A DNA stretch of 40,129 nucleotides. Origin: a virus. Made by a program: the position numbers and the translations under genes. Numbering within the stretch: position 1 is the first letter of the stretch; every line of letters begins with the position of its first letter. This document shows positions 1-40,129 of the stretch, in pieces. Location: positions 1 to 40,129 of IMG/VR virus record IMGVR_UViG_3300046538_000190; one strand, given 5' to 3'. The notes under the pieces are model-generated. The model was given only the letters and a program-made list of their open reading frames with translations. It was not told the DNA's origin and made no database searches.

Positions 1-127
1 GGGCGGCAACTATTTTGCACTGCCCCCATCGCGCTGCTGGCTTATATGGGACAAGCCCGACAGAGGGTTGTCGATGGCTGATGCCGAGCTGGCGTGGACC
101 AACCTGGACAAGAACGTTCGCAGTTTC
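1..127. repeat. Terminal direct repeat (circular-assembly overlap), left copy
   Basis: Bases 1-127 are identical to 40003-40129. The reading frame of the methyltransferase runs without a break through either copy, so the two ends are the same piece of sequence. An overlap of exactly 127 nt equals a common maximum assembler k-mer and indicates a circular contig rather than a biological terminal repeat. Circularity fits either headful/cos concatemers or an episomal plasmid form. Confidence 0.95.
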
Positions 128-478
128 AGCATATCGCGCAACCCGGACGGGAAGCGCGAACACCCCACGCAAAAGCCGCTTGCGCTGATGGCGTGGTGTA
201 TCGAGCAGTTAGGAATCAAAGCAGGACAAACCATTCTTGACCCCTTCATGGGCAGCGGCACTACTGGCGTTGCTGCTGTCCAAATGGGCTGCAAGTTCAT
301 CGGCGTTGAGCGCGATCCACAGTTTTTCGATGTGGCGTGTAAGCGGATCGAACGCGCAGTCTCGCAAGGCCAATTGTTTGCCCCGGAGCCAGCCATGCCG
401 GTGCAAGCGCAAACCGCTCTTTTTGAGCCATCCGAACCCGCACGAAAGCCCGCAAGGGCGCGTCGCAAGACGGCGTGA
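1..478 (+). CDS. DNA methyltransferase (N6-A/N4-C), C-terminal part of a gene split by the contig ends
   Basis: Together with 39761-40129 this encodes one 239-aa SAM-dependent DNA methyltransferase of the N6_N4_Mtase type. Codons here start at base 2 and the stop is at 476-478. In the joined protein the catalytic TDPPYG motif is near residues 31-36, an HPTQKP segment near 135-140 and the SAM-binding DPFMGSGTTG motif near 161-170. This DPPY-first order is that of the beta class. It is the compact phage form without a long target-recognition domain. It probably methylates adenine in phage or host DNA, for restriction evasion or marking of replication or packaging. No cognate restriction enzyme is seen, so it looks like an orphan. 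The next gene, an HNH nuclease, starts 9 nt downstream, in the same rightward operon. Confidence 0.93.
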   Translation, partial: GGNYFALPPSRCWLIWDKPDRGLSMADAELAWTNLDKNVRSFSISRNPDGKREHPTQKPLALMAWCIEQLGIKAGQTILDPFMGSGTTGVAAVQMGCKFIGVERDPQFFDVACKRIERAVSQGQLFAPEPAMPVQAQTALFEPSEPARKPARARRKTA

Positions 479-487
479 GGTGACGTG

Positions 488-808
488 ATGGCCTGGTCGA
501 AAACAAGTAGGCATGAGCGGGGCTATGGGTCTGAATGGGACCGAGTGCGCAAGCGCGTGATGCAGCGCGATTGCGGGCTGTGTCAGCCGTGCCGAGAGGC
601 GGGCCGCGTCACCGTGGCCGTGGCGGTTGACCACATCGTCAGCAAGGCGCAAGCCAAGCTGCTGCACTGGAGCGACGGGCGGACCAACGCCGATGACAAC
701 TTGCGAGCCATTTGCAAGCCCTGTCACGACGAGAAGACCGCGCGCGAAACCGGCAAAACGTACCAGCCCAAGCCCACATACGGCGCTGACGGCTGGCCCA
801 TCGAGTAG
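488..808 (+). CDS. HNH endonuclease
   Basis: A 106-aa HNH nuclease. Cysteines at residues 29, 32, 35 and 76, 79 suggest a structural zinc site. The catalytic signature is DHI (48-50), then Asn71 in NADDN, then CKPCH ending with His80. Small HNH proteins of this type cooperate with the large terminase of HK97-like phages in cutting at cos sites. Here it is separated from terS (4529) by about 3.7 kb, where these genes are usually adjacent. A start at 488 (ATG) is preferred over GTG at 485 because GAGGTG at 477-482 is then at good spacing. It could also act as a homing-type nuclease; the tRNA-like element lies immediately downstream. Confidence 0.9.
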   Translation: MAWSKTSRHERGYGSEWDRVRKRVMQRDCGLCQPCREAGRVTVAVAVDHIVSKAQAKLLHWSDGRTNADDNLRAICKPCHDEKTARETGKTYQPKPTYGADGWPIE

Positions 809-814
809 CACGAA

Positions 815-909
815 GCGGTCATAGCTCAGTGGATAGAGCGCTGGCGGGCGGCCTGAAATATTGGCCTAGCTGATGCCAGAGGCGGCGGGTTCAAGTCCCG
901 CTGACCGCA
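815..909 (+). tRNA. tRNA-like gene with a 29-nt anticodon loop (possible intron or decayed tRNA)
   Basis: A near-complete cloverleaf is visible. The acceptor stem is GCGGTCA (815-821) with TGACCGC (902-908). The D arm is GCTC (824-827), loop AGTGGATA, GAGC (836-839). The anticodon stem is CTGGC (841-845) with GCCAG (875-879), and the variable region is 880-884. The T arm is GCGGG (885-889), loop TTCAAGT, CCCGC (897-901), then discriminator A909. CCA is not encoded (CCC follows). All arms are canonical except the anticodon loop, which is 29 nt (846-874) instead of 7. TTGGC at 861-865 can alternatively pair with GCCAG, giving a 9-nt loop. The anticodon therefore cannot be assigned. Options are a tRNA with a 22-nt insert, a tRNA mimic, or a decaying gene. 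Confidence 0.7.
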
Positions 910-931
910 CCCAACCAACGGAAGGAAGATT

Positions 932-1126
932 GTGACCATCAAAAAGGGCATCCCTCTCATTACCGAGCAGGTGGCCAACGGCTTCATTGTGCGCCCCGCT
1001 GATTCTCAGCGCGCCGGCTGTTTCCCTGGCGCGGACGACACGCTGGTGTTTCCGACTCTGACGGAATACACGACCTACCTGTACAAGCACTACGATTCCG
1101 ACCCTGGCAAGGTAGGTGCTCGATGA
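932..1126 (+). CDS. Small hypothetical protein
   Basis: A 64-aa protein that I do not recognise. It probably starts at GTG 932, with AGGA at 923-926 as ribosome-binding site. It is mixed polar, with an aromatic/Tyr-rich segment near residues 45-54 (TEYTTYLYKHY) and no membrane segment. Its stop codon overlaps the start of the downstream papain-like protease gene (ATGA at 1123-1126), so the two are translationally coupled and may act together. Candidate roles, such as a partner or inhibitor of the protease, are speculative. Confidence 0.7.
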   Translation: MTIKKGIPLITEQVANGFIVRPADSQRAGCFPGADDTLVFPTLTEYTTYLYKHYDSDPGKVGAR

Positions 1127-1863
1127 CCGGGCCAAAACGCAGTTACGGCTACCGGCCGGACCTGCCGGACTTCCGCGACCATATCGCGGCCGTGTCGCAC
1201 GCGCTGGCGCACAAGCTGCCGCGCCAGGTGGACCTGCGCGCCGGCATGCCGCCAGTGTATGACCAGGGCGAGCTGGGGAGCTGCACGGGTAACGCCCTGG
1301 CCGCTGCCGTCCAGCACGCCGACCCGGAGCGCGGCCAGCCGTCCCGGCTGTTCATCTACTACGCCGAGCGCGTCATCGAGCACACGGTCGCCCACGACGC
1401 GGGCGCCTGTATCCGCGACGGCATCAAGGCGCTGGCCTCGGTCGGTGTGTGTGCGGAGGCCGAATGGCCTTACGACGTGGCGAAGTTCAAGACCAAGCCA
1501 GCGGCCAAGTGCTACGAGGATGCGCAGGCCGGCAAGATCGCGGCTTACCACCGCATCACGTCGCTGTCCACGCTCAAGGCGTCGCTGGCGGCCGGCCATC
1601 CGGTCGTCATCGGCTTCACGGCCTATGAATCGTTTGAAAGCGAGGAAGTGGCCAATACCGGCGTGCTGGAGCTGCCGGCCGAGGGCGAAAGCGTCCTCGG
1701 TGGCCATGCGGTCCTGGTTGTGGGGTATGACGACGACGCCGAGCGCGTCATCGTGCGCAACTCCTGGGGCGCCGAGTGGGGACAGGCGGGCTACTTCACC
1801 ATGCCGTATGCCTACCTGACCAATCCTGGCCTGGCTGCCGATTTCTGGCAGATCGTCAAATGA
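1123..1863 (+). CDS. Papain-like cysteine protease (C1A family)
   Basis: A 246-aa protein with the full C1 peptidase signature. The oxyanion Gln48 and nucleophile Cys54 are in YDQGELGSCTGNA, His195 is in GGHAVLVVGYDD and Asn213 is in RNSWGAEWG. The catalytic set Q-C-H-N is complete, so the enzyme should be active. There is no signal peptide and no pro-domain beyond about 40 residues, so it should act in the cytoplasm or in the virion. C1A-like proteases are unusual in phages. Their substrates there are not established; possibilities are processing of a virion protein, cleavage of a host defence or regulatory protein, or delivery with the particle. It overlaps the preceding and following genes by ATGA junctions. 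Prohead maturation is less likely because a ClpP-like protease is present at 7807. Confidence 0.92.
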   Translation: MTGPKRSYGYRPDLPDFRDHIAAVSHALAHKLPRQVDLRAGMPPVYDQGELGSCTGNALAAAVQHADPERGQPSRLFIYYAERVIEHTVAHDAGACIRDGIKALASVGVCAEAEWPYDVAKFKTKPAAKCYEDAQAGKIAAYHRITSLSTLKASLAAGHPVVIGFTAYESFESEEVANTGVLELPAEGESVLGGHAVLVVGYDDDAERVIVRNSWGAEWGQAGYFTMPYAYLTNPGLAADFWQIVK

Positions 1864-2036
1864 ACGGCCTCATGCCACGCCCTGTCTGCCTGGTAGGCGG
1901 CAGGCTCCCAGGCCGCGCGACCTTGTTGGCCGTGGCCATTGCCGCCGCCATGAGCAGCCCGCCGCCAGCGCCGCCGCCTGGTAACGCTCCAGTCAAGACG
2001 GAGCGCGACCGGCCGCGCGGCGACGCCAAGCCGTAA
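1860..2036 (+). CDS. Small proline-rich protein with one hydrophobic segment
   Basis: A 58-aa ORF that starts in the ATGA overlap with the protease stop. Residues about 19-31 (ATLLAVAIAAAM) form a short hydrophobic stretch that could be a signal or anchor. It is followed by a PPPAPPPG segment and a basic/polar tail. Tail-to-head coupling with the protease suggests the two are co-expressed. The size and proline-rich tail recall Rz1-like spanins, but no lipobox cysteine is visible and it is far from the endolysin, so I do not call it a spanin. It is followed by a terminator. Confidence 0.55.
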   Translation: MNGLMPRPVCLVGGRLPGRATLLAVAIAAAMSSPPPAPPPGNAPVKTERDRPRGDAKP

Positions 2037-2054
2037 CCAGGTTTCCCGTAACCG

Positions 2055-2100
2055 ACGCCCGCCTGGCCCTTCATTGGGTCGGCGGGCGTTTCCTTTTCCA
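2055..2100 (+). terminator. Intrinsic terminator
   Basis: ACGCCCGCC (2055-2063) pairs with GGCGGGCGT (2081-2089), with an inner helix GGCCC/GGGTC. This gives a 14-bp hairpin with a one-base bulge, followed by TTCCTTTTCC. It separates the protease block from the gene at 2118. Confidence 0.8.
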
Positions 2101-2117
2101 CATCCATAAGGGACAAC

Positions 2118-3131
2118 ATGAAGCCCGAACACACACAGAACATCGCAATCCCTGGCGGTATCCGCATCCGGAGCGACGGCACCGCCGCTGGCACGCTGGT
2201 GACTACCGCATCCGGCGAGCTGCTGACGCATATCCGCCGCCTGACGTTCGACCCAATCGAGCCTGGCGGCCTGGTCTGGGCGCACCTGGAGATTCTGACC
2301 ACCGCCGACATGGTGGCGCAGCAGCCCGAACAGCCCGAGCTGGCGCCGCCAACCCTGTACGAGCGTGCCGCCGCCTTCCTGTGCCTGCAGGGTAGCGCCT
2401 CGATGCGCCTGGTGCAGTCGCACCTGGGCGTGGATGAAAGCGCGGCCCGTGACCTGGTGGCGCAGATGGTCGATGACGGCCTGGCCAGCCCGAAGTGGGC
2501 AAAGCGCGGCCGTGCGGTCCTGCGCGGTCCTGGTGAGCTGCTGCGCGTCGGCGTCGATAAGGCGGCCGGCCCGGACCAGTCGGTCATTACGCTGGCCGTC
2601 CACGCTGACGTGGGCGATGCCCTGGCCCAGCTCCAGGATGTCTATGCCAAGGCGGCGCAAGCCACGGCGCAGATGTCGGCCCTGCTGGAGGGCATGACGG
2701 ACGTAAGCGACGCACTCGACACCCTGCAGGCTTACGAGGAATCCAAGGCTATCCCGGTCAAGCCCCACATGGACGACGTGGCGGTGGACCTGTTCGCGGC
2801 CGACATGAAAGCCAAGCTCGCCGAGAAGCGGGCGCAGGGCTACGAGGGATGGGGCGACAGTGCGCTCTGCTCGGCTGACCGCCTGCGCTGCCTGCTGCGG
2901 GATGCCGTGGCCAAGGGCGACCCGGTGGACGTGGCCAACTACGCCATGATGGCCTGGGCGCGTGGTGAGATTACCGGCCCGGCTGCAGAGCAGGGCATCG
3001 TGGCTTACCGCGTTGAGAGCCGGGCGGGCAATCACTCCTTCATGGAGGCGAAGCACTGGCGCCCTAACCTGGAGCACTGCAAGGGCGCCCGTGTGCATTC
3101 CCTGATCCTGGGCCAGGAGGTGCAGGCATGA
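2118..3131 (+). CDS. Phage protein with FtsK-gamma-like winged helix and C-terminal phage domain
   Basis: A 337-aa protein with three parts. The N-terminal 60 residues form a beta-rich phage domain of unknown role. Residues about 80-135 (TLYERAAAFLCLQ through AKRGRAVL) resemble the winged-helix gamma domain of FtsK, which reads oriented DNA sequences (KOPS). The C-terminal part, about 230-295 (KLAEKRAQGYEGWGD, then KGDPVDVANYAMM), matches a domain that recurs in many phage proteins, often next to nucleotide-metabolism genes. No Walker motifs are present, so it is not a translocase. A sequence-specific DNA-binding role near packaging or segregation is an inference. The ribosome site AAGGGA precedes ATG 2118, and the stop overlaps the next gene (ATGA). 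Confidence 0.75.
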   Translation: MKPEHTQNIAIPGGIRIRSDGTAAGTLVTTASGELLTHIRRLTFDPIEPGGLVWAHLEILTTADMVAQQPEQPELAPPTLYERAAAFLCLQGSASMRLVQSHLGVDESAARDLVAQMVDDGLASPKWAKRGRAVLRGPGELLRVGVDKAAGPDQSVITLAVHADVGDALAQLQDVYAKAAQATAQMSALLEGMTDVSDALDTLQAYEESKAIPVKPHMDDVAVDLFAADMKAKLAEKRAQGYEGWGDSALCSADRLRCLLRDAVAKGDPVDVANYAMMAWARGEITGPAAEQGIVAYRVESRAGNHSFMEAKHWRPNLEHCKGARVHSLILGQEVQA

Positions 3132-3328
3132 GCAACGCTAACCGTAAGCCGTTTGTCCGTGGGCGCCTGGTGAGCCAGATCATTGTGGACGAGCTGCCGA
3201 GCGTGGCCAGCCGCTATGCCTGGGAGCGCCTGATCGTGTGCGCTGTCCGTAGTGCCTGGCGTGTGCGCCGTCCTGGTATGCCGCGTCCGGCTGCTGCTCA
3301 TTGGCTGATTGAGCGGGGTGCAGCATGA
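3128..3328 (+). CDS. Small basic hypothetical protein
   Basis: A 66-aa, Arg-rich protein with no recognised family. It starts in the ATGA overlap with the 2118 gene and overlaps the start of the 3325 gene, so it sits inside a tightly coupled three-gene set. The high positive charge (about 11 Arg/Lys) would suit nucleic-acid or protein binding. The function is unknown. Confidence 0.65.
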   Translation: MSNANRKPFVRGRLVSQIIVDELPSVASRYAWERLIVCAVRSAWRVRRPGMPRPAAAHWLIERGAA

Positions 3329-4260
3329 AGCCCGGCTCGCACGTCCGTCATGCCATCGCTGCCCTGTTCGCCCTGGATGAATCCCAGGTCCACGACTGGA
3401 GCATTGCGGCGGGCCAGGTGGCTATCTACCACCTGGGCGGTGGGGCAAGCGGCGGAATGCTGGAGGCTAACCTTTCCGTGTCCCTGTCTGCCGATGTGGA
3501 TTACGCGCGGCTGGATGGGCTGGGGGTTACTCGCTCGCGGCGCTGGCAACACCTCAACAAGGCCGGCGCGGTGCAGGAGATTGACGTCAGGCTGCTGTAC
3601 AGCCAGCACACCAAGGACCTGTTTGAGGCGCTGTCCAAGGACTTCGACTGGAAGCCGCCGAAGGCTGCCACATCGCCGACCGCTGATCGACAGCAGGGCT
3701 TTACTACCAAGCAGATGCAAGAGGCGCCAATCGGTGCCTTTTTCGTTTGGTGCAATGGCCATGTGGATTACGCCAAGGGCCTGGCGCGCAAGCTGGGCAG
3801 GCCGGACCTGGAAGTCGTCCCGTCCGCCTGGTTGCATGAGCGCCGCGTCATGGGCCTGTTGCTGCCAGTCGTAGTGGACCACGCCTACCAGCATGACGCT
3901 GCAACGCGGTGCGCCATGGAGTCCCTGCGTGTCCAGCGGGTTGGCCGTGAGGATGAGATTGCCAGGAATGGCGCCCACAAGGCTATGGGTCGTCTCGCGT
4001 CCATGGGCGCCAAAGCCAACCCGGTGCGTCCACCTGCGGAGCCAGAGGACGGCGCGGCGAAGGGCTGGCGCCAGGGCCTCGATGCTCAGTGCTTCAAGGA
4101 GCTGATGGGTTCGGCACATGCCCACATCAATGGGAGAGCCGGGACCAAGCGCCAAGAGGCGGTACACAAGGCCCTGCGCCAGGCAAACCAGGCAACAACC
4201 CACGAGGAAGCAATGGACCTCATCCGCGTGGCAGTCGTAACCCAGTCCAAGCAGTCCTAA
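3325..4260 (+). CDS. Hypothetical phage protein
   Basis: A 311-aa soluble protein that I cannot assign. It starts in an ATGA overlap with the 3128 gene. A central stretch (IGAFFVWCNGHVDYAKGLARKLGR, about residues 135-158) has the look of a nucleotide- or nucleic-acid-handling fold. The C-terminal third is Ala/Arg/Lys-rich and helical. It ends just before a small ORF and the terminator ahead of the terminase genes. No signal peptide or membrane segment is visible. Confidence 0.75.
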   Translation: MKPGSHVRHAIAALFALDESQVHDWSIAAGQVAIYHLGGGASGGMLEANLSVSLSADVDYARLDGLGVTRSRRWQHLNKAGAVQEIDVRLLYSQHTKDLFEALSKDFDWKPPKAATSPTADRQQGFTTKQMQEAPIGAFFVWCNGHVDYAKGLARKLGRPDLEVVPSAWLHERRVMGLLLPVVVDHAYQHDAATRCAMESLRVQRVGREDEIARNGAHKAMGRLASMGAKANPVRPPAEPEDGAAKGWRQGLDAQCFKELMGSAHAHINGRAGTKRQEAVHKALRQANQATTHEEAMDLIRVAVVTQSKQS

Positions 4261-4281
4261 CCACCCAGGAGTAGCAGACAC

Positions 4282-4431
4282 ATGAGTGACAAGACCACCG
4301 AAGGGGATAAGAAGCCCCAGGAGGCGCCGACGCCTCAAGACGGGGCGAAGCCTCAGCCCGCAGCCGTTCGCCCCAGCTCGGGCGTGTACGGACCGTCCCA
4401 GGCATGGCTTGACCGGCACGGGGCAGGGTAG
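4282..4431 (+). CDS. Small Pro/Gln/Lys-rich hypothetical protein
   Basis: A 49-aa ORF with AGGAG at 4267-4271 upstream of ATG 4282. It is low-complexity in its first half (KKPQEAPTPQDGAKPQP) and ends in YGPSQAWLDRHGAG. It lies 21 nt after the preceding stop and 17 nt before a terminator hairpin, which supports it as the last gene of that transcription unit. Function is unknown. Confidence 0.55.
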   Translation: MSDKTTEGDKKPQEAPTPQDGAKPQPAAVRPSSGVYGPSQAWLDRHGAG

Positions 4432-4448
4432 GGGGGGAGTGAAAAGTT

Positions 4449-4487
4449 GGGGAGGCTGTGGAGCAGGACCGATGCCTCCCCTTTCTC
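4449..4487 (+). terminator. Intrinsic terminator upstream of the terminase genes
   Basis: GGGGAGGC (4449-4456) pairs with GCCTCCCC (4474-4481), with a 17-nt loop, followed by TTTCTCTC. It sits between the small ORF and terS. Confidence 0.7.
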
Positions 4488-4528
4488 TCATAAACGTGGA
4501 CAAAAAAAGTTTTTAAGGATGCATTCGG

Positions 4529-4987
4529 ATGGAGAAGCAACGCGGGAGGAAGTCGGCAGCAGCGCTTGCCCTTCCGGGCATCGTCACGGCCATCAACGCC
4601 ACGGAGCGCCTGCCGGCCCCCGTCCACCTCAGTGATGCGGCCGCCGCTGTGTGGGTCGAAGTGGTCAACGACCAGCCGGCGAGCGCTTTCACCCCGACCC
4701 ATGCGCCGCTGCTGGAAATGTATTGCGCCCATGTGGTGCGCTCTCGCGTCCTCGATGACCAGCTCTTGAATTTCGATGTCGCCTGGATGGCGGACGACGA
4801 GGGCATGGACCGTTACGACAAGCTGCTCAAGATGGCCGAGCGGGAGAGCCGCGCCGCTTCGTCGCTCGCCACGCGCTTGCGCATCACGCGCCAGGCCATC
4901 GAGCATCCCGTCACGGCTGGCCGCAAGGTGGCCAATCAATCGAAAGCCAGAAAACCTTGGGAACTGCCCGCCGACCACGACGACTGA
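4529..4987 (+). CDS. terS: Terminase small subunit (P27 family)
   Basis: A 152-aa protein with the helical layout of P27-type small terminases. It has an N-terminal basic/Ala-rich segment, then a central region with LSDAAAAVWVEVV and a Tyr/Cys/His helix (LLEMYCAHVVRSR), and a C-terminal RESRAASSLATRLRITRQ helix followed by a basic/acidic tail. It recognises the phage packaging site and hands DNA to the large subunit. Its end overlaps the large-subunit ORF by 31 nt. Position directly before terL and length support the call. Confidence 0.9.
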   Translation: MEKQRGRKSAAALALPGIVTAINATERLPAPVHLSDAAAAVWVEVVNDQPASAFTPTHAPLLEMYCAHVVRSRVLDDQLLNFDVAWMADDEGMDRYDKLLKMAERESRAASSLATRLRITRQAIEHPVTAGRKVANQSKARKPWELPADHDD

Positions 4988-6489
4988 CGCGCGGCGAGCG
5001 CAACATCGCGTGGATCGAGGCCCATTGTGTCATTCCAGAGGGTCGGATGGTGGGCAAGGCGGTCAAGCTGACCGACAAGCAAAAGGTCTGGATACGGCGT
5101 ATTTACGACACGCCGACCCGTACTTTTATCCTGTCGATGGGTCGGAAGAACGCCAAGACGGCGCTGTCGGCCTTCCTGCTGCTGCTGCACCTGTGTGGAC
5201 CGGAAGCCGTGCCCAATGGCCAGCTTTACAGTGCCGCGCAGTCGCGCGACCAGGCGGCCATCCTGTTCGCCTTGGCGGCCAAAACCGTCCGCATGTCCGA
5301 ATCCTTGATCGAATACGTGACGATCAAGGAAACGGCCAAGATGCTGGTGTGTCCTGACCTGGGCACCGTCTATAAGGCGCTCAGCGCCGACGCGGCCACG
5401 GCGATGGGTCTGTCGCCTGCCTTCATCGTCCACGACGAGCTTGGCCAGGTGAAGGGTCCGCGTTCCGATCTGTACGAGGCTCTGGAGACGGCGAGCGCGG
5501 CCCAGGCCAACCCGCTGTCCATCATCATTTCAACGCAGGCGCCGACCGATGCGGACCTGCTATCAGTGCTGATTGATGACGCGCTGACCGAGGCCGACCC
5601 GTGCGTCAAGGTCGAGCTGTGTACGGCGCCCCTAGACATGGACCCGTTCAGCGAGGACGCCATCCGGGCGGCCAATCCGCACTTTGACGTGTTCATGAAC
5701 AAGGACGAAGTGTTCCGCCAGCAGGCCGAGGCGAAGCGTATGCCGAGCCGCGAGGCCGGTTTCCGCAATCTGATCCTGAATCAGCGCGTGGAGGCCCGCA
5801 ACCCGTTCGTGACCAGGACGGTGTGGAAGGAAAACGGCGACCCGTGCGAGGAATTCCCGCCAGGCACCAAGATTTTCGGCGGCCTGGACCTGTCCAGCGT
5901 GTCCGACTTGACCGCCCTGGTGCTGGTGGGCGAATACGACGGCCAGTTCGGCGTGAAGTCAACATTTTGGCTCCCGGAAGACGGCCTTGCCGACAAGGCA
6001 CGCGCCGACCGCGTGCCCTATGACCTGTGGGAGCAACAGGGATTCCTGAACACCACGCCTGGCGCGGCCATCGAGTACGAGTTCGTGGCCGAGTACCTGC
6101 GCACCGTGTTCGATAAGCACGACGTGGCCGCCCTGGCGTTCGACCGCTACAACATGCGTTTTCTCAAGCCGTGGCTGGTGCGGGTCGGGTTTTCCGACGA
6201 CGAGCTGGCCAAGTTTATCGAGTTTGGGCAGGGCTTCGTGTCGATGTCGCCCGCCATCCGAGAGCTGGAAACCCTGCTGCTGGGCCGCAAGCTCGCCCAC
6301 GGCAACCAGCCCGTGCTGGCCATGTGCGCGGCCAACGCCACCGTAGTGAAAGACCCTGCAGAAAACCGCAAGTTTGTGAAGGGCAAGCAATCCGGGCGCA
6401 TCGACGGCATGGTCGCCCTGGCAATGGCGGTCGGCGTGATGCCGTCCGCTCCCGAAGAAACCGCCCAACCGGAAATTATTTTCTTATGA
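4957..6489 (+). CDS. terL: Terminase large subunit
   Basis: A 510-aa HK97-type packaging motor ATPase and nuclease. The Walker A-like motif GRKNAKT is at residues 62-68 and the Walker B FIVHDE at 156-161. The RNase H-like nuclease carries acidic residues at Asp311 (GGLDLSS), Asp396 (AFDRYN) and Asp483 (GRIDG). It hydrolyses ATP to pump DNA into the prohead at the portal and cuts the concatemer. The first in-frame start is TTG 4957, inside terS and with no good ribosome site, so translational coupling to terS is likely and the exact start is uncertain. The stop overlaps the portal start (ATGA at 6486-6489). Confidence 0.96.
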   Translation: MGTARRPRRLTRGERNIAWIEAHCVIPEGRMVGKAVKLTDKQKVWIRRIYDTPTRTFILSMGRKNAKTALSAFLLLLHLCGPEAVPNGQLYSAAQSRDQAAILFALAAKTVRMSESLIEYVTIKETAKMLVCPDLGTVYKALSADAATAMGLSPAFIVHDELGQVKGPRSDLYEALETASAAQANPLSIIISTQAPTDADLLSVLIDDALTEADPCVKVELCTAPLDMDPFSEDAIRAANPHFDVFMNKDEVFRQQAEAKRMPSREAGFRNLILNQRVEARNPFVTRTVWKENGDPCEEFPPGTKIFGGLDLSSVSDLTALVLVGEYDGQFGVKSTFWLPEDGLADKARADRVPYDLWEQQGFLNTTPGAAIEYEFVAEYLRTVFDKHDVAALAFDRYNMRFLKPWLVRVGFSDDELAKFIEFGQGFVSMSPAIRELETLLLGRKLAHGNQPVLAMCAANATVVKDPAENRKFVKGKQSGRIDGMVALAMAVGVMPSAPEETAQPEIIFL

Positions 6490-7838
6490 CGCAAAACACC
6501 TGGTACAACGCCGAGCGAGTCACCCAGCCCGGCAGTGTGGTTCTGAAAGAATGGAATGCGGCACGCCAGGAGCGGCGCACGATGCTGGCCACCATGCAGC
6601 CAGGTATGACTGGCCAGCAGTTGGCCGACATGCTGCGCAGCGACAGCGGCGGCGGCCCGGTCGTGACCGAATCGTCGGCGATGCGCGTGTCGGCCGTGTA
6701 TGCCGGCGTCGAGCTGATTGCGGGCGCGATTTCCACCATTCCGCTGCGCGTGTACGAGCGCAGCGGCGGCGTCAACGGTACGCGCAAGCCGGCCGACCAT
6801 CCTTACGCCTGGCTGCTCAACGAGCAGCCGCACCCGGACTGGTCGGCGGCGGCGTTTTGGGAATTTTTCGTCGCGTCGCGGCCGTTCCGGGGTGACAGCT
6901 TCGCCGAGCTGCTGCGCCCATCGTTCCGCAGCTCCACGGTGCAGTCGATCCTGCCGCACCATCCCGACCGCGTGCAACCGTTCTATGACACCGAAATGCG
7001 CAAGTGGTATCGCGTGACTCCCTTGGTCGGGCCGCAATACATCGTGCATCCGTCCGACATGATCCAGATTCCCAGCCTGGGATACGACGGCCTGCGCAGC
7101 CCCTCGGCGATCACGTATGCCGCGCGCCAGGCGGTTGGCACGGCGATGTCGGCCAACGAATACAACGAGCGCTTTTTCACCAATGGCGCCCGCCCTGACT
7201 TTGCCATCACGACGACGGGCAAGCTGGACAAGGACCAGGTGGAAGTCCTGCGCGCAACCTGGGCAGAACGGCATGGCGGGGTGACGCGCTCGCACCTGCC
7301 GGCCGTGCTGACTGGCGGGCTGGATGTCAAGCAACTGAGCCTGTCCGCCGCAGACTCGCGCATCCTGGAAATCGTCAATTATTCGATTGAGGACATTGCC
7401 CGTTTCCTGGGCGTTCCGCCCCACATGATCGGCAAGACCGACAAGGCTTCGTCCTGGGGCAGCGGCGTGGCCAACATGGGTATGGGCTTCGTGAAGTTCA
7501 CCCTTAGCCGGCACCTGGTCAAGATTCGCCAGGAGTTCAACCGCAAGCTGTGGCCGATGCGCGAGCGCTTCTATGTGGACCACGACTTGACCGAAATCGA
7601 GCGCGGCGATGTCAAGAGCGAAAACGAGGCATTCCGCATCGCCCTGGGGCGGGCGGGGGAGCCGGGCTGGTTGACACAAAACGAGGTGCGCCACGCCAAG
7701 AACCTGCCGCCTGTAGAGGGCGGCAACAAGCTCAATGACGGCAGCGGCGCCGCCGCCAAGCCGGCAGACGACAAGACCGACCCAGCAACCACAAAGGACC
7801 AAACTGATGAGCAAACTGCAGACACTTCTGGCGAGTAA
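6486..7838 (+). CDS. Portal protein, HK97 family
   Basis: A 450-aa protein of the HK97-type portal family, which forms the dodecameric ring at one capsid vertex. Typical segments are AVYAGVELIAGAISTIPLRVYER (about 75-97), the DMIQIPSLGYDGLRSPSAI region and SIEDIARFLGVPPHMIGKTDKASSWGSG. The C-terminus is a polar low-complexity tail (Asp/Thr/Glu-rich). ATG 6486 is chosen because it overlaps the terL stop. It overlaps the protease gene by 32 nt in another frame. Confidence 0.95.
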   Translation: MTQNTWYNAERVTQPGSVVLKEWNAARQERRTMLATMQPGMTGQQLADMLRSDSGGGPVVTESSAMRVSAVYAGVELIAGAISTIPLRVYERSGGVNGTRKPADHPYAWLLNEQPHPDWSAAAFWEFFVASRPFRGDSFAELLRPSFRSSTVQSILPHHPDRVQPFYDTEMRKWYRVTPLVGPQYIVHPSDMIQIPSLGYDGLRSPSAITYAARQAVGTAMSANEYNERFFTNGARPDFAITTTGKLDKDQVEVLRATWAERHGGVTRSHLPAVLTGGLDVKQLSLSAADSRILEIVNYSIEDIARFLGVPPHMIGKTDKASSWGSGVANMGMGFVKFTLSRHLVKIRQEFNRKLWPMRERFYVDHDLTEIERGDVKSENEAFRIALGRAGEPGWLTQNEVRHAKNLPPVEGGNKLNDGSGAAAKPADDKTDPATTKDQTDEQTADTSGE

Positions 7839-8553
7839 CCGCGAGCGCGCCCGCGCCGCAAAGACAACGGCCGTGCAGGCCAGTGGCAACGAGGCGACGG
7901 TCTACCTGTACGAGCCAATCGTTTCGACCGAAGCCGAGGCCGAATGGTACGGCGGCGTGTCGGCCCAATCGCTCGTCCCTCAAATCCGCGCCTTGAACGT
8001 CGGCAATATCAGCCTCCGCATCAATTGCCCAGGCGGTGACGTGTTCGCTGGCCAGGCGATTGCCCAGGCTTTGCGCGACTCGTCGGCGAAGGTCACGGCA
8101 TACATCGACGGCTATGCCGCCAGTGCCGCAACCGTCGTTTCGACTGCCGCCGACGAGGTGCAAATCGCCGAGGGCGGCATGTACATGATTCACAAGGGCT
8201 GGACCTGCGCTATCGGGAACGCTGACGAGATGCGCAGCACGGCCGAATTGCTCGATAAGGTCGATGCCTCGATCTGCGGCCAGTACGCGCGCAAGACGGG
8301 TATCGACGCCGAGAAGTGCATGGCCATGATGAAGGACGAAACCTGGTTCACGGCGCAGGAAGCCATTGACCAGGGCTTCGTGGATGGCTTTGCGCAAGGC
8401 GCCAAGGCCAAGGCCAAGGCCGAATGGGACCTGTCCGCCTACAAGAACGCGCCTACGCCTCCCGCCGACCAGATCGACAACAGCGCCACGGATGAACACC
8501 GTGACCGCCAGCGACAGCGCCTTTCCATGCTGTCGCGCCTGCAAGTTAGCTGA
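7807..8553 (+). CDS. Head maturation protease, ClpP-like
   Basis: A 248-aa serine protease of the ClpP fold used as prohead protease. Motifs are NCPGGDVFAG (73-82), the nucleophile Ser106 in DGYAASAAT and the catalytic His129 in MYMIHKGW. It is expected to cleave the N-terminal scaffold (delta) domain of the major capsid protein encoded next. The ATG at 7807 lies inside the portal gene, with AAGG about 9 nt upstream. The C-terminal tail (SATDEHRDRQRQRLSML) is charged. A strong terminator follows. Confidence 0.94.
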   Translation: MSKLQTLLASNRERARAAKTTAVQASGNEATVYLYEPIVSTEAEAEWYGGVSAQSLVPQIRALNVGNISLRINCPGGDVFAGQAIAQALRDSSAKVTAYIDGYAASAATVVSTAADEVQIAEGGMYMIHKGWTCAIGNADEMRSTAELLDKVDASICGQYARKTGIDAEKCMAMMKDETWFTAQEAIDQGFVDGFAQGAKAKAKAEWDLSAYKNAPTPPADQIDNSATDEHRDRQRQRLSMLSRLQVS

Positions 8554-8573
8554 CGCGCTCGCGCCACTAAACC

Positions 8574-8597
8574 AACCGCCTACGGGCGGTTTTTTTT
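8574..8597 (+). terminator. Intrinsic terminator after the protease
   Basis: AACCGCC (8574-8580), TACG tetraloop, GGCGGTT (8585-8591), then an eight-T tract. The sequence just after it, TTTTTTTTCGTCCAAA, recurs after the terminator at 12092. Confidence 0.9.
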
Positions 8598-8628
8598 CGT
8601 CCAAACCATCCTTCATAAAGGGTAATCA

Positions 8629-9882
8629 ATGTCCAAACTCGCACAACTGCGTGAGCAGCGCAACGCCAAAGCCAAAGCAGCCCAGGACCTCAACGCGAAG
8701 TATCCAGCCAACACCCGCATGCCGGCCGCCGAAATCGAAAAGATGGACGCCATCCTGGCGGAAGTCGAGGCCATCGACAACGAAATCACCCGCGAACAGC
8801 GTGTGATGCAACTGGCCGGCGAGAACGAACAAACCCAGCACGACACGCGCATGAACGCGGCCACGCGCGAAACGGGCCAAATCAGCGCCGAATCGCGCGC
8901 CCTGCGCGCCTTCCTGCTGGGCGGCCTGTCCAATGTGGTGGAAGATGACCGCCGCCGCATGCAGGCTCGCCAGAGCCAGGAAATCCGCAACGCCATGTCG
9001 ACCACGACCTCGACCGAGGGCGGCTTCACGGTGGCCCAGGAATACGCGCGCACCGTGGAGCAGGCGAAAAAAGCCTATGGCGGTATGCGTTCGGTGGCCA
9101 CCATCATCCAGACCGAAACCGGCGCGACGCTGAACTGGCCAACCTCCGACCCGACCTCGGAAATGGGTGAAATCGTTGGCCAGAACACCCTGACCAACAA
9201 CCTGGACACCGTGTTCGGCACCATCCCGTTCGATGTGTTCCAGTATTCGTCCAAGTCCATCGCCATCCCGTTCGCGCTGCTGCAGGATTCGATGATTGAC
9301 ATCGAGGCGTACATCCAGGCCATCCTGGCGATGCGCCTGGGCCGCATCCAGAACAACCACTTTACCGTTGGCACCGGCACTGGCCAGCCGAAAGGCATCG
9401 TGACCGGCACCACCGTTGGCCGTACCGGCACCACCGGCCAGACCGGCTCCATCGTCTATGACGACATGATCGAGCTGGAGCATTCGGTGGACCCGGCCTA
9501 CCGCAACGCGCCAGGTGTTGGCTACATGATGCACGACAGCTCGCTCAAGGTTGTCCGCAAGATCAAGGATAGCCAGGGCCGCCCGCTGTTCGTGCCTGGC
9601 TACGAAGTCGGCAACCCGGCCGGCGCCCCGGACAAGATCATGGACCGCCCGATTATCATCAACCAGGACATGCCGGTCATGGCGGCCAACGCCAAGTCCA
9701 TCGCGTTCGGTCAGCTCAGTAAGTACCTGATCCGCGATGTCATGGACCTGACGATGTTCCGCATGACCGACAGCGCCTACACGCTGAAAGGCCAAGTCGG
9801 CTTTGTCGCCTTTGAGCGCAGCGGCGGCCAGTGGATCGACGTGGGCGGCGCCGTCAAGCTGTATCAGAACAGCGCGACCTAA
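8629..9882 (+). CDS. Major capsid protein, HK97 family
   Basis: A 417-aa HK97-fold capsid protein. Residues 1 to about 110 are the charged coiled-coil delta domain that acts as built-in scaffold and is removed by the ClpP-like protease. The remaining region begins around STTTSTEGGFTVAQEYARTV and contains the E-loop and the P- and A-domain patterns typical of the family (MSEIVGQN-like, IPFALLQDSMIDIEAYI, RLGRIQNNHFTVGTGTGQPKGI). It forms hexons and pentons of the icosahedral head. Ribosome site AAAGGG precedes ATG 8629. A GC-rich terminator hairpin follows at 9892. Confidence 0.97.
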   Translation: MSKLAQLREQRNAKAKAAQDLNAKYPANTRMPAAEIEKMDAILAEVEAIDNEITREQRVMQLAGENEQTQHDTRMNAATRETGQISAESRALRAFLLGGLSNVVEDDRRRMQARQSQEIRNAMSTTTSTEGGFTVAQEYARTVEQAKKAYGGMRSVATIIQTETGATLNWPTSDPTSEMGEIVGQNTLTNNLDTVFGTIPFDVFQYSSKSIAIPFALLQDSMIDIEAYIQAILAMRLGRIQNNHFTVGTGTGQPKGIVTGTTVGRTGTTGQTGSIVYDDMIELEHSVDPAYRNAPGVGYMMHDSSLKVVRKIKDSQGRPLFVPGYEVGNPAGAPDKIMDRPIIINQDMPVMAANAKSIAFGQLSKYLIRDVMDLTMFRMTDSAYTLKGQVGFVAFERSGGQWIDVGGAVKLYQNSAT

Positions 9883-9891
9883 TCGGCGCAT

Positions 9892-9918
9892 GGCGGCGGG
9901 GCAAGCCCGCCGCCTTTC
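9892..9918 (+). terminator. Terminator-like GC hairpin after the capsid gene
   Basis: GGCGGCGGG (9892-9900) pairs perfectly with CCCGCCGCC (9906-9914) around a 5-nt loop, followed by TTTCAT. The T tract is short, so termination may be partial. Confidence 0.65.
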
Positions 9919-9945
9919 ATCAATCCAACCTGAAAGTACAAAGCC

Positions 9946-10248
9946 ATGAGCAAGAACCAGAAAGCAGGCGGCGGCACCGCTGCCGCAAAAAATACCGGCC
10001 AGGACCAGGGCAGCCAGGATCAAGGCAACCAGGAGCAGGGAGGCCAGGACCAGGGCGGCCAGGGCCAGGGTAACCAGGAGGGCCAGGAGGTGGAGGGCCA
10101 GATCAAGGTCCGCGTCCTCTCCGACTGCGAGCACGGCCGTTGCGGCTCGGTTGTGCCCTTGCCCGCGTCCGTCGTCAAGGGTTACCTGGAGCATGGCATC
10201 GTGGACGACCACCCGGACGCGGTGGCCTACGCCGAGTCCCAGCAGTAA
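9946..10248 (+). CDS. Head-region protein with Gln/Gly repeat N-terminus
   Basis: A 100-aa protein in two parts. Residues about 18-50 are a low-complexity repeat of QDQG/NQEQG/GQGQG units coded by repeated CAGGRCCAGGGC-like DNA, which is prone to slippage. Residues 53-100 (VRVLSDCEHGRCGSVVPLP and onward) are a conserved domain seen in small phage proteins between the capsid and connector genes. Position suggests a head decoration or completion factor. The Gln/Gly tail may be a flexible linker exposed on the capsid. Not firmly assigned. Confidence 0.7.
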   Translation: MSKNQKAGGGTAAAKNTGQDQGSQDQGNQEQGGQDQGGQGQGNQEGQEVEGQIKVRVLSDCEHGRCGSVVPLPASVVKGYLEHGIVDDHPDAVAYAESQQ

Positions 10249-10270
10249 CGCATAGCCAGGGAGGGAACGA

Positions 10271-10828
10271 ATGGCACGCAATCTCGCCGTCAGCCTGGCG
10301 GAAGCAAAAAAGCACCTGCGCATCGACGACGACCCTGGGCTGTCGCTGGATTCGATTGTGACCGCCTGGCTGGCGGGCATCATCGCCCACGCCGAGCACG
10401 TTACCGGCCGGTCGTTCGTCAACCAGCCATGGAAAGCGCGCCTGGGTTCCTTCCCGTGCGCGATTCCGCTGCCCAAGCTGCCAGTGGTCACGGTTGACGC
10501 CGTGCGCTACGTGGATGCAAATGGCGTCACGCAAACCCTGGCGCCATCGGCTTACGTGCTCGATACCCTGGCCTTTTTGCCGGAAGTGCGGCCGGTGTCT
10601 GGCACGAGCTGGCCAGCGACGGCCACCGACCGCAAAACGGCCGTACTGGTGGACTACACCAGCGGCTATGGCCCCGACGATACGACCACGCCGGACGGGA
10701 TCAAGTTGTACATCCTGGCCAAGCTGGTCGAGCAGTTCGACCCGGACGAGCCGCCGCCCGCTGACGGTATCGCCGAGAGCTTCATCGACGGGCTGCTGGC
10801 GCCATACAAGGTCGAGGTGTACGCATGA
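10271..10828 (+). CDS. Head-tail connector (gp6-like adaptor)
   Basis: A 185-aa protein of the gp6/DUF3107-like head-tail connector family. It starts with the usual VSLAEAKKHLRIDDDPGLSLDSIV helix pair, has the middle PLPKLPVVTVDAVRYVDANG strand region and ends with helices LYILAKLVEQF and ESFIDGLLAPYKVE. It forms the adaptor ring under the portal. The stop overlaps the next start (ATGA, 10825-10828), and AGGGAGG precedes ATG 10271. Confidence 0.87.
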   Translation: MARNLAVSLAEAKKHLRIDDDPGLSLDSIVTAWLAGIIAHAEHVTGRSFVNQPWKARLGSFPCAIPLPKLPVVTVDAVRYVDANGVTQTLAPSAYVLDTLAFLPEVRPVSGTSWPATATDRKTAVLVDYTSGYGPDDTTTPDGIKLYILAKLVEQFDPDEPPPADGIAESFIDGLLAPYKVEVYA

Positions 10829-11169
10829 GCGCGACCAAGTACAACCAGCGCGTGCGGGTCGATAAAAAGACCGGCACGGCCGACCCGGACTACGGAACGA
10901 CCGGGCCGGCGTCCTGGGTCCCGGTGACGACGGTGTGGGTGGAAGTCCAGGACGTGAAGCCATCGCGGGCAACCGAGCAGGTGCAAAACGGCCTGCGCCT
11001 GGGCGTGGACAAGGCGCGCGTCCGCATGCGCTACCGCAGCGACATCACAAGCGACATGCGCCTGGTGGAGCTGTCCGGGCGCCGCCGCACGCTCCAAATC
11101 GTCAGCAATATCGCCGTCCTGGGTGGTGGGCATGAGCAGGAATGCATGGTGGAGGGCTACACGTCGTGA
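10825..11169 (+). CDS. Head closure / head-tail joining protein
   Basis: A 114-aa protein of the SPP1 gp16-like joining family. It has the typical N-terminal YNQRVRVDKKTGTADPDYG, a central WVPVTTVWVEVQDVKPS strand pair and the C-terminal RRTLQIVSNIAVLGGGHEQECMVE. It plugs the portal/adaptor and forms the interface to the tail. It is coupled to both neighbours by start-stop overlaps. Confidence 0.85.
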   Translation: MSATKYNQRVRVDKKTGTADPDYGTTGPASWVPVTTVWVEVQDVKPSRATEQVQNGLRLGVDKARVRMRYRSDITSDMRLVELSGRRRTLQIVSNIAVLGGGHEQECMVEGYTS

Positions 11170-11660
11170 GTGACCAATCCATCCTGGGCGGCCGCGAGCT
11201 GGACGCCTTCCTGCAGACGCTTCCGGTCAAAGTGGAAAAGAACATCATGCGCGCGGCCCTGCGCGCGGGCGCCGGGGTGTTCCGTGACGAGGCCAGGAAG
11301 AAGCTGCAGGAAAACGGCAGCGTCATTTCCGGCCTGCTGATGCGTGGGCTGCGCACCAGCTCGCGCGCGCAGCAGGGCGAAGTGACGGCCAACGTCAAGG
11401 TGGGCGGCAAGCATCGCCACATTGCGCAGTGGGTCGAGTACGGCACGGCGGCGCACCGCATCAAGGCCAAGGGGGCCAAGGCGTTGCACATTCATGGCGA
11501 ATTCGCGGCCGGCGTAGTCCACCTGGGCGCGAAGGAAAAGCCGTTCATGCGGCCGGCGTTCGACCAGCGCGCAGGCGATGCGGTCGAGGCAGTCGGTGTC
11601 AAGGTGCGCGAGCGCTTGACGGCCGAGGGATTGGACACACCAGCACAAGAGGGAGAGTAA
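11166..11660 (+). CDS. HK97 gp10-family tail component (neck/tail completion)
   Basis: A 164-aa protein of the gp10 family: helical N-terminus (LDAFLQTLPVKVEKNIMRAALRAGAGVFRDEARKKL), then the WVEYGTAAHRIKAKG region and the C-terminal AKEKPFMRPAFD motif. It is a neck/tail-terminator-adjacent protein. The start is GTG 11166 in a GTGA overlap with the previous stop. Confidence 0.86.
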   Translation: MSDQSILGGRELDAFLQTLPVKVEKNIMRAALRAGAGVFRDEARKKLQENGSVISGLLMRGLRTSSRAQQGEVTANVKVGGKHRHIAQWVEYGTAAHRIKAKGAKALHIHGEFAAGVVHLGAKEKPFMRPAFDQRAGDAVEAVGVKVRERLTAEGLDTPAQEGE

Positions 11661-12068
11661 ATGTCCGCTGTCAAAGTCATTCGTTCGCTGCTGACGGCCA
11701 ACACGGCCGTGACAGCCATTGCGCCGGCCGCCCGCATCATCGCCGGCATAGTCCCGCAAGGGACGCCGCTGCCCGCCATTTCCGTGGCAGAGGTTGGCTG
11801 TCCTTTCAACCCGAAGATAGGGGAGATAGGCGGCAACACCGAGGCCACCAGCCGCGTGCAGGTGACGGCGCAAACCAAGGATTACGGGCAGGCGCAAAAC
11901 CTGGTGCGCCTGGCGCGCAAGGCATGCAACCTGCAGCGCGGCACCGTCGCCGGCATCCAGGTTGTCCGCATCGTCGCCGACAGCCTGGGCCCCGATATGA
12001 GCGGTGTCGATCCTGACGACGTATTCAAGCCCATCGACTTCATGGTCACGTACCTGGAAGCCAACTAA
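11661..12068 (+). CDS. Tail terminator / completion protein (DUF3168-like)
   Basis: A 135-aa protein that resembles tail completion proteins of the DUF3168 type. It has a helical start (VIRSLLTANTAVTAIAPAARI), a PAISVAEV strand, the TSRVQVTAQTKDYGQAQNLVRLARKAC segment and a C-terminal DDVFKPIDFMVTYLE. It caps the tail tube and joins it to the neck. Order between gp10 and the tail tube protein supports the call. A terminator follows. Confidence 0.8.
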   Translation: MSAVKVIRSLLTANTAVTAIAPAARIIAGIVPQGTPLPAISVAEVGCPFNPKIGEIGGNTEATSRVQVTAQTKDYGQAQNLVRLARKACNLQRGTVAGIQVVRIVADSLGPDMSGVDPDDVFKPIDFMVTYLEAN

Positions 12069-12091
12069 GCCAGGCCCTCTTTACCAACCAG

Positions 12092-12123
12092 CCCGCAGCG
12101 CGTAAGCCCTGCGGGTTTTTTTT
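12092..12123 (+). terminator. Intrinsic terminator before the tail tube gene
   Basis: CCCGCAG (12092-12098) pairs with CTGCGGG (12109-12115) around a 10-nt loop, then eight T. The following CGTCCAAA matches the sequence after the 8574 terminator. Confidence 0.88.
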
Positions 12124-12139
12124 CGTCCAAAGGAAACTA

Positions 12140-13351
12140 ATGGGAACTGCAAGCGGCGTTTTTAAACAAGTAGCATACAAGCGGGAGGTGACCTTCGGCG
12201 TCATCCCGGCAGCGGCAGCGGCGCAATCCATGCGCCGCGTCCAATCCACGCTGGACCTGTCGAAAGACACCTACCAGTCGAACGAAATGCGGCCGGACTT
12301 CCAGGTCGCCGACTTCCGCCATGGCGTGCGCAAGGTCGGCGGCTCGATCAACGGCGAGCTGTCGGCCAAGACCTGGGCCGACTTCATCGCGGCGGCCGTC
12401 AAAAAGGACTTCGTTGCCGGCGTAACCATTGCCGGCGCGTCCATCACCATCGGCGGCGTCGCTGGCGCCTGGACCGTGACCCGTGCGGCCGGCTCCTTCC
12501 TCACGGATGGCGTTAAGGTCGGCGACGTTGTGCGGCTGTCCGTGGGTGGCTTCAACGCGGCCAACATCAACAAAAACATCATGGTGACGGCGCTGACTGC
12601 GACCCAAATCACGGGTGTGACGTTGAACGCATCGGCGCTCGTGCCGGAAGGCCCGATTGCCGGGGCCACCGTGACGGTGTTCGGCAAGAAAACGATGGTT
12701 CCGCTGTCCGGTCACACGGACTATTCGTTCTCCATCGAGCACTGGTATCCCGACGTGCCGGCGAGCGAGGTATTCAGCGGCAATAAGCCGGTCAAGACCA
12801 GCTTTGGCCTGCCGGCCACCGGCATGGCCACCGTATCGGTGGACTTCGTTGGCAAGGACGCCCTGGGCGCGGGCGCGCAGTACTTCACCGCGCCTACGGC
12901 CGTGACCACGACCGGCACCATGGCCGCCGTCAATGGCGTGCTGATGGTGGGCGGCGCCGTGGTGGCCAACATCACCGGTCTGTCCATCGACATTGCCTCT
13001 GGCCAGTCCGGCGAGGCGACGGTCGGCGCCAATACGGTGGGCTTCCAGGCGGCCGGCCGCGTCATCGTCACCGGCCAGGCAACGGCAACCTTCGTCAATA
13101 CCACGTTGCGCGATGCCTTCTACAACGAAACGGAAATCGGCCTGGTGTGCGCCTTCACGGCGGACAACACGGCGGCGGCCGACTTCGTGAGCTTCAACAT
13201 GCCGCGTATCAAGCTGTCCGGCGCGGCAAAAGACGATGGTGAGAAGACCCTGATTCAAACCATTCCATTCCAGGCGCTGTTGAACGTCAACGGCGGTGTC
13301 ACCAACGGCACCGACGTGACCACCATCGCTATCCAGGACTCCGCAGCGTAA
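12140..13351 (+). CDS. Major tail tube protein
   Basis: A 403-aa tail tube protein. It opens with the usual GVFKQVAYKREVTFG and then the STLDLSKDTYQSNEMRPD region. It continues through beta-rich segments and ends with FNMPRIKLSGAAKDDGEKTLIQTIPFQALLN, typical of siphovirus tube subunits. The central part, about residues 90-200, is an Ala/Val/Thr/Gly-rich beta domain inserted into the tube fold and could be surface-displayed. It polymerises around the tape measure. Confidence 0.88.
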   Translation: MGTASGVFKQVAYKREVTFGVIPAAAAAQSMRRVQSTLDLSKDTYQSNEMRPDFQVADFRHGVRKVGGSINGELSAKTWADFIAAAVKKDFVAGVTIAGASITIGGVAGAWTVTRAAGSFLTDGVKVGDVVRLSVGGFNAANINKNIMVTALTATQITGVTLNASALVPEGPIAGATVTVFGKKTMVPLSGHTDYSFSIEHWYPDVPASEVFSGNKPVKTSFGLPATGMATVSVDFVGKDALGAGAQYFTAPTAVTTTGTMAAVNGVLMVGGAVVANITGLSIDIASGQSGEATVGANTVGFQAAGRVIVTGQATATFVNTTLRDAFYNETEIGLVCAFTADNTAAADFVSFNMPRIKLSGAAKDDGEKTLIQTIPFQALLNVNGGVTNGTDVTTIAIQDSAA

Positions 13352-13375
13352 GCGCTGCACAACCCAGCACCGACT

Positions 13376-13428
13376 TGCCGGCCGTCGCCCTTTCGCGGGG
13401 CGCGGTCGGCTGGCACGGGCATTTTTTT
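13376..13428 (+). terminator. Terminator-like structure with an overlapping alternative hairpin
   Basis: TGCCGGCCG (from 13376) pairs imperfectly with CGGTCGGCTGGCA (ending 13415), and seven T occur at 13422-13428. A second perfect inverted repeat, CTTTCGCGGG (13390-13399) with CCCGCGAAAG (13431-13440), would form a competing hairpin that takes in the T tract. The two folds exclude each other. Confidence 0.55.
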
Positions 13429-13452
13429 ATCCCGCGAAAGAAAGAAACCACT

Positions 13453-13905
13453 ATGCATACCAATACCGCAACCCCTTCCAACCTGCTGACCAAGATCATC
13501 GACAACCTGGACCTGGATTGCTTCGAGAACGTCACTTCCGGCGTGGTGACCCTGAAAAACCCGAAGACCGGCGAGCCGACCGCCTCGACCATCACCCTGG
13601 CCAGCCCGGAGCATCCGGCGCGTAAAAAAATCGACCTGGACCGTACCCGCCGTCTGCGCGGCGACTTCGCCGCCAATGGCAAGCTGACCCAGACCGACCC
13701 ACTGGAAGACCACGACGAAGAAACCGACTACCTGGTCGCCGCCACCCTGGACTGGAACCTGATCCAGGGCGGCCAGCCGATCCCATGCACCGCTGAAAAC
13801 GCGCGCCGTATCTACACCGACCCTAAGCGCGTGTGGGTGCGTGACCAGGCGTTGGCCGGCGTGCGCAAGTCCGAGCTTTTTATCGCCGCCTCCGCGAAAG
13901 CCTAA
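13453..13905 (+). CDS. Tail assembly chaperone (gpG-like)
   Basis: A 150-aa acidic/polar protein that sits just before the tape measure, where the gpG chaperone lies in lambda-like siphoviruses. It contains LVAATLDWNLIQGGQPIPCTAENARRIYTDPKRVWVRDQALAGV, the usual pattern of these chaperones. It binds the tape measure before tail tube assembly. The -1 frame is open from 13827 through the stop at 13905 and leads into the downstream reading frame, so a G-GT frameshift product is likely. Confidence 0.82.
   Translation: MHTNTATPSNLLTKIIDNLDLDCFENVTSGVVTLKNPKTGEPTASTITLASPEHPARKKIDLDRTRRLRGDFAANGKLTQTDPLEDHDEETDYLVAATLDWNLIQGGQPIPCTAENARRIYTDPKRVWVRDQALAGVRKSELFIAASAKA
13876..13882 (+). other. Candidate -1 frameshift site (G-GT)
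   Basis: Zero-frame codons read GAG CTT TTT ATC. The downstream chaperone frame is the -1 frame, has no stop between 13827 and 14223 and has no ATG or GTG start, so frameshifting is the simplest route. A T run (13877-13881) is the best slippery stretch in the allowed window 13827-13905. It is not a canonical X-XXY-YYZ heptamer, so the exact site is uncertain. Confidence 0.5.
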
Positions 13906-13973
13906 CGGAGTGTTGCCGCGTCGAGTTTGAGCTATCGGCGCGGCAAGGTGACGGCGCACCGCTCCGGACGCAC

Positions 13974-14225
13974 TTGCTGCGGCTGGCGGCCAACACCGGC
14001 CAGGTGGACCCCCGCCTAAAGCTGGAGTGGCCGAGATATGGCCGTCCCCTGTGGGACGTGTTCCGCCGTCTCAGCCGTCCCGCTGCCATGTCCGGTGTGC
14101 TGCCCATCACCTGCCAAGAAATCGACGCTTTCCAGCGTCTCTACGGCGTCACCCTGACGCCGTGGGAGCTGGACCTCATCGCGGCCTTTGATGCCGTGGC
14201 CATGGAATATCTCAACAAGGACTGA
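13974..14225 (+). CDS. Tail assembly chaperone, T domain of the GT fusion
   Basis: The coordinates give the part beginning at an in-frame TTG; the -1 frame is open back to 13827. Read as the frameshift product it adds roughly 115 residues to gpG. The C-terminal end (QEIDAFQRLYGVTLTPWELDLIAAFDAVAMEYLNKD) matches the usual T-domain ending with an LTPWE...L..D pattern. There is no ATG/GTG start and no ribosome site, which supports production only as a fusion. It ends 6 nt before the tape measure ATG. Confidence 0.75.
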   Translation: MLRLAANTGQVDPRLKLEWPRYGRPLWDVFRRLSRPAAMSGVLPITCQEIDAFQRLYGVTLTPWELDLIAAFDAVAMEYLNKD

Positions 14226-14231
14226 CAGCGC

Positions 14232-17200
14232 ATGATTGCTGGCGAATTGGAAATCCGTCTGCGCGCGGACATCGCGCGACTGCAGCGCGACATGAACGGC
14301 GCGCGGCAAGTGGTGAGTGATGCCGTGGGCGGCATGGAGCGGGCGGCCACGGCCGCCAAGGCCGCCCTGGCCTCTATCGGGATCGGCGCGGGCATCACCG
14401 AGATTGCCCGCTTGTCCGATGAATACACGAAATTTACGGCCCAGCTGCGCCTGGCCACGGACGGCACGGCGCGCTTTGCACAGGCGTACACGGACGTAAA
14501 GCGCGTCGCCAACGATGCGCAGGCCGACCTGAGCAAGACCGGCGTGCTGTACGCCCGTATTGCCACGGGCGTGCGCGAGCTGGGTGTCTCGCAAAAAGGC
14601 GTGGCCAACATTACCGAAGCCGTCACGCTGGGCCTCAAGGTGAGCGGCGCCACGGCGGAAGAATCCGCGTCCGCCATGCTGCAGTTGTCCCAGGCTTTTG
14701 GCTCTGGCGCGCTGCGCGGCGAGGAATTTAACGCGGTCAACGAGGCGGCGCCGCGCCTGATGCAAGCGCTGGCGGACGGCCTCGGCGTGCCCAAAGGCGC
14801 GCTCAAGGACATGGCCTCGCAAGGGCTGATTACGTCCAAGGTCATGGCCGAGGTGTTGCCGGAATCCCTGGAGAAGATGCGCCAGGAAGCCCTGCAGGTG
14901 CAAACCATCGGCGGCGCCTTCACGGTCCTGAAAAACAACGTCATGGAATTTACGGGCGCACAGGCCCAATCCAATGGCACGGTGCGCGTTATTACCGAAG
15001 GGCTGGGCCTCCTGGCCAATAACCTGAACCTGGTTGCCGGCCTGGCGCAAACGGTGGTGGCCGTCAAGGTGGCCACCTGGTTGACCAATGCGGCGGCCAG
15101 CGCCATCGAGTCGGCGACGGCGGCCCGCGCCTTGGCGGTGGCCAACGTGACGACGGCGCGCTCCCAGGTGGAAGCGGCCGCCGCTGCCGAGGCGCTGGCC
15201 GTGGCCCGCGTGGCCGAGCTGCGCGCGACCGCTGCCGCCAGTGGTGGCGAGGTCGCGCTCGGCCTGGCCCTGACGGGCATCATCCCGGCCCAGGCGCGCG
15301 CCGTGGCGGCCGCAGAAACCCATGCGGCCGCGCTGGCCGGCCTGGCGGTTGCCCAAGGCGCCGCGTCCGTGAGCAGCCGCGTCATTTCCGGCGCGCTCGG
15401 CTTGATGGGCGGCCCGATTGGCGCCATTGTCACCGTCCTGGGCCTGGCCGCGACCGCCTGGTCCGTGTGGGGCAGCAAGGCCGAGGACAGCAGCAAGCAG
15501 GCGGCCGAGAGCTACCAGGAGGCGCACCAGCGCATCGTGAAGGGGCTGGACGAGCAAATCGCCAAAAACGAAAAGCTTATCAAGCTGCAGAATCTCGGCC
15601 TGTCCAAGCAGGACATCGACAAGCACGCCGGTACGCTGGACCAGATTGGCGCCGCGTCTAGCCGCCTGAACGACATCAACAACAAGTCGGGCGAATTCGC
15701 CATCATGGGCAGCTACGAGCTGATGGAGAAGCGCCGCGACGTGATGCGCGACATCGCCGAGCTGACGGAAAAGATGCAGCGCGCCAAGGAAACCGGCGCC
15801 CAGGCAGATGCGGGCGGCAAGGCGGCAACCGACTTGATCGAAGTCCGCGAGCGGCTGACCGGCGTTAACAAGCAATACCTGGAGGACCTGGGCAAGCTGC
15901 AGGTGGCGCACGAAAAGGGCGCGGTGAGCGAGAAGGAATACGTTGCCCTGGTGACGAAGCTGGCCACCGAGGAATACAAGCGCAGTGACGCCGGCAAGGC
16001 TGCGGCCGAGGCTGCAGACGTGCGCAAGGCCAAGATGGAGGCCAACCTTTCCCTGGCCAAGTATGGGCTGGAGGTGGAGCGCAATCTCCGCACCGAGGCA
16101 TTGGCGCAGATGGCCGACCTGAACAAGCAAGGCTTGGTGTCCGACCAGGACTACTACACCGCCCGGCATGACGCAGCCGTGAGGGCGGGCGACGACGTAG
16201 CCAGGGTGAAGGGCGGCGAAATCGCCATCCTGAAAGCCTTCCACGGCAAGACGGCGGTGGAAGAAGCCGACCGCCTGGGGAAAATCAAGGTGCTGGAGGC
16301 GGAAAAGGCCGAGGCGATCCGCTCGTCCGGTGTCAATGCCGCCCTGGTGGACCAGCAGAACCTGGAGGAAGCCCTTAACAAGAAATTCGGCACGGCCGAC
16401 GTGCAGGCGATCAACCAGCAAACCGCCGCCCTCAAGCAGCAGTACGAGAGCTACGGCAAGCTGCCCGAGGCCGTCACGGCCGCGACCATCGCCAAGCTGG
16501 AGGCGCGCAAAACGGAGATTGACGGTCAAGAAGGGGCTGCAAAAGAAGTTGCCCTCATTGACGCCAAGGTCGCCGCCCTGCGCAGCCTGGCCGAACAGCA
16601 AAAGAGCGTGACGAACCAGCAGCAAGGCACAGACCTGAAACAGGCCACCGAATTGCTGGCCGTCATGTCGCAGTTGGACGAGGCGGCCAAGCGTGCGGCG
16701 TCGGCCATGGAAAACGCCTTTGGGCGGGTGGGTGCTGCCATTGGCGGTATGACCACGGCCTTGAGCGGCGCGGCGCGTGCCCAGGCGGCCATTGCTGCCA
16801 AGCTGGCGGCCGACACCAAGGAAGCGGCCGGCAACGAAGGCAAGATTGCCAAGGCCAAGCAGAGCGCGGCCGAGAAGACGGCGGAAACGCAAATCTCGTC
16901 GTATGCCGATATGTCGGCGGCGGCCAAGGGCTTCTTTGGCGAGAACACGGCAGGCTATCGCGCGCTGGAAGGCGCGGAGAAGGCTTTCCGGGCGGTGGAA
17001 ATGGCCATGGCCATCAAGAACATGGTCGAGAAAAGCGGCCTCGTTACCGCCTTTACTGGCCTGTTTGTGGCGGGCAAGGCGACCGAGACGGCCGCCACGG
17101 TGGCCAGTGTGGCGCCGGACGTGGCCGCCTCGATGGCGAAGGGGCAGGCGGCGGCGGTGGCTGGTGTGGCCGGCCAGGCTGCGGGAGACCCGTATTCCGC

Positions 17201-20141
17201 CTTTCCGCGCATGGCGCTGATGGCGGCGGCGATGGCGGCCCTGGGGTTTGCGGTATCGGCCCACGGCAACGGCGCGGACCTGGCAAAACAGCGCCAGGCT
17301 GCGGCCGGCACCGGGACCGTCATGGGCGACGCGAGCGCGAAATCGGAGTCGATTGCGCACTCGTTGGACTTGATCGACAAGTCCACGGCAACCACGCTGT
17401 CGTATACGCGCGGCATGCTGCAGTCCTTGCGCAATATCGAGTCGTCCATCGCTGGCCTGGGCAACCTGGTTGTGAAAGCCGGGAACATCGGCACGGTCGC
17501 GCCTGGCACCTCGCTTGGCTTTGATGCGGGCATCCAGGGGCCGCTTTTGCACGCCTTCTTTGGTGGGTCGAACGCCATGGCCAGCGTGTTGTCGAAAATT
17601 CCGGTTGTCGGTGAGCTGCTGGGCGGGCTGATGAACAAGGTGGGGTCGCTCCTGTCTCGTGGCTTCGGCACGTCCACGTCGCTGGCGGATAACGGCATTT
17701 ATGCCGGGGCGCAGACCGTTGGCAGCATTGGGCAGTCTGGCTTGTCCGCGCAGGCATACGCCGACGTGGAGAAAACCAAGAAATTCCTGTGGATCGGTTA
17801 CAGCAAGAGCGTGGAGACGCAGTTCTCGGACCTGTCCGGCGAACTGAAAAACCAGCTCTCGATGGTCATTTCCAACCTGGCCACAGCCACCACGCAGGCA
17901 GCGGGCTTGCTGGGCGTGTCTGGTTCGGAGTTCACCGACAAGCTGAATGGCTTTGTGGTGGACCTGGGCAAGATCAGCCTGAAAGGCTTGACCGGGGATC
18001 AGATTCAAAAGCAGTTTGAAACCATCTTTAGCGCCCTGGGCGACAAGATGGCCCAGCAGGTATTGCCCCAGCTCGACCAGTTCCAAAAGGTCGGCGAAGG
18101 GTATTACGAAACGCTGGTGCGTATCGCCAATGACTACGCCACGGTGGACGCCATCATGCAGCAAATGGGGGGCACCTTTGGGACGGTTGGCACCTCCAGT
18201 ATCGCGGCGCGTGAGCGCTTGATCGAGCTGGCTGGCGGTATCGATAAGCTGGCCGATGGCGCCAACTTCTTCGCCGAGAACTTCCTGTCTGATTCGGAGC
18301 GTATGGCCCCGATCATCAAGGACGTTTCCGACAAGATGAAGGCGCTAGGCTTTGCGGGCGTGACCACGAATGACCAGTTTAAAGATGCTGTTATGGGTCT
18401 GGTCAACAGTGGCGCGCTGGCCACGGACGGTGGGGCGAAGCTGTACACGGCGTTAATCGCGCTGGCCCCTGAGTTCAAGCAAATGACCGACTACACGCAG
18501 TCCTTGACGGGTGCGGTGCAAAACGCGGCCGACGTGGCCAAGCAGCGCGCCGACCTGGAGGGGCAACTGTACGACATGACGCATACGTCGGTCGAGGCGC
18601 TGGCCCGCAAGCGCCGGGAAGAGCTGGCGGCGATGGACGCCTCTTTGCGCGGCATCCAGGAGCAGATTAACGCGCAAGAGGATCTGGCAGCGGCCAAGCA
18701 GGCGTTGAGTGACAGCGCCGACGCGGCGCTGGCTGTTCTTAACCGGAGCCTGGATGGTCAGCGCACGGCAGCGCGTGCTGGCTTTGACGCGCAGATGGCC
18801 ATCATCAACGCGCAAAAGGCGGCGTCGCAAACGGCATTCTCGGCCCATAAAGCCGTGCTCGATGCGTCCGTCAAGGCGGCCCAGGATGTGCGGGCCAAGC
18901 TGGCCAGCCTGTCGTCCATGTTCAAGTCCACCCTGGACAGTATGAAGGGGGGCGCCGTCTCCGATCTGCAAAACCGCCAAATGGCGCAGCGGCAGATTTC
19001 GGCGGCGCTGGCAACGGCGCAAGCCACGGGCGCGTTGCCTGACGCTGACGCGATCAAGTCGGCGCTGTCGGTCGTGAGCAAGCCAAGCGAGAGCATGTTC
19101 TCGTCGTATGAGGATTATGCACGGGACTTCTACAAGACCGCCAACGATGTGCAGTCGTTGAGCAACATTGCGGACAGTCAGCTTGACTCGGCGGACAAGC
19201 AAGTAACGCTGCTGCAGCAACAGGTGGATTCGCTGCAAAAGCAGTACGACCTGGAGCAGGCCGGATATGACGCAGCGGCCAAGCGGGAGCAGGACAAGCT
19301 CGATGCCGACCTCAAGCAGTTTGATGCCATGCAGAAGATGGCGGAGGACCAGCTTAGTGCGGCTAAGGGAACCTTGGAGGCCATCAAGGACCTGTCGTTG
19401 GCAATGTCGCAGTTTGGAAATGCTGTTGCGGCACTGAAGGCGAGCAACGGGGCGGGCGGTGGTGCCGCAGGTGGCACGTCCGGCACCACGCCTGGCGGCG
19501 GTGGCTCGCCGGTTCATGTTCCGACGATGGCGGACGCCGATGCTTACCGCGAGCAATACAACAAGACGATATCGGCCTATGGCGACAAGTATGGCGGCGA
19601 CGCCTATTACTTCACCGCTGGCATCAATGACTACAGCGCCAAGGACCATGTGGTGCAGCGGTTCCAAGACACCATGTTGAAAAGTACCACGCTTCCGGCC
19701 GACCAAAAGGCCAAGTACGAGGCGTATACGGATGACGACTGGTGGCGCGTGACCACTGGCCATACCGGCGACTACTGGAAGACCGTCACGGATATGTTTA
19801 ACGCGGGTCAGCATCCGACCGCGCATGACTCGTCTATCCCTGGCTTTGCCTCTGGTGGCTTCCATGGCGGTGGCTTGCGGATCGTGGGCGAGAACGGCCC
19901 CGAGCTGGAGGCAACCGGGCCAGCGCGCTACTGGACTGCCAGCATGACCAACCAGATGTTGAGCGGCGGCGGACGGGGCAGCGATGACCTGATACGCGAG
20001 CTGCTGGCGGAAATGAAGGCCATGCGGGCAGAGCAGCGTGCCGGCGATGCGGCCAATGTCCAGGCAACGAAGCGGCAGACCCGACTGCTGCAGGACGTGA
20101 CCGACAACGGTACGGCAATCCTCACCAAAGCGTCTACCTAA
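14232..20141 (+). CDS. Tape measure protein
   Basis: A 1969-aa tail length tape measure protein. The N-terminus (ELEIRLRADIARLQRDMNGA, then LSDEYTKFTAQLRLAT and QAFGSGALRGEEFNAVNEAAPRLMQALADGLGVPKG) is the conserved TMP_3 domain. Long Ala-rich coiled coils follow, with hydrophobic stretches near LGLMGGPIGAIVTVLGLAATAW (about 390-412) and around 945-1010. The C-terminus has FASGGFHGGGLRIVGENGPEL, typical of TMP ends. At about 1.5 angstrom per residue it predicts a tail near 290 nm, long for a 40-kb phage; the gene is 15% of the genome. A terminator follows it. Confidence 0.96.
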   Translation: MIAGELEIRLRADIARLQRDMNGARQVVSDAVGGMERAATAAKAALASIGIGAGITEIARLSDEYTKFTAQLRLATDGTARFAQAYTDVKRVANDAQADLSKTGVLYARIATGVRELGVSQKGVANITEAVTLGLKVSGATAEESASAMLQLSQAFGSGALRGEEFNAVNEAAPRLMQALADGLGVPKGALKDMASQGLITSKVMAEVLPESLEKMRQEALQVQTIGGAFTVLKNNVMEFTGAQAQSNGTVRVITEGLGLLANNLNLVAGLAQTVVAVKVATWLTNAAASAIESATAARALAVANVTTARSQVEAAAAAEALAVARVAELRATAAASGGEVALGLALTGIIPAQARAVAAAETHAAALAGLAVAQGAASVSSRVISGALGLMGGPIGAIVTVLGLAATAWSVWGSKAEDSSKQAAESYQEAHQRIVKGLDEQIAKNEKLIKLQNLGLSKQDIDKHAGTLDQIGAASSRLNDINNKSGEFAIMGSYELMEKRRDVMRDIAELTEKMQRAKETGAQADAGGKAATDLIEVRERLTGVNKQYLEDLGKLQVAHEKGAVSEKEYVALVTKLATEEYKRSDAGKAAAEAADVRKAKMEANLSLAKYGLEVERNLRTEALAQMADLNKQGLVSDQDYYTARHDAAVRAGDDVARVKGGEIAILKAFHGKTAVEEADRLGKIKVLEAEKAEAIRSSGVNAALVDQQNLEEALNKKFGTADVQAINQQTAALKQQYESYGKLPEAVTAATIAKLEARKTEIDGQEGAAKEVALIDAKVAALRSLAEQQKSVTNQQQGTDLKQATELLAVMSQLDEAAKRAASAMENAFGRVGAAIGGMTTALSGAARAQAAIAAKLAADTKEAAGNEGKIAKAKQSAAEKTAETQISSYADMSAAAKGFFGENTAGYRALEGAEKAFRAVEMAMAIKNMVEKSGLVTAFTGLFVAGKATETAATVASVAPDVAASMAKGQAAAVAGVAGQAAGDPYSAFPRMALMAAAMAALGFAVSAHGNGADLAKQRQAAAGTGTVMGDASAKSESIAHSLDLIDKSTATTLSYTRGMLQSLRNIESSIAGLGNLVVKAGNIGTVAPGTSLGFDAGIQGPLLHAFFGGSNAMASVLSKIPVVGELLGGLMNKVGSLLSRGFGTSTSLADNGIYAGAQTVGSIGQSGLSAQAYADVEKTKKFLWIGYSKSVETQFSDLSGELKNQLSMVISNLATATTQAAGLLGVSGSEFTDKLNGFVVDLGKISLKGLTGDQIQKQFETIFSALGDKMAQQVLPQLDQFQKVGEGYYETLVRIANDYATVDAIMQQMGGTFGTVGTSSIAARERLIELAGGIDKLADGANFFAENFLSDSERMAPIIKDVSDKMKALGFAGVTTNDQFKDAVMGLVNSGALATDGGAKLYTALIALAPEFKQMTDYTQSLTGAVQNAADVAKQRADLEGQLYDMTHTSVEALARKRREELAAMDASLRGIQEQINAQEDLAAAKQALSDSADAALAVLNRSLDGQRTAARAGFDAQMAIINAQKAASQTAFSAHKAVLDASVKAAQDVRAKLASLSSMFKSTLDSMKGGAVSDLQNRQMAQRQISAALATAQATGALPDADAIKSALSVVSKPSESMFSSYEDYARDFYKTANDVQSLSNIADSQLDSADKQVTLLQQQVDSLQKQYDLEQAGYDAAAKREQDKLDADLKQFDAMQKMAEDQLSAAKGTLEAIKDLSLAMSQFGNAVAALKASNGAGGGAAGGTSGTTPGGGGSPVHVPTMADADAYREQYNKTISAYGDKYGGDAYYFTAGINDYSAKDHVVQRFQDTMLKSTTLPADQKAKYEAYTDDDWWRVTTGHTGDYWKTVTDMFNAGQHPTAHDSSIPGFASGGFHGGGLRIVGENGPELEATGPARYWTASMTNQMLSGGGRGSDDLIRELLAEMKAMRAEQRAGDAANVQATKRQTRLLQDVTDNGTAILTKAST

Positions 20142-20174
20142 CAGGGCTTTATCCCTGTTGTGTTCGCGTCCTCG

Positions 20175-20212
20175 ACGCCCGGCAATCGAAAGAGAGCCGG
20201 GCGTTTTCTTTT
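20175..20212 (+). terminator. Intrinsic terminator after the tape measure gene
   Basis: ACGCCCGGC (20175-20183) pairs with GCCGGGCGT (20196-20204), loop AATCGAAAGAGA, then TTTCTTTT. The loop and stem resemble the terminator at 39078 (loop TAATCGAGAGAGA), so the two may derive from one element. Confidence 0.85.
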
Positions 20213-20242
20213 GGGACTTCTCACCACGAAAGCAACGACCTG

Positions 20243-21142
20243 ATGGAGTTCATCAACCCTGTTGTATTCGCGGCCTCGATGCTGACCAGCTCGACGGTCG
20301 CGGAGAACGATTACGCCGTGTGGGCTGCAGGTACGGCCTACACGGTGGGTCAACGGTGCATCATGACATCGACGCACCGCATTTATGAGTGCCTGGTCAA
20401 TAACACGGGCGCGCAGCCCGACCAGAACACGGGCGGCACGACGCCCAAGTGGTTGGATGTGGGCGCCACCAACAAGTTTGCGATGTTTGATGACAAGTGG
20501 GGCACGCAAACGACCGCCAGCAACACCTTGACGGTGCAGCTTACGCCGGGCGTCGTCATCGACAGCCTGGCGCTGTCTAACCTCAAGGGCGCTAGTGTCA
20601 CGATCACCAGTACGGTCGCGGGTGTGCAGAAGTACACCAAGACGGTCAAGCTGCAAACCGATGTTGGCGTGGTGGACTGGAAGACCTACTTCCTGGCGCC
20701 GATTGTGGCGCAGTCGGATGCGGTGGTGACCGACTTGCTGCCCTACGCGCTGCAAGTCATCACCATCACCATCACCGGCCCCGGCACCGTGGCCATCGGC
20801 AACCTGGCCATGGGGTCGCTCGTCTCGCTGGGCAAGCTGCTCTACAGCCCCACGGTCGGCATCATCGACTACAGCAGCAAGAGCACGGACACATGGGGCA
20901 ACGTGACCGTGACCAAGCGCGCCTACTCCAAACGCTTCGGCGGCAAGTTCGTCATCGACAACGAATTTGTCGACCAAGTGGCCTCCTTACTCGCATCCAT
21001 CCGAGCCACGCCCGTGGTCTGGATGGGTAACGGCGACCAGTACACGTCCCTGGTCGTGTGGGGCTTCTTCAAGGACTTTGAAATCGACATCGCTTACGAA
21101 ACTATGAGCTATTGCTCTATCACCATTGAGGGGCTTATTTAA
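20243..21142 (+). CDS. Tail protein with carbohydrate-binding (CBM5/12-like) module
   Basis: A 299-aa protein directly after the tape measure. Residues about 20-70 (DYAVWAAGTAYTVGQRCIMTSTHRIYECLVNNTG, then PKWLDVGATNKFAMFD) follow the CBM5/12 pattern of aromatic W-Y-G-V-Y-W spacing found in chitin-binding and phage tail proteins. The rest is beta-rich. Position suggests a distal tail or baseplate hub component that first touches surface polysaccharide. The stop overlaps the next start (TAATG). Confidence 0.75.
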   Translation: MEFINPVVFAASMLTSSTVAENDYAVWAAGTAYTVGQRCIMTSTHRIYECLVNNTGAQPDQNTGGTTPKWLDVGATNKFAMFDDKWGTQTTASNTLTVQLTPGVVIDSLALSNLKGASVTITSTVAGVQKYTKTVKLQTDVGVVDWKTYFLAPIVAQSDAVVTDLLPYALQVITITITGPGTVAIGNLAMGSLVSLGKLLYSPTVGIIDYSSKSTDTWGNVTVTKRAYSKRFGGKFVIDNEFVDQVASLLASIRATPVVWMGNGDQYTSLVVWGFFKDFEIDIAYETMSYCSITIEGLI

Positions 21143-23340
21143 TGCCAGGACCAGCATTGACGATTGACCCGCTCGGCACGCCGCCGACGCGGGACGACCC
21201 GGCCAATTTCAGCGCCCGCGGTGACGCGCTGATGACCCAATTGCCCACGACTGTTACGCAAATCAATGCGGTCAGCGCGGACCTGACGGCCAAATCCGTG
21301 CAGGTCACGAGCGATGCGGCCGCGACGGCGGCGAACGCGGCAACGGCCTCGGCCGCCGCTGTGGCCGCCGTCAACGCGCCTGGCTCTGGCGCCACCTCGT
21401 CCACGTCGATGACGCTGGGCATGGGGGTGAAAAGCTTCACGCTGGACCAGGTGGGTAAAAACTTCTTCCTGGGCCAGACCATCGTGTGCGCTTCGACGGC
21501 ATCGCCGGCCAATGGTATGGCGGGCACCATCACGGCATTTACTGCCGGCACGGGGGCGATAACGGTCAACTTTTTGTCCGCCACTGGCACCGGCACGTTT
21601 GCAGCGTGGACCGTCTCGCTGTCCGCGCCTATCTCGCTTACTGGCCTGGCCGGCGACGTACGCGCGGCCATGGCGGCCAACGTGCAGTTGACCGCGCAGA
21701 CCCTGGGGTCCGGGACCTATACGCCGACCGCACATGGCTTGTCGATCTATATGCCGGATGCGACGACGTGCCGCACGGGCACCGCGCAAGGCTTGTACCG
21801 CAACGCCAGCGATACCTATTGCCTGGGTGTTCGTGACTATGCTGGAAACTTGTTGGCTGTGCTGCTGCCTGGTGAGTCGGCCGACGTGTCGCTGTCGTCT
21901 TCCGCGACGGCGGCCGGGGTGTGGAATGCCCAAACCAGCGGCGAGGCGCCCGCCCTCATGCTTAACGAGAGTGGCCTTGGTGGCGCATTTACGAGCGTGG
22001 TGTCGTGCTATCCGCCTGGCGTTGAACTCAACAACTTTTCGCAGGGCCTCATTTCGATGGGCAACGGTTCGACCGTATGCGTGGGCATCGCGCAGTCTTC
22101 CGGTTCGACCTATTCGCTGTTCGCCTACGATACGGCCACGGGGCAGGTGACAGCTTCCCCCGTGACGATTAGTACGGGCGCGCTCTGGATCAGTTGCACC
22201 GCAGTGATTCCTGTTACGGCAACGTCAGGAATTATTGTCTTCTCCTCTAGCTCTCCTACCTCCTTCGTCAAGGCTGTGGGGTACACGTTGACTGGCGTTA
22301 CGCCTGTCTTGGGGGCTGTGATTACGCTGAGTGGCAGCGTTTACTGCCCGTATATGATCGGCTCGATTGTGTTGTCTGGGGGTGGCGTTGCGATTAGTTA
22401 TAGCGATAATAATTCTAATCACTCTACTTTCGCACTGGCGCTGAGTGGGGCTAATGTGTCGTCGAGTGCGGCGCAAAGTCATACGGGCGTTGCGTTCTAT
22501 CCAACGGTGCTTGCGTTGTCCTCGACCGGGTTCTGTGTCGTGACCGGAAGTAACTCCAGTTCGACCTATGTTACGTCCTTTACGGTCAGCGGTGGTAGTG
22601 CCAGCATTGCTGCCGTGTCCGCCGTATCGTTGGGTGTTGCGGCCACGGATTCGGCTAACTTGCGGTCTACGTTGATTGCTCTGTCGGCGACGCGCGCGGC
22701 CCTTGTCTGGATGGACGCCGGGACTCTCAGGTCCCATGGACTGGCCATTACGGGAGCGGCCACGTTGGCGCTGACGAATGGCAGCCCTCTCTTTAGCGTA
22801 TCGACGGGCGCGACTTCGGCGGCTCCTTTCGGGCGGGCATACAGTGCCACGGTGGCCTATGGATCGGTGTACATACTCAACGCAGGCGCGCAATACGCTT
22901 TCGTTATTACCGATAGCGGCTCGACCATGAGCGGCCAGACGGTCAGCTTGACATTGGGCGCCAATAGCATCGCCGGGTTTAATGCGGCAGGCGATATTGT
23001 TCAGGCGATCAGCAATAGTAATGCGATTGGATGGGCGCGCTACACCTTCAATGGCGCTAGTTTTGCGCGCGTGGGGCGTGGCCTGCGAGGGTTCCTCTAT
23101 GCGCAGATTAGTCCCAATGTGACACGTCTGGTCGGAAACGCGCTGGTGAGTAGCGCGAGCGACCCGCTTGGTGGCGCTTCTCTCGTCGGTATGGCGCGGG
23201 GCCGGTCGGCCTCGATGTCGTTGGCGAGTATCACGGGGTCGCTCGCCCGTCCCGCCGCGCTCGGCAATAACAAGATCGGTATTGCCGGCGTGTCTTATCT
23301 CGGCAGCATCTATGTGCAGACTCTGGAGGTGGTTCAATGA
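21142..23340 (+). CDS. Tail fibre / receptor-binding protein
   Basis: A 732-aa protein. The N-terminal LGTPPTRDDPANFSARGDALMTQLP is the usual opening of phage tail fibre proteins and attaches to the tail tip; an Ala-rich coiled coil follows at about 55-80. From about residue 240 the sequence is Ser/Thr/Gly/Val-rich with repeated beta-strand blades, suggestive of a propeller or beta-solenoid receptor-binding head. Codons from about 22200 to 23340 use many more T- and A-ending forms than the rest of the genome, pointing to a swapped host-range module. The stop overlaps the start of the next gene (ATGA). Confidence 0.8.
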   Translation: MPGPALTIDPLGTPPTRDDPANFSARGDALMTQLPTTVTQINAVSADLTAKSVQVTSDAAATAANAATASAAAVAAVNAPGSGATSSTSMTLGMGVKSFTLDQVGKNFFLGQTIVCASTASPANGMAGTITAFTAGTGAITVNFLSATGTGTFAAWTVSLSAPISLTGLAGDVRAAMAANVQLTAQTLGSGTYTPTAHGLSIYMPDATTCRTGTAQGLYRNASDTYCLGVRDYAGNLLAVLLPGESADVSLSSSATAAGVWNAQTSGEAPALMLNESGLGGAFTSVVSCYPPGVELNNFSQGLISMGNGSTVCVGIAQSSGSTYSLFAYDTATGQVTASPVTISTGALWISCTAVIPVTATSGIIVFSSSSPTSFVKAVGYTLTGVTPVLGAVITLSGSVYCPYMIGSIVLSGGGVAISYSDNNSNHSTFALALSGANVSSSAAQSHTGVAFYPTVLALSSTGFCVVTGSNSSSTYVTSFTVSGGSASIAAVSAVSLGVAATDSANLRSTLIALSATRAALVWMDAGTLRSHGLAITGAATLALTNGSPLFSVSTGATSAAPFGRAYSATVAYGSVYILNAGAQYAFVITDSGSTMSGQTVSLTLGANSIAGFNAAGDIVQAISNSNAIGWARYTFNGASFARVGRGLRGFLYAQISPNVTRLVGNALVSSASDPLGGASLVGMARGRSASMSLASITGSLARPAALGNNKIGIAGVSYLGSIYVQTLEVVQ

Positions 23341-23813
23341 GTAAGCTGCTTGTGCGCGGCAGCGTCATCCTTGCCGCTGGCAACATCACCGTGGCCAACG
23401 GCCTGGTGTGTGCCGAGAATCAAAACTTCCCGGTGGCGGTCCTGGACGACGGCGGCGCCTGGTCGATTGTGGACGGGGCGCTGCCGCCAGGCGCGCATAT
23501 CGAGGACTGCAAATACGTCGGTGGCCAGGCGCAAGTCGTGGCGCAGTTGCCGCCAGAGGCCGAATACATCGCGGCATTGGAAGTGATGTTCGACCAGGTG
23601 GCGCGGCAGCGCCGTTACAACGACCGTTACACCTGTGCGCTGCGGGCAGGTTATCCGGGGCCGTTCCAGGAGGAAGGCAAGGCGTTCGGCTCCTGGATGG
23701 ATGCCTGCAACGCCCTGGGCTATACCACGATGGCCAAGGTCAAGGCGGGGCAGATCGCGTGCCCTACCATGGCCGAGCTGGTGGAGTCCATGCCGGCGAT
23801 GGTGTGGCCATGA
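23337..23813 (+). CDS. Tail fibre accessory / assembly protein
   Basis: A 158-aa protein directly after the fibre gene. The C-terminal half (RYNDRYTCALRAGYPGPFQEEGKAFGSWMDACNALGY through TMAELVESMPAMVWP) has the F-E-AF-W and PT-ELI-P-W pattern common to short proteins encoded after phage tail fibres. The N-terminal half is a small beta domain. It probably assists fibre folding or caps the tip. It overlaps both neighbours through ATGA junctions. Confidence 0.7.
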   Translation: MSKLLVRGSVILAAGNITVANGLVCAENQNFPVAVLDDGGAWSIVDGALPPGAHIEDCKYVGGQAQVVAQLPPEAEYIAALEVMFDQVARQRRYNDRYTCALRAGYPGPFQEEGKAFGSWMDACNALGYTTMAKVKAGQIACPTMAELVESMPAMVWP

Positions 23814-24097
23814 GGCGACGTGCCCTGATTTTGGGCGTGCTGGTCCTGTGCCAGCTTATCGTGCTCCTGGTGCCGCTGCGCGCGGCCTGGGCGCTCCTGG
23901 TCAACCCGGACCGCGCCTGGTCCATCGCCAAGGCGTATGACCGCCTGGGCAACGTCGTGGCCAATGGCGACGGCAAAGAGACGATCAGCAGCCGCGCCAA
24001 CCGCGCGCGCCAGGAGCGGCGCCGCTGGGGCTGCATCCTGTGCCGCTGGCTCGATGCGATCGACAAGGACCACTGCCGGCAATCTGCCGGCGAATAG
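23810..24097 (+). CDS. Small inner-membrane protein of the lysis region
   Basis: A 95-aa protein that starts in the ATGA overlap at 23810. Residues 4-30 (RALILGVLVLCQLIVLLVPLRAAWALLV) form one transmembrane segment preceded by Arg residues. The remainder is basic and helical with CILCRW and HC near the end. Location between tail fibre and holin/endolysin genes fits a lysis-associated or late membrane protein. A spanin-like i-component is possible, but the soluble part is short. A terminator follows at 24127. Confidence 0.7.
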   Translation: MRRRALILGVLVLCQLIVLLVPLRAAWALLVNPDRAWSIAKAYDRLGNVVANGDGKETISSRANRARQERRRWGCILCRWLDAIDKDHCRQSAGE

Positions 24098-24126
24098 CCG
24101 CGCCAGTTCAACCGTTTCACCACACT

Positions 24127-24152
24127 GCCCCGCCATCGTGCGGGGCTTTTTC
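24127..24152 (+). terminator. Intrinsic terminator ahead of the lysis genes
   Basis: GCCCCGC (24127-24133) pairs with GCGGGGC (24140-24146) around CATCGT, followed by TTTTTCTT. Confidence 0.88.
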
Positions 24153-24165
24153 TTATGGGAGGCAC

Positions 24166-24351
24166 ATGCCTGAGCAGGAACGAAAACTCACCGACGACGA
24201 CGTGCGCGCGATTGTCGAGCAGGTGGAGGCCGCAGTCGCGCTGCGGTTCTATGGAGACATTGGCCGGGGCGTCTGGTCGCTGTTCAAAAAGGCGCTGTTG
24301 ATGGCCATTGTGGGCTTTGCCGCCTATGGCTCTTTCAAGGGGGTGAAATGA
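24166..24351 (+). CDS. Small holin-like membrane protein
   Basis: A 61-aa protein with an acidic/basic amphipathic N-terminal 35 residues and one C-terminal transmembrane segment (FKKALLMAIVGFAAYGSF, about 41-58). The SD GGGAGG is at 24158-24162. It lies immediately before the endolysin, overlapping it by ATGA. It may be a pinholin-like or antiholin partner of the three-TM holin at 24797. Size and topology fit; exact role is inferred from context. Confidence 0.7.
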   Translation: MPEQERKLTDDDVRAIVEQVEAAVALRFYGDIGRGVWSLFKKALLMAIVGFAAYGSFKGVK

Positions 24352-24797
24352 TTAATTCCAGAGACTTGGCGGCACTGAAACCGCCAGTGGCCGCGAAGGC
24401 GGCGGCCTTTATCACGGCCTGCCGCGCCGCCGGCATTGACGTGCTGATTACCAGCACTTACCGCGATGCCGAGGCGCAGACCGCGCTGTATGCGCGCGGC
24501 CGCACGACGCCTGGTGAAAACCCGCGACCAGGCAAGCCGCTGGGCGACATCGTGACCAATGCGAAGGCCGGCCAATCCTTCCACAATTACGCCTGCGCGT
24601 TCGACTTCGTGCCCCTGGTCCTGGGCAAATGCGCCTGGAACGATGACCGTCTGTTCATCCAGTGCGGCGAGATTGCCGAGTCGGTCGGCCTGGAGTGGGC
24701 CGGCCGCTGGACCGGCAAGATGCACGAAATGGCGCATTGCCAGTACACGGGCAGCCTGTCCCTGGCCGACCTGGCGGCCGGAAAGGAGGTCAAGTAA
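24348..24797 (+). CDS. Endolysin, M15 (VanY/L-alanyl-D-glutamate) peptidase
   Basis: A 149-aa zinc peptidase that cuts the peptide stems of peptidoglycan at lysis. The signature is STYRDAEAQTALYARGRTTPG (36-56), then VTNAKAGQSFHNYACAFDFVP with zinc ligands His79 and Asp86, and HEMAHCQY with His130. There is no signal peptide, so export depends on the holin. It is flanked by holin-like genes on both sides with overlapping start/stop codons. Confidence 0.92.
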   Translation: MINSRDLAALKPPVAAKAAAFITACRAAGIDVLITSTYRDAEAQTALYARGRTTPGENPRPGKPLGDIVTNAKAGQSFHNYACAFDFVPLVLGKCAWNDDRLFIQCGEIAESVGLEWAGRWTGKMHEMAHCQYTGSLSLADLAAGKEVK

Positions 24798-25207
24798 TGG
24801 ACATTGACATCAAGCCTGTAACCGCTGTCCTGGACTTGGGCGGCAAGCTGATCGACCGCCTGTGGCCAGACCCGGCGCAGCGCGACGCGGCCAAGCTGCA
24901 GCTCCTGCAGCTCCACCAGTCCGGCGAGCTGCAGCAGATGGCCGGCCAGGTGGACATCAACAAGATCGAGGCGGCCAGCTCGTCCGTGTTCGTCGCCGGC
25001 TGGCGGCCGTTCGTCGGCTGGACCTGCGGCGCCGGCCTGGCCATGCAATTTGTGGTCGGCCCCACGCTGACCTGGGCGGCCGCGCTCCTGGGGCGCCAGG
25101 TCGCATTCCCCACGCTGGACATGGGCACGCTGCTGACGCTGTTGTTTGGCCTCCTGGGCCTGGGCTACATGCGGACGCAAGAAAAGCTCAGCGGAGCGGC
25201 CAAATAG
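24797..25207 (+). CDS. Holin, 3-TM family
   Basis: A 136-aa protein of the 3TM holin type (GTA_holin_3TM-like). An N-terminal soluble helix (residues 8-50, LDLGGKLIDRLWPDPAQRDAAKLQLLQLHQ) is followed by SSSVFVAGWRPFVGWTCGAGLAMQFVVG and LTLLFGLLGLGYM hydrophobic segments. It makes the membrane lesion that releases the endolysin. A very strong ribosome site (AAAGGAGGT, 24782-24790) precedes ATG 24797, which overlaps the endolysin stop. It is the last gene of the late block. Confidence 0.88.
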   Translation: MDIDIKPVTAVLDLGGKLIDRLWPDPAQRDAAKLQLLQLHQSGELQQMAGQVDINKIEAASSSVFVAGWRPFVGWTCGAGLAMQFVVGPTLTWAAALLGRQVAFPTLDMGTLLTLLFGLLGLGYMRTQEKLSGAAK

Positions 25208-25225
25208 CCCCGTAGAGACGAAAAT

Positions 25226-25257
25226 GCCGGCCGGGTGGTGTCATCCATCCGGCCGGC
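25226..25257. terminator. Large GC hairpin at the end of the late operon
   Basis: GCCGGCCGGGTGG (25226-25238) pairs with CCATCCGGCCGGC (25245-25257), a 13-bp stem with one G-T pair and a TGTCAT loop. No T tract follows, so it may act as a weak or rho-assisted terminator or as an RNA 3' stabiliser at the late/replication boundary. Confidence 0.55.
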
Positions 25258-25534
25258 GCCCAGGGCCGTCTAAAGCCCGTTATTCCTTCCGCCTGGCCGT
25301 CCGGCCGGGCAATTCTTCCTGTCCCATCCTTTCCAATCCGCCAATGATGCCGTAGAATCAGCGTCCAGAAAGACGAAAACCCCAACGGTTGCCGCCGATG
25401 AGGTTCTCTGAAACTTCCACCTGTCGTAACCAGGAGAAGCCTTGGCTCCCATTATATCGCGCTCTGTGCAGCGCGCAACAGTCTCGCACGCCGCATTTGG
25501 GCGTCGCTTACCCTATTTCGCGGGGTAAGGGCGT
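25258..25534 (+). promoter_or_regulatory. Structured leader of the replication gene
   Basis: This gene-free stretch lies between the holin and rep. Visible hairpins are CGCGCT (25458-25463) with AGCGCG (25470-25475), and CTTACCC (25507-25513) with GGGTAAG (25523-25529). The second hairpin takes in the only ribosome-binding sequence (GTAAGGG) in front of rep ATG 25535, so folding would hide it. This could be a translational copy-number control. No confident sigma-70 promoter was found. Confidence 0.5.
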
Positions 25535-26914
25535 ATGCAAGCGGCGCAACTTCGACTTTTCTCCCCTTCCGACGAAGCCGAGTGTTATCACGACACCGGC
25601 CGATATGGCTATTTTGCAACACTCGTCAAGGACGACAAGGGCGTCATGCGCCAGGACTGCTACAGCCTGTCGTTTATGCCCACGGTCCTGTCCAGGCTCG
25701 ATCCAAAGCGCGACACCTGGCTTTCCCAGGCCGAATTTGTCCGGCCGAATCGCCGCGTAGTCAACCTGGCCAGGATCGGCCTGCTGTTCGCCGACCTGGA
25801 CACCTACAACATGCCCTGGTCGGCCGGCCTCGATCCTGACCGCCTGGCTTGGATGGTCATGGACCATTGCCGCAACGAGGGCATCCCCGAGCCGTCCATC
25901 CTCATTTTCAGCGGCCGTGGCATTCAGGCCAAGTGGCTGCTGGACGGCGTGCTGCCGCGCGCCGCCCTGCCCCGCTGGAACGCCTGCCAGCGTCACCTGG
26001 TAGACCGCCTGGCCGCCCTGGGCGCCGACCCGGCCGCCAAGGACGCTAGCCGGGTCCTGCGCCTGGTCAACACGGTCAACAGCAAGAGCGGCGAAGTGTG
26101 CCGCGTGGTCCACGTCACGAATGGCCAGGACGGTGAGCCGGTCCGCCACAACTTTGAATACCTGGCCGAGGCGCTATTGCCTGTCTCCCGCCTTGAGCTG
26201 GAGAGCCAGCGGGGCCAGCGCAAGGAGCGCGCCGGCCGCCTCTCGGTCGTGCAGGGCGCGAAAACTGGCGGCCTGAACAAGTTCAGCGGCCGTAAGCTGG
26301 CCTGGGACCGCCTGGAGGACCTGCGGACTCTGGCCGAGCTGCGCGGCGGCGTCGGGGATAGCGAGCGCACGGTCCACCTGTTCTGGCGCCTCAATTTCCT
26401 GCTGCTGTCCGGCGCCACCAACAGCGCCATGATGTACCACGAGGCCGTGGCCCTGGGCCGTGAGCTGGACCCAAGCTGGAGCTACCGCAGCGCCGAGCTG
26501 ATGACCCTTTACGCCAAGGCCAAGGCGCACGAGGCGGGCGAAAAGGTCGAGTTTGGCGGCCGGCAGCTCTCGCCCCTCTATACGCCCAAGAATGACACGC
26601 TTATCAACACTTTCCAGATCACCAGGGACGAACAGCGGCAGCTCCGCACCCTGATTGACCAGGATATGGCCGCCGAGCGCCACAGGAAGCGCGACGAGGC
26701 CCGCAGGCGGGCCGCTGGGGCCGTGGATCGCTCGGCCTACCTGGACGCTGCAGAGGCCAAGCGTGGCCAGGCGCAGGCCCTCAAGGCCCAGGGCTTGAGC
26801 GTGCGCGCCATCGCGGCGCAGATGGGGGTGTCGGTCGGTGCCGTCTCGGGCTACCTGCGGGTGGACGGTGTTCAAGGTCCCTGCGTATTACAGGCGGCCG
26901 TGGGTTCGGCATAG
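25535..26914 (+). CDS. Plasmid-type replication protein (RepB-like prim-pol with C-terminal HTH)
   Basis: A 459-aa protein. The core resembles archaeo-eukaryotic-type (AEP) primases. Motif I has the acidic pair in LLFADLDTYN (Asp87/Asp89). SGRGIQAKW (126-134) sits where motif II normally carries SGxGxH, with Gln replacing His. DASRVLRLVNTVNSKSG (170-186) is the third motif. The C-terminal 60 residues have a basic coiled coil and an HTH (LKAQGLSVRAIAAQMGVSVGAVSGYL). This layout is that of plasmid RepB-like primases rather than a lambda-type O/P. The 3' end of the gene overlaps the first iteron-like repeat. It is expected to start episomal replication. Confidence 0.8.
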   Translation: MQAAQLRLFSPSDEAECYHDTGRYGYFATLVKDDKGVMRQDCYSLSFMPTVLSRLDPKRDTWLSQAEFVRPNRRVVNLARIGLLFADLDTYNMPWSAGLDPDRLAWMVMDHCRNEGIPEPSILIFSGRGIQAKWLLDGVLPRAALPRWNACQRHLVDRLAALGADPAAKDASRVLRLVNTVNSKSGEVCRVVHVTNGQDGEPVRHNFEYLAEALLPVSRLELESQRGQRKERAGRLSVVQGAKTGGLNKFSGRKLAWDRLEDLRTLAELRGGVGDSERTVHLFWRLNFLLLSGATNSAMMYHEAVALGRELDPSWSYRSAELMTLYAKAKAHEAGEKVEFGGRQLSPLYTPKNDTLINTFQITRDEQRQLRTLIDQDMAAERHRKRDEARRRAAGAVDRSAYLDAAEAKRGQAQALKAQGLSVRAIAAQMGVSVGAVSGYLRVDGVQGPCVLQAAVGSA

Positions 26915-27196
26915 GTGTTCAAAGTCCCTGCGTATTACTAATGGCGTAGCCTTAGTGGGGGTTGCCTTGGGGTACTGGATAGGTCGGGGGTCGTCCAGCC
27001 CCGTAGGGGCGCCCCTGCCTCCCATCCGCAGGATGGGGGCCTGGATAGATCGGCGCCGAGGGGTCCCGTACCCTCATTTAGGCCCGTGGCGGCCCCCTGC
27101 CCCGCCTTGGCGCCGTCTTCCCGGCCTGGCTGGCGGCCCGGTATTCGGCCAGGTCAAATATCGCCTGAGACAGGTCCCTGCGTATTACTAATGGCG
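26867..27196. repeat. Three direct repeats (iteron-like) spanning the rep 3' end
   Basis: The core GTCCCTGCGTATTAC occurs three times on the + strand. Copy 1 is at 26867-26891 (including GGTGTTCAAG before the core), copy 2 at 26914-26938 (24 of 25 bases the same as copy 1) and copy 3 around 27174-27188. Copies 2 and 3 extend together through CTAATGGCG. Copy 2 begins in the rep stop codon. Repeats immediately after a replication gene are typical of a plasmid oriV bound by its Rep. Confidence 0.7.
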
Positions 27197-27442
27197 CAGC
27201 CCGCCCTGGGCGACGGCCGGCGCGTCGCGGGTTTCTGGCTTTTGTTCTATCGGGTTTTACAAGCGTAACCGGGCGTGCCGAGTTCCCCGTTAGGGGAATC
27301 GGTGCGCAAACAAGCCGGCCGCAGGGCCGCGCGTAGGTGTGATGGTAAATCCGCCCGGAGTGGGCGCTTTGATGGTCCGCAGACCAGGGAGAAGCCAGGG
27401 CGGATAGGGCCCTGGCGGTTTAGGGCCGTGCTGGCCAGGTGG
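26939..27442. other. Gene-free hairpin-rich region, probable replication origin
   Basis: This stretch of about 500 bp has no credible gene. It holds CCCATCC-GCA-GGATGGG (near 27021-27037), a hairpin CCGA-G-TTCCCC-GTTA-GGGGAA-TCGG (27278-27302) and the third iteron. The open frame at 26838-27191 is an artefact of the repeats. The combination of iterons and hairpins downstream of rep suggests oriV with single-strand initiation sites; the 27278 hairpin also looks like an oriT or conversion signal, though no relaxase gene is present. Confidence 0.5.
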
Positions 27443-27763
27443 CTACTTGCCGCCCTGCTCTGTTTCCAGCGCGTCGAGGGCGCGTTTCAGGAGTTCGCCC
27501 AGGGTCACGTCGGCCGCGTCGGCCATGGCGTAAAAGCGGTCAATGTCAGCCTGGCGGGCCTTGATGTTGAATTGCTCGCTGCGGGCGGTCCTGCGGCGGC
27601 GCTGTTCCCGCTTTGGCGGCGCCTCGGCCGGCGCCTGGCGGCTGGGGAATCCGGCGTCCTTGGCCACCTGGTCCACTACCTCGCGCGGCACGGCTGGTCT
27701 TTCCCGTGGCGCCAGGTCGGACAGGTCGCCCAGGGCGCTTGGTCGTTTCGTGGTGTTATTCAT
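27443..27763 (-). CDS. Small basic partition partner protein (ParB/StbB-like)
   Basis: A 106-aa protein downstream of parA and coupled to it (start 27763, parA stop at 27760). The first 60 residues are polar and basic (KREQRRRRTARSEQFNIKAR). The C-terminal 45 residues (FNIKARQADIDRFYAMADAADVTLGELLKRALDALE) have the shape of a ribbon-helix-helix. Small RHH proteins encoded after ParA are the centromere-binding partners of type Ib plasmid partition. Probable role: binds the repeat cluster at 28501-28700 and represses the operon. Confidence 0.75.
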   Translation of the reverse strand: MNNTTKRPSALGDLSDLAPRERPAVPREVVDQVAKDAGFPSRQAPAEAPPKREQRRRRTARSEQFNIKARQADIDRFYAMADAADVTLGELLKRALDALETEQGGK

Positions 27764-28476
27764 GCCGCTTTCTCCTGCAGGGTCTTGCCGTTGAAGTTTC
27801 CGCGTAGCGCCTCGACCAGCTCGGCCGCCAGGTCTTGCACGTTGGCGATGGCCTTGTCGATGTTCGACACCAGAGCCGGGTCCAGGTGTTCCAGCGGTTC
27901 ATTGAACCGCATGGAGGACTTGAACGCCTCGCGCTCGTGCAGTTCGGTCCTGAATATCTGTACGCCCACGTCCAGGAAGTCCTGTTCGATGTCTTTGGTG
28001 TTCCTGGTGCGGATGACGGGATTGGTGCGGGTCATGACCAGAGCGTGTGGCAGGACGTAGCCAGGCACATGGCGGCGCATCGAGTTTTCGTGCTGGCGGA
28101 TCATGCGCAGCGTCTTGACGGCCTCTTTGGCGTCGAGTGCGCTGCCCTGGGTTGGGATCAACACGAAGTCCGCGCGGCCGATGGCCATCACCACGATTTT
28201 GGCGGCCGTGCCTTCCAGGTCCACCAGGACGAAGGTGTACTTGCTGGCGGCGTCCTCGATGATGTCGGCGATGGTGTCCTCGTCCACGCCCTCGGAAATG
28301 ACTGTCAGGTCGGCGGGCATGTGCTTGGTCTTGTCCTTGAAGTCCTGGACGGGCTTATTGGGGTCGGCGTCAATGATGGCGGTCGGCGCACTCTTGGCCA
28401 GCGCCAGGGCGAGCTGCAGCGTAGTGGTGGTCTTGCCGGCGCCACCTTTGGATGATGCGGTCGCAATAACGGGCAT
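27760..28476 (-). CDS. parA: ParA partition ATPase
   Basis: A 238-aa ParA/MinD-type ATPase. The deviant Walker A motif KGGAGKT is at residues 10-16, a Walker B-like VLVDLEG follows near 83-89, and the lysine-rich switch IIDADPNKP lies near 34-42. The short length without an N-terminal HTH fits type Ib plasmid ParA. It drives segregation of the episomal prophage. The start carries a strong GGAGATACC leader, shared with the gene at 37796. The GATATC repeat cluster lies directly upstream. Confidence 0.93.
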   Translation of the reverse strand: MPVIATASSKGGAGKTTTTLQLALALAKSAPTAIIDADPNKPVQDFKDKTKHMPADLTVISEGVDEDTIADIIEDAASKYTFVLVDLEGTAAKIVVMAIGRADFVLIPTQGSALDAKEAVKTLRMIRQHENSMRRHVPGYVLPHALVMTRTNPVIRTRNTKDIEQDFLDVGVQIFRTELHEREAFKSSMRFNEPLEHLDPALVSNIDKAIANVQDLAAELVEALRGNFNGKTLQEKAA

Positions 28477-28500
28477 GGTATCTCCTTGGTATCAGTTAGG

Positions 28501-28700
28501 TATCCGTTTGGTGTGGAGTTATCGGATATCTACAAGATACCAAAAAGAATCCCGCGAGATATCCGATATCCAAATAGTACCATAGAATATCCAAAAGATA
28601 TCCACGGGATATCCGATATCTTATGGATATTCATAAGATATCCATAGTTCAGAGAATAGCCGTGGGATATCCGATATCCAAGGGATATCCGAAAGATATC
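28501..28700. repeat. GATATC-rich repeat cluster, probable centromere (parS) and parA operator
   Basis: GATATCCGATATC occurs three times, at 28558-28570, 28608-28620 and 28666-28678 (50- and 58-bp steps). Further GGATATC/AGATATCC units occur at 28524, 28595, 28625, 28634, 28682 and 28693. The stretch is AT-rich against a GC-rich genome and lies immediately upstream of parA. A related stretch is at 36114-36146. Such arrays are bound by the small partition protein, both to segregate the plasmid and to repress the operon. Confidence 0.8.
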
Positions 28701-29160
28701 AATCGAAGCGGGCCAGCAGTGTGGCCACCACGTTGTCCAGGTCGGCGCGGGTGTAGTTGCGCAGGATGCGCGAGAGCACCACGTCGATGGTGGCGCTGTA
28801 CAGGCGCTCAAAGTCGATGGCGTCCATTTGAGCAAAGGAAATGCTCTTGGCTTCCAGGCGCACGTCGCCGCGCAGGTTGACGGTGGTGTCGAAGAAGCCG
28901 GCCAGGATGGCCACATCCTTGCGGAAGCGGTTCAGGGTCTTGCGCACCGGCTGGCCCTGGTATTCCAGGCCGCCAGGCGGCTCCCACTGGTGGAACGCGA
29001 AGTCCACTAGGCAGAAATATTTCTTGTGGAATTGGTAGTTGCGGACCTGCTTATAGTCGGCCCGCGTCAGCGCGCCCGCCTTCATCTTGTCGATGAATTG
29101 GCGGGCGGCGTCGTCAAACGGGACCAGGCAGTCGCCCGCCTTGGCCAATACGATTTCCAT
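28699..29160 (-). CDS. DUF1367 family protein
   Basis: A 153-aa protein with the DUF1367 pattern: GDCLVPFDDAARQFIDKMKAG, RNYQFHKKYFCLVDFAFHQWEPP and a C-terminal helical ATIDVVLSRILRNYTRADLDN. The family is found in lambdoid and related phages near recombination genes and is thought to have a DNA/recombination role; no activity is established. It is 12 nt downstream of ssb in the leftward operon. Its 3' end abuts the repeat cluster upstream of parA. Confidence 0.85.
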   Translation of the reverse strand: MEIVLAKAGDCLVPFDDAARQFIDKMKAGALTRADYKQVRNYQFHKKYFCLVDFAFHQWEPPGGLEYQGQPVRKTLNRFRKDVAILAGFFDTTVNLRGDVRLEAKSISFAQMDAIDFERLYSATIDVVLSRILRNYTRADLDNVVATLLARFD

Positions 29161-29172
29161 AGCGGGCCGGCC

Positions 29173-29616
29173 CTAGAACGGGATTTTGTCCATGTCCGAG
29201 GAATTCCGAGGTGGGGCAGGGCGGGCGCCCGGATGCTCCTGGCGCTGTGCCTGGCCGCCCTGGGCCTGTTGGCCGCCGCCTGGCGAGCTGCCCAGCATTT
29301 GCATGTTCTCGGCCACAATCTCGGTCTGGTAGCGCTCGATGCCGTCCTTGTCGGTGTATTTGCGGGTCTGCAGACGGCCCTCAACGTACACGGACGAACC
29401 TTTCTTGAGATACTGGCCAACCAGCTCGGCCATGCGCCCAAAGAAGGCGATACGGTGCCATTCCGTCGTTTCGCGCTGCTCGCCCGTGTTGCGGTCCTTG
29501 GACTTGTGGGACGTGGCCACGGCGATATTGGCGATGGCGTCGCCGTTGGGCATGTAGCGCACCTCCGGGTCGCGGCCCAGGTTGCCCACGATGATGGCGC
29601 GATTGACCGACGCCAT
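29173..29616 (-). CDS. ssb: Single-stranded DNA-binding protein
   Basis: A 147-aa SSB. The OB-fold begins [21 protein letters not shown] and includes [35 protein letters not shown]. The C-terminal Gln/Gly/Pro linker ends in DMDKIPF, the standard acidic tip that binds host repair and replication proteins. It coats single-stranded DNA in replication and recombination. The start overlaps the stop of the nuclease gene (TAATG). It forms a unit with the nuclease, the 30361 gene and DUF1367. Confidence 0.96.
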
Positions 29617-30383
29617 TACACGGACTCCAGGCGCTCGGCGTGTTCGCGCTCGATGGTGGCCAGCAGCTCGGCCAGGTAGGCGCGGGCGGCCGTTATCTTG
29701 ACCTTGATTTTTTCCTCCAGGGCCAACTCGCGCAGGTAGGTTACAACGGTGACGCGCTTTTCTTCGTCCACATTATCGACCAGGTGCAAGTCCTGCTGTT
29801 CGTAGCGGATAAGCTCATCCGGCGTGGAAACCAGGAGGAACGCAACGTCATGGCGGATGGCGTCCCAAAGCATCATGTAGGCGCGGCCTTGCCACTCGTA
29901 CAGTGAGTCGTGTGCCTCGGCGGCCGTGAGCGGGAAGGTGGACTTGTCCCAGGACGATTTTGCGTCGATGGTGCGGCGCTTTTCCGGGACGTGGATGTCG
30001 CACTCGCCCGTCACCCATTCATTCGTCTTGCGTTCGGTGTTTTTGGTGTAGTCGGTGAAGAAAACCGAGTTGTACAGGGCGATAGCGTCGTTTTCCACGG
30101 CCAGGCCCTTTTCCATGTACTTGGTCGTTACGACCTTATGGAAATCGAGCTGGTACTCCCTGGCGATGTCCTGCATGTACGACTTGGCGCCGGCCGACAG
30201 CGTGCGGTCCAGGGCGCCCTGGAGCGTGGCCAGGTCGGCGTCCGAGCGGTCGGCCACCTTCATTTTCTGGATGGCCTTGATTTCAGGCGTTACCAGGCGT
30301 GGGTCGATGCGCGCGGCATCGGACATGAGTAGGCCGAGCGAGGATGCGCGCGGTTTGAAATTACTGGCGATGTTGGGATTCAT
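29616..30383 (-). CDS. PD-(D/E)XK exonuclease (YqaJ/lambda Exo-like)
   Basis: A 255-aa nuclease. Candidate active-site residues are Glu97 ([12 protein letters not shown]), Asp129 (TGECDIHV), and Asp140 and Lys142 (TIDAKSSW), with Gln165 in YEWQGRAYM. This is the YqaJ-like viral recombinase nuclease arrangement. It resects double-strand ends for recombination or repair. SSB is encoded next, overlapping by one base. No RecT/Erf/Beta annealase is recognised in the operon; the protein at 30361 might fill that place. Confidence 0.85.
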
Positions 30384-30867
30384 TGAGTTCCTGGGTAAGT
30401 TGATCGAGGGCCGCTTGCTGGTCGGGGGTCACGGTGTACTTGTCCAGCAGCTTGGCCACGGTGAAGCCGCGCGCCCTGATCTGGACCAGGGCGCGCTTAA
30501 AGCGGGTGTTGGAAATGGGGTCTTTGACCAGCTTGGGCGGCACGGGGCGGATGCGCAGGCATTCCACCAGGTCGCCCCGGAAGTCGGCCTTGCTGGCGTA
30601 CAGCGTGATCGCCTTGCCTGGCCAGTCTTCGATGTACGAGCCGTACAGGCGCGAAATCATCATGGCGTTGGTGTTGTTGAGGATCATCGGCAGGTGGTCG
30701 CCTTGGAAGCGCGCCACCAGGTAGTAGTCCTCCTTGTCGTCTTCCATGCGCAGCAGCTCGCGCGTCACGCTGTCGATGACGACGGCCAGGTCCTCGCCGT
30801 TGGGCAGCGAATGCGAACCCAGGAAACGCGGGTCCGTGAGCTTTTTCCAGTGGGTTTTGCCGGTCAT
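30361..30867 (-). CDS. Phage protein of the recombination operon (function unknown)
   Basis: A 168-aa protein. Its opening (HWKKLTDPRFLGSHSLPNGEDLAVVIDSVTREL) and the LPMILNNTNAMMISRLYGSYIEDWPGKAITLYASK and ECLRIRPVPP segments match a widespread but uncharacterised phage protein that often sits next to SSB and recombination nucleases. Beta-rich N-terminal, helical C-terminal. It overlaps the upstream gene (ATGA) and the nuclease gene by 23 nt. A single-strand DNA-binding or annealing accessory role is plausible. Confidence 0.75.
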   Translation of the reverse strand: MTGKTHWKKLTDPRFLGSHSLPNGEDLAVVIDSVTRELLRMEDDKEDYYLVARFQGDHLPMILNNTNAMMISRLYGSYIEDWPGKAITLYASKADFRGDLVECLRIRPVPPKLVKDPISNTRFKRALVQIRARGFTVAKLLDKYTVTPDQQAALDQLTQELNESQHRQ

Positions 30868-31160
30868 GGGCGGGCCTGCCTTTCCTGGGCGATGTGGTCA
30901 TAGGCGACCAGGTAGCGGCCTTTGCGGTCCAGCTCGTCCCAGGTCGCGGCCTGGTCCGTGCGGTCGGACGTGGCTGGGGGCGGGGGCGCCGGATCGGCCT
31001 GGCGCTCGTCGCGCTCCTGGGCATTGGCATAGACCAGCAGCAGGAAGATGACGAAGCCGGCGCCGAGCGCCCAATCGCGCAGGATCGCCACGGCGCCGCG
31101 CGCGGGTTGTTGATGGGGGTGGTTGAGGTCGTGGGGTTCGGTTGCGAGGGGGTTTTTCAT
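30864..31160 (-). CDS. Small membrane protein, first gene of the leftward operon
   Basis: A 98-aa protein. Residues about 26-45 (LRDWALGAGFVIFLLLVYANA) make one transmembrane segment. The N-terminal 25 residues are polar (His/Pro/Gln). The C-terminal part is cytoplasmic or periplasmic, Pro/Ala-rich then charged (DELDRKGRYLVAYDHIAQER). It is the first gene after the operator-controlled promoter at 31192-31233, so it should be expressed early on induction. Possible roles, such as superinfection exclusion, are speculative. Confidence 0.7.
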   Translation of the reverse strand: MKNPLATEPHDLNHPHQQPARGAVAILRDWALGAGFVIFLLLVYANAQERDERQADPAPPPPATSDRTDQAATWDELDRKGRYLVAYDHIAQERQARP

Positions 31161-31191
31161 ACGCGCCGCTGTTGAGTGGATACAGCGGCAA

Positions 31192-31233
31192 ATTATGAGT
31201 TAAATCTATTGGACGTTCAATAGATATCTAGTT
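31192..31233 (-). promoter_or_regulatory. Leftward promoter (PL-like) with overlapping operators
   Basis: Read leftward, -35 TTGAAC (31220-31215), 17-bp spacer, -10 CATAAT (31197-31192). A perfect dyad ATCTATTG-GACGTT-CAATAGAT covers 31204-31225. A 7-2-7 operator CAATAGA-TA-TCTAGTT lies at 31218-31233 over the -35 and matches the operators at 38684/38704 and 33102. It drives the replication/recombination operon 31160-27443 and is probably repressed by the CI-like protein. Confidence 0.75.
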
Positions 31234-31262
31234 AAGCGCCGATATGACGGGTTGTACCCCGT

Positions 31263-31994
31263 TTACTCGTGGGATAGCAGGCCGAGCTGGTGGGCGAGGA
31301 ACGCCGTGGGGAATATCTGATCGCGGCCGAACATTTCGGGCAATTTCCGGTAGAGGTAAGCCACCTTGTTCTGGCTGATGCCGAGCAGGTCGGCGATGTC
31401 GGCCGCCGTATGGCCATCCAGAACCAGGCGCAGCACTTTGCGCGCGGTCGGTGTGAGCGCGATGTCCAGGTCCAGGTTGGGCAATGCCTTGCTCAGGATG
31501 ATGGATTCCATGGCGGCGATGGCGAGCCTGGCCAGGTCCAGGCAATCGGGGCCTGGGCTGGGGAGCGCAATGCGGGGAGTGGACAGGGCGACAAAGCCCA
31601 CGGCGCCCAGCTTGCAAGGGATCGCGGCGGACCAGGTGAGAGCTATCCCGTGGGCTTGTGCTTCGCGCTTGAAGTCGGCACGGGACCAGTACATCGGGTC
31701 CTGGTACTCGCTCGGTATGGCGGTGCGCTTGCCTGCAGCGACGTGCGAGCCGTGCCGCTGGCCGGGCGAGATAAAGCGCTCCAGCCAGTCGGGGGTGTAG
31801 TTGTTGAAATAGGAATAGCGTGGCTGTGCGGCCGAGTTCGGGACTTCAAAGCCGATGGCGGCGTGCTCATAACCTAGGTGGCCTTGAGCCAGCAGCGCGA
31901 ATTTGAGGAAAACCTCGGTTTCGTGGCTGACGTTTAGCTCGTTCCGACAGTCCGCCAACCAGCTCGGCGAATAAGTCATGCGAAATTGTCGCAT
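31263..31994 (-). CDS. LuxR-type transcription regulator with N-terminal autoinducer-binding-like domain
   Basis: A 243-aa protein. Residues about 10-170 match the autoinducer-binding domain in outline: NYTPDWLERFI with the conserved Trp, then an IALTWSAAIP and GAVGFVALS region. Residues about 175-235 are a LuxR HTH (LTPTARKVLRLVLDGHTAADIADLLGISQNKVAYLYRKL), ending in FLAHQLGLL. The Tyr of WxxxY is Phe, and the usual Asp-Pro and second Trp of the ligand pocket are not obvious, so the ligand may not be a standard acyl-homoserine lactone. There is no luxI in the window. The gene faces the small ORF at 32422 across a structured region. A second start at 31979 is possible; neither has a good ribosome site. 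Confidence 0.9.
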   Translation of the reverse strand: MRQFRMTYSPSWLADCRNELNVSHETEVFLKFALLAQGHLGYEHAAIGFEVPNSAAQPRYSYFNNYTPDWLERFISPGQRHGSHVAAGKRTAIPSEYQDPMYWSRADFKREAQAHGIALTWSAAIPCKLGAVGFVALSTPRIALPSPGPDCLDLARLAIAAMESIILSKALPNLDLDIALTPTARKVLRLVLDGHTAADIADLLGISQNKVAYLYRKLPEMFGRDQIFPTAFLAHQLGLLSHE

Positions 31995-32421
31995 AAAAAT
32001 CTAGTGGCCGCCTACCACAAGATAGTGAAGCCCGCAACGCGGTTGGCCGTGTTGTTACCAACCCGTAACATAGGCTACATTGGCGGGCTAAATAGTTTGC
32101 CACACTGACAATGATGTTTCTTGTTGTCACTGCTATGGGCTTGCCCATTGCGGACTTCCTTTGACACCCTAAGCGTTGCCATTATTGGCGCTTGCGCTCC
32201 CCTGGGCGGCAGATGTTGGATTGCATCGGGCTAACGACGAAACTTAAAAAATTGCCAACCACGGCAACTGGTTTCGTCGCCCGTGAGGTCGCCGTTGAGG
32301 TGTGAGAATTGGTGAGAATCTAGTTTTTTTCTAAAAAACGATTAGAAAAATCACGTCTTCTTCACGGCCAGCAACTAGATTTGCGGTATATTGAAGGTTA
32401 AAGACACTACGCGGGGGCAGG
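31995..32421. promoter_or_regulatory. Structured control region between luxR-like gene and the small ORF
   Basis: 427 bp without a gene. It contains an operator half-site TCTAGTG (32000-32006) and an 18-bp dyad TGTTAC-CAACCC-GTAACA (32053-32070), a candidate LuxR box. TGACAA (32106-32111) faces TTGTCA (32124-32129). A perfect TTGACA is at 32161. A nested RNA-type hairpin CGACGAAAC/GTTTCGTCG (32235-32243 with 32271-32279) encloses TTGCC/GGCAA. GTGAGAAT is repeated 10 bp apart (32302, 32312). Operator-like half-sites are TCTAGTT (32319), GATTAGA (32340) and AACTAGA (32373). A candidate -10 TATATT (32387-32392) precedes the small ORF. The dyads point to several regulators acting here. Confidence 0.65.
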
Positions 32422-32646
32422 GTGAAGCTGAGGGACGAGTTGGTGAAAATGTTTGATGACATGGACGCGCGCCACCAGGGCGAATTGATTGATATTGCGC
32501 GTATGTACCGGGCTAAGGGGGCGAAGGCGCGGGCCGAAAGTGGCCCGCTCGCTTCATCTATGGCTGTGCCGCGCTTGCGGCTGGTGCGGGGCGGCGGGGC
32601 TACTTCTCAGCCTGTCCGGGAGCCTGTTCACTGCGCAGCCTCTTAG
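32422..32646 (+). CDS. Small protein resembling the C-terminal helices of the adjacent repressor (candidate antirepressor)
   Basis: A 74-aa ORF from GTG 32422 (an internal ATG is at 32449). Residues 10-28 (MFDDMDARHQGELIDIARM) align with residues 103-121 of the CI-like repressor (LFRDTDDDGRDSLLSIAKR): six identities plus several conservative changes without gaps. There is no HTH, and the rest is basic and low-complexity. It is divergent from the LuxR gene, convergent with the repressor gene, and overlaps the repressor 3' end by 47 nt. Operator half-sites and a candidate promoter lie upstream. It may block CI by forming mixed oligomers. Coding status is likely, function is inference. Confidence 0.65.
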   Translation: MKLRDELVKMFDDMDARHQGELIDIARMYRAKGAKARAESGPLASSMAVPRLRLVRGGGATSQPVREPVHCAAS

Positions 32647-33001
32647 CAATGGAGAGCAGCGAGTCGCGGCCGTCGTCGTCGGTGTCGCGGAACAGGGACA
32701 GCATGAGGCTTTCCTCTGCCGTGCAGCGGTGCAGCGTCGTGGCGGCGTGCGTATCCTTTGCGGCGCCACGCTTCGCTGGTTTCTCGTCCGCCATGGGCGA
32801 GCCGTCACCGTTTTCCAGCCAAATCGCGTTGACCTCCAGGGCGGCGGCGATTGAGGCGAGCTTGCGCGCGGTCTTGCTGCGACCTACTTCCAGATTATTA
32901 ATGGTGCCCTGAGAAACGCCGGATTCCTCGGCCAGCTTTTCTTGCGACCATTTTTTTATATGGGTCCGTGCCCATAACAGGCGGTCTTTGAGTTCTTTCA
33001 T
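32600..33001 (-). CDS. XRE-family phage repressor (CI-like)
   Basis: A 133-aa repressor. The HTH occupies about residues 17-60 (WSQEKLAEESGVSQGTINNLEVGRSKTARKLASIAAAL), followed by the WLENGDG element common to Cro/CI-type repressors. The C-terminal 40 residues (TAEESLMLSLFRDTDDDGRDSLLSIAKRLR) are the helical oligomerisation tail. There is no S24/LexA-type peptidase domain, so RecA-driven self-cleavage is unlikely and induction must work by another route, such as an antirepressor. Start at ATG 33001 is preferred over the 33088 start of the longer frame, because the added 29 residues look unlike a repressor N-terminus. Divergent from the Cro-like gene. Confidence 0.88.
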   Translation of the reverse strand: MKELKDRLLWARTHIKKWSQEKLAEESGVSQGTINNLEVGRSKTARKLASIAAALEVNAIWLENGDGSPMADEKPAKRGAAKDTHAATTLHRCTAEESLMLSLFRDTDDDGRDSLLSIAKRLRSEQAPGQAEK

Positions 33002-33066
33002 GTGCTTTTTGTCGGCTGAAAGTCTTAATTGGGTAACCACAACTGTAATACAAAAACTGATGGAAG

Positions 33067-33143
33067 TGGTGCTATTCCGTAGCACCAACTACGGCATAAA
33101 ATATTAGAAACCTATTGACGACGATAACCACAAATCTGATAAT
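33067..33143 (+). promoter_or_regulatory. cI-cro intergenic operators and rightward promoter of the Cro-like gene
   Basis: The promoter has -35 TTGACG (33115-33120), 17-bp spacer and -10 GATAAT (33138-33143). A 7-2-7 operator TATTAGA-AA-CCTATTG (33102-33117) overlaps the -35. A different dyad TGGTGCTA-TTCCG-TAGCACCA lies at 33067-33087. Only six bases separate the -10 from ATG 33150, so the transcript should be leaderless. Confidence 0.75.
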
Positions 33144-33149
33144 TAACGA

Positions 33150-33383
33150 ATGGACACACAGAAAATCGTCGCGGAACTGCTGGAATCGGGCCTTTCTCAG
33201 CAGGCGTTAGGGAAGGCGGCCGGGTGCTCGCAATCGACCATTTCGGCCTTGAAAAGTGGTGAGCGTGGCAAACGCATTTCCAAGGCGCTGGGGGACCGGC
33301 TGCAGGCGATGCACAAGGGGATGACGCGGAAGGCGGGAAGCAAAAAGGCCCGGAATCCGCTGACACAGACCCCGGGCCTCTAG
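33150..33383 (+). CDS. Cro-like HTH protein
   Basis: A 77-aa protein. The HTH is at about residues 12-40 (ESGLSQQALGKAAGCSQSTISALKSGERGKRISKALGDRL). The C-terminus is Lys/Arg/Asn-rich. It is transcribed away from the CI-like gene from a strong promoter with an operator. There is no Shine-Dalgarno in front of ATG 33150 and the predicted transcript start falls on the ATG. A hairpin AGGCCCGG/CCGGGCCT lies across its 3' end (33345-33379), which could attenuate. It is expected to repress cI transcription and switch to lytic growth. Confidence 0.82.
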   Translation: MDTQKIVAELLESGLSQQALGKAAGCSQSTISALKSGERGKRISKALGDRLQAMHKGMTRKAGSKKARNPLTQTPGL

Positions 33384-33407
33384 TCGGTAACTCCACACCA
33401 AGGAATT

Positions 33408-33818
33408 ATGACCATGAAGATGATACCAGATGCGGCCGCGTGGCAACGAGTGCGGACCAATGCCACCTTTGCGTTGCTGGCCACCTTGCCGGCGTCGCGT
33501 GAGGTCGCGGCGCGCACGGTGTCGGCGTCGCATGGCCTGGCCATCGGCACGCTGCGCCGCTGGTTGGACCAGCAGCACGACGCCAAGGCGGTCCACATCG
33601 CGCGCTGGGAGGGTAAGGTCCCCATTTTCGCGTTTGGCCCTGGTGAGGATGCCGAGCGCCCGGCCGCGACGACCAGGTGCAGCAAGGCGGCGCCCCTGGA
33701 TTGTGACCAGGCCACGCGCGAGAGCGCGCGCCAGGCAGCCGACGCGGCGGCCAAATTTGGCTGCGCCTGGTCGGCGCAGTTTTACGGCCGCGTGCCGGCG
33801 CCGGAATGTCGGACGTAA
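33408..33818 (+). CDS. Hypothetical phage protein with winged-helix-like N-terminus
   Basis: A 136-aa protein downstream of the Cro-like gene, with ATG at 33408 and AAGGA at 33400-33404. Residues 16-65 (NATFALLATLPASREVAARTVSASHGLAIGTLRRWLDQQHDAKAVHIARWEG) look like a winged helix. The C-terminal part is Ala/Arg-rich. Its leader (ACTCCACACCAAGGA) resembles those in front of parA and the gene at 37796. A regulatory role after induction is likely but not shown. Confidence 0.65.
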   Translation: MTMKMIPDAAAWQRVRTNATFALLATLPASREVAARTVSASHGLAIGTLRRWLDQQHDAKAVHIARWEGKVPIFAFGPGEDAERPAATTRCSKAAPLDCDQATRESARQAADAAAKFGCAWSAQFYGRVPAPECRT

Positions 33819-34030
33819 GGTGCGATTGGTGCGAGCGTGACGCGGGGCGGACCCATGCCCAGCGCGAATGCTGCCGGTTGCGGCGCATCGCCAAGGCGCC
33901 CAGGTTTGCCCAGGAGGCAATTGCCGATGGCATGACAGCCCAGGAGCGGGACGAGCTGCGCCCCAGGCTGCAGCAGGAAATAAAGCGGCTGCGCGCATTG
34001 CGCGGCCAGGTTAAACGAAACAGAGGGTAG
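33806..34030 (+). CDS. Small Cys-containing hypothetical protein
   Basis: A 74-aa protein overlapping the previous gene by 13 nt. An N-terminal CDWCERDAGRTHAQRECCRL may bind a metal. The rest is a charged helix (AQERDELRPRLQQEIKRLRALRGQVKR). It sits in the rightward operon between the winged-helix gene and the 34034 gene. I do not recognise a family. Confidence 0.6.
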   Translation: MSDVRCDWCERDAGRTHAQRECCRLRRIAKAPRFAQEAIADGMTAQERDELRPRLQQEIKRLRALRGQVKRNRG

Positions 34031-34033
34031 AGC

Positions 34034-34678
34034 ATGGCGAAGGCAGTTACGGCGTATGTGTCTGGCGATGGCGCGATCCACTTGGACCGAGAGGAAGCAG
34101 AATTTGCGGACTACTCGGCCGAGCTGCGCGAGGACGTGAGCGACTTTATGCGCCAGTCCAACATCGAGGACAGCGACGGCGCCCTGGCGCGCATGCTGTG
34201 CAAGTGGGACCTGTGGAAGCTGGGCGGGTTTGAGGGTTGGCGTGCGAGCCTGTTGCCGCAGATGACGATGCACGCCACCGTCCCTGGTCCTGTAAGCGGA
34301 GGGTGTGAAGTTGCCGCCCCCGCAGGTCCCACAAGCCTACCTACAGGGGCGGCCGCAAAGAACGCGGCCGCTCCCAAGCCGGTGGCGCCGAAGCGCGCCT
34401 ATCGCCGGCACATCGGCGTCATGGGCCTGGACCGCGCCCAGCACGCCGACATGGAGCGCGAGTTCGGCGCTGTGTTCCGCTTGACCATGCTCGACGGCGA
34501 CCAGGCCAAGAAGGGCTGGGAGAAAGTGAAGGGCTGCCACAAGGTCATCGCCCTGGATAAATTCACGCCCAGGGTGGCCATTGCCTCGCTGCGTTCGCGC
34601 GGGGTTGAGCCGCTGGTGTTGCCTGGTGCGGCAAGCCTGCTGCGCGAAACACTCACGTCCATGTACGTGGAAACCTAA
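34034..34678 (+). CDS. Hypothetical phage protein
   Basis: A 214-aa protein. Residues 1-80 are a conserved-looking helical domain (EDSDGALARMLCKWDLWKLGGFEGWRASLLPQM). Residues about 85-120 are an Ala/Pro linker. The C-terminal part (GVMGLDRAQHADMEREFGAVFRLTMLDGDQAKKGWEKV through CHKVIALDKFTPRVAIASLRSRGVEPLVLPG) has an alpha/beta look. The linker suggests two domains. Function is unknown; it lies in the early rightward operon. Confidence 0.65.
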   Translation: MAKAVTAYVSGDGAIHLDREEAEFADYSAELREDVSDFMRQSNIEDSDGALARMLCKWDLWKLGGFEGWRASLLPQMTMHATVPGPVSGGCEVAAPAGPTSLPTGAAAKNAAAPKPVAPKRAYRRHIGVMGLDRAQHADMEREFGAVFRLTMLDGDQAKKGWEKVKGCHKVIALDKFTPRVAIASLRSRGVEPLVLPGAASLLRETLTSMYVET

Positions 34679-34690
34679 GGGGTGGTCGGC

Positions 34691-35368
34691 ATGAGCTTTG
34701 CAGACAAGTACGTGCGGTCCCTGTCGGCGTCGAACCTGCGGGACGACGAGCGGCATACGGCCACCGAGGCGCTGGCCGCATCCGGCCTGGCGGACGTGGG
34801 CGGCCTGGGCTGGTTGCTCAACCGCGTGCGCTGTACGGTGGGCGACGCGGCCAGCGTGGCCAAGCTGCACCTGGCCTGGCGTGATGAAGTGGTCCACCAG
34901 GGCAAGGCGCGCAAGTGGGCACAGATGGCGACCGAGTGGGATGCACGCGCCGCCCTGGCGCTGTTCCAGCGCGTGGCCGACCGCTCTCTGGCGCACTGGT
35001 TCAACGGCAAGTGTGAATGCTGCGGCGGGGTGGGGCGGTACACCGAGTATCTGTCGTGCGGCGAGTGCGGCGGCACGGGTGAGGCGCCCCTGGTTGGCGG
35101 CGGCGCTTACGAGCTGGAGCGCATCAAGGACATGGTGAGCCTGTTGCGCGAGCTGGAAGGCGAGCACAGCTTGCGCGCCGCGCGCCTGCTGCGGGATCGG
35201 CCTGCAGGTCACGCGCCTGGCGTCGCGGCGGGCCTGGTGTGCGGCCACGATTTCCAGCTCGTCGGTGTCGTGTTTGGCTCGGGTGATCGGCATTGGCACT
35301 GCCGCCACTGCGGCACGCATCGCGTGCAGGCGGTGCCGCATGACCGCGTGGCGCCCGAGGCAGCGTAA
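34691..35368 (+). CDS. Candidate late antiterminator (Q-like) with zinc-finger motifs
   Basis: A 225-aa protein. The middle carries CECCGGVGRYTEYLSCGECGGTG, two CxxCxGxG-type halves as in DnaJ and in the antiterminator Q proteins of phages 21/82. A second CGHDFQLVG-HWHCRHCGTHR near the C-terminus gives further Cys/His pairs. The N-terminal region is helical (RTVGDAASVAKLHLAWRDEVVHQGKARKWAQM). Start ATG 34691 has GGGGTGG five nt upstream; GTG 34682 would be the alternative. Late operators and terminators in this genome would need such a factor. Position at the end of the rightward early block fits Q. The call rests on motif and context, not on a clear match. Confidence 0.5.
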   Translation: MSFADKYVRSLSASNLRDDERHTATEALAASGLADVGGLGWLLNRVRCTVGDAASVAKLHLAWRDEVVHQGKARKWAQMATEWDARAALALFQRVADRSLAHWFNGKCECCGGVGRYTEYLSCGECGGTGEAPLVGGGAYELERIKDMVSLLRELEGEHSLRAARLLRDRPAGHAPGVAAGLVCGHDFQLVGVVFGSGDRHWHCRHCGTHRVQAVPHDRVAPEAA

Positions 35369-35370
35369 CG

Positions 35371-35736
35371 ATGCGCGCCGTGCTGTATGCCGACAGCGAC
35401 ATGGAACCTATTACGGTGATCGACGTGCCGGAATGGGCCATGGCCATCCTGCGCACCGGCCGGGCATTCCGGTTCCCGGCGCCGACGCTGCCGTGCATTG
35501 AGCTGCGCACCGAGCCGCCGCGCCTTGACCGCTTCCCGATGGTCGAGGTGTGGGCCGAGCGCTTTGTGCGGCGCGGCGCCGCCCACTGGATGCTGTTCAC
35601 GCGCCAGGACGAAGTGGCGATGCTGCTGCGGTCGGAGTTCCTGCCAGGTCAGCACCAGGAGGTGGTCGCACAGTATCGGCGCGGCCTAGTCGATGGCTTC
35701 TTGCGCGCCGTGTCGGCCTTACGCGACGACGATTAA
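35371..35736 (+). CDS. Hypothetical phage protein
   Basis: A 121-aa acidic/aromatic protein, last gene of the rightward operon, overlapping the end of the convergent leftward gene at 35733. Segments such as VWAERFVRRGAAHWMLFTRQDEVAMLL and AQYRRGLVDGFLRAVSAL are helical. No family recognised and no membrane segment. Confidence 0.65.
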   Translation: MRAVLYADSDMEPITVIDVPEWAMAILRTGRAFRFPAPTLPCIELRTEPPRLDRFPMVEVWAERFVRRGAAHWMLFTRQDEVAMLLRSEFLPGQHQEVVAQYRRGLVDGFLRAVSALRDDD

Positions 35737-35993
35737 ACCAGCGTGTTCTGCTGGCGGTCCCAGCGCGCGAAATCAATCTCGGCATGGCGCAGGCCCAGCG
35801 CCTTGAGTTCGACCAGGGCGGTTTCGATGGTGGCGAAGGGGCGCGGGTTCTGGCGTTCGGAGCGCAACACGAAGTCGGCGCGGCCGCGCAGGACGATGCA
35901 CCAGCGGCGGCCGTCGTAGCATTCGATGGCGGCGCGGGTGATGGCGGCGGTCTGGACCAGGTGGCGGGCGGTGGCGATTTCGACGCTTTGCAT
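35733..35993 (-). CDS. ParC-like partition-associated protein
   Basis: An 86-aa protein. The pattern MQSVEIATARHLVQTAAITRAAIECYDGRRWCIVLRG, then FATIETALVELKALGLRHAEIDFARWD, resembles the plasmid ParC family partition-associated proteins (VREAR-LV-AGAV, gGWaVlV, then a C-terminal ALGL-FEVD). The longer frame starting at 36134 adds an unlikely 47-residue N-terminus, so ATG 35993 is chosen. A candidate promoter with -10 TATAGT lies at 36034-36039 upstream. The GATATC-type element at 36114-36146 shared with the parA region suggests a link to partition. Confidence 0.65.
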   Translation of the reverse strand: MQSVEIATARHLVQTAAITRAAIECYDGRRWCIVLRGRADFVLRSERQNPRPFATIETALVELKALGLRHAEIDFARWDRQQNTLV

Positions 35994-36113
35994 GGGTGTG
36001 ATTCGCAGTTTCTTAGTTATTGCGCCGCAGAACACTATAAACTGCGACGCGGGAACCGGCCAGGTGAGGCCCCCGAGTAGACATAAAACCCCTTGCGCGT
36101 AATTGTTTGGAGT

Positions 36114-36146
36114 TAGATATCTACAGGATACCAATAGGATATCCCA
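36114..36146. repeat. Second GATATC element, related to the par centromere cluster
   Basis: GATATCTACAGGATACCA (36116-36133) differs from the 28525-28542 sequence GATATCTACAAGATACCA by one base, and the similarity continues through ATCCC. It also includes the palindromic TAGATATCTA core found at 31221-31230. It could be a second binding site for the partition protein, located between brnA and the ParC-like gene. Confidence 0.65.
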
Positions 36147-36163
36147 TTTGTGGGGGGGGCTGG

Positions 36164-36463
36164 TCAGTGCTTGATGAGGCCGTGCGCCTCGGCGTACTCG
36201 GCCAGCGCGCGCCCCATGAGAGTCTGGTAGCCCTTGCCGGTGCTGCGGTATGCCTTGAGCACAGTCGTGTCCACGCGCAGGGCGGTGCGGGTCTTGCGCT
36301 CGTCCTCGGCCAGGGCTGGGCGACCGCGCGGCCGGGCTGGTTTCATCTTGGCCAGCATCGCGTCGGTGGCGGGCGGGTTGTCCGGGTCGGTCATGGCGGC
36401 CGCCGTGATGGCCGCGTCTTCCTCGTCGGTCGGCATGTAGATTTCAAGTTTTCGCTTTGACAT
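36164..36463 (-). CDS. brnA: BrnA antitoxin
   Basis: A 99-aa protein of the BrnA family. It starts with a polar segment (MSKRKLEIYMPTDEEDAAITAAAMTDPDNPP). The C-terminal part KTRTALRVDTTVLKAYRSTGKGYQTLMGRALAEYAEAH is the ribbon-helix-helix with the K-GYQT-NALR-like motif typical of BrnA. It neutralises BrnT and represses the operon. A GAGGTG site precedes the start, and the gene overlaps brnT by 20 nt. Confidence 0.9.
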   Translation of the reverse strand: MSKRKLEIYMPTDEEDAAITAAAMTDPDNPPATDAMLAKMKPARPRGRPALAEDERKTRTALRVDTTVLKAYRSTGKGYQTLMGRALAEYAEAHGLIKH

Positions 36464-36716
36464 ATTCGGTCACCTCTCGTTTGTTGGCTTTGCGCAGGCT
36501 GATGATGCGGCGCACGTCGCCACGGTCCGTGTAGATGACCGCGTGCAGGCGGTTGCCCAGTGGGGCTAGCACGTACATGCGGACCTCGTTGTAATCCTCG
36601 CGGTCATCTTCCGTTTCCATCGCATTGCCCCAATCCAGATTGGCCGCCTCGGCCAGCGATACGCCGTGCTTGTTGAGGTTGGCTTTGTCTTTGTTGGGGT
36701 CGAATTCGATTTCCAT
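36444..36716 (-). CDS. brnT: BrnT toxin (ribonuclease)
   Basis: A 90-aa protein with the BrnT start MEIEFDPNKDKANLNKHGVSLAEAANL and the catalytic-like region with RMYVLAPLGNRLHAVIYTDRGDVRRIISLRKANKREVTEYVK. BrnT is a RelE-like ribosome-independent RNase. The toxin-antitoxin pair kills or stalls cells that lose the element, so it supports stable plasmid-like maintenance. The start at 36716 lies about six bases from the -10, which implies a leaderless transcript. Confidence 0.9.
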   Translation of the reverse strand: MEIEFDPNKDKANLNKHGVSLAEAANLDWGNAMETEDDREDYNEVRMYVLAPLGNRLHAVIYTDRGDVRRIISLRKANKREVTEYVKAKT

Positions 36717-36722
36717 GTGATT

Positions 36723-36770
36723 ATTGTGCCCACAAATAATATGCGCGTCAAGTATATTTTGTGACCACAA
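36723..36770 (-). promoter_or_regulatory. brnTA promoter with two BrnA-type operators
   Basis: Read leftward, -35 TTGACG (36751-36746), 17-bp spacer, -10 CACAAT (36728-36723). Two dyads TTGTG-CC-CACAA (36724-36735) and TTGTG-AC-CACAA (36759-36770) flank it and are likely bound by BrnA to repress the operon. Confidence 0.75.
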
Positions 36771-36823
36771 TAAAGCGGTGGGAAAACCCACCACAAGACC
36801 GGCGCGGCGGCGGGCGCCATGAT

Positions 36824-36906
36824 TCCCTTGCGCGCTGGCGTGGTCGTGACGCGAGCATGACGGATAGGCCGCGTGGCGGCCCATCACGACACACAAGGGA
36901 GTCTCT
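36824..36906 (+). promoter_or_regulatory. Leader that can fold to hide the ribosome site of the 36907 ORF
   Basis: TCCCTTG (36824-36830) is complementary to CAAGGGA (36894-36900), the Shine-Dalgarno of ATG 36907. Inside, GTCGTGA (36843-36849) pairs with TCACGAC (36884-36890), and GGCCGC (36867-36872) with GCGGCC (36876-36881). A three-part nested structure would make translation conditional, as in type I toxin mRNAs. Confidence 0.6.
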
Positions 36907-37047
36907 ATGCTGGAAAAATTCTGCCGCTTCACCCTGGACGGCCTGGCCAGGCTGGCCGAGCTGGTCAACGCCTTGTCGCGCTGCCTGGGCCGCCTGGCCG
37001 ACGTGCTGGCCTTGCTGGTCCTGCTGCGTGCGGCCGGGCTGTTCTGA
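36907..37047 (+). CDS. Leu-rich small protein, possible membrane-active peptide
   Basis: A 46-aa protein with a strong ribosome site (AAGGGAG) five nt before ATG 36907. It is Leu/Ala-rich with amphipathic repeats (FTLDGLARLAELVNALSRCLGRLADVLALLVLLRAAGLF), and the last 20 residues could insert in a membrane. Divergent from brnTA, convergent with an HTH gene whose end is 3 nt away. The hidden ribosome site makes a type I toxin-like peptide possible. No antisense RNA has been identified. Confidence 0.5.
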   Translation: MLEKFCRFTLDGLARLAELVNALSRCLGRLADVLALLVLLRAAGLF

Positions 37048-37050
37048 TGG

Positions 37051-37257
37051 TCAGCGCTTGGCCTGGTCCGCTTCCAGCCGGGCCGCCTGCAGCGAGCGGA
37101 ATACGGCCTCGCTCATGCTGACCGTGCCCGCCTCAAAGTATTGCCACTGCCTTTCCGAGTAGCCCATCGCGGCGGCCGCCTCGCGCTGCGTCCAGGCGCC
37201 ACGCGCGGCGACGATCTGCTCGGGCGTGACCGAGCTGGTGCGTTTCTTGTTGGCCAT
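37051..37257 (-). CDS. Small HTH protein (XRE-like)
   Basis: A 68-aa protein. TPEQIVAARGAWTQREAAAAMGYSERQWQYFEAGTVSMSEAVFRSLQAARLEADQ has an XRE-type helix-turn-helix. Start 37257 (MANKKR) is preferred over 37317. It begins one base after the stop of the 37259 gene, so the two are coupled. Possible repressor of neighbouring maintenance genes. Confidence 0.72.
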   Translation of the reverse strand: MANKKRTSSVTPEQIVAARGAWTQREAAAAMGYSERQWQYFEAGTVSMSEAVFRSLQAARLEADQAKR

Positions 37258-37258
37258 G

Positions 37259-37483
37259 TTAGCGGGGGCTGTATCCAGCTTCCGCCAAGGCGGCGCGGAT
37301 GGCGTCAATGCCGGCAATCATTTGGTAGGCGAGGCGGTTGCGCTCGTCGTGCGGCAGGTGGGCCTCGGTGCTCTCATAGAACTGGCTGAACGTCGAGCGC
37401 TTGCAGAACTGTGCGAGCTGGTAGGCGACGTCGGGGTGCATTTCGGCGCTGATGGTGACGGGCTTGGGGTCATGTTCTGCCAT
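37259..37483 (-). CDS. Small hypothetical protein
   Basis: A 74-aa soluble helical protein: MAEHDPKPVTISAEMHPDVAYQLAQFCKRSTFSQFYESTEAHL, then HDERNRLAYQMIAGIDAIRAALAEAG. The pattern resembles small plasmid/phage proteins of the DUF7706 kind with no known function. AGGAG lies upstream of its start. It is coupled to the HTH gene. Confidence 0.68.
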   Translation of the reverse strand: MAEHDPKPVTISAEMHPDVAYQLAQFCKRSTFSQFYESTEAHLPHDERNRLAYQMIAGIDAIRAALAEAGYSPR

Positions 37484-37524
37484 GGTTGAAACTCCTATAG
37501 GGTTTGAAATTGGAGGGCGAACAG

Positions 37525-37552
37525 CCCGGCCACCGTGTCAGCGATGGCCGGG
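37525..37552 (-). terminator. Hairpin between the 37569 and 37483 genes
   Basis: CCCGGCCA (37525-37532) pairs perfectly with TGGCCGGG (37545-37552) around 12 nt. The leftward side is not T-rich, so it may be an attenuator or RNA processing site rather than a strong terminator. Confidence 0.4.
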
Positions 37553-37568
37553 CCGGGTGCGAGGTGGT

Positions 37569-37796
37569 TTAGGCGCGCGTGGCGGCGGCGTTAATCAGCA
37601 TGTTACCAACGTGGAGCGCTTCGGCCGGCGTCATGTGAATGGAGTTCTTCATAAACAGGCTGTCCTTCTTCATGCGCTCCTGGTTGCCCGACACGAAAGT
37701 CAGGGTAATGGACTGACTCTTGCGCGCCTTCGGTGGATCGTTGCTGACCTCGATAGTTGGGGTGCAGCGGACGTGCGAAATGGTTTCTGCTTGCAT
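37569..37796 (-). CDS. Small hypothetical protein with a shared par-type leader
   Basis: A 75-aa protein: MQAETISHVRCTPTIEVSNDPPKARKSQSITLTFVSG, then MTPAEALHVGNMLINAAATRA. It probably has a small beta/alpha fold, unrecognised. The 20 bases up to and including its start codon read CACACCAAGGAGATACCATG leftward; the last 17 are identical to the parA leader. This common leader suggests co-regulation or shared origin with the partition genes. Confidence 0.65.
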   Translation of the reverse strand: MQAETISHVRCTPTIEVSNDPPKARKSQSITLTFVSGNQERMKKDSLFMKNSIHMTPAEALHVGNMLINAAATRA

Positions 37797-37844
37797 GGTA
37801 TCTCCTTGGTGTGGATGGATGTTTGCCAGGTGTTTCTGGCGTGG

Positions 37845-38024
37845 CTACTGCTCGATGGCGCGGCGCGCGGCGGTGAGGCCGATTGCCGCGATTAGGTCAT
37901 TCCAGGCCAACGACAGGGCCAGGACCATTGCTTCGCCCCTGAGCGTGCGCGCCAGGGCGACGCCGGCGCGGTAGTCCTGCCGCGCGGCGTCGATCTGCTG
38001 CGGGGCCGGGGTTGCTTGCTTCAT
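37845..38024 (-). CDS. Small helical hypothetical protein
   Basis: A 59-aa ORF with AAAGGAGA in front of ATG 38024. MKQATPAPQQIDAARQDYRAGVALARTLRGEAMVLALSLAWNDLIAAIGLTAARRAIEQ is largely helical with a hydrophobic stretch near 32-50 that could be membrane-associated. It is in the leftward set of small genes. No family recognised. Confidence 0.6.
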   Translation of the reverse strand: MKQATPAPQQIDAARQDYRAGVALARTLRGEAMVLALSLAWNDLIAAIGLTAARRAIEQ

Positions 38025-38127
38025 GTGCGGATCTCCTTTTGTAAAGGGTGGAGTGCCAGCCCTATGCCGGCGCTCTCAGTGGGAAAGCCGCGTCGTGCGC
38101 GGCATGGGGTGGTGCTGTGTATGGCTG

Positions 38128-38358
38128 TTACTGCGCGGCTTCTTCCAGGTTGGACAGTGCATCGTCCAGGCTGCTGGCGGCGCTTTCCAGGTTGTTGGCG
38201 GCTTCTTCGCTCTGCTGCCCACGGTCGGACTGCTGCAGCCCTTCCGGCAGGTTGTCGAAGGCGTCCCGTTCTTCGTTTTGCAGTTCTTCGATATCGCCTT
38301 TCAGGCTTTCCAGTTGGGCGATGATTTCGTTGATGCGCTTGCGGCGGTCGTTGTTCAT
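38128..38358 (-). CDS. Acidic coiled-coil small protein
   Basis: A 76-aa protein, strongly acidic (Glu/Asp-rich), with heptad-like MNNDRRKRINEIIAQLESLKGDIEELQNEERDAFDNL and ESAASSLDDALSNLEEAAQ. It is a likely coiled coil. Acidic coiled coils in this position may be DNA mimics or partner proteins, but nothing supports a specific role. Confidence 0.66.
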   Translation of the reverse strand: MNNDRRKRINEIIAQLESLKGDIEELQNEERDAFDNLPEGLQQSDRGQQSEEAANNLESAASSLDDALSNLEEAAQ

Positions 38359-38380
38359 GTTCTCTTTCGCTGGGGTTGGT

Positions 38381-38563
38381 TTAGGCGGCGATGGCGGCTT
38401 GCTCTGCGGCTTTGCACTCAGCCAGGATGCGGGTGATTTCCTCGCGCATTTCCTCGGCGGGCAGGTTGAAGTCCACCAATGCGCTGATTTCGTTCAAGGC
38501 GGATTTGCGGGCAAAGGCCAGGTCGGCTTTTTGTTTGTAGTCTTTGGCGTCCATGCTCAGCAT
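38381..38563 (-). CDS. Small hypothetical protein, first gene of the leftward small-gene operon
   Basis: A 60-aa protein. The longest frame begins at 38677, but GAGGA with 8-nt spacing places the start at ATG 38563 (MLSMDAKDYKQ). The longer N-terminus would run through the promoter. It is helical and charged (KADLAFARKSALNEISALVDFNLPAEEMREEITRILAECKAAEQ). Unrecognised. It is transcribed from the promoter with the 21-bp palindrome. Confidence 0.68.
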   Translation of the reverse strand: MLSMDAKDYKQKADLAFARKSALNEISALVDFNLPAEEMREEITRILAECKAAEQAAIAA

Positions 38564-38612
38564 TTCCCTGTTCCTCAGTTCCGCGCTACGAAGTGCAGCG
38601 CCCATGAGTAGA

Positions 38613-38642
38613 ACTCTAACACGCAATAATTGCGTGTTGCAA
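38613..38642 (-). promoter_or_regulatory. Leftward promoter with a 21-bp palindromic operator
   Basis: A perfect dyad AACACGCAAT-A-ATTGCGTGTT spans 38618-38638. Read leftward, a -35 TTGCAA (38642-38637), 18-bp spacer and -10 TAGAGT (38618-38613) bracket it. The dyad therefore covers the spacer exactly, as expected for a repressor site controlling the 38563-37051 gene set. It differs from the CI-type operator. Confidence 0.6.
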
Positions 38643-38683
38643 TAGGTGTGACGAAGTTTTTCAAGGGCAGTCTGCAAAAAAAC

Positions 38684-38724
38684 AACTAGAAACCTATTTA
38701 CACAACTAGAAATCTAGTTATAAA
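38684..38724 (+). promoter_or_regulatory. Rightward late promoter with two tandem CI-type operators
   Basis: -35 TTTACA (38697-38702), 16-bp spacer, -10 TATAAA (38719-38724). Operators AACTAGA-AA-CCTATTT (38684-38699) and the perfect palindrome AACTAGA-AA-TCTAGTT (38704-38719) are 20 bp apart; the second fills the spacer and the first overlaps the -35. It drives 38876 onward through the junction into the structural genes. Confidence 0.8.
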
Positions 38725-38730
38725 ATCCGC

Positions 38731-38863
38731 GCCACATGCTCATGCACTCGTAATGCGGCCGCAAGGTCCACCGATAGCATGATCCGCGCAGCAGATCACC
38801 ACGGTAAGGGGAGCCGCTGCGCGTTTAGAAAACACGGCCCGCCAGAGATGGCGGGCTTTTTTA
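38731..38863 (+). ncRNA. Short structured leader/small RNA ending in an intrinsic terminator
   Basis: The predicted transcript starts about 38731. Stem CGCGCAGC (38785-38792) pairs perfectly with GCTGCGCG (38816-38823). A terminator GCCCGCCA (38837-38844), GAGA, TGGCGGGC (38849-38856) and TTTTTT follows. No ORF lies within it. A promoter, structured RNA and terminator just before the late genes match the PR'/tR' layout of Q-regulated phages; the short RNA may also act on its own. Confidence 0.6.
38837..38863 (+). terminator. Intrinsic terminator in front of the late operon
   Basis: GCCCGCCA (38837-38844) and TGGCGGGC (38849-38856) form an 8-bp hairpin with GAGA loop, followed by a T tract ending TTATT. 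Transcription must pass it to reach the late genes. Confidence 0.88.
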
Positions 38864-38875
38864 TTGGCGCCTCAC

Positions 38876-39049
38876 ATGCAGACACCGGCCAAGAAAGCGA
38901 ATTTCGAGGAATTGAAGAAGCAGCGCGACAAGGCGGCCGACAGGCTGGTCGAGCTGGACGCCGACGTGGAGCCGCACGAGGTTGCGGCGCTGCTCGGCCT
39001 GGATGTGCCGCGCTGGCGCCGCATGGTGCTGGGCGTCGATCAGGATTGA
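38876..39049 (+). CDS. Small helical hypothetical protein
   Basis: A 57-aa protein, ATG 38876 (a TTG at 38864 would add four residues). It is highly charged: KKANFEELKKQRDKAADRLVELDADVEPHEVAALLGLDVPRWRRMVLGVDQD. The C-terminal half (VEPHEVAALLGLDVPRWRRMV) resembles a short HTH. First gene after the late promoter terminator. Unrecognised. Confidence 0.65.
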   Translation: MQTPAKKANFEELKKQRDKAADRLVELDADVEPHEVAALLGLDVPRWRRMVLGVDQD

Positions 39050-39077
39050 ACAGGACAGGAGGCGATGCCTGTGTTTT

Positions 39078-39110
39078 GCCCGGTAATCGAGAGAGAGCCG
39101 GGCTTTTTTT
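39078..39110 (+). terminator. Intrinsic terminator after the 38876 gene
   Basis: GCCCGG (39078-39083) pairs with CCGGGC (39098-39103) around a TAATCGAGAGAGAG loop, then seven T. Stem and loop resemble the 20175 terminator. Confidence 0.82.
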
Positions 39111-39120
39111 CGGGTGAACC

Positions 39121-39345
39121 ATGGACATCAAGAGCCTGCGATTTGCGGCAAAGGCGACCAGAAAGGAGTGCAGTGGCTGCCTGTTTGAAAACGAGCGGTC
39201 CAGCGTCTGCAAGGATGCGGCCGGCGAGGCGAAAGCGCGCGGCCTGCCTGATTGCGACGACGCCGACCCGGACGGCCGCAGCTACATCTACGTGGAAGAC
39301 CCGACCGACCCGCGCCAGATTCCCCTGCTGGAGCCGCCGACATGA
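39121..39345 (+). CDS. Small Cys-containing protein (zinc-binding candidate)
   Basis: A 74-aa protein. MDIKSLRFAAKATRKECSGCLFENERSSVCKDAAGEAKARGLPDCDDADPDGRSYIYVEDP contains four cysteines (CxxC, then two single Cys) that could bind zinc. The stop overlaps the next start (ATGA). It lies in the nuclease/methyltransferase gene set. Family not recognised. Confidence 0.65.
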   Translation: MDIKSLRFAAKATRKECSGCLFENERSSVCKDAAGEAKARGLPDCDDADPDGRSYIYVEDPTDPRQIPLLEPPT

Positions 39346-39761
39346 TGCGCCGCACGCCGATGCGCCGGTCCGGCTTCAAGCAGCGCGCCGGGCCGTCGCC
39401 GTGTAAGCCGGCCAGTCCAAAGGCGATTGTGAAGAAGTCGCCCGGCATGAGGACCCGCCAGCGCACGGTGGCGGCCGAGGAAAAGGCGTTGTGGGACCGG
39501 CTGGCGCGCGAAGTTGGCTGTATCGCCTGCCGCCAGGATGGAATTTTTAATGACCATGTGAGCATCCACCACGTTGACGGCCGCACCAAGCCTGGCTGTC
39601 ATCGCAAGGTGCTGCCGCTGTGTGGTCCGCATCACCAGGACGACGGAAGCGGCGCCATTGCCGTGCATCCCTGGAAGGCGCGCTTTGAGGCGCGTTACGG
39701 CACGCAGGACGAATTGATGCTGATGTGTGCTGCCTTGCTTGGATTGGAGTCTTTGGGTTGA
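39342..39761 (+). CDS. Ref-like RecA-dependent nuclease
   Basis: A 139-aa protein. Residues about 55-120 (REVGCIACRQDG, then SIHHVDGRTKPGCHRKVLPLCGPHHQDDG, then AVHPWKARFEARYGTQDELM) match the P1 Ref (recombination enhancement) HNH-type nuclease family, which cuts DNA in RecA-bound displacement loops. The N-terminal 45 residues are Arg/Lys-rich. Overlaps the MTase start by one base (TGATG). It probably acts with the SSB/PD-(D/E)XK module in recombination; the link is inferred. Confidence 0.8.
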   Translation: MMRRTPMRRSGFKQRAGPSPCKPASPKAIVKKSPGMRTRQRTVAAEEKALWDRLAREVGCIACRQDGIFNDHVSIHHVDGRTKPGCHRKVLPLCGPHHQDDGSGAIAVHPWKARFEARYGTQDELMLMCAALLGLESLG

Positions 39762-40129
39762 TGGAGAAAGTAGAAATTGGCGGGGCGACTTTGTACCGCG
39801 CCGACTGTCAGGAAGCCTTGCCGCACATTGGTCTGGTCGACGCGTTGATTACCGACCCGCCTTACGGGCTGGCCGGGGCCAACGTCGCTATTACCTGGGG
39901 CGAGACGAAGGATTGGGCCGATGCGGCCAAAGATTGGGATTCGACGCCGCCGCAAGACATCGTGGCGGCCTTGATTGCCAGGTATCCGAAGTGCCTGATT
40001 TGGGGCGGCAACTATTTTGCACTGCCCCCATCGCGCTGCTGGCTTATATGGGACAAGCCCGACAGAGGGTTGTCGATGGCTGATGCCGAGCTGGCGTGGA
40101 CCAACCTGGACAAGAACGTTCGCAGTTTC
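39761..40129 (+). CDS. DNA methyltransferase, N-terminal part (joined to 1-478)
   Basis: The N-terminal 123 codons of the methyltransferase whose C-terminus is at the left end. MEKVEIGGATLYRADCQEAL leads to the catalytic TDPPYG at residues 31-36. Codon phase at base 40003 equals that at base 1, so the joined 720-nt gene has no break. The final 127 nt (40003-40129) duplicate 1-127. Start overlaps the Ref-like nuclease stop. Confidence 0.94.
   Translation, partial: MEKVEIGGATLYRADCQEALPHIGLVDALITDPPYGLAGANVAITWGETKDWADAAKDWDSTPPQDIVAALIARYPKCLIWGGNYFALPPSRCWLIWDKPDRGLSMADAELAWTNLDKNVRSF
40003..40129. repeat. Terminal direct repeat, right copy
   Basis: Exact copy of 1-127. When the contig is circularised this copy should be removed, leaving about 40,002 bp. 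Confidence 0.95.

Follow-up and report, generated by a model that had tools for sequence, protein, structure and literature searches.

Phage transcription factors (TFs) are known to activate divergent small ORFs (smORFs) whose products inactivate cI, and among these modules are LuxR-XRE pairs of Aeromonas phages for which C4-HSL is the signal (Silpe et al. 2023, PMC10432266). Precedents for a phage LuxR responding to an acyl-homoserine lactone (AHL) come from ARM81ld and Apop (PMC6456758, PMC10432266). The LuxR of ARM81ld is one of two phage LuxRs shown to bind AHLs. The VqmA-Qtip pair of vibriophage VP882, whose receptor VqmA is unlike LuxR in kind, resembles our locus in its logic of a divergent receptor/TF and a small antirepressor. 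There Qtip sequesters cI, with no mention of a likeness between the two (PMC11323111). The cI of VP882 also differs in being self-cleaving. Small antirepressors of the Gifsy/Fels type disable non-cleavable phage repressors, as the candidate described here would, but they are under LexA (PMC3121763; described in PMC10448788), whereas our candidate lies beside a neighbouring TF. LuxR solos with altered invariant residues, such as AvhR (W57F, D70S, W85R), belong to the LuxR family and have D70 and W85 replaced, as here (PMC4338825, PMC8546723), but they are bacterial and stand outside a phage switch. Finally, the LuxR circuits of Phaeobacter prophages favour lysogeny over lysis (PMC13345283).

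The locus that we analyzed is closest to those of ARM81ld and Apop, with which it shares a phage LuxR-family gene, an opposite-strand smORF without homologues, a CI-like repressor, and a plasmid-like temperate phage as carrier. In those phages luxR lies behind an xre gene, which is needed for the module to work, near par genes and about 10 kb from cI; the LuxR protein retains D70-P71, and the cI repressors selected for study are self-cleaving. In contrast, we found luxR without an XRE gene in its operon (CI and Cro are the block's sole XRE genes), the module abuts cI, the AHL pocket is degenerate, and CI has no peptidase. The initial annotation of this DNA knew of no description of such a combination, but LuxR, XRE, and a divergent smORF that inactivates cI have already been published together for ARM81ld and Apop (PMC10432266). 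The logic of the block is thus already known, since its layout is that of the published TF-smORF antirepressor modules: a TF divergent from a smORF in a temperate phage, the smORF having neither homologues nor known domains (Silpe 2023). We did not file the locus as an AHL receptor module because most of the invariant residues are lost and the XRE partner is missing. What is new here is the degenerate LuxR, the immediate proximity of a non-cleavable CI to the small ORF, and the likeness between the small protein and the tail of CI.

The phage genome

The window, i.e., the whole stretch analyzed, is a virus contig of 40,129 bases with a 127-base direct repeat at both ends. This repeat indicates a complete phage genome and points to a circular or terminally redundant one, rather than to the linear plasmid-like form with telN/repA that goes with the published TF-smORF modules. 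The head module is full (terminase, portal, protease, and major head protein), and the large terminase shares 75% identity with its counterpart in Pseudomonas phage PAJU2. Family and profile matches revealed ParA, a replication protein, SSB, and an exonuclease, and searches of the genome with PF00589 and PF00239 gave no match to a tyrosine or serine recombinase. With partition and replication genes present and an integrase not found, a phage-plasmid is the natural reading of the gene content. Directly upstream of ParA we found a repeat array that is likely to be a centromere or a replication iteron array:

28494-28700: about a dozen palindromic repeats of the GATATCC type

The genome has other features of note. 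There is a tRNA-Pro (CGG) gene at 815-911, a papain-family cysteine protease at 1123-1863 (Peptidase_C1, 66 bits), and a Ref-like RecA-dependent nuclease at 39252-39761 (Pfam RecA_dep_nuc, PHROG 2321). The region 36164-36968 has a match to the BrnA antitoxin (60 bits), with a BrnT-like frame seen by eye upstream, within 36444-36968 on the minus strand; the two probably form a BrnTA toxin-antitoxin pair. The tetranucleotide CTAG is underrepresented across the window (21 occurrences against 61 expected).

The gene block and its CI/Cro switch

The four ORFs named in the initial annotation are all present, and their family assignments hold:

31263-31994, minus strand: LuxR-family regulator (autoinducer-binding fold plus HTH), 243 aa, with a degenerate AHL pocket, from Pfam, structure matches, and alignment
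31995-32421: divergent control region between LuxR and the small ORF, 427 bp, 49% G+C against 63% in the genome
32422-32646, plus strand: small ORF, 74 aa, candidate antirepressor, with an alternative start at 32440/32443 behind AGGGA
32600-33001, minus strand: CI-like repressor, 133 aa, HTH plus a short helical tail, no peptidase (HTH_3, 41.6 bits)
33150-33383, plus strand: Cro-like regulator, 77 aa (HTH_3, 27.9 bits; PHROG 6831)

LuxR had been described as facing the small ORF, but the two genes are divergent, back to back and 427 bp apart, and this true layout is nearer to the published modules than the one first described. As proposed, the small ORF runs into the repressor gene, overlapping the 3' end of CI by 47 nt, and the Cro-like gene (plus strand) is divergent from CI (minus strand). 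The N-terminus of the CI-like protein is 434 Cro/CI-like, with a 434-type HTH. Family searches of its 133 residues revealed no self-cleaving S24/LexA C-terminal domain, in line with the earlier remark that a LexA-type peptidase is missing; therefore, some other inducer would be needed. The divergent HTH repressor and Cro, together with operators common to the left and right early promoters (see below), are what a lambda-like CI/Cro switch is expected to show at the sequence level.

A LuxR-family protein with lost AHL residues

The LuxR-family protein matches Pfam Autoind_bind with 27.4 bits (cut-off 23) and has matches among solved structures to RhlR variants, QscR, and SdiA over most of its length. 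The GerE HTH scores 21.3 bits, just below the cut-off of 23.5, so that the protein can be described as an autoinducer-binding domain followed by a LuxR-type HTH, the latter slightly under threshold. Nine residues are invariant in AHL-type LuxRs: in TraR numbering, W57, Y61, D70, P71, W85, and G113 in the ligand domain and E178, L182, and G188 in the HTH (PMC4338825). In an alignment with 17 homologues, onto which the TraR numbers were mapped by motif because TraR itself was absent from it, only W57, L182, and G188 are kept (here W70, L188, and G194). The substitutions are Y61F (F74), W85Y (Y97), G113T (T120), E178A (A184), D70G/S, and P71S/H, the position of D70 being G82 or S83 depending on the gap and that of P71 being S83/H84. 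All 17 homologues keep D70 and W85, and the LuxR of ARM81ld keeps D70-P71. The single-sequence fold of the protein was unusable (pLDDT 41), and the pocket was thus judged by alignment only. The earlier proposal that LuxR senses host density via an AHL is not supported, given the loss of six of the nine diagnostic residues, which makes AHL sensing in the known way unlikely. AHL sensing by this protein is weakly supported, and it may possibly have another ligand or none. By eye, we found no classical 20-bp lux box.

Coding status of the small ORF and likeness to the CI tail

We scored the codons of the small ORF with a model trained on the confident genes of this genome. These genes have a mean of +0.51 bits per codon (5th percentile +0.05), wrong frames -0.58, and LuxR and Cro +0.22 each. 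The first 38 codons of the small ORF score +0.41, and the 59 codons that do not overlap CI score +0.15, the last ~20 of them scoring like non-coding sequence. Since the score of the N-terminal half is near that of real genes, it is plausible that the first ~40 codons are coding. The small protein had no family match in Pfam or PHROG and no homologue in phage records.

The initial annotation called the small protein repressor-mimicking. Without gaps, its residues 7-39 (LVKMFDDMDARHQGELIDIARMYRAKGAKARAE) can be aligned to residues 100-132 of CI (MLSLFRDTDDDGRDSLLSIAKRLRSEQAPGQAE), with 10/33 identities and a raw BLOSUM62 score of 46. This score was reached by 16 of 5000 shuffles against the whole CI; against the CI tail it was reached by 0.06% of the shuffles and by 0.09% of 1131 unrelated ORFs, and 0/5000 class-preserving shuffles reached it. 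The likeness thus goes beyond the shuffled controls, but BLASTP with composition adjustment does not report it, and in an unguided scan of all 552 ORFs of the window CI came about second, with an unrelated frame higher (49) and several near (43-45). A low-confidence model of CI places two helices in the tail, at 95-103 and 109-126. We regard the likeness as suggestive, and the case for it, as that for the coding status of the small ORF, is a statistical one.

Operators, promoters, and control regions

Two early promoters and a third one at 38.7 kb share an operator, newly found here, that overlaps the -35 element:

33105-33143, plus strand: Cro promoter (PR-like), operator TAGAAACCTATTGA overlapping -35 TTGACG, -10 GATAAT
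31192-31230, minus strand: left-operon promoter (PL-like), operator TAGATATCTATTGA (31217-31230) overlapping -35 TTGAAC, -10 CATAAT
38684-38726, plus strand: third operator-promoter, a strong one, AACTAGAAACCTATTT (38687, on the -35) plus, as second operator, the perfect palindrome AACTAGAAATCTAGTT between -35 TTTACA and -10 TAAAAT
33067-33087: dyad TGGTGCTA-N5-TAGCACCA between CI and Cro

The left operon consists of exonuclease, SSB, and ParA. For the operator pattern TAGAWAYCTATTKA we counted exactly three copies in the genome and 0 in 100 shuffles, a count that overstates its significance because the pattern was chosen after the sites had been seen; this choice has no bearing on the fact that the sites lie on the -35 of three promoters. 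The simplest reading would be that one repressor, CI and/or Cro, acts on the PR-like, the PL-like, and the third promoter, and the motif may instead be bound by LuxR. Motif discovery by EM, run over the non-coding regions, locked onto the GATATCC repeats near ParA, and the operator therefore rests on the direct pattern count. Seven of the 21 CTAG occurrences lie within the control regions at 31.2-32.4 and 38.7 kb, and it was this clustering that led to the operator.

The third promoter precedes a probable small RNA or terminated leader:

38728-38864, plus strand: small RNA or terminated leader (probable), with an intrinsic terminator at 38836-38857

This 137-nt RNA has strong folding (z = -3.25) and no Rfam match. 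Downstream of it come the Ref-like nuclease and, with the genome closed into a circle, the late region.

The control region between LuxR and the small ORF, together with the start of the LuxR gene, has the following elements:

32326-32350: perfect dyad TTTTTCTAA-N7-TTAGAAAAA, a candidate site for an activator, ~61 bp upstream of where transcription of the small ORF presumably starts
32387-32392, plus strand: TATATT, candidate -10 of the small-ORF promoter, read from the sequence
32373-32388, plus strand: half-operator AACTAGATTTGCGGTA at the small-ORF promoter, 10/14 to the dyad consensus (P = 0.09 within its own region)
31998-32006, minus strand: half-operator CACTAGATT at the LuxR start
32250-32269, minus strand: terminator-like hairpin on the CI strand, weak (the scan gave 4 sites against 2.7 expected)

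The dyad scores 9, which is also the 99th percentile of shuffles of the region. The small-ORF promoter has no recognisable -35 at 16-18 bp and was missed by the two-hexamer scan; we infer that a -10 without -35, preceded by a dyad, is what would be expected of an activated promoter. Upstream of the small ORF, half-sites AACTAGATT with at most one mismatch are found at 32317 and 32373, and a further one, at 31998, lies at the LuxR start. There are 5 such matches in the genome against 1.65 expected, and 4 of them are within 1.2 kb here. LuxR and the small ORF may possibly belong to the immunity regulon as well, a weaker suggestion given the P of 0.09 for that region alone. The minus-strand hairpin at 32269-32250 lies about 330 nt beyond the CI stop, which suggests that a CI mRNA ending there would be antisense to the whole small ORF. 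The stem TTGCCAACCACGGCAA was read at first as an operator and then as a minus-strand terminator. Rfam gave no RNA match in the gene block.

Relatives in the databases

We searched IMG/VR with LuxR, CI, p30361, the exonuclease, the replication protein, ParA, p34034, and capsid proteins, GTDB contigs with LuxR and the exonuclease, and phage and plasmid records by protein and by DNA. None of these collections gave a second copy of the LuxR, small ORF, and CI arrangement. This LuxR was not found in 25 phages with related capsid genes, an empty answer obtained there without a positive control. In 399 genomes of the order of a Janthinobacterium genome, all LuxR matches were 24-30% identical, i.e., the general family. 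One of the 25 phages, G416, has divergent CI/Cro homologues (CI 53% identical over 72 residues, Cro 49% over 55), with neither a LuxR nor a similar small ORF beside them, and its CI tail is similar neither to the small protein nor to the CI tail here. Since G416 has CI/Cro without the pair, LuxR and the small ORF look like an accessory, exchangeable pair.

Competing explanations

The gene block is real and coherent and mostly a variant of published logic, its quorum-sensing step being the least supported part. Of the overall reading first given, the lambda-like switch with a peptidase-less repressor, the LuxR-family gene divergent from a small ORF, and the likeness of the small protein to the CI tail have support, whereas AHL-based density sensing has not. 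Our preferred explanation, held tentatively and at somewhat less than even chances, is an accessory TF-smORF antirepressor module with a non-canonical LuxR in a plasmid-like temperate phage. A lambda-like switch would oppose a short, non-cleavable CI to Cro, with the operator also on the left operon and the third promoter, and a two-gene induction module of the TF-smORF type would have been inserted between CI and the left operon. LuxR, acting either on a cue that is not a canonical AHL or without any ligand, would activate the divergent small ORF from a promoter without a good -35; the small protein would pair with the helical C-terminal tail of CI that resembles it and stop CI, and the prophage would be induced without repressor cleavage. 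We infer the activation by LuxR, the inactivation of CI, and the lytic outcome from the layout, since a divergent TF and small ORF beside a repressor have been shown experimentally to work in this way in other phages (PMC10432266). The missing peptidase, the first 38 codons scoring near real genes, the CI-tail likeness and the helices modelled in that tail, the -10 without -35 behind a strong dyad, and the occurrence of CI/Cro without the pair in G416 are all consistent with it. Against it are the fact that the collections searched gave no homologue, either for the small protein or for the module as a whole, the silence of BLASTP and the second rank of CI among 552 ORFs, the absence of a recognised LuxR binding site, and the XRE partner that known LuxR modules need in the luxR operon and that is absent here.

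The minus-strand terminator, in suggesting an antisense CI mRNA, would equally fit a locus working as RNA. A rightward transcript from the promoter at 32387, induced by LuxR or released when CI is lost, would enter the 3' end of cI, be complementary to a long 3' portion of the CI mRNA, and lower CI by interference or antisense pairing, the small ORF being a by-product. The 47-nt overlap of convergent genes, the hairpin at 32269-32250, and the non-coding score of the last part of the small ORF argue for it, but the first 38 codons score as coding, the CI-tail similarity would be left aside, and the hairpin scan expects 2.7 sites by chance; we find this reading rather improbable. Unlikely too, if less so, is that LuxR is a lysogenic accessory regulator of host or left-operon targets next to an ordinary CI/Cro pair, the small ORF being unrelated or no gene at all. 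This would be in line with the position of LuxR beside the left operon, both with operator elements, with the small ORF having no homologue, and with the pro-lysogeny circuits of Phaeobacter (PMC13345283). On the other side are the 427-bp divergent control region with its strong dyad near the small-ORF promoter, the codon score, and the tail similarity. The full model of the initial annotation, in which LuxR, once bound to a host acyl-homoserine lactone at high density, activates an antirepressor that blocks CI, draws on the Autoind_bind match above the Pfam cut-off, on the conserved W57, and on the precedent of ARM81ld and Apop (PMC6456758, PMC10432266). Considering the six substitutions (Y61F, D70G/S, P71S/H, W85Y, G113T, and E178A), the 17/17 homologues that keep D70 and W85, and the D70-P71 of ARM81ld, it seems to us highly improbable.

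Implications

The antirepressor module that we favour has a more specific version, to which we give little credence. In it, a phage would have recruited a quorum-sensing receptor to activate, in response to a cue other than AHL or without any ligand, a small protein that either is a copy of the C-terminal tail of the phage's repressor, presumably its dimerisation part, or has come to resemble that tail by convergence. Induction would then occur without DNA damage or AHL, and the whole module and the small RNA would answer to the immunity operator of the phage itself. Few phage LuxR modules are known, and those published bind AHLs. If this LuxR controls an antirepressor in the absence of an AHL pocket, the same fold would let phages listen to other cues. 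If the small protein resembles the tail of the CI that it targets, this would give a concrete mechanism for antirepressors that otherwise have no recognisable domains.

Follow-up and report, generated by a model that had tools for sequence, protein, structure and literature searches.

Does a temperate phage carry a tiny copy of the dimer-forming tail of its own repressor, and could this copy release the phage from dormancy? The question is raised by a small open reading frame (32422-32646, + strand) that starts with GTG, encodes 74 aa and is proposed to be an antirepressor gene. Based on the comparisons described below the phage probably does carry such a copy, which possibly acts to release dormancy. 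The window (the whole stretch of DNA analysed, an IMG/VR record of 40,129 bp) looks like a complete phage with a direct terminal repeat of 127 bp (1-127 and 40003-40129). Given this repeat, and since no tyrosine integrase was found in the record, the phage may persist in plasmid form or integrate in some other way. Among the scanned species genomes the closest relative of its terminase is found in a Delftia genome (72%). Elsewhere the record encodes a papain-family cysteine protease (PF00112) upstream of the terminase (1123-1863, + strand), a BrnT/BrnA type II toxin-antitoxin pair (36164-36463 and 36444-36791, - strand; PF04365, PF14384) and a member of a RecA-dependent nuclease family (39252-39761, + strand; PF16786).

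The small reading frame and its neighbouring repressor

The small ORF shares its 3' part with a convergent gene's 3' end. This gene encodes a CI-like XRE repressor of 133 aa (32600-33001, - strand, read from 33001 to 32600) with an HTH_3 domain and a predicted C-terminal helical hairpin. Next to it lies the gene for a Cro-like HTH protein (77 aa, 33150-33383, + strand), recognised by both Pfam and PHROGs. The CI-like protein is DicA-like in size and matches HTH families only in Pfam, with no peptidase domain. It thereby resembles GfoR and DicA, short repressors without a cleavage domain that are inactivated by small antirepressors and not by RecA (PMC3121763, PMC10448788); the likeness extends to the Gifsy GfoR/GfoA and Qin DicA/Rem pairs, where a small protein inactivates a repressor of this short, non-cleaved class.

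The small ORF has alternative starts at 32440 (TTG) and 32449 (ATG). Its codon usage over residues 1-39 scores 0.41 per codon, which is above all 67 of 67 spurious ORFs and resembles the real genes of the window; for residues 40-74 the codon score is like that of non-coding DNA. Since gene-like codons are restricted to residues 1-39, the gene looks real across the hairpin discussed below, and the C-terminal extension (residues 40-74) may be neutral. We infer that the ORF is translated. The initial annotation described the product as a small protein without an HTH, and indeed neither Pfam nor PHROGs gives an HTH match. No Pfam family is found at E <= 1 (SinI family included), no homologue is present in viral_contigs and none is credible in phages (best E 7), while the 399 genomes of the Delftia family yield weak matches only, mostly within long reading frames. 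Without homologues there is no support from conservation, which we count against the tail-mimic explanation.

It might be argued that the ORF is a decaying tail remnant or a chance frame without function, of which any transcript would matter only as antisense to cI. The missing homologues, the non-coding appearance of the C-terminal part, the convergent overlap with cI and the presence of a terminator-like cI structure beyond the ORF are consistent with such a fragment. Nonetheless we consider it unlikely, as residues 1-39 score above all spurious ORFs, the hydrophobic register shared with CI is preserved and operator half-sites are located upstream (see below).

The tail match between the small protein and CI

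An ungapped alignment with six identities was claimed initially between residues 10-28 of the small protein and residues 103-121 of the CI-like repressor, and we find it as described. Along the same diagonal the gap-free match reaches further, covering residues 7-39 of the small protein (LVKMFDDMDARHQGELIDIARMYRAKGAKARAE; codons at 32440-32538, + strand) and 100-132 of CI (MLSLFRDTDDDGRDSLLSIAKRLRSEQAPGQAE; 32606-32704, - strand), with 10 out of 33 residues identical and a BLOSUM62 score of 46. Because the match stops one residue before the C-terminus of CI, the copied unit is the repressor's whole end, which is presumably its dimerisation domain. When the whole small ORF is shuffled 20,000 times, a score of 46 is reached 9 times, and for residues 1-39 it is reached 3 times in 20,000; smaller shuffle runs gave 0.001, 0.0007 and 0.0014. 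In the fetched loci, one of 1,298 real ORF frames reaches the score for residues 1-39, and none of these frames matches the CI tail as well as the small protein does. Also, when compared with the CI tail, the small ORF ranks top of the 437 open frames of the window. All eight positions of the CI segment that hold I, L, M, F, V, W or Y are matched by a residue of this set in the small protein (hypergeometric P = 3e-6, a value that is somewhat flattering because the alignment was picked by score first). The match goes unreported by BLASTP at its default settings, which include compositional adjustment; with the word size set to 2 and the adjustment switched off, it appears at E 0.007 (10-protein database).

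Structure predictions point in a similar direction. AlphaFold2, run on the single sequence, places helices at residues 2-12 and 16-39 of the small protein (pLDDT 81-91 per ten-residue block) and tail helices at residues 95-103 and 109-125 of CI. Predicted separately, the helices of both proteins are in register at the alignment offset of 93. As with SinI, a two-helix hairpin that is similar to the C-terminal hairpin of the repressor and lacks an HTH is thus predicted, with the CI tail modelled at low confidence, which again counts against the tail-mimic explanation. A fold search with the model of the small protein was uninformative, with no more than seven aligned chains and a best Z of 2.5.

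The pattern was initially noted to be common in XRE-family tails. This holds in so far as other proteins share it, but they do so less well: among approximately 37 XRE proteins from the fetched loci the phage's own CI is best at 46, and the second and third reach 36 and 32. The neighbour ranking first weakens the reading as a general helix motif. As a control, each fetched locus with a short XRE protein was scanned for short ORFs in the vicinity that look like the tail of that protein. The pair of the window comes out on top (46, 0 of 300 shuffles). The pairs that follow, at 43 and 40, involve proline- and serine/arginine-rich sequences for which the shuffles lend weaker support (0.02 and 0.05); low shuffle values are also seen for a few pairs with lower scores. 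Overall, the XRE-wide pattern together with the top score of the neighbour suggests that family resemblance contributes, yet the neighbour match stands out.

Concerning the origin of the small ORF, the two tails agree at only 45 of 99 DNA positions, which rules against a recent inverted duplication of the cI tail. Upstream of the small ORF no HTH match is found in the same frame, in which a stop codon lies a short way ahead of the start. Judging from these sequences, descent from a truncated repressor is still conceivable.

The divergent LuxR-type gene and the intergenic region

The initial annotation made no mention of the gene divergent from the small ORF, which encodes a LuxR-type regulator of 243 aa (31263-31994, - strand). 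The protein contains an autoinducer-binding domain (Autoind_bind, PF03472; 27.4 bits, cut-off 23), and RhlR, QscR and SdiA align across most of its length. For the C-terminal HTH, GerE scores 21.3 bits (cut-off 23.5) and Sigma70_r4_2 25.9, just above its cut-off. Of the six canonical pocket residues in TraR numbering (W57, Y61, D70, P71, W85 and G113), only W57 is kept; further on, E178 is lost and L182 and G188 are retained. In the other 24 aligned proteins, including LuxR of Aeromonas phage ARM81ld (6/6), the pocket residues are present except for two cases of G113A. With five out of six changed, an ordinary acyl-homoserine lactone is doubtful as the ligand. Close relatives were found neither in viral_contigs nor in 30 related phage records (a search without positive control), and elsewhere the protein matches ordinary LuxR proteins at 23-31%.

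This gene changes how the locus looks: as far as can be read from gene order, the layout is that of TF-smORF lysis modules, in which a small ORF is switched on by the transcription factor encoded divergently from it and in turn inactivates cI (PMC10432266). In the modules of phage 72, phage 63, Apop and ARM81ld (PMC10432266) the transcription factor gene is divergent from a homologue-less small ORF, as are the genes at 31263-31994 (-) and 32422-32646 (+), and in two of them the factor is of LuxR type as well. The small ORF, being shorter than 100 aa and without homologues or recognised domains, is also of the kind found in these modules. Differences are that here the luxR operon contains no XRE gene, the module adjoins cI and the LuxR pocket is degenerate. 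The VqmA-Qtip system of VP882, as described in PMC11323111 and PMC10432266, is comparable in having a small protein of similar size (79 aa) that is counter-oriented to the sensor gene and acts on cI; the sensor family differs, and the likeness is taken from these descriptions.

The small proteins of phage TF-smORF modules have little to no mutual homology (PMC11323111), so the way in which they disable cI is hard to guess from sequence. Tail mimicry is absent in E. coli Rem versus DicA and in the presumed smORF of ARM81ld versus its repressor (p35, 27958-28119, taken as the smORF by position); the Gifsy-1 stretch does not contain the immunity region and was left out of the comparators. This brings up the possibility that the small protein is a TF-smORF antirepressor which hits CI via another surface, as Qtip or Rem may do, and that the tail likeness merely reflects ancestry or a helix pattern. 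The gene layout would fit, Rem and the presumed ARM81ld smORF manage without mimicry, and the general pattern is common to XRE tails. We regard this as rather improbable, however, since it leaves unexplained why the neighbour ranks best, why the hydrophobic register is exact and why the match runs end-to-end up to one residue before the C-terminus of CI.

A separate observation concerns contig IMGVR_UViG_2876723161_000001 (L131, 2965-3860; L133, 1420-1800), where a LuxR gene keeps the DP motif. It also has a 53-aa ORF convergent with luxR (L131) and an XRE gene whose product is a relative of the ARM81ld XRE protein. This ORF shows a weak likeness to the XRE tail of that phage (P 0.08), which is no more than suggestive and is given as a lead only.

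The region between luxR and the small ORF (31995-32421, 49% G+C) is enriched in perfect inverted repeats, with three having 9-bp arms (P 0.007). One inverted repeat, CGACGAAAC...GTTTCGTCG enclosing TTGCCAACCACGGCAA (32235-32279), encloses a hairpin. On the - strand this hairpin looks like a terminator, and its RNA forms a good fold (z -4.2); it may be the end of the cI mRNA, a regulator site, or both. A nested hairpin with a U run (32230-32285, - strand) lies beyond the small ORF and could end the cI mRNA, in which case the cI transcript could be antisense to the whole small ORF. We rejected TTGCCAACCACGGCAA as a lux box, given that it doubles as a good - strand terminator hairpin and that a second exact TTGCC-N6-GGCAA sits in an open reading frame at 34619. 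No canonical lux box (CTG-N10-CAG) is present in the intergenic region. Similarly, no LexA box (CTGT-N8-ACAG, up to one mismatch) is found at 31995-32421, based on a consensus that may not be the host's own, and SOS control of the small ORF was discarded on this ground. This differs from Gifsy, where GfoA is LexA-controlled and encoded outside the immunity region (PMC3121763).

A putative 16-bp operator, AACTAGAAATCTAGTT, recurs with variations at the presumed PL (31218-31233, - strand, overlapping TTGAAC-17-CATAAT), at the presumed PR (33102-33117, + strand, overlapping a TTGACG-17-GATAAT promoter) and twice in full at 38684-38719, including AACTAGAAATCTAGTT itself at 38704. When each of these is sought with a model built from the remaining ones, it comes back among the five best sites of the window. 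In the 40 kb the heptamer AACTAGA is seen six times, against 0.67 expected. Two of these half-sites, in inverted orientation, are located in the promoter region of the small ORF (32319-32325, - strand; 32373-32379, + strand), the latter just upstream of a -10-like TATATT (32387-32392). Scored as full operators they are weak and no better than chance there (P 0.11). Apart from the -10-like element the promoter region yields no sigma-70-type call, which would suit an activator-dependent promoter. A strong palindrome, TGGTGCTATTCCGTAGCACCA (33068-33089), is found between cI and cro; it differs from the AACTAGA operator and may be a site for a second regulator.

The arrangement of genes and sites also bears on the option that the small protein stabilises or modifies CI as a co-repressor or higher-order oligomer partner, leaving it active. 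Tail hairpins are known to form dimers and tetramers as well (SinR, PMC3163267), and small phage proteins can be co-repressors (Lxc, MOR; PMC11323111). Still, this role is very unlikely, as the small ORF is divergent from an activator-type gene, convergent with cI and outside the cI operon, and the half-sites upstream match the operator of the presumed lytic promoters. Finally, similar tails exist elsewhere (for instance at loci L114 and L051), but that the true partner would be another hairpin-tailed protein, such as an XRE repressor of the host or of a co-resident prophage, is hardly credible with the phage's own CI clearly best (46 versus 36).

Proposed mechanism and its meaning

The best explanation found is that the small protein mimics the tail of CI and mixes with it in a dominant-negative manner, and it is partly supported. 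It draws on the full tail alignment, the hydrophobic register, the predicted helices, the limits of the coding signal and the precedent of SinI and SinR (PMC3163267). In addition, we count in its favour that CI ranks best among approximately 37 XRE proteins and that the window pair tops the control loci, as well as the shortness of CI and its lack of a peptidase domain, the divergent LuxR-type gene and the excess of AACTAGA. Counted against it are the missing canonical lux box and LexA box, the weakness of the half-sites as full operators, the non-coding look of residues 40-74 and the lack of mimicry in Rem and the presumed ARM81ld smORF.

SinR is inactivated when its hairpin and that of SinI combine into a mixed four-helix bundle; the hydrophobic core residues of the hairpins are conserved between both proteins (PMC3163267). 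Here, too, a small two-helix hook without HTH is similar to the hook at the C-terminus of a lambda-type HTH repressor encoded next to it, and hydrophobic core positions are common to the small protein and the repressor. In contrast to SinI, the small protein has no Pfam match, is phage-borne and is encoded convergently with the repressor gene; its neighbour is of LuxR type, whereas the SinI/SinR system is under Spo0A control. A heterodimer is proposed by analogy.

The product of the small ORF would accordingly be an HTH-less copy of the C-terminal two-helix dimerisation hairpin of CI. It would join the CI tail in a mixed four-helix bundle and split the CI dimer, and we infer that the loss of dimers lowers DNA binding and thus operator occupancy, as SinI does to SinR. 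Most likely the LuxR-type factor switches the small ORF on upon some cue. The half-sites in its promoter region suggest that CI binds there and represses the small ORF too. A repressor that represses its own antirepressor would constitute a double-negative loop, locking in induction once begun. For this scheme, a tail mimic without HTH that pairs with the CI hairpin, breaks the dimer and is switched on by the LuxR-type factor, we see a roughly even chance. More tentative, and rather doubtful at present, is the extended version, where a LuxR sensor with a remodelled pocket responds to a cue other than an ordinary acyl-homoserine lactone and controls a SinI-like mimic of the CI hairpin, yielding a cue-gated, non-SOS prophage trigger. 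If true, the effector mechanism of such a trigger would be readable from sequence.

In this locus the sequence suggests a mechanism, tail-hairpin mimicry as in SinI/SinR, and comes with residue-level predictions. The degenerate pocket of the LuxR-type protein raises the question of which signal is read. Since neither Rem nor the presumed ARM81ld smORF copies the tail of its repressor, small proteins of this kind do not as a rule use the mechanism; if it holds, it would represent a distinct solution within the class, in contrast to ARM81ld, where the presumed smORF does not resemble the CI tail. If the mechanism is confirmed, a developmental trick of Bacillus would be extended to a phage lysis switch, and it would provide a search rule: small ORFs that copy the tail of a nearby repressor.
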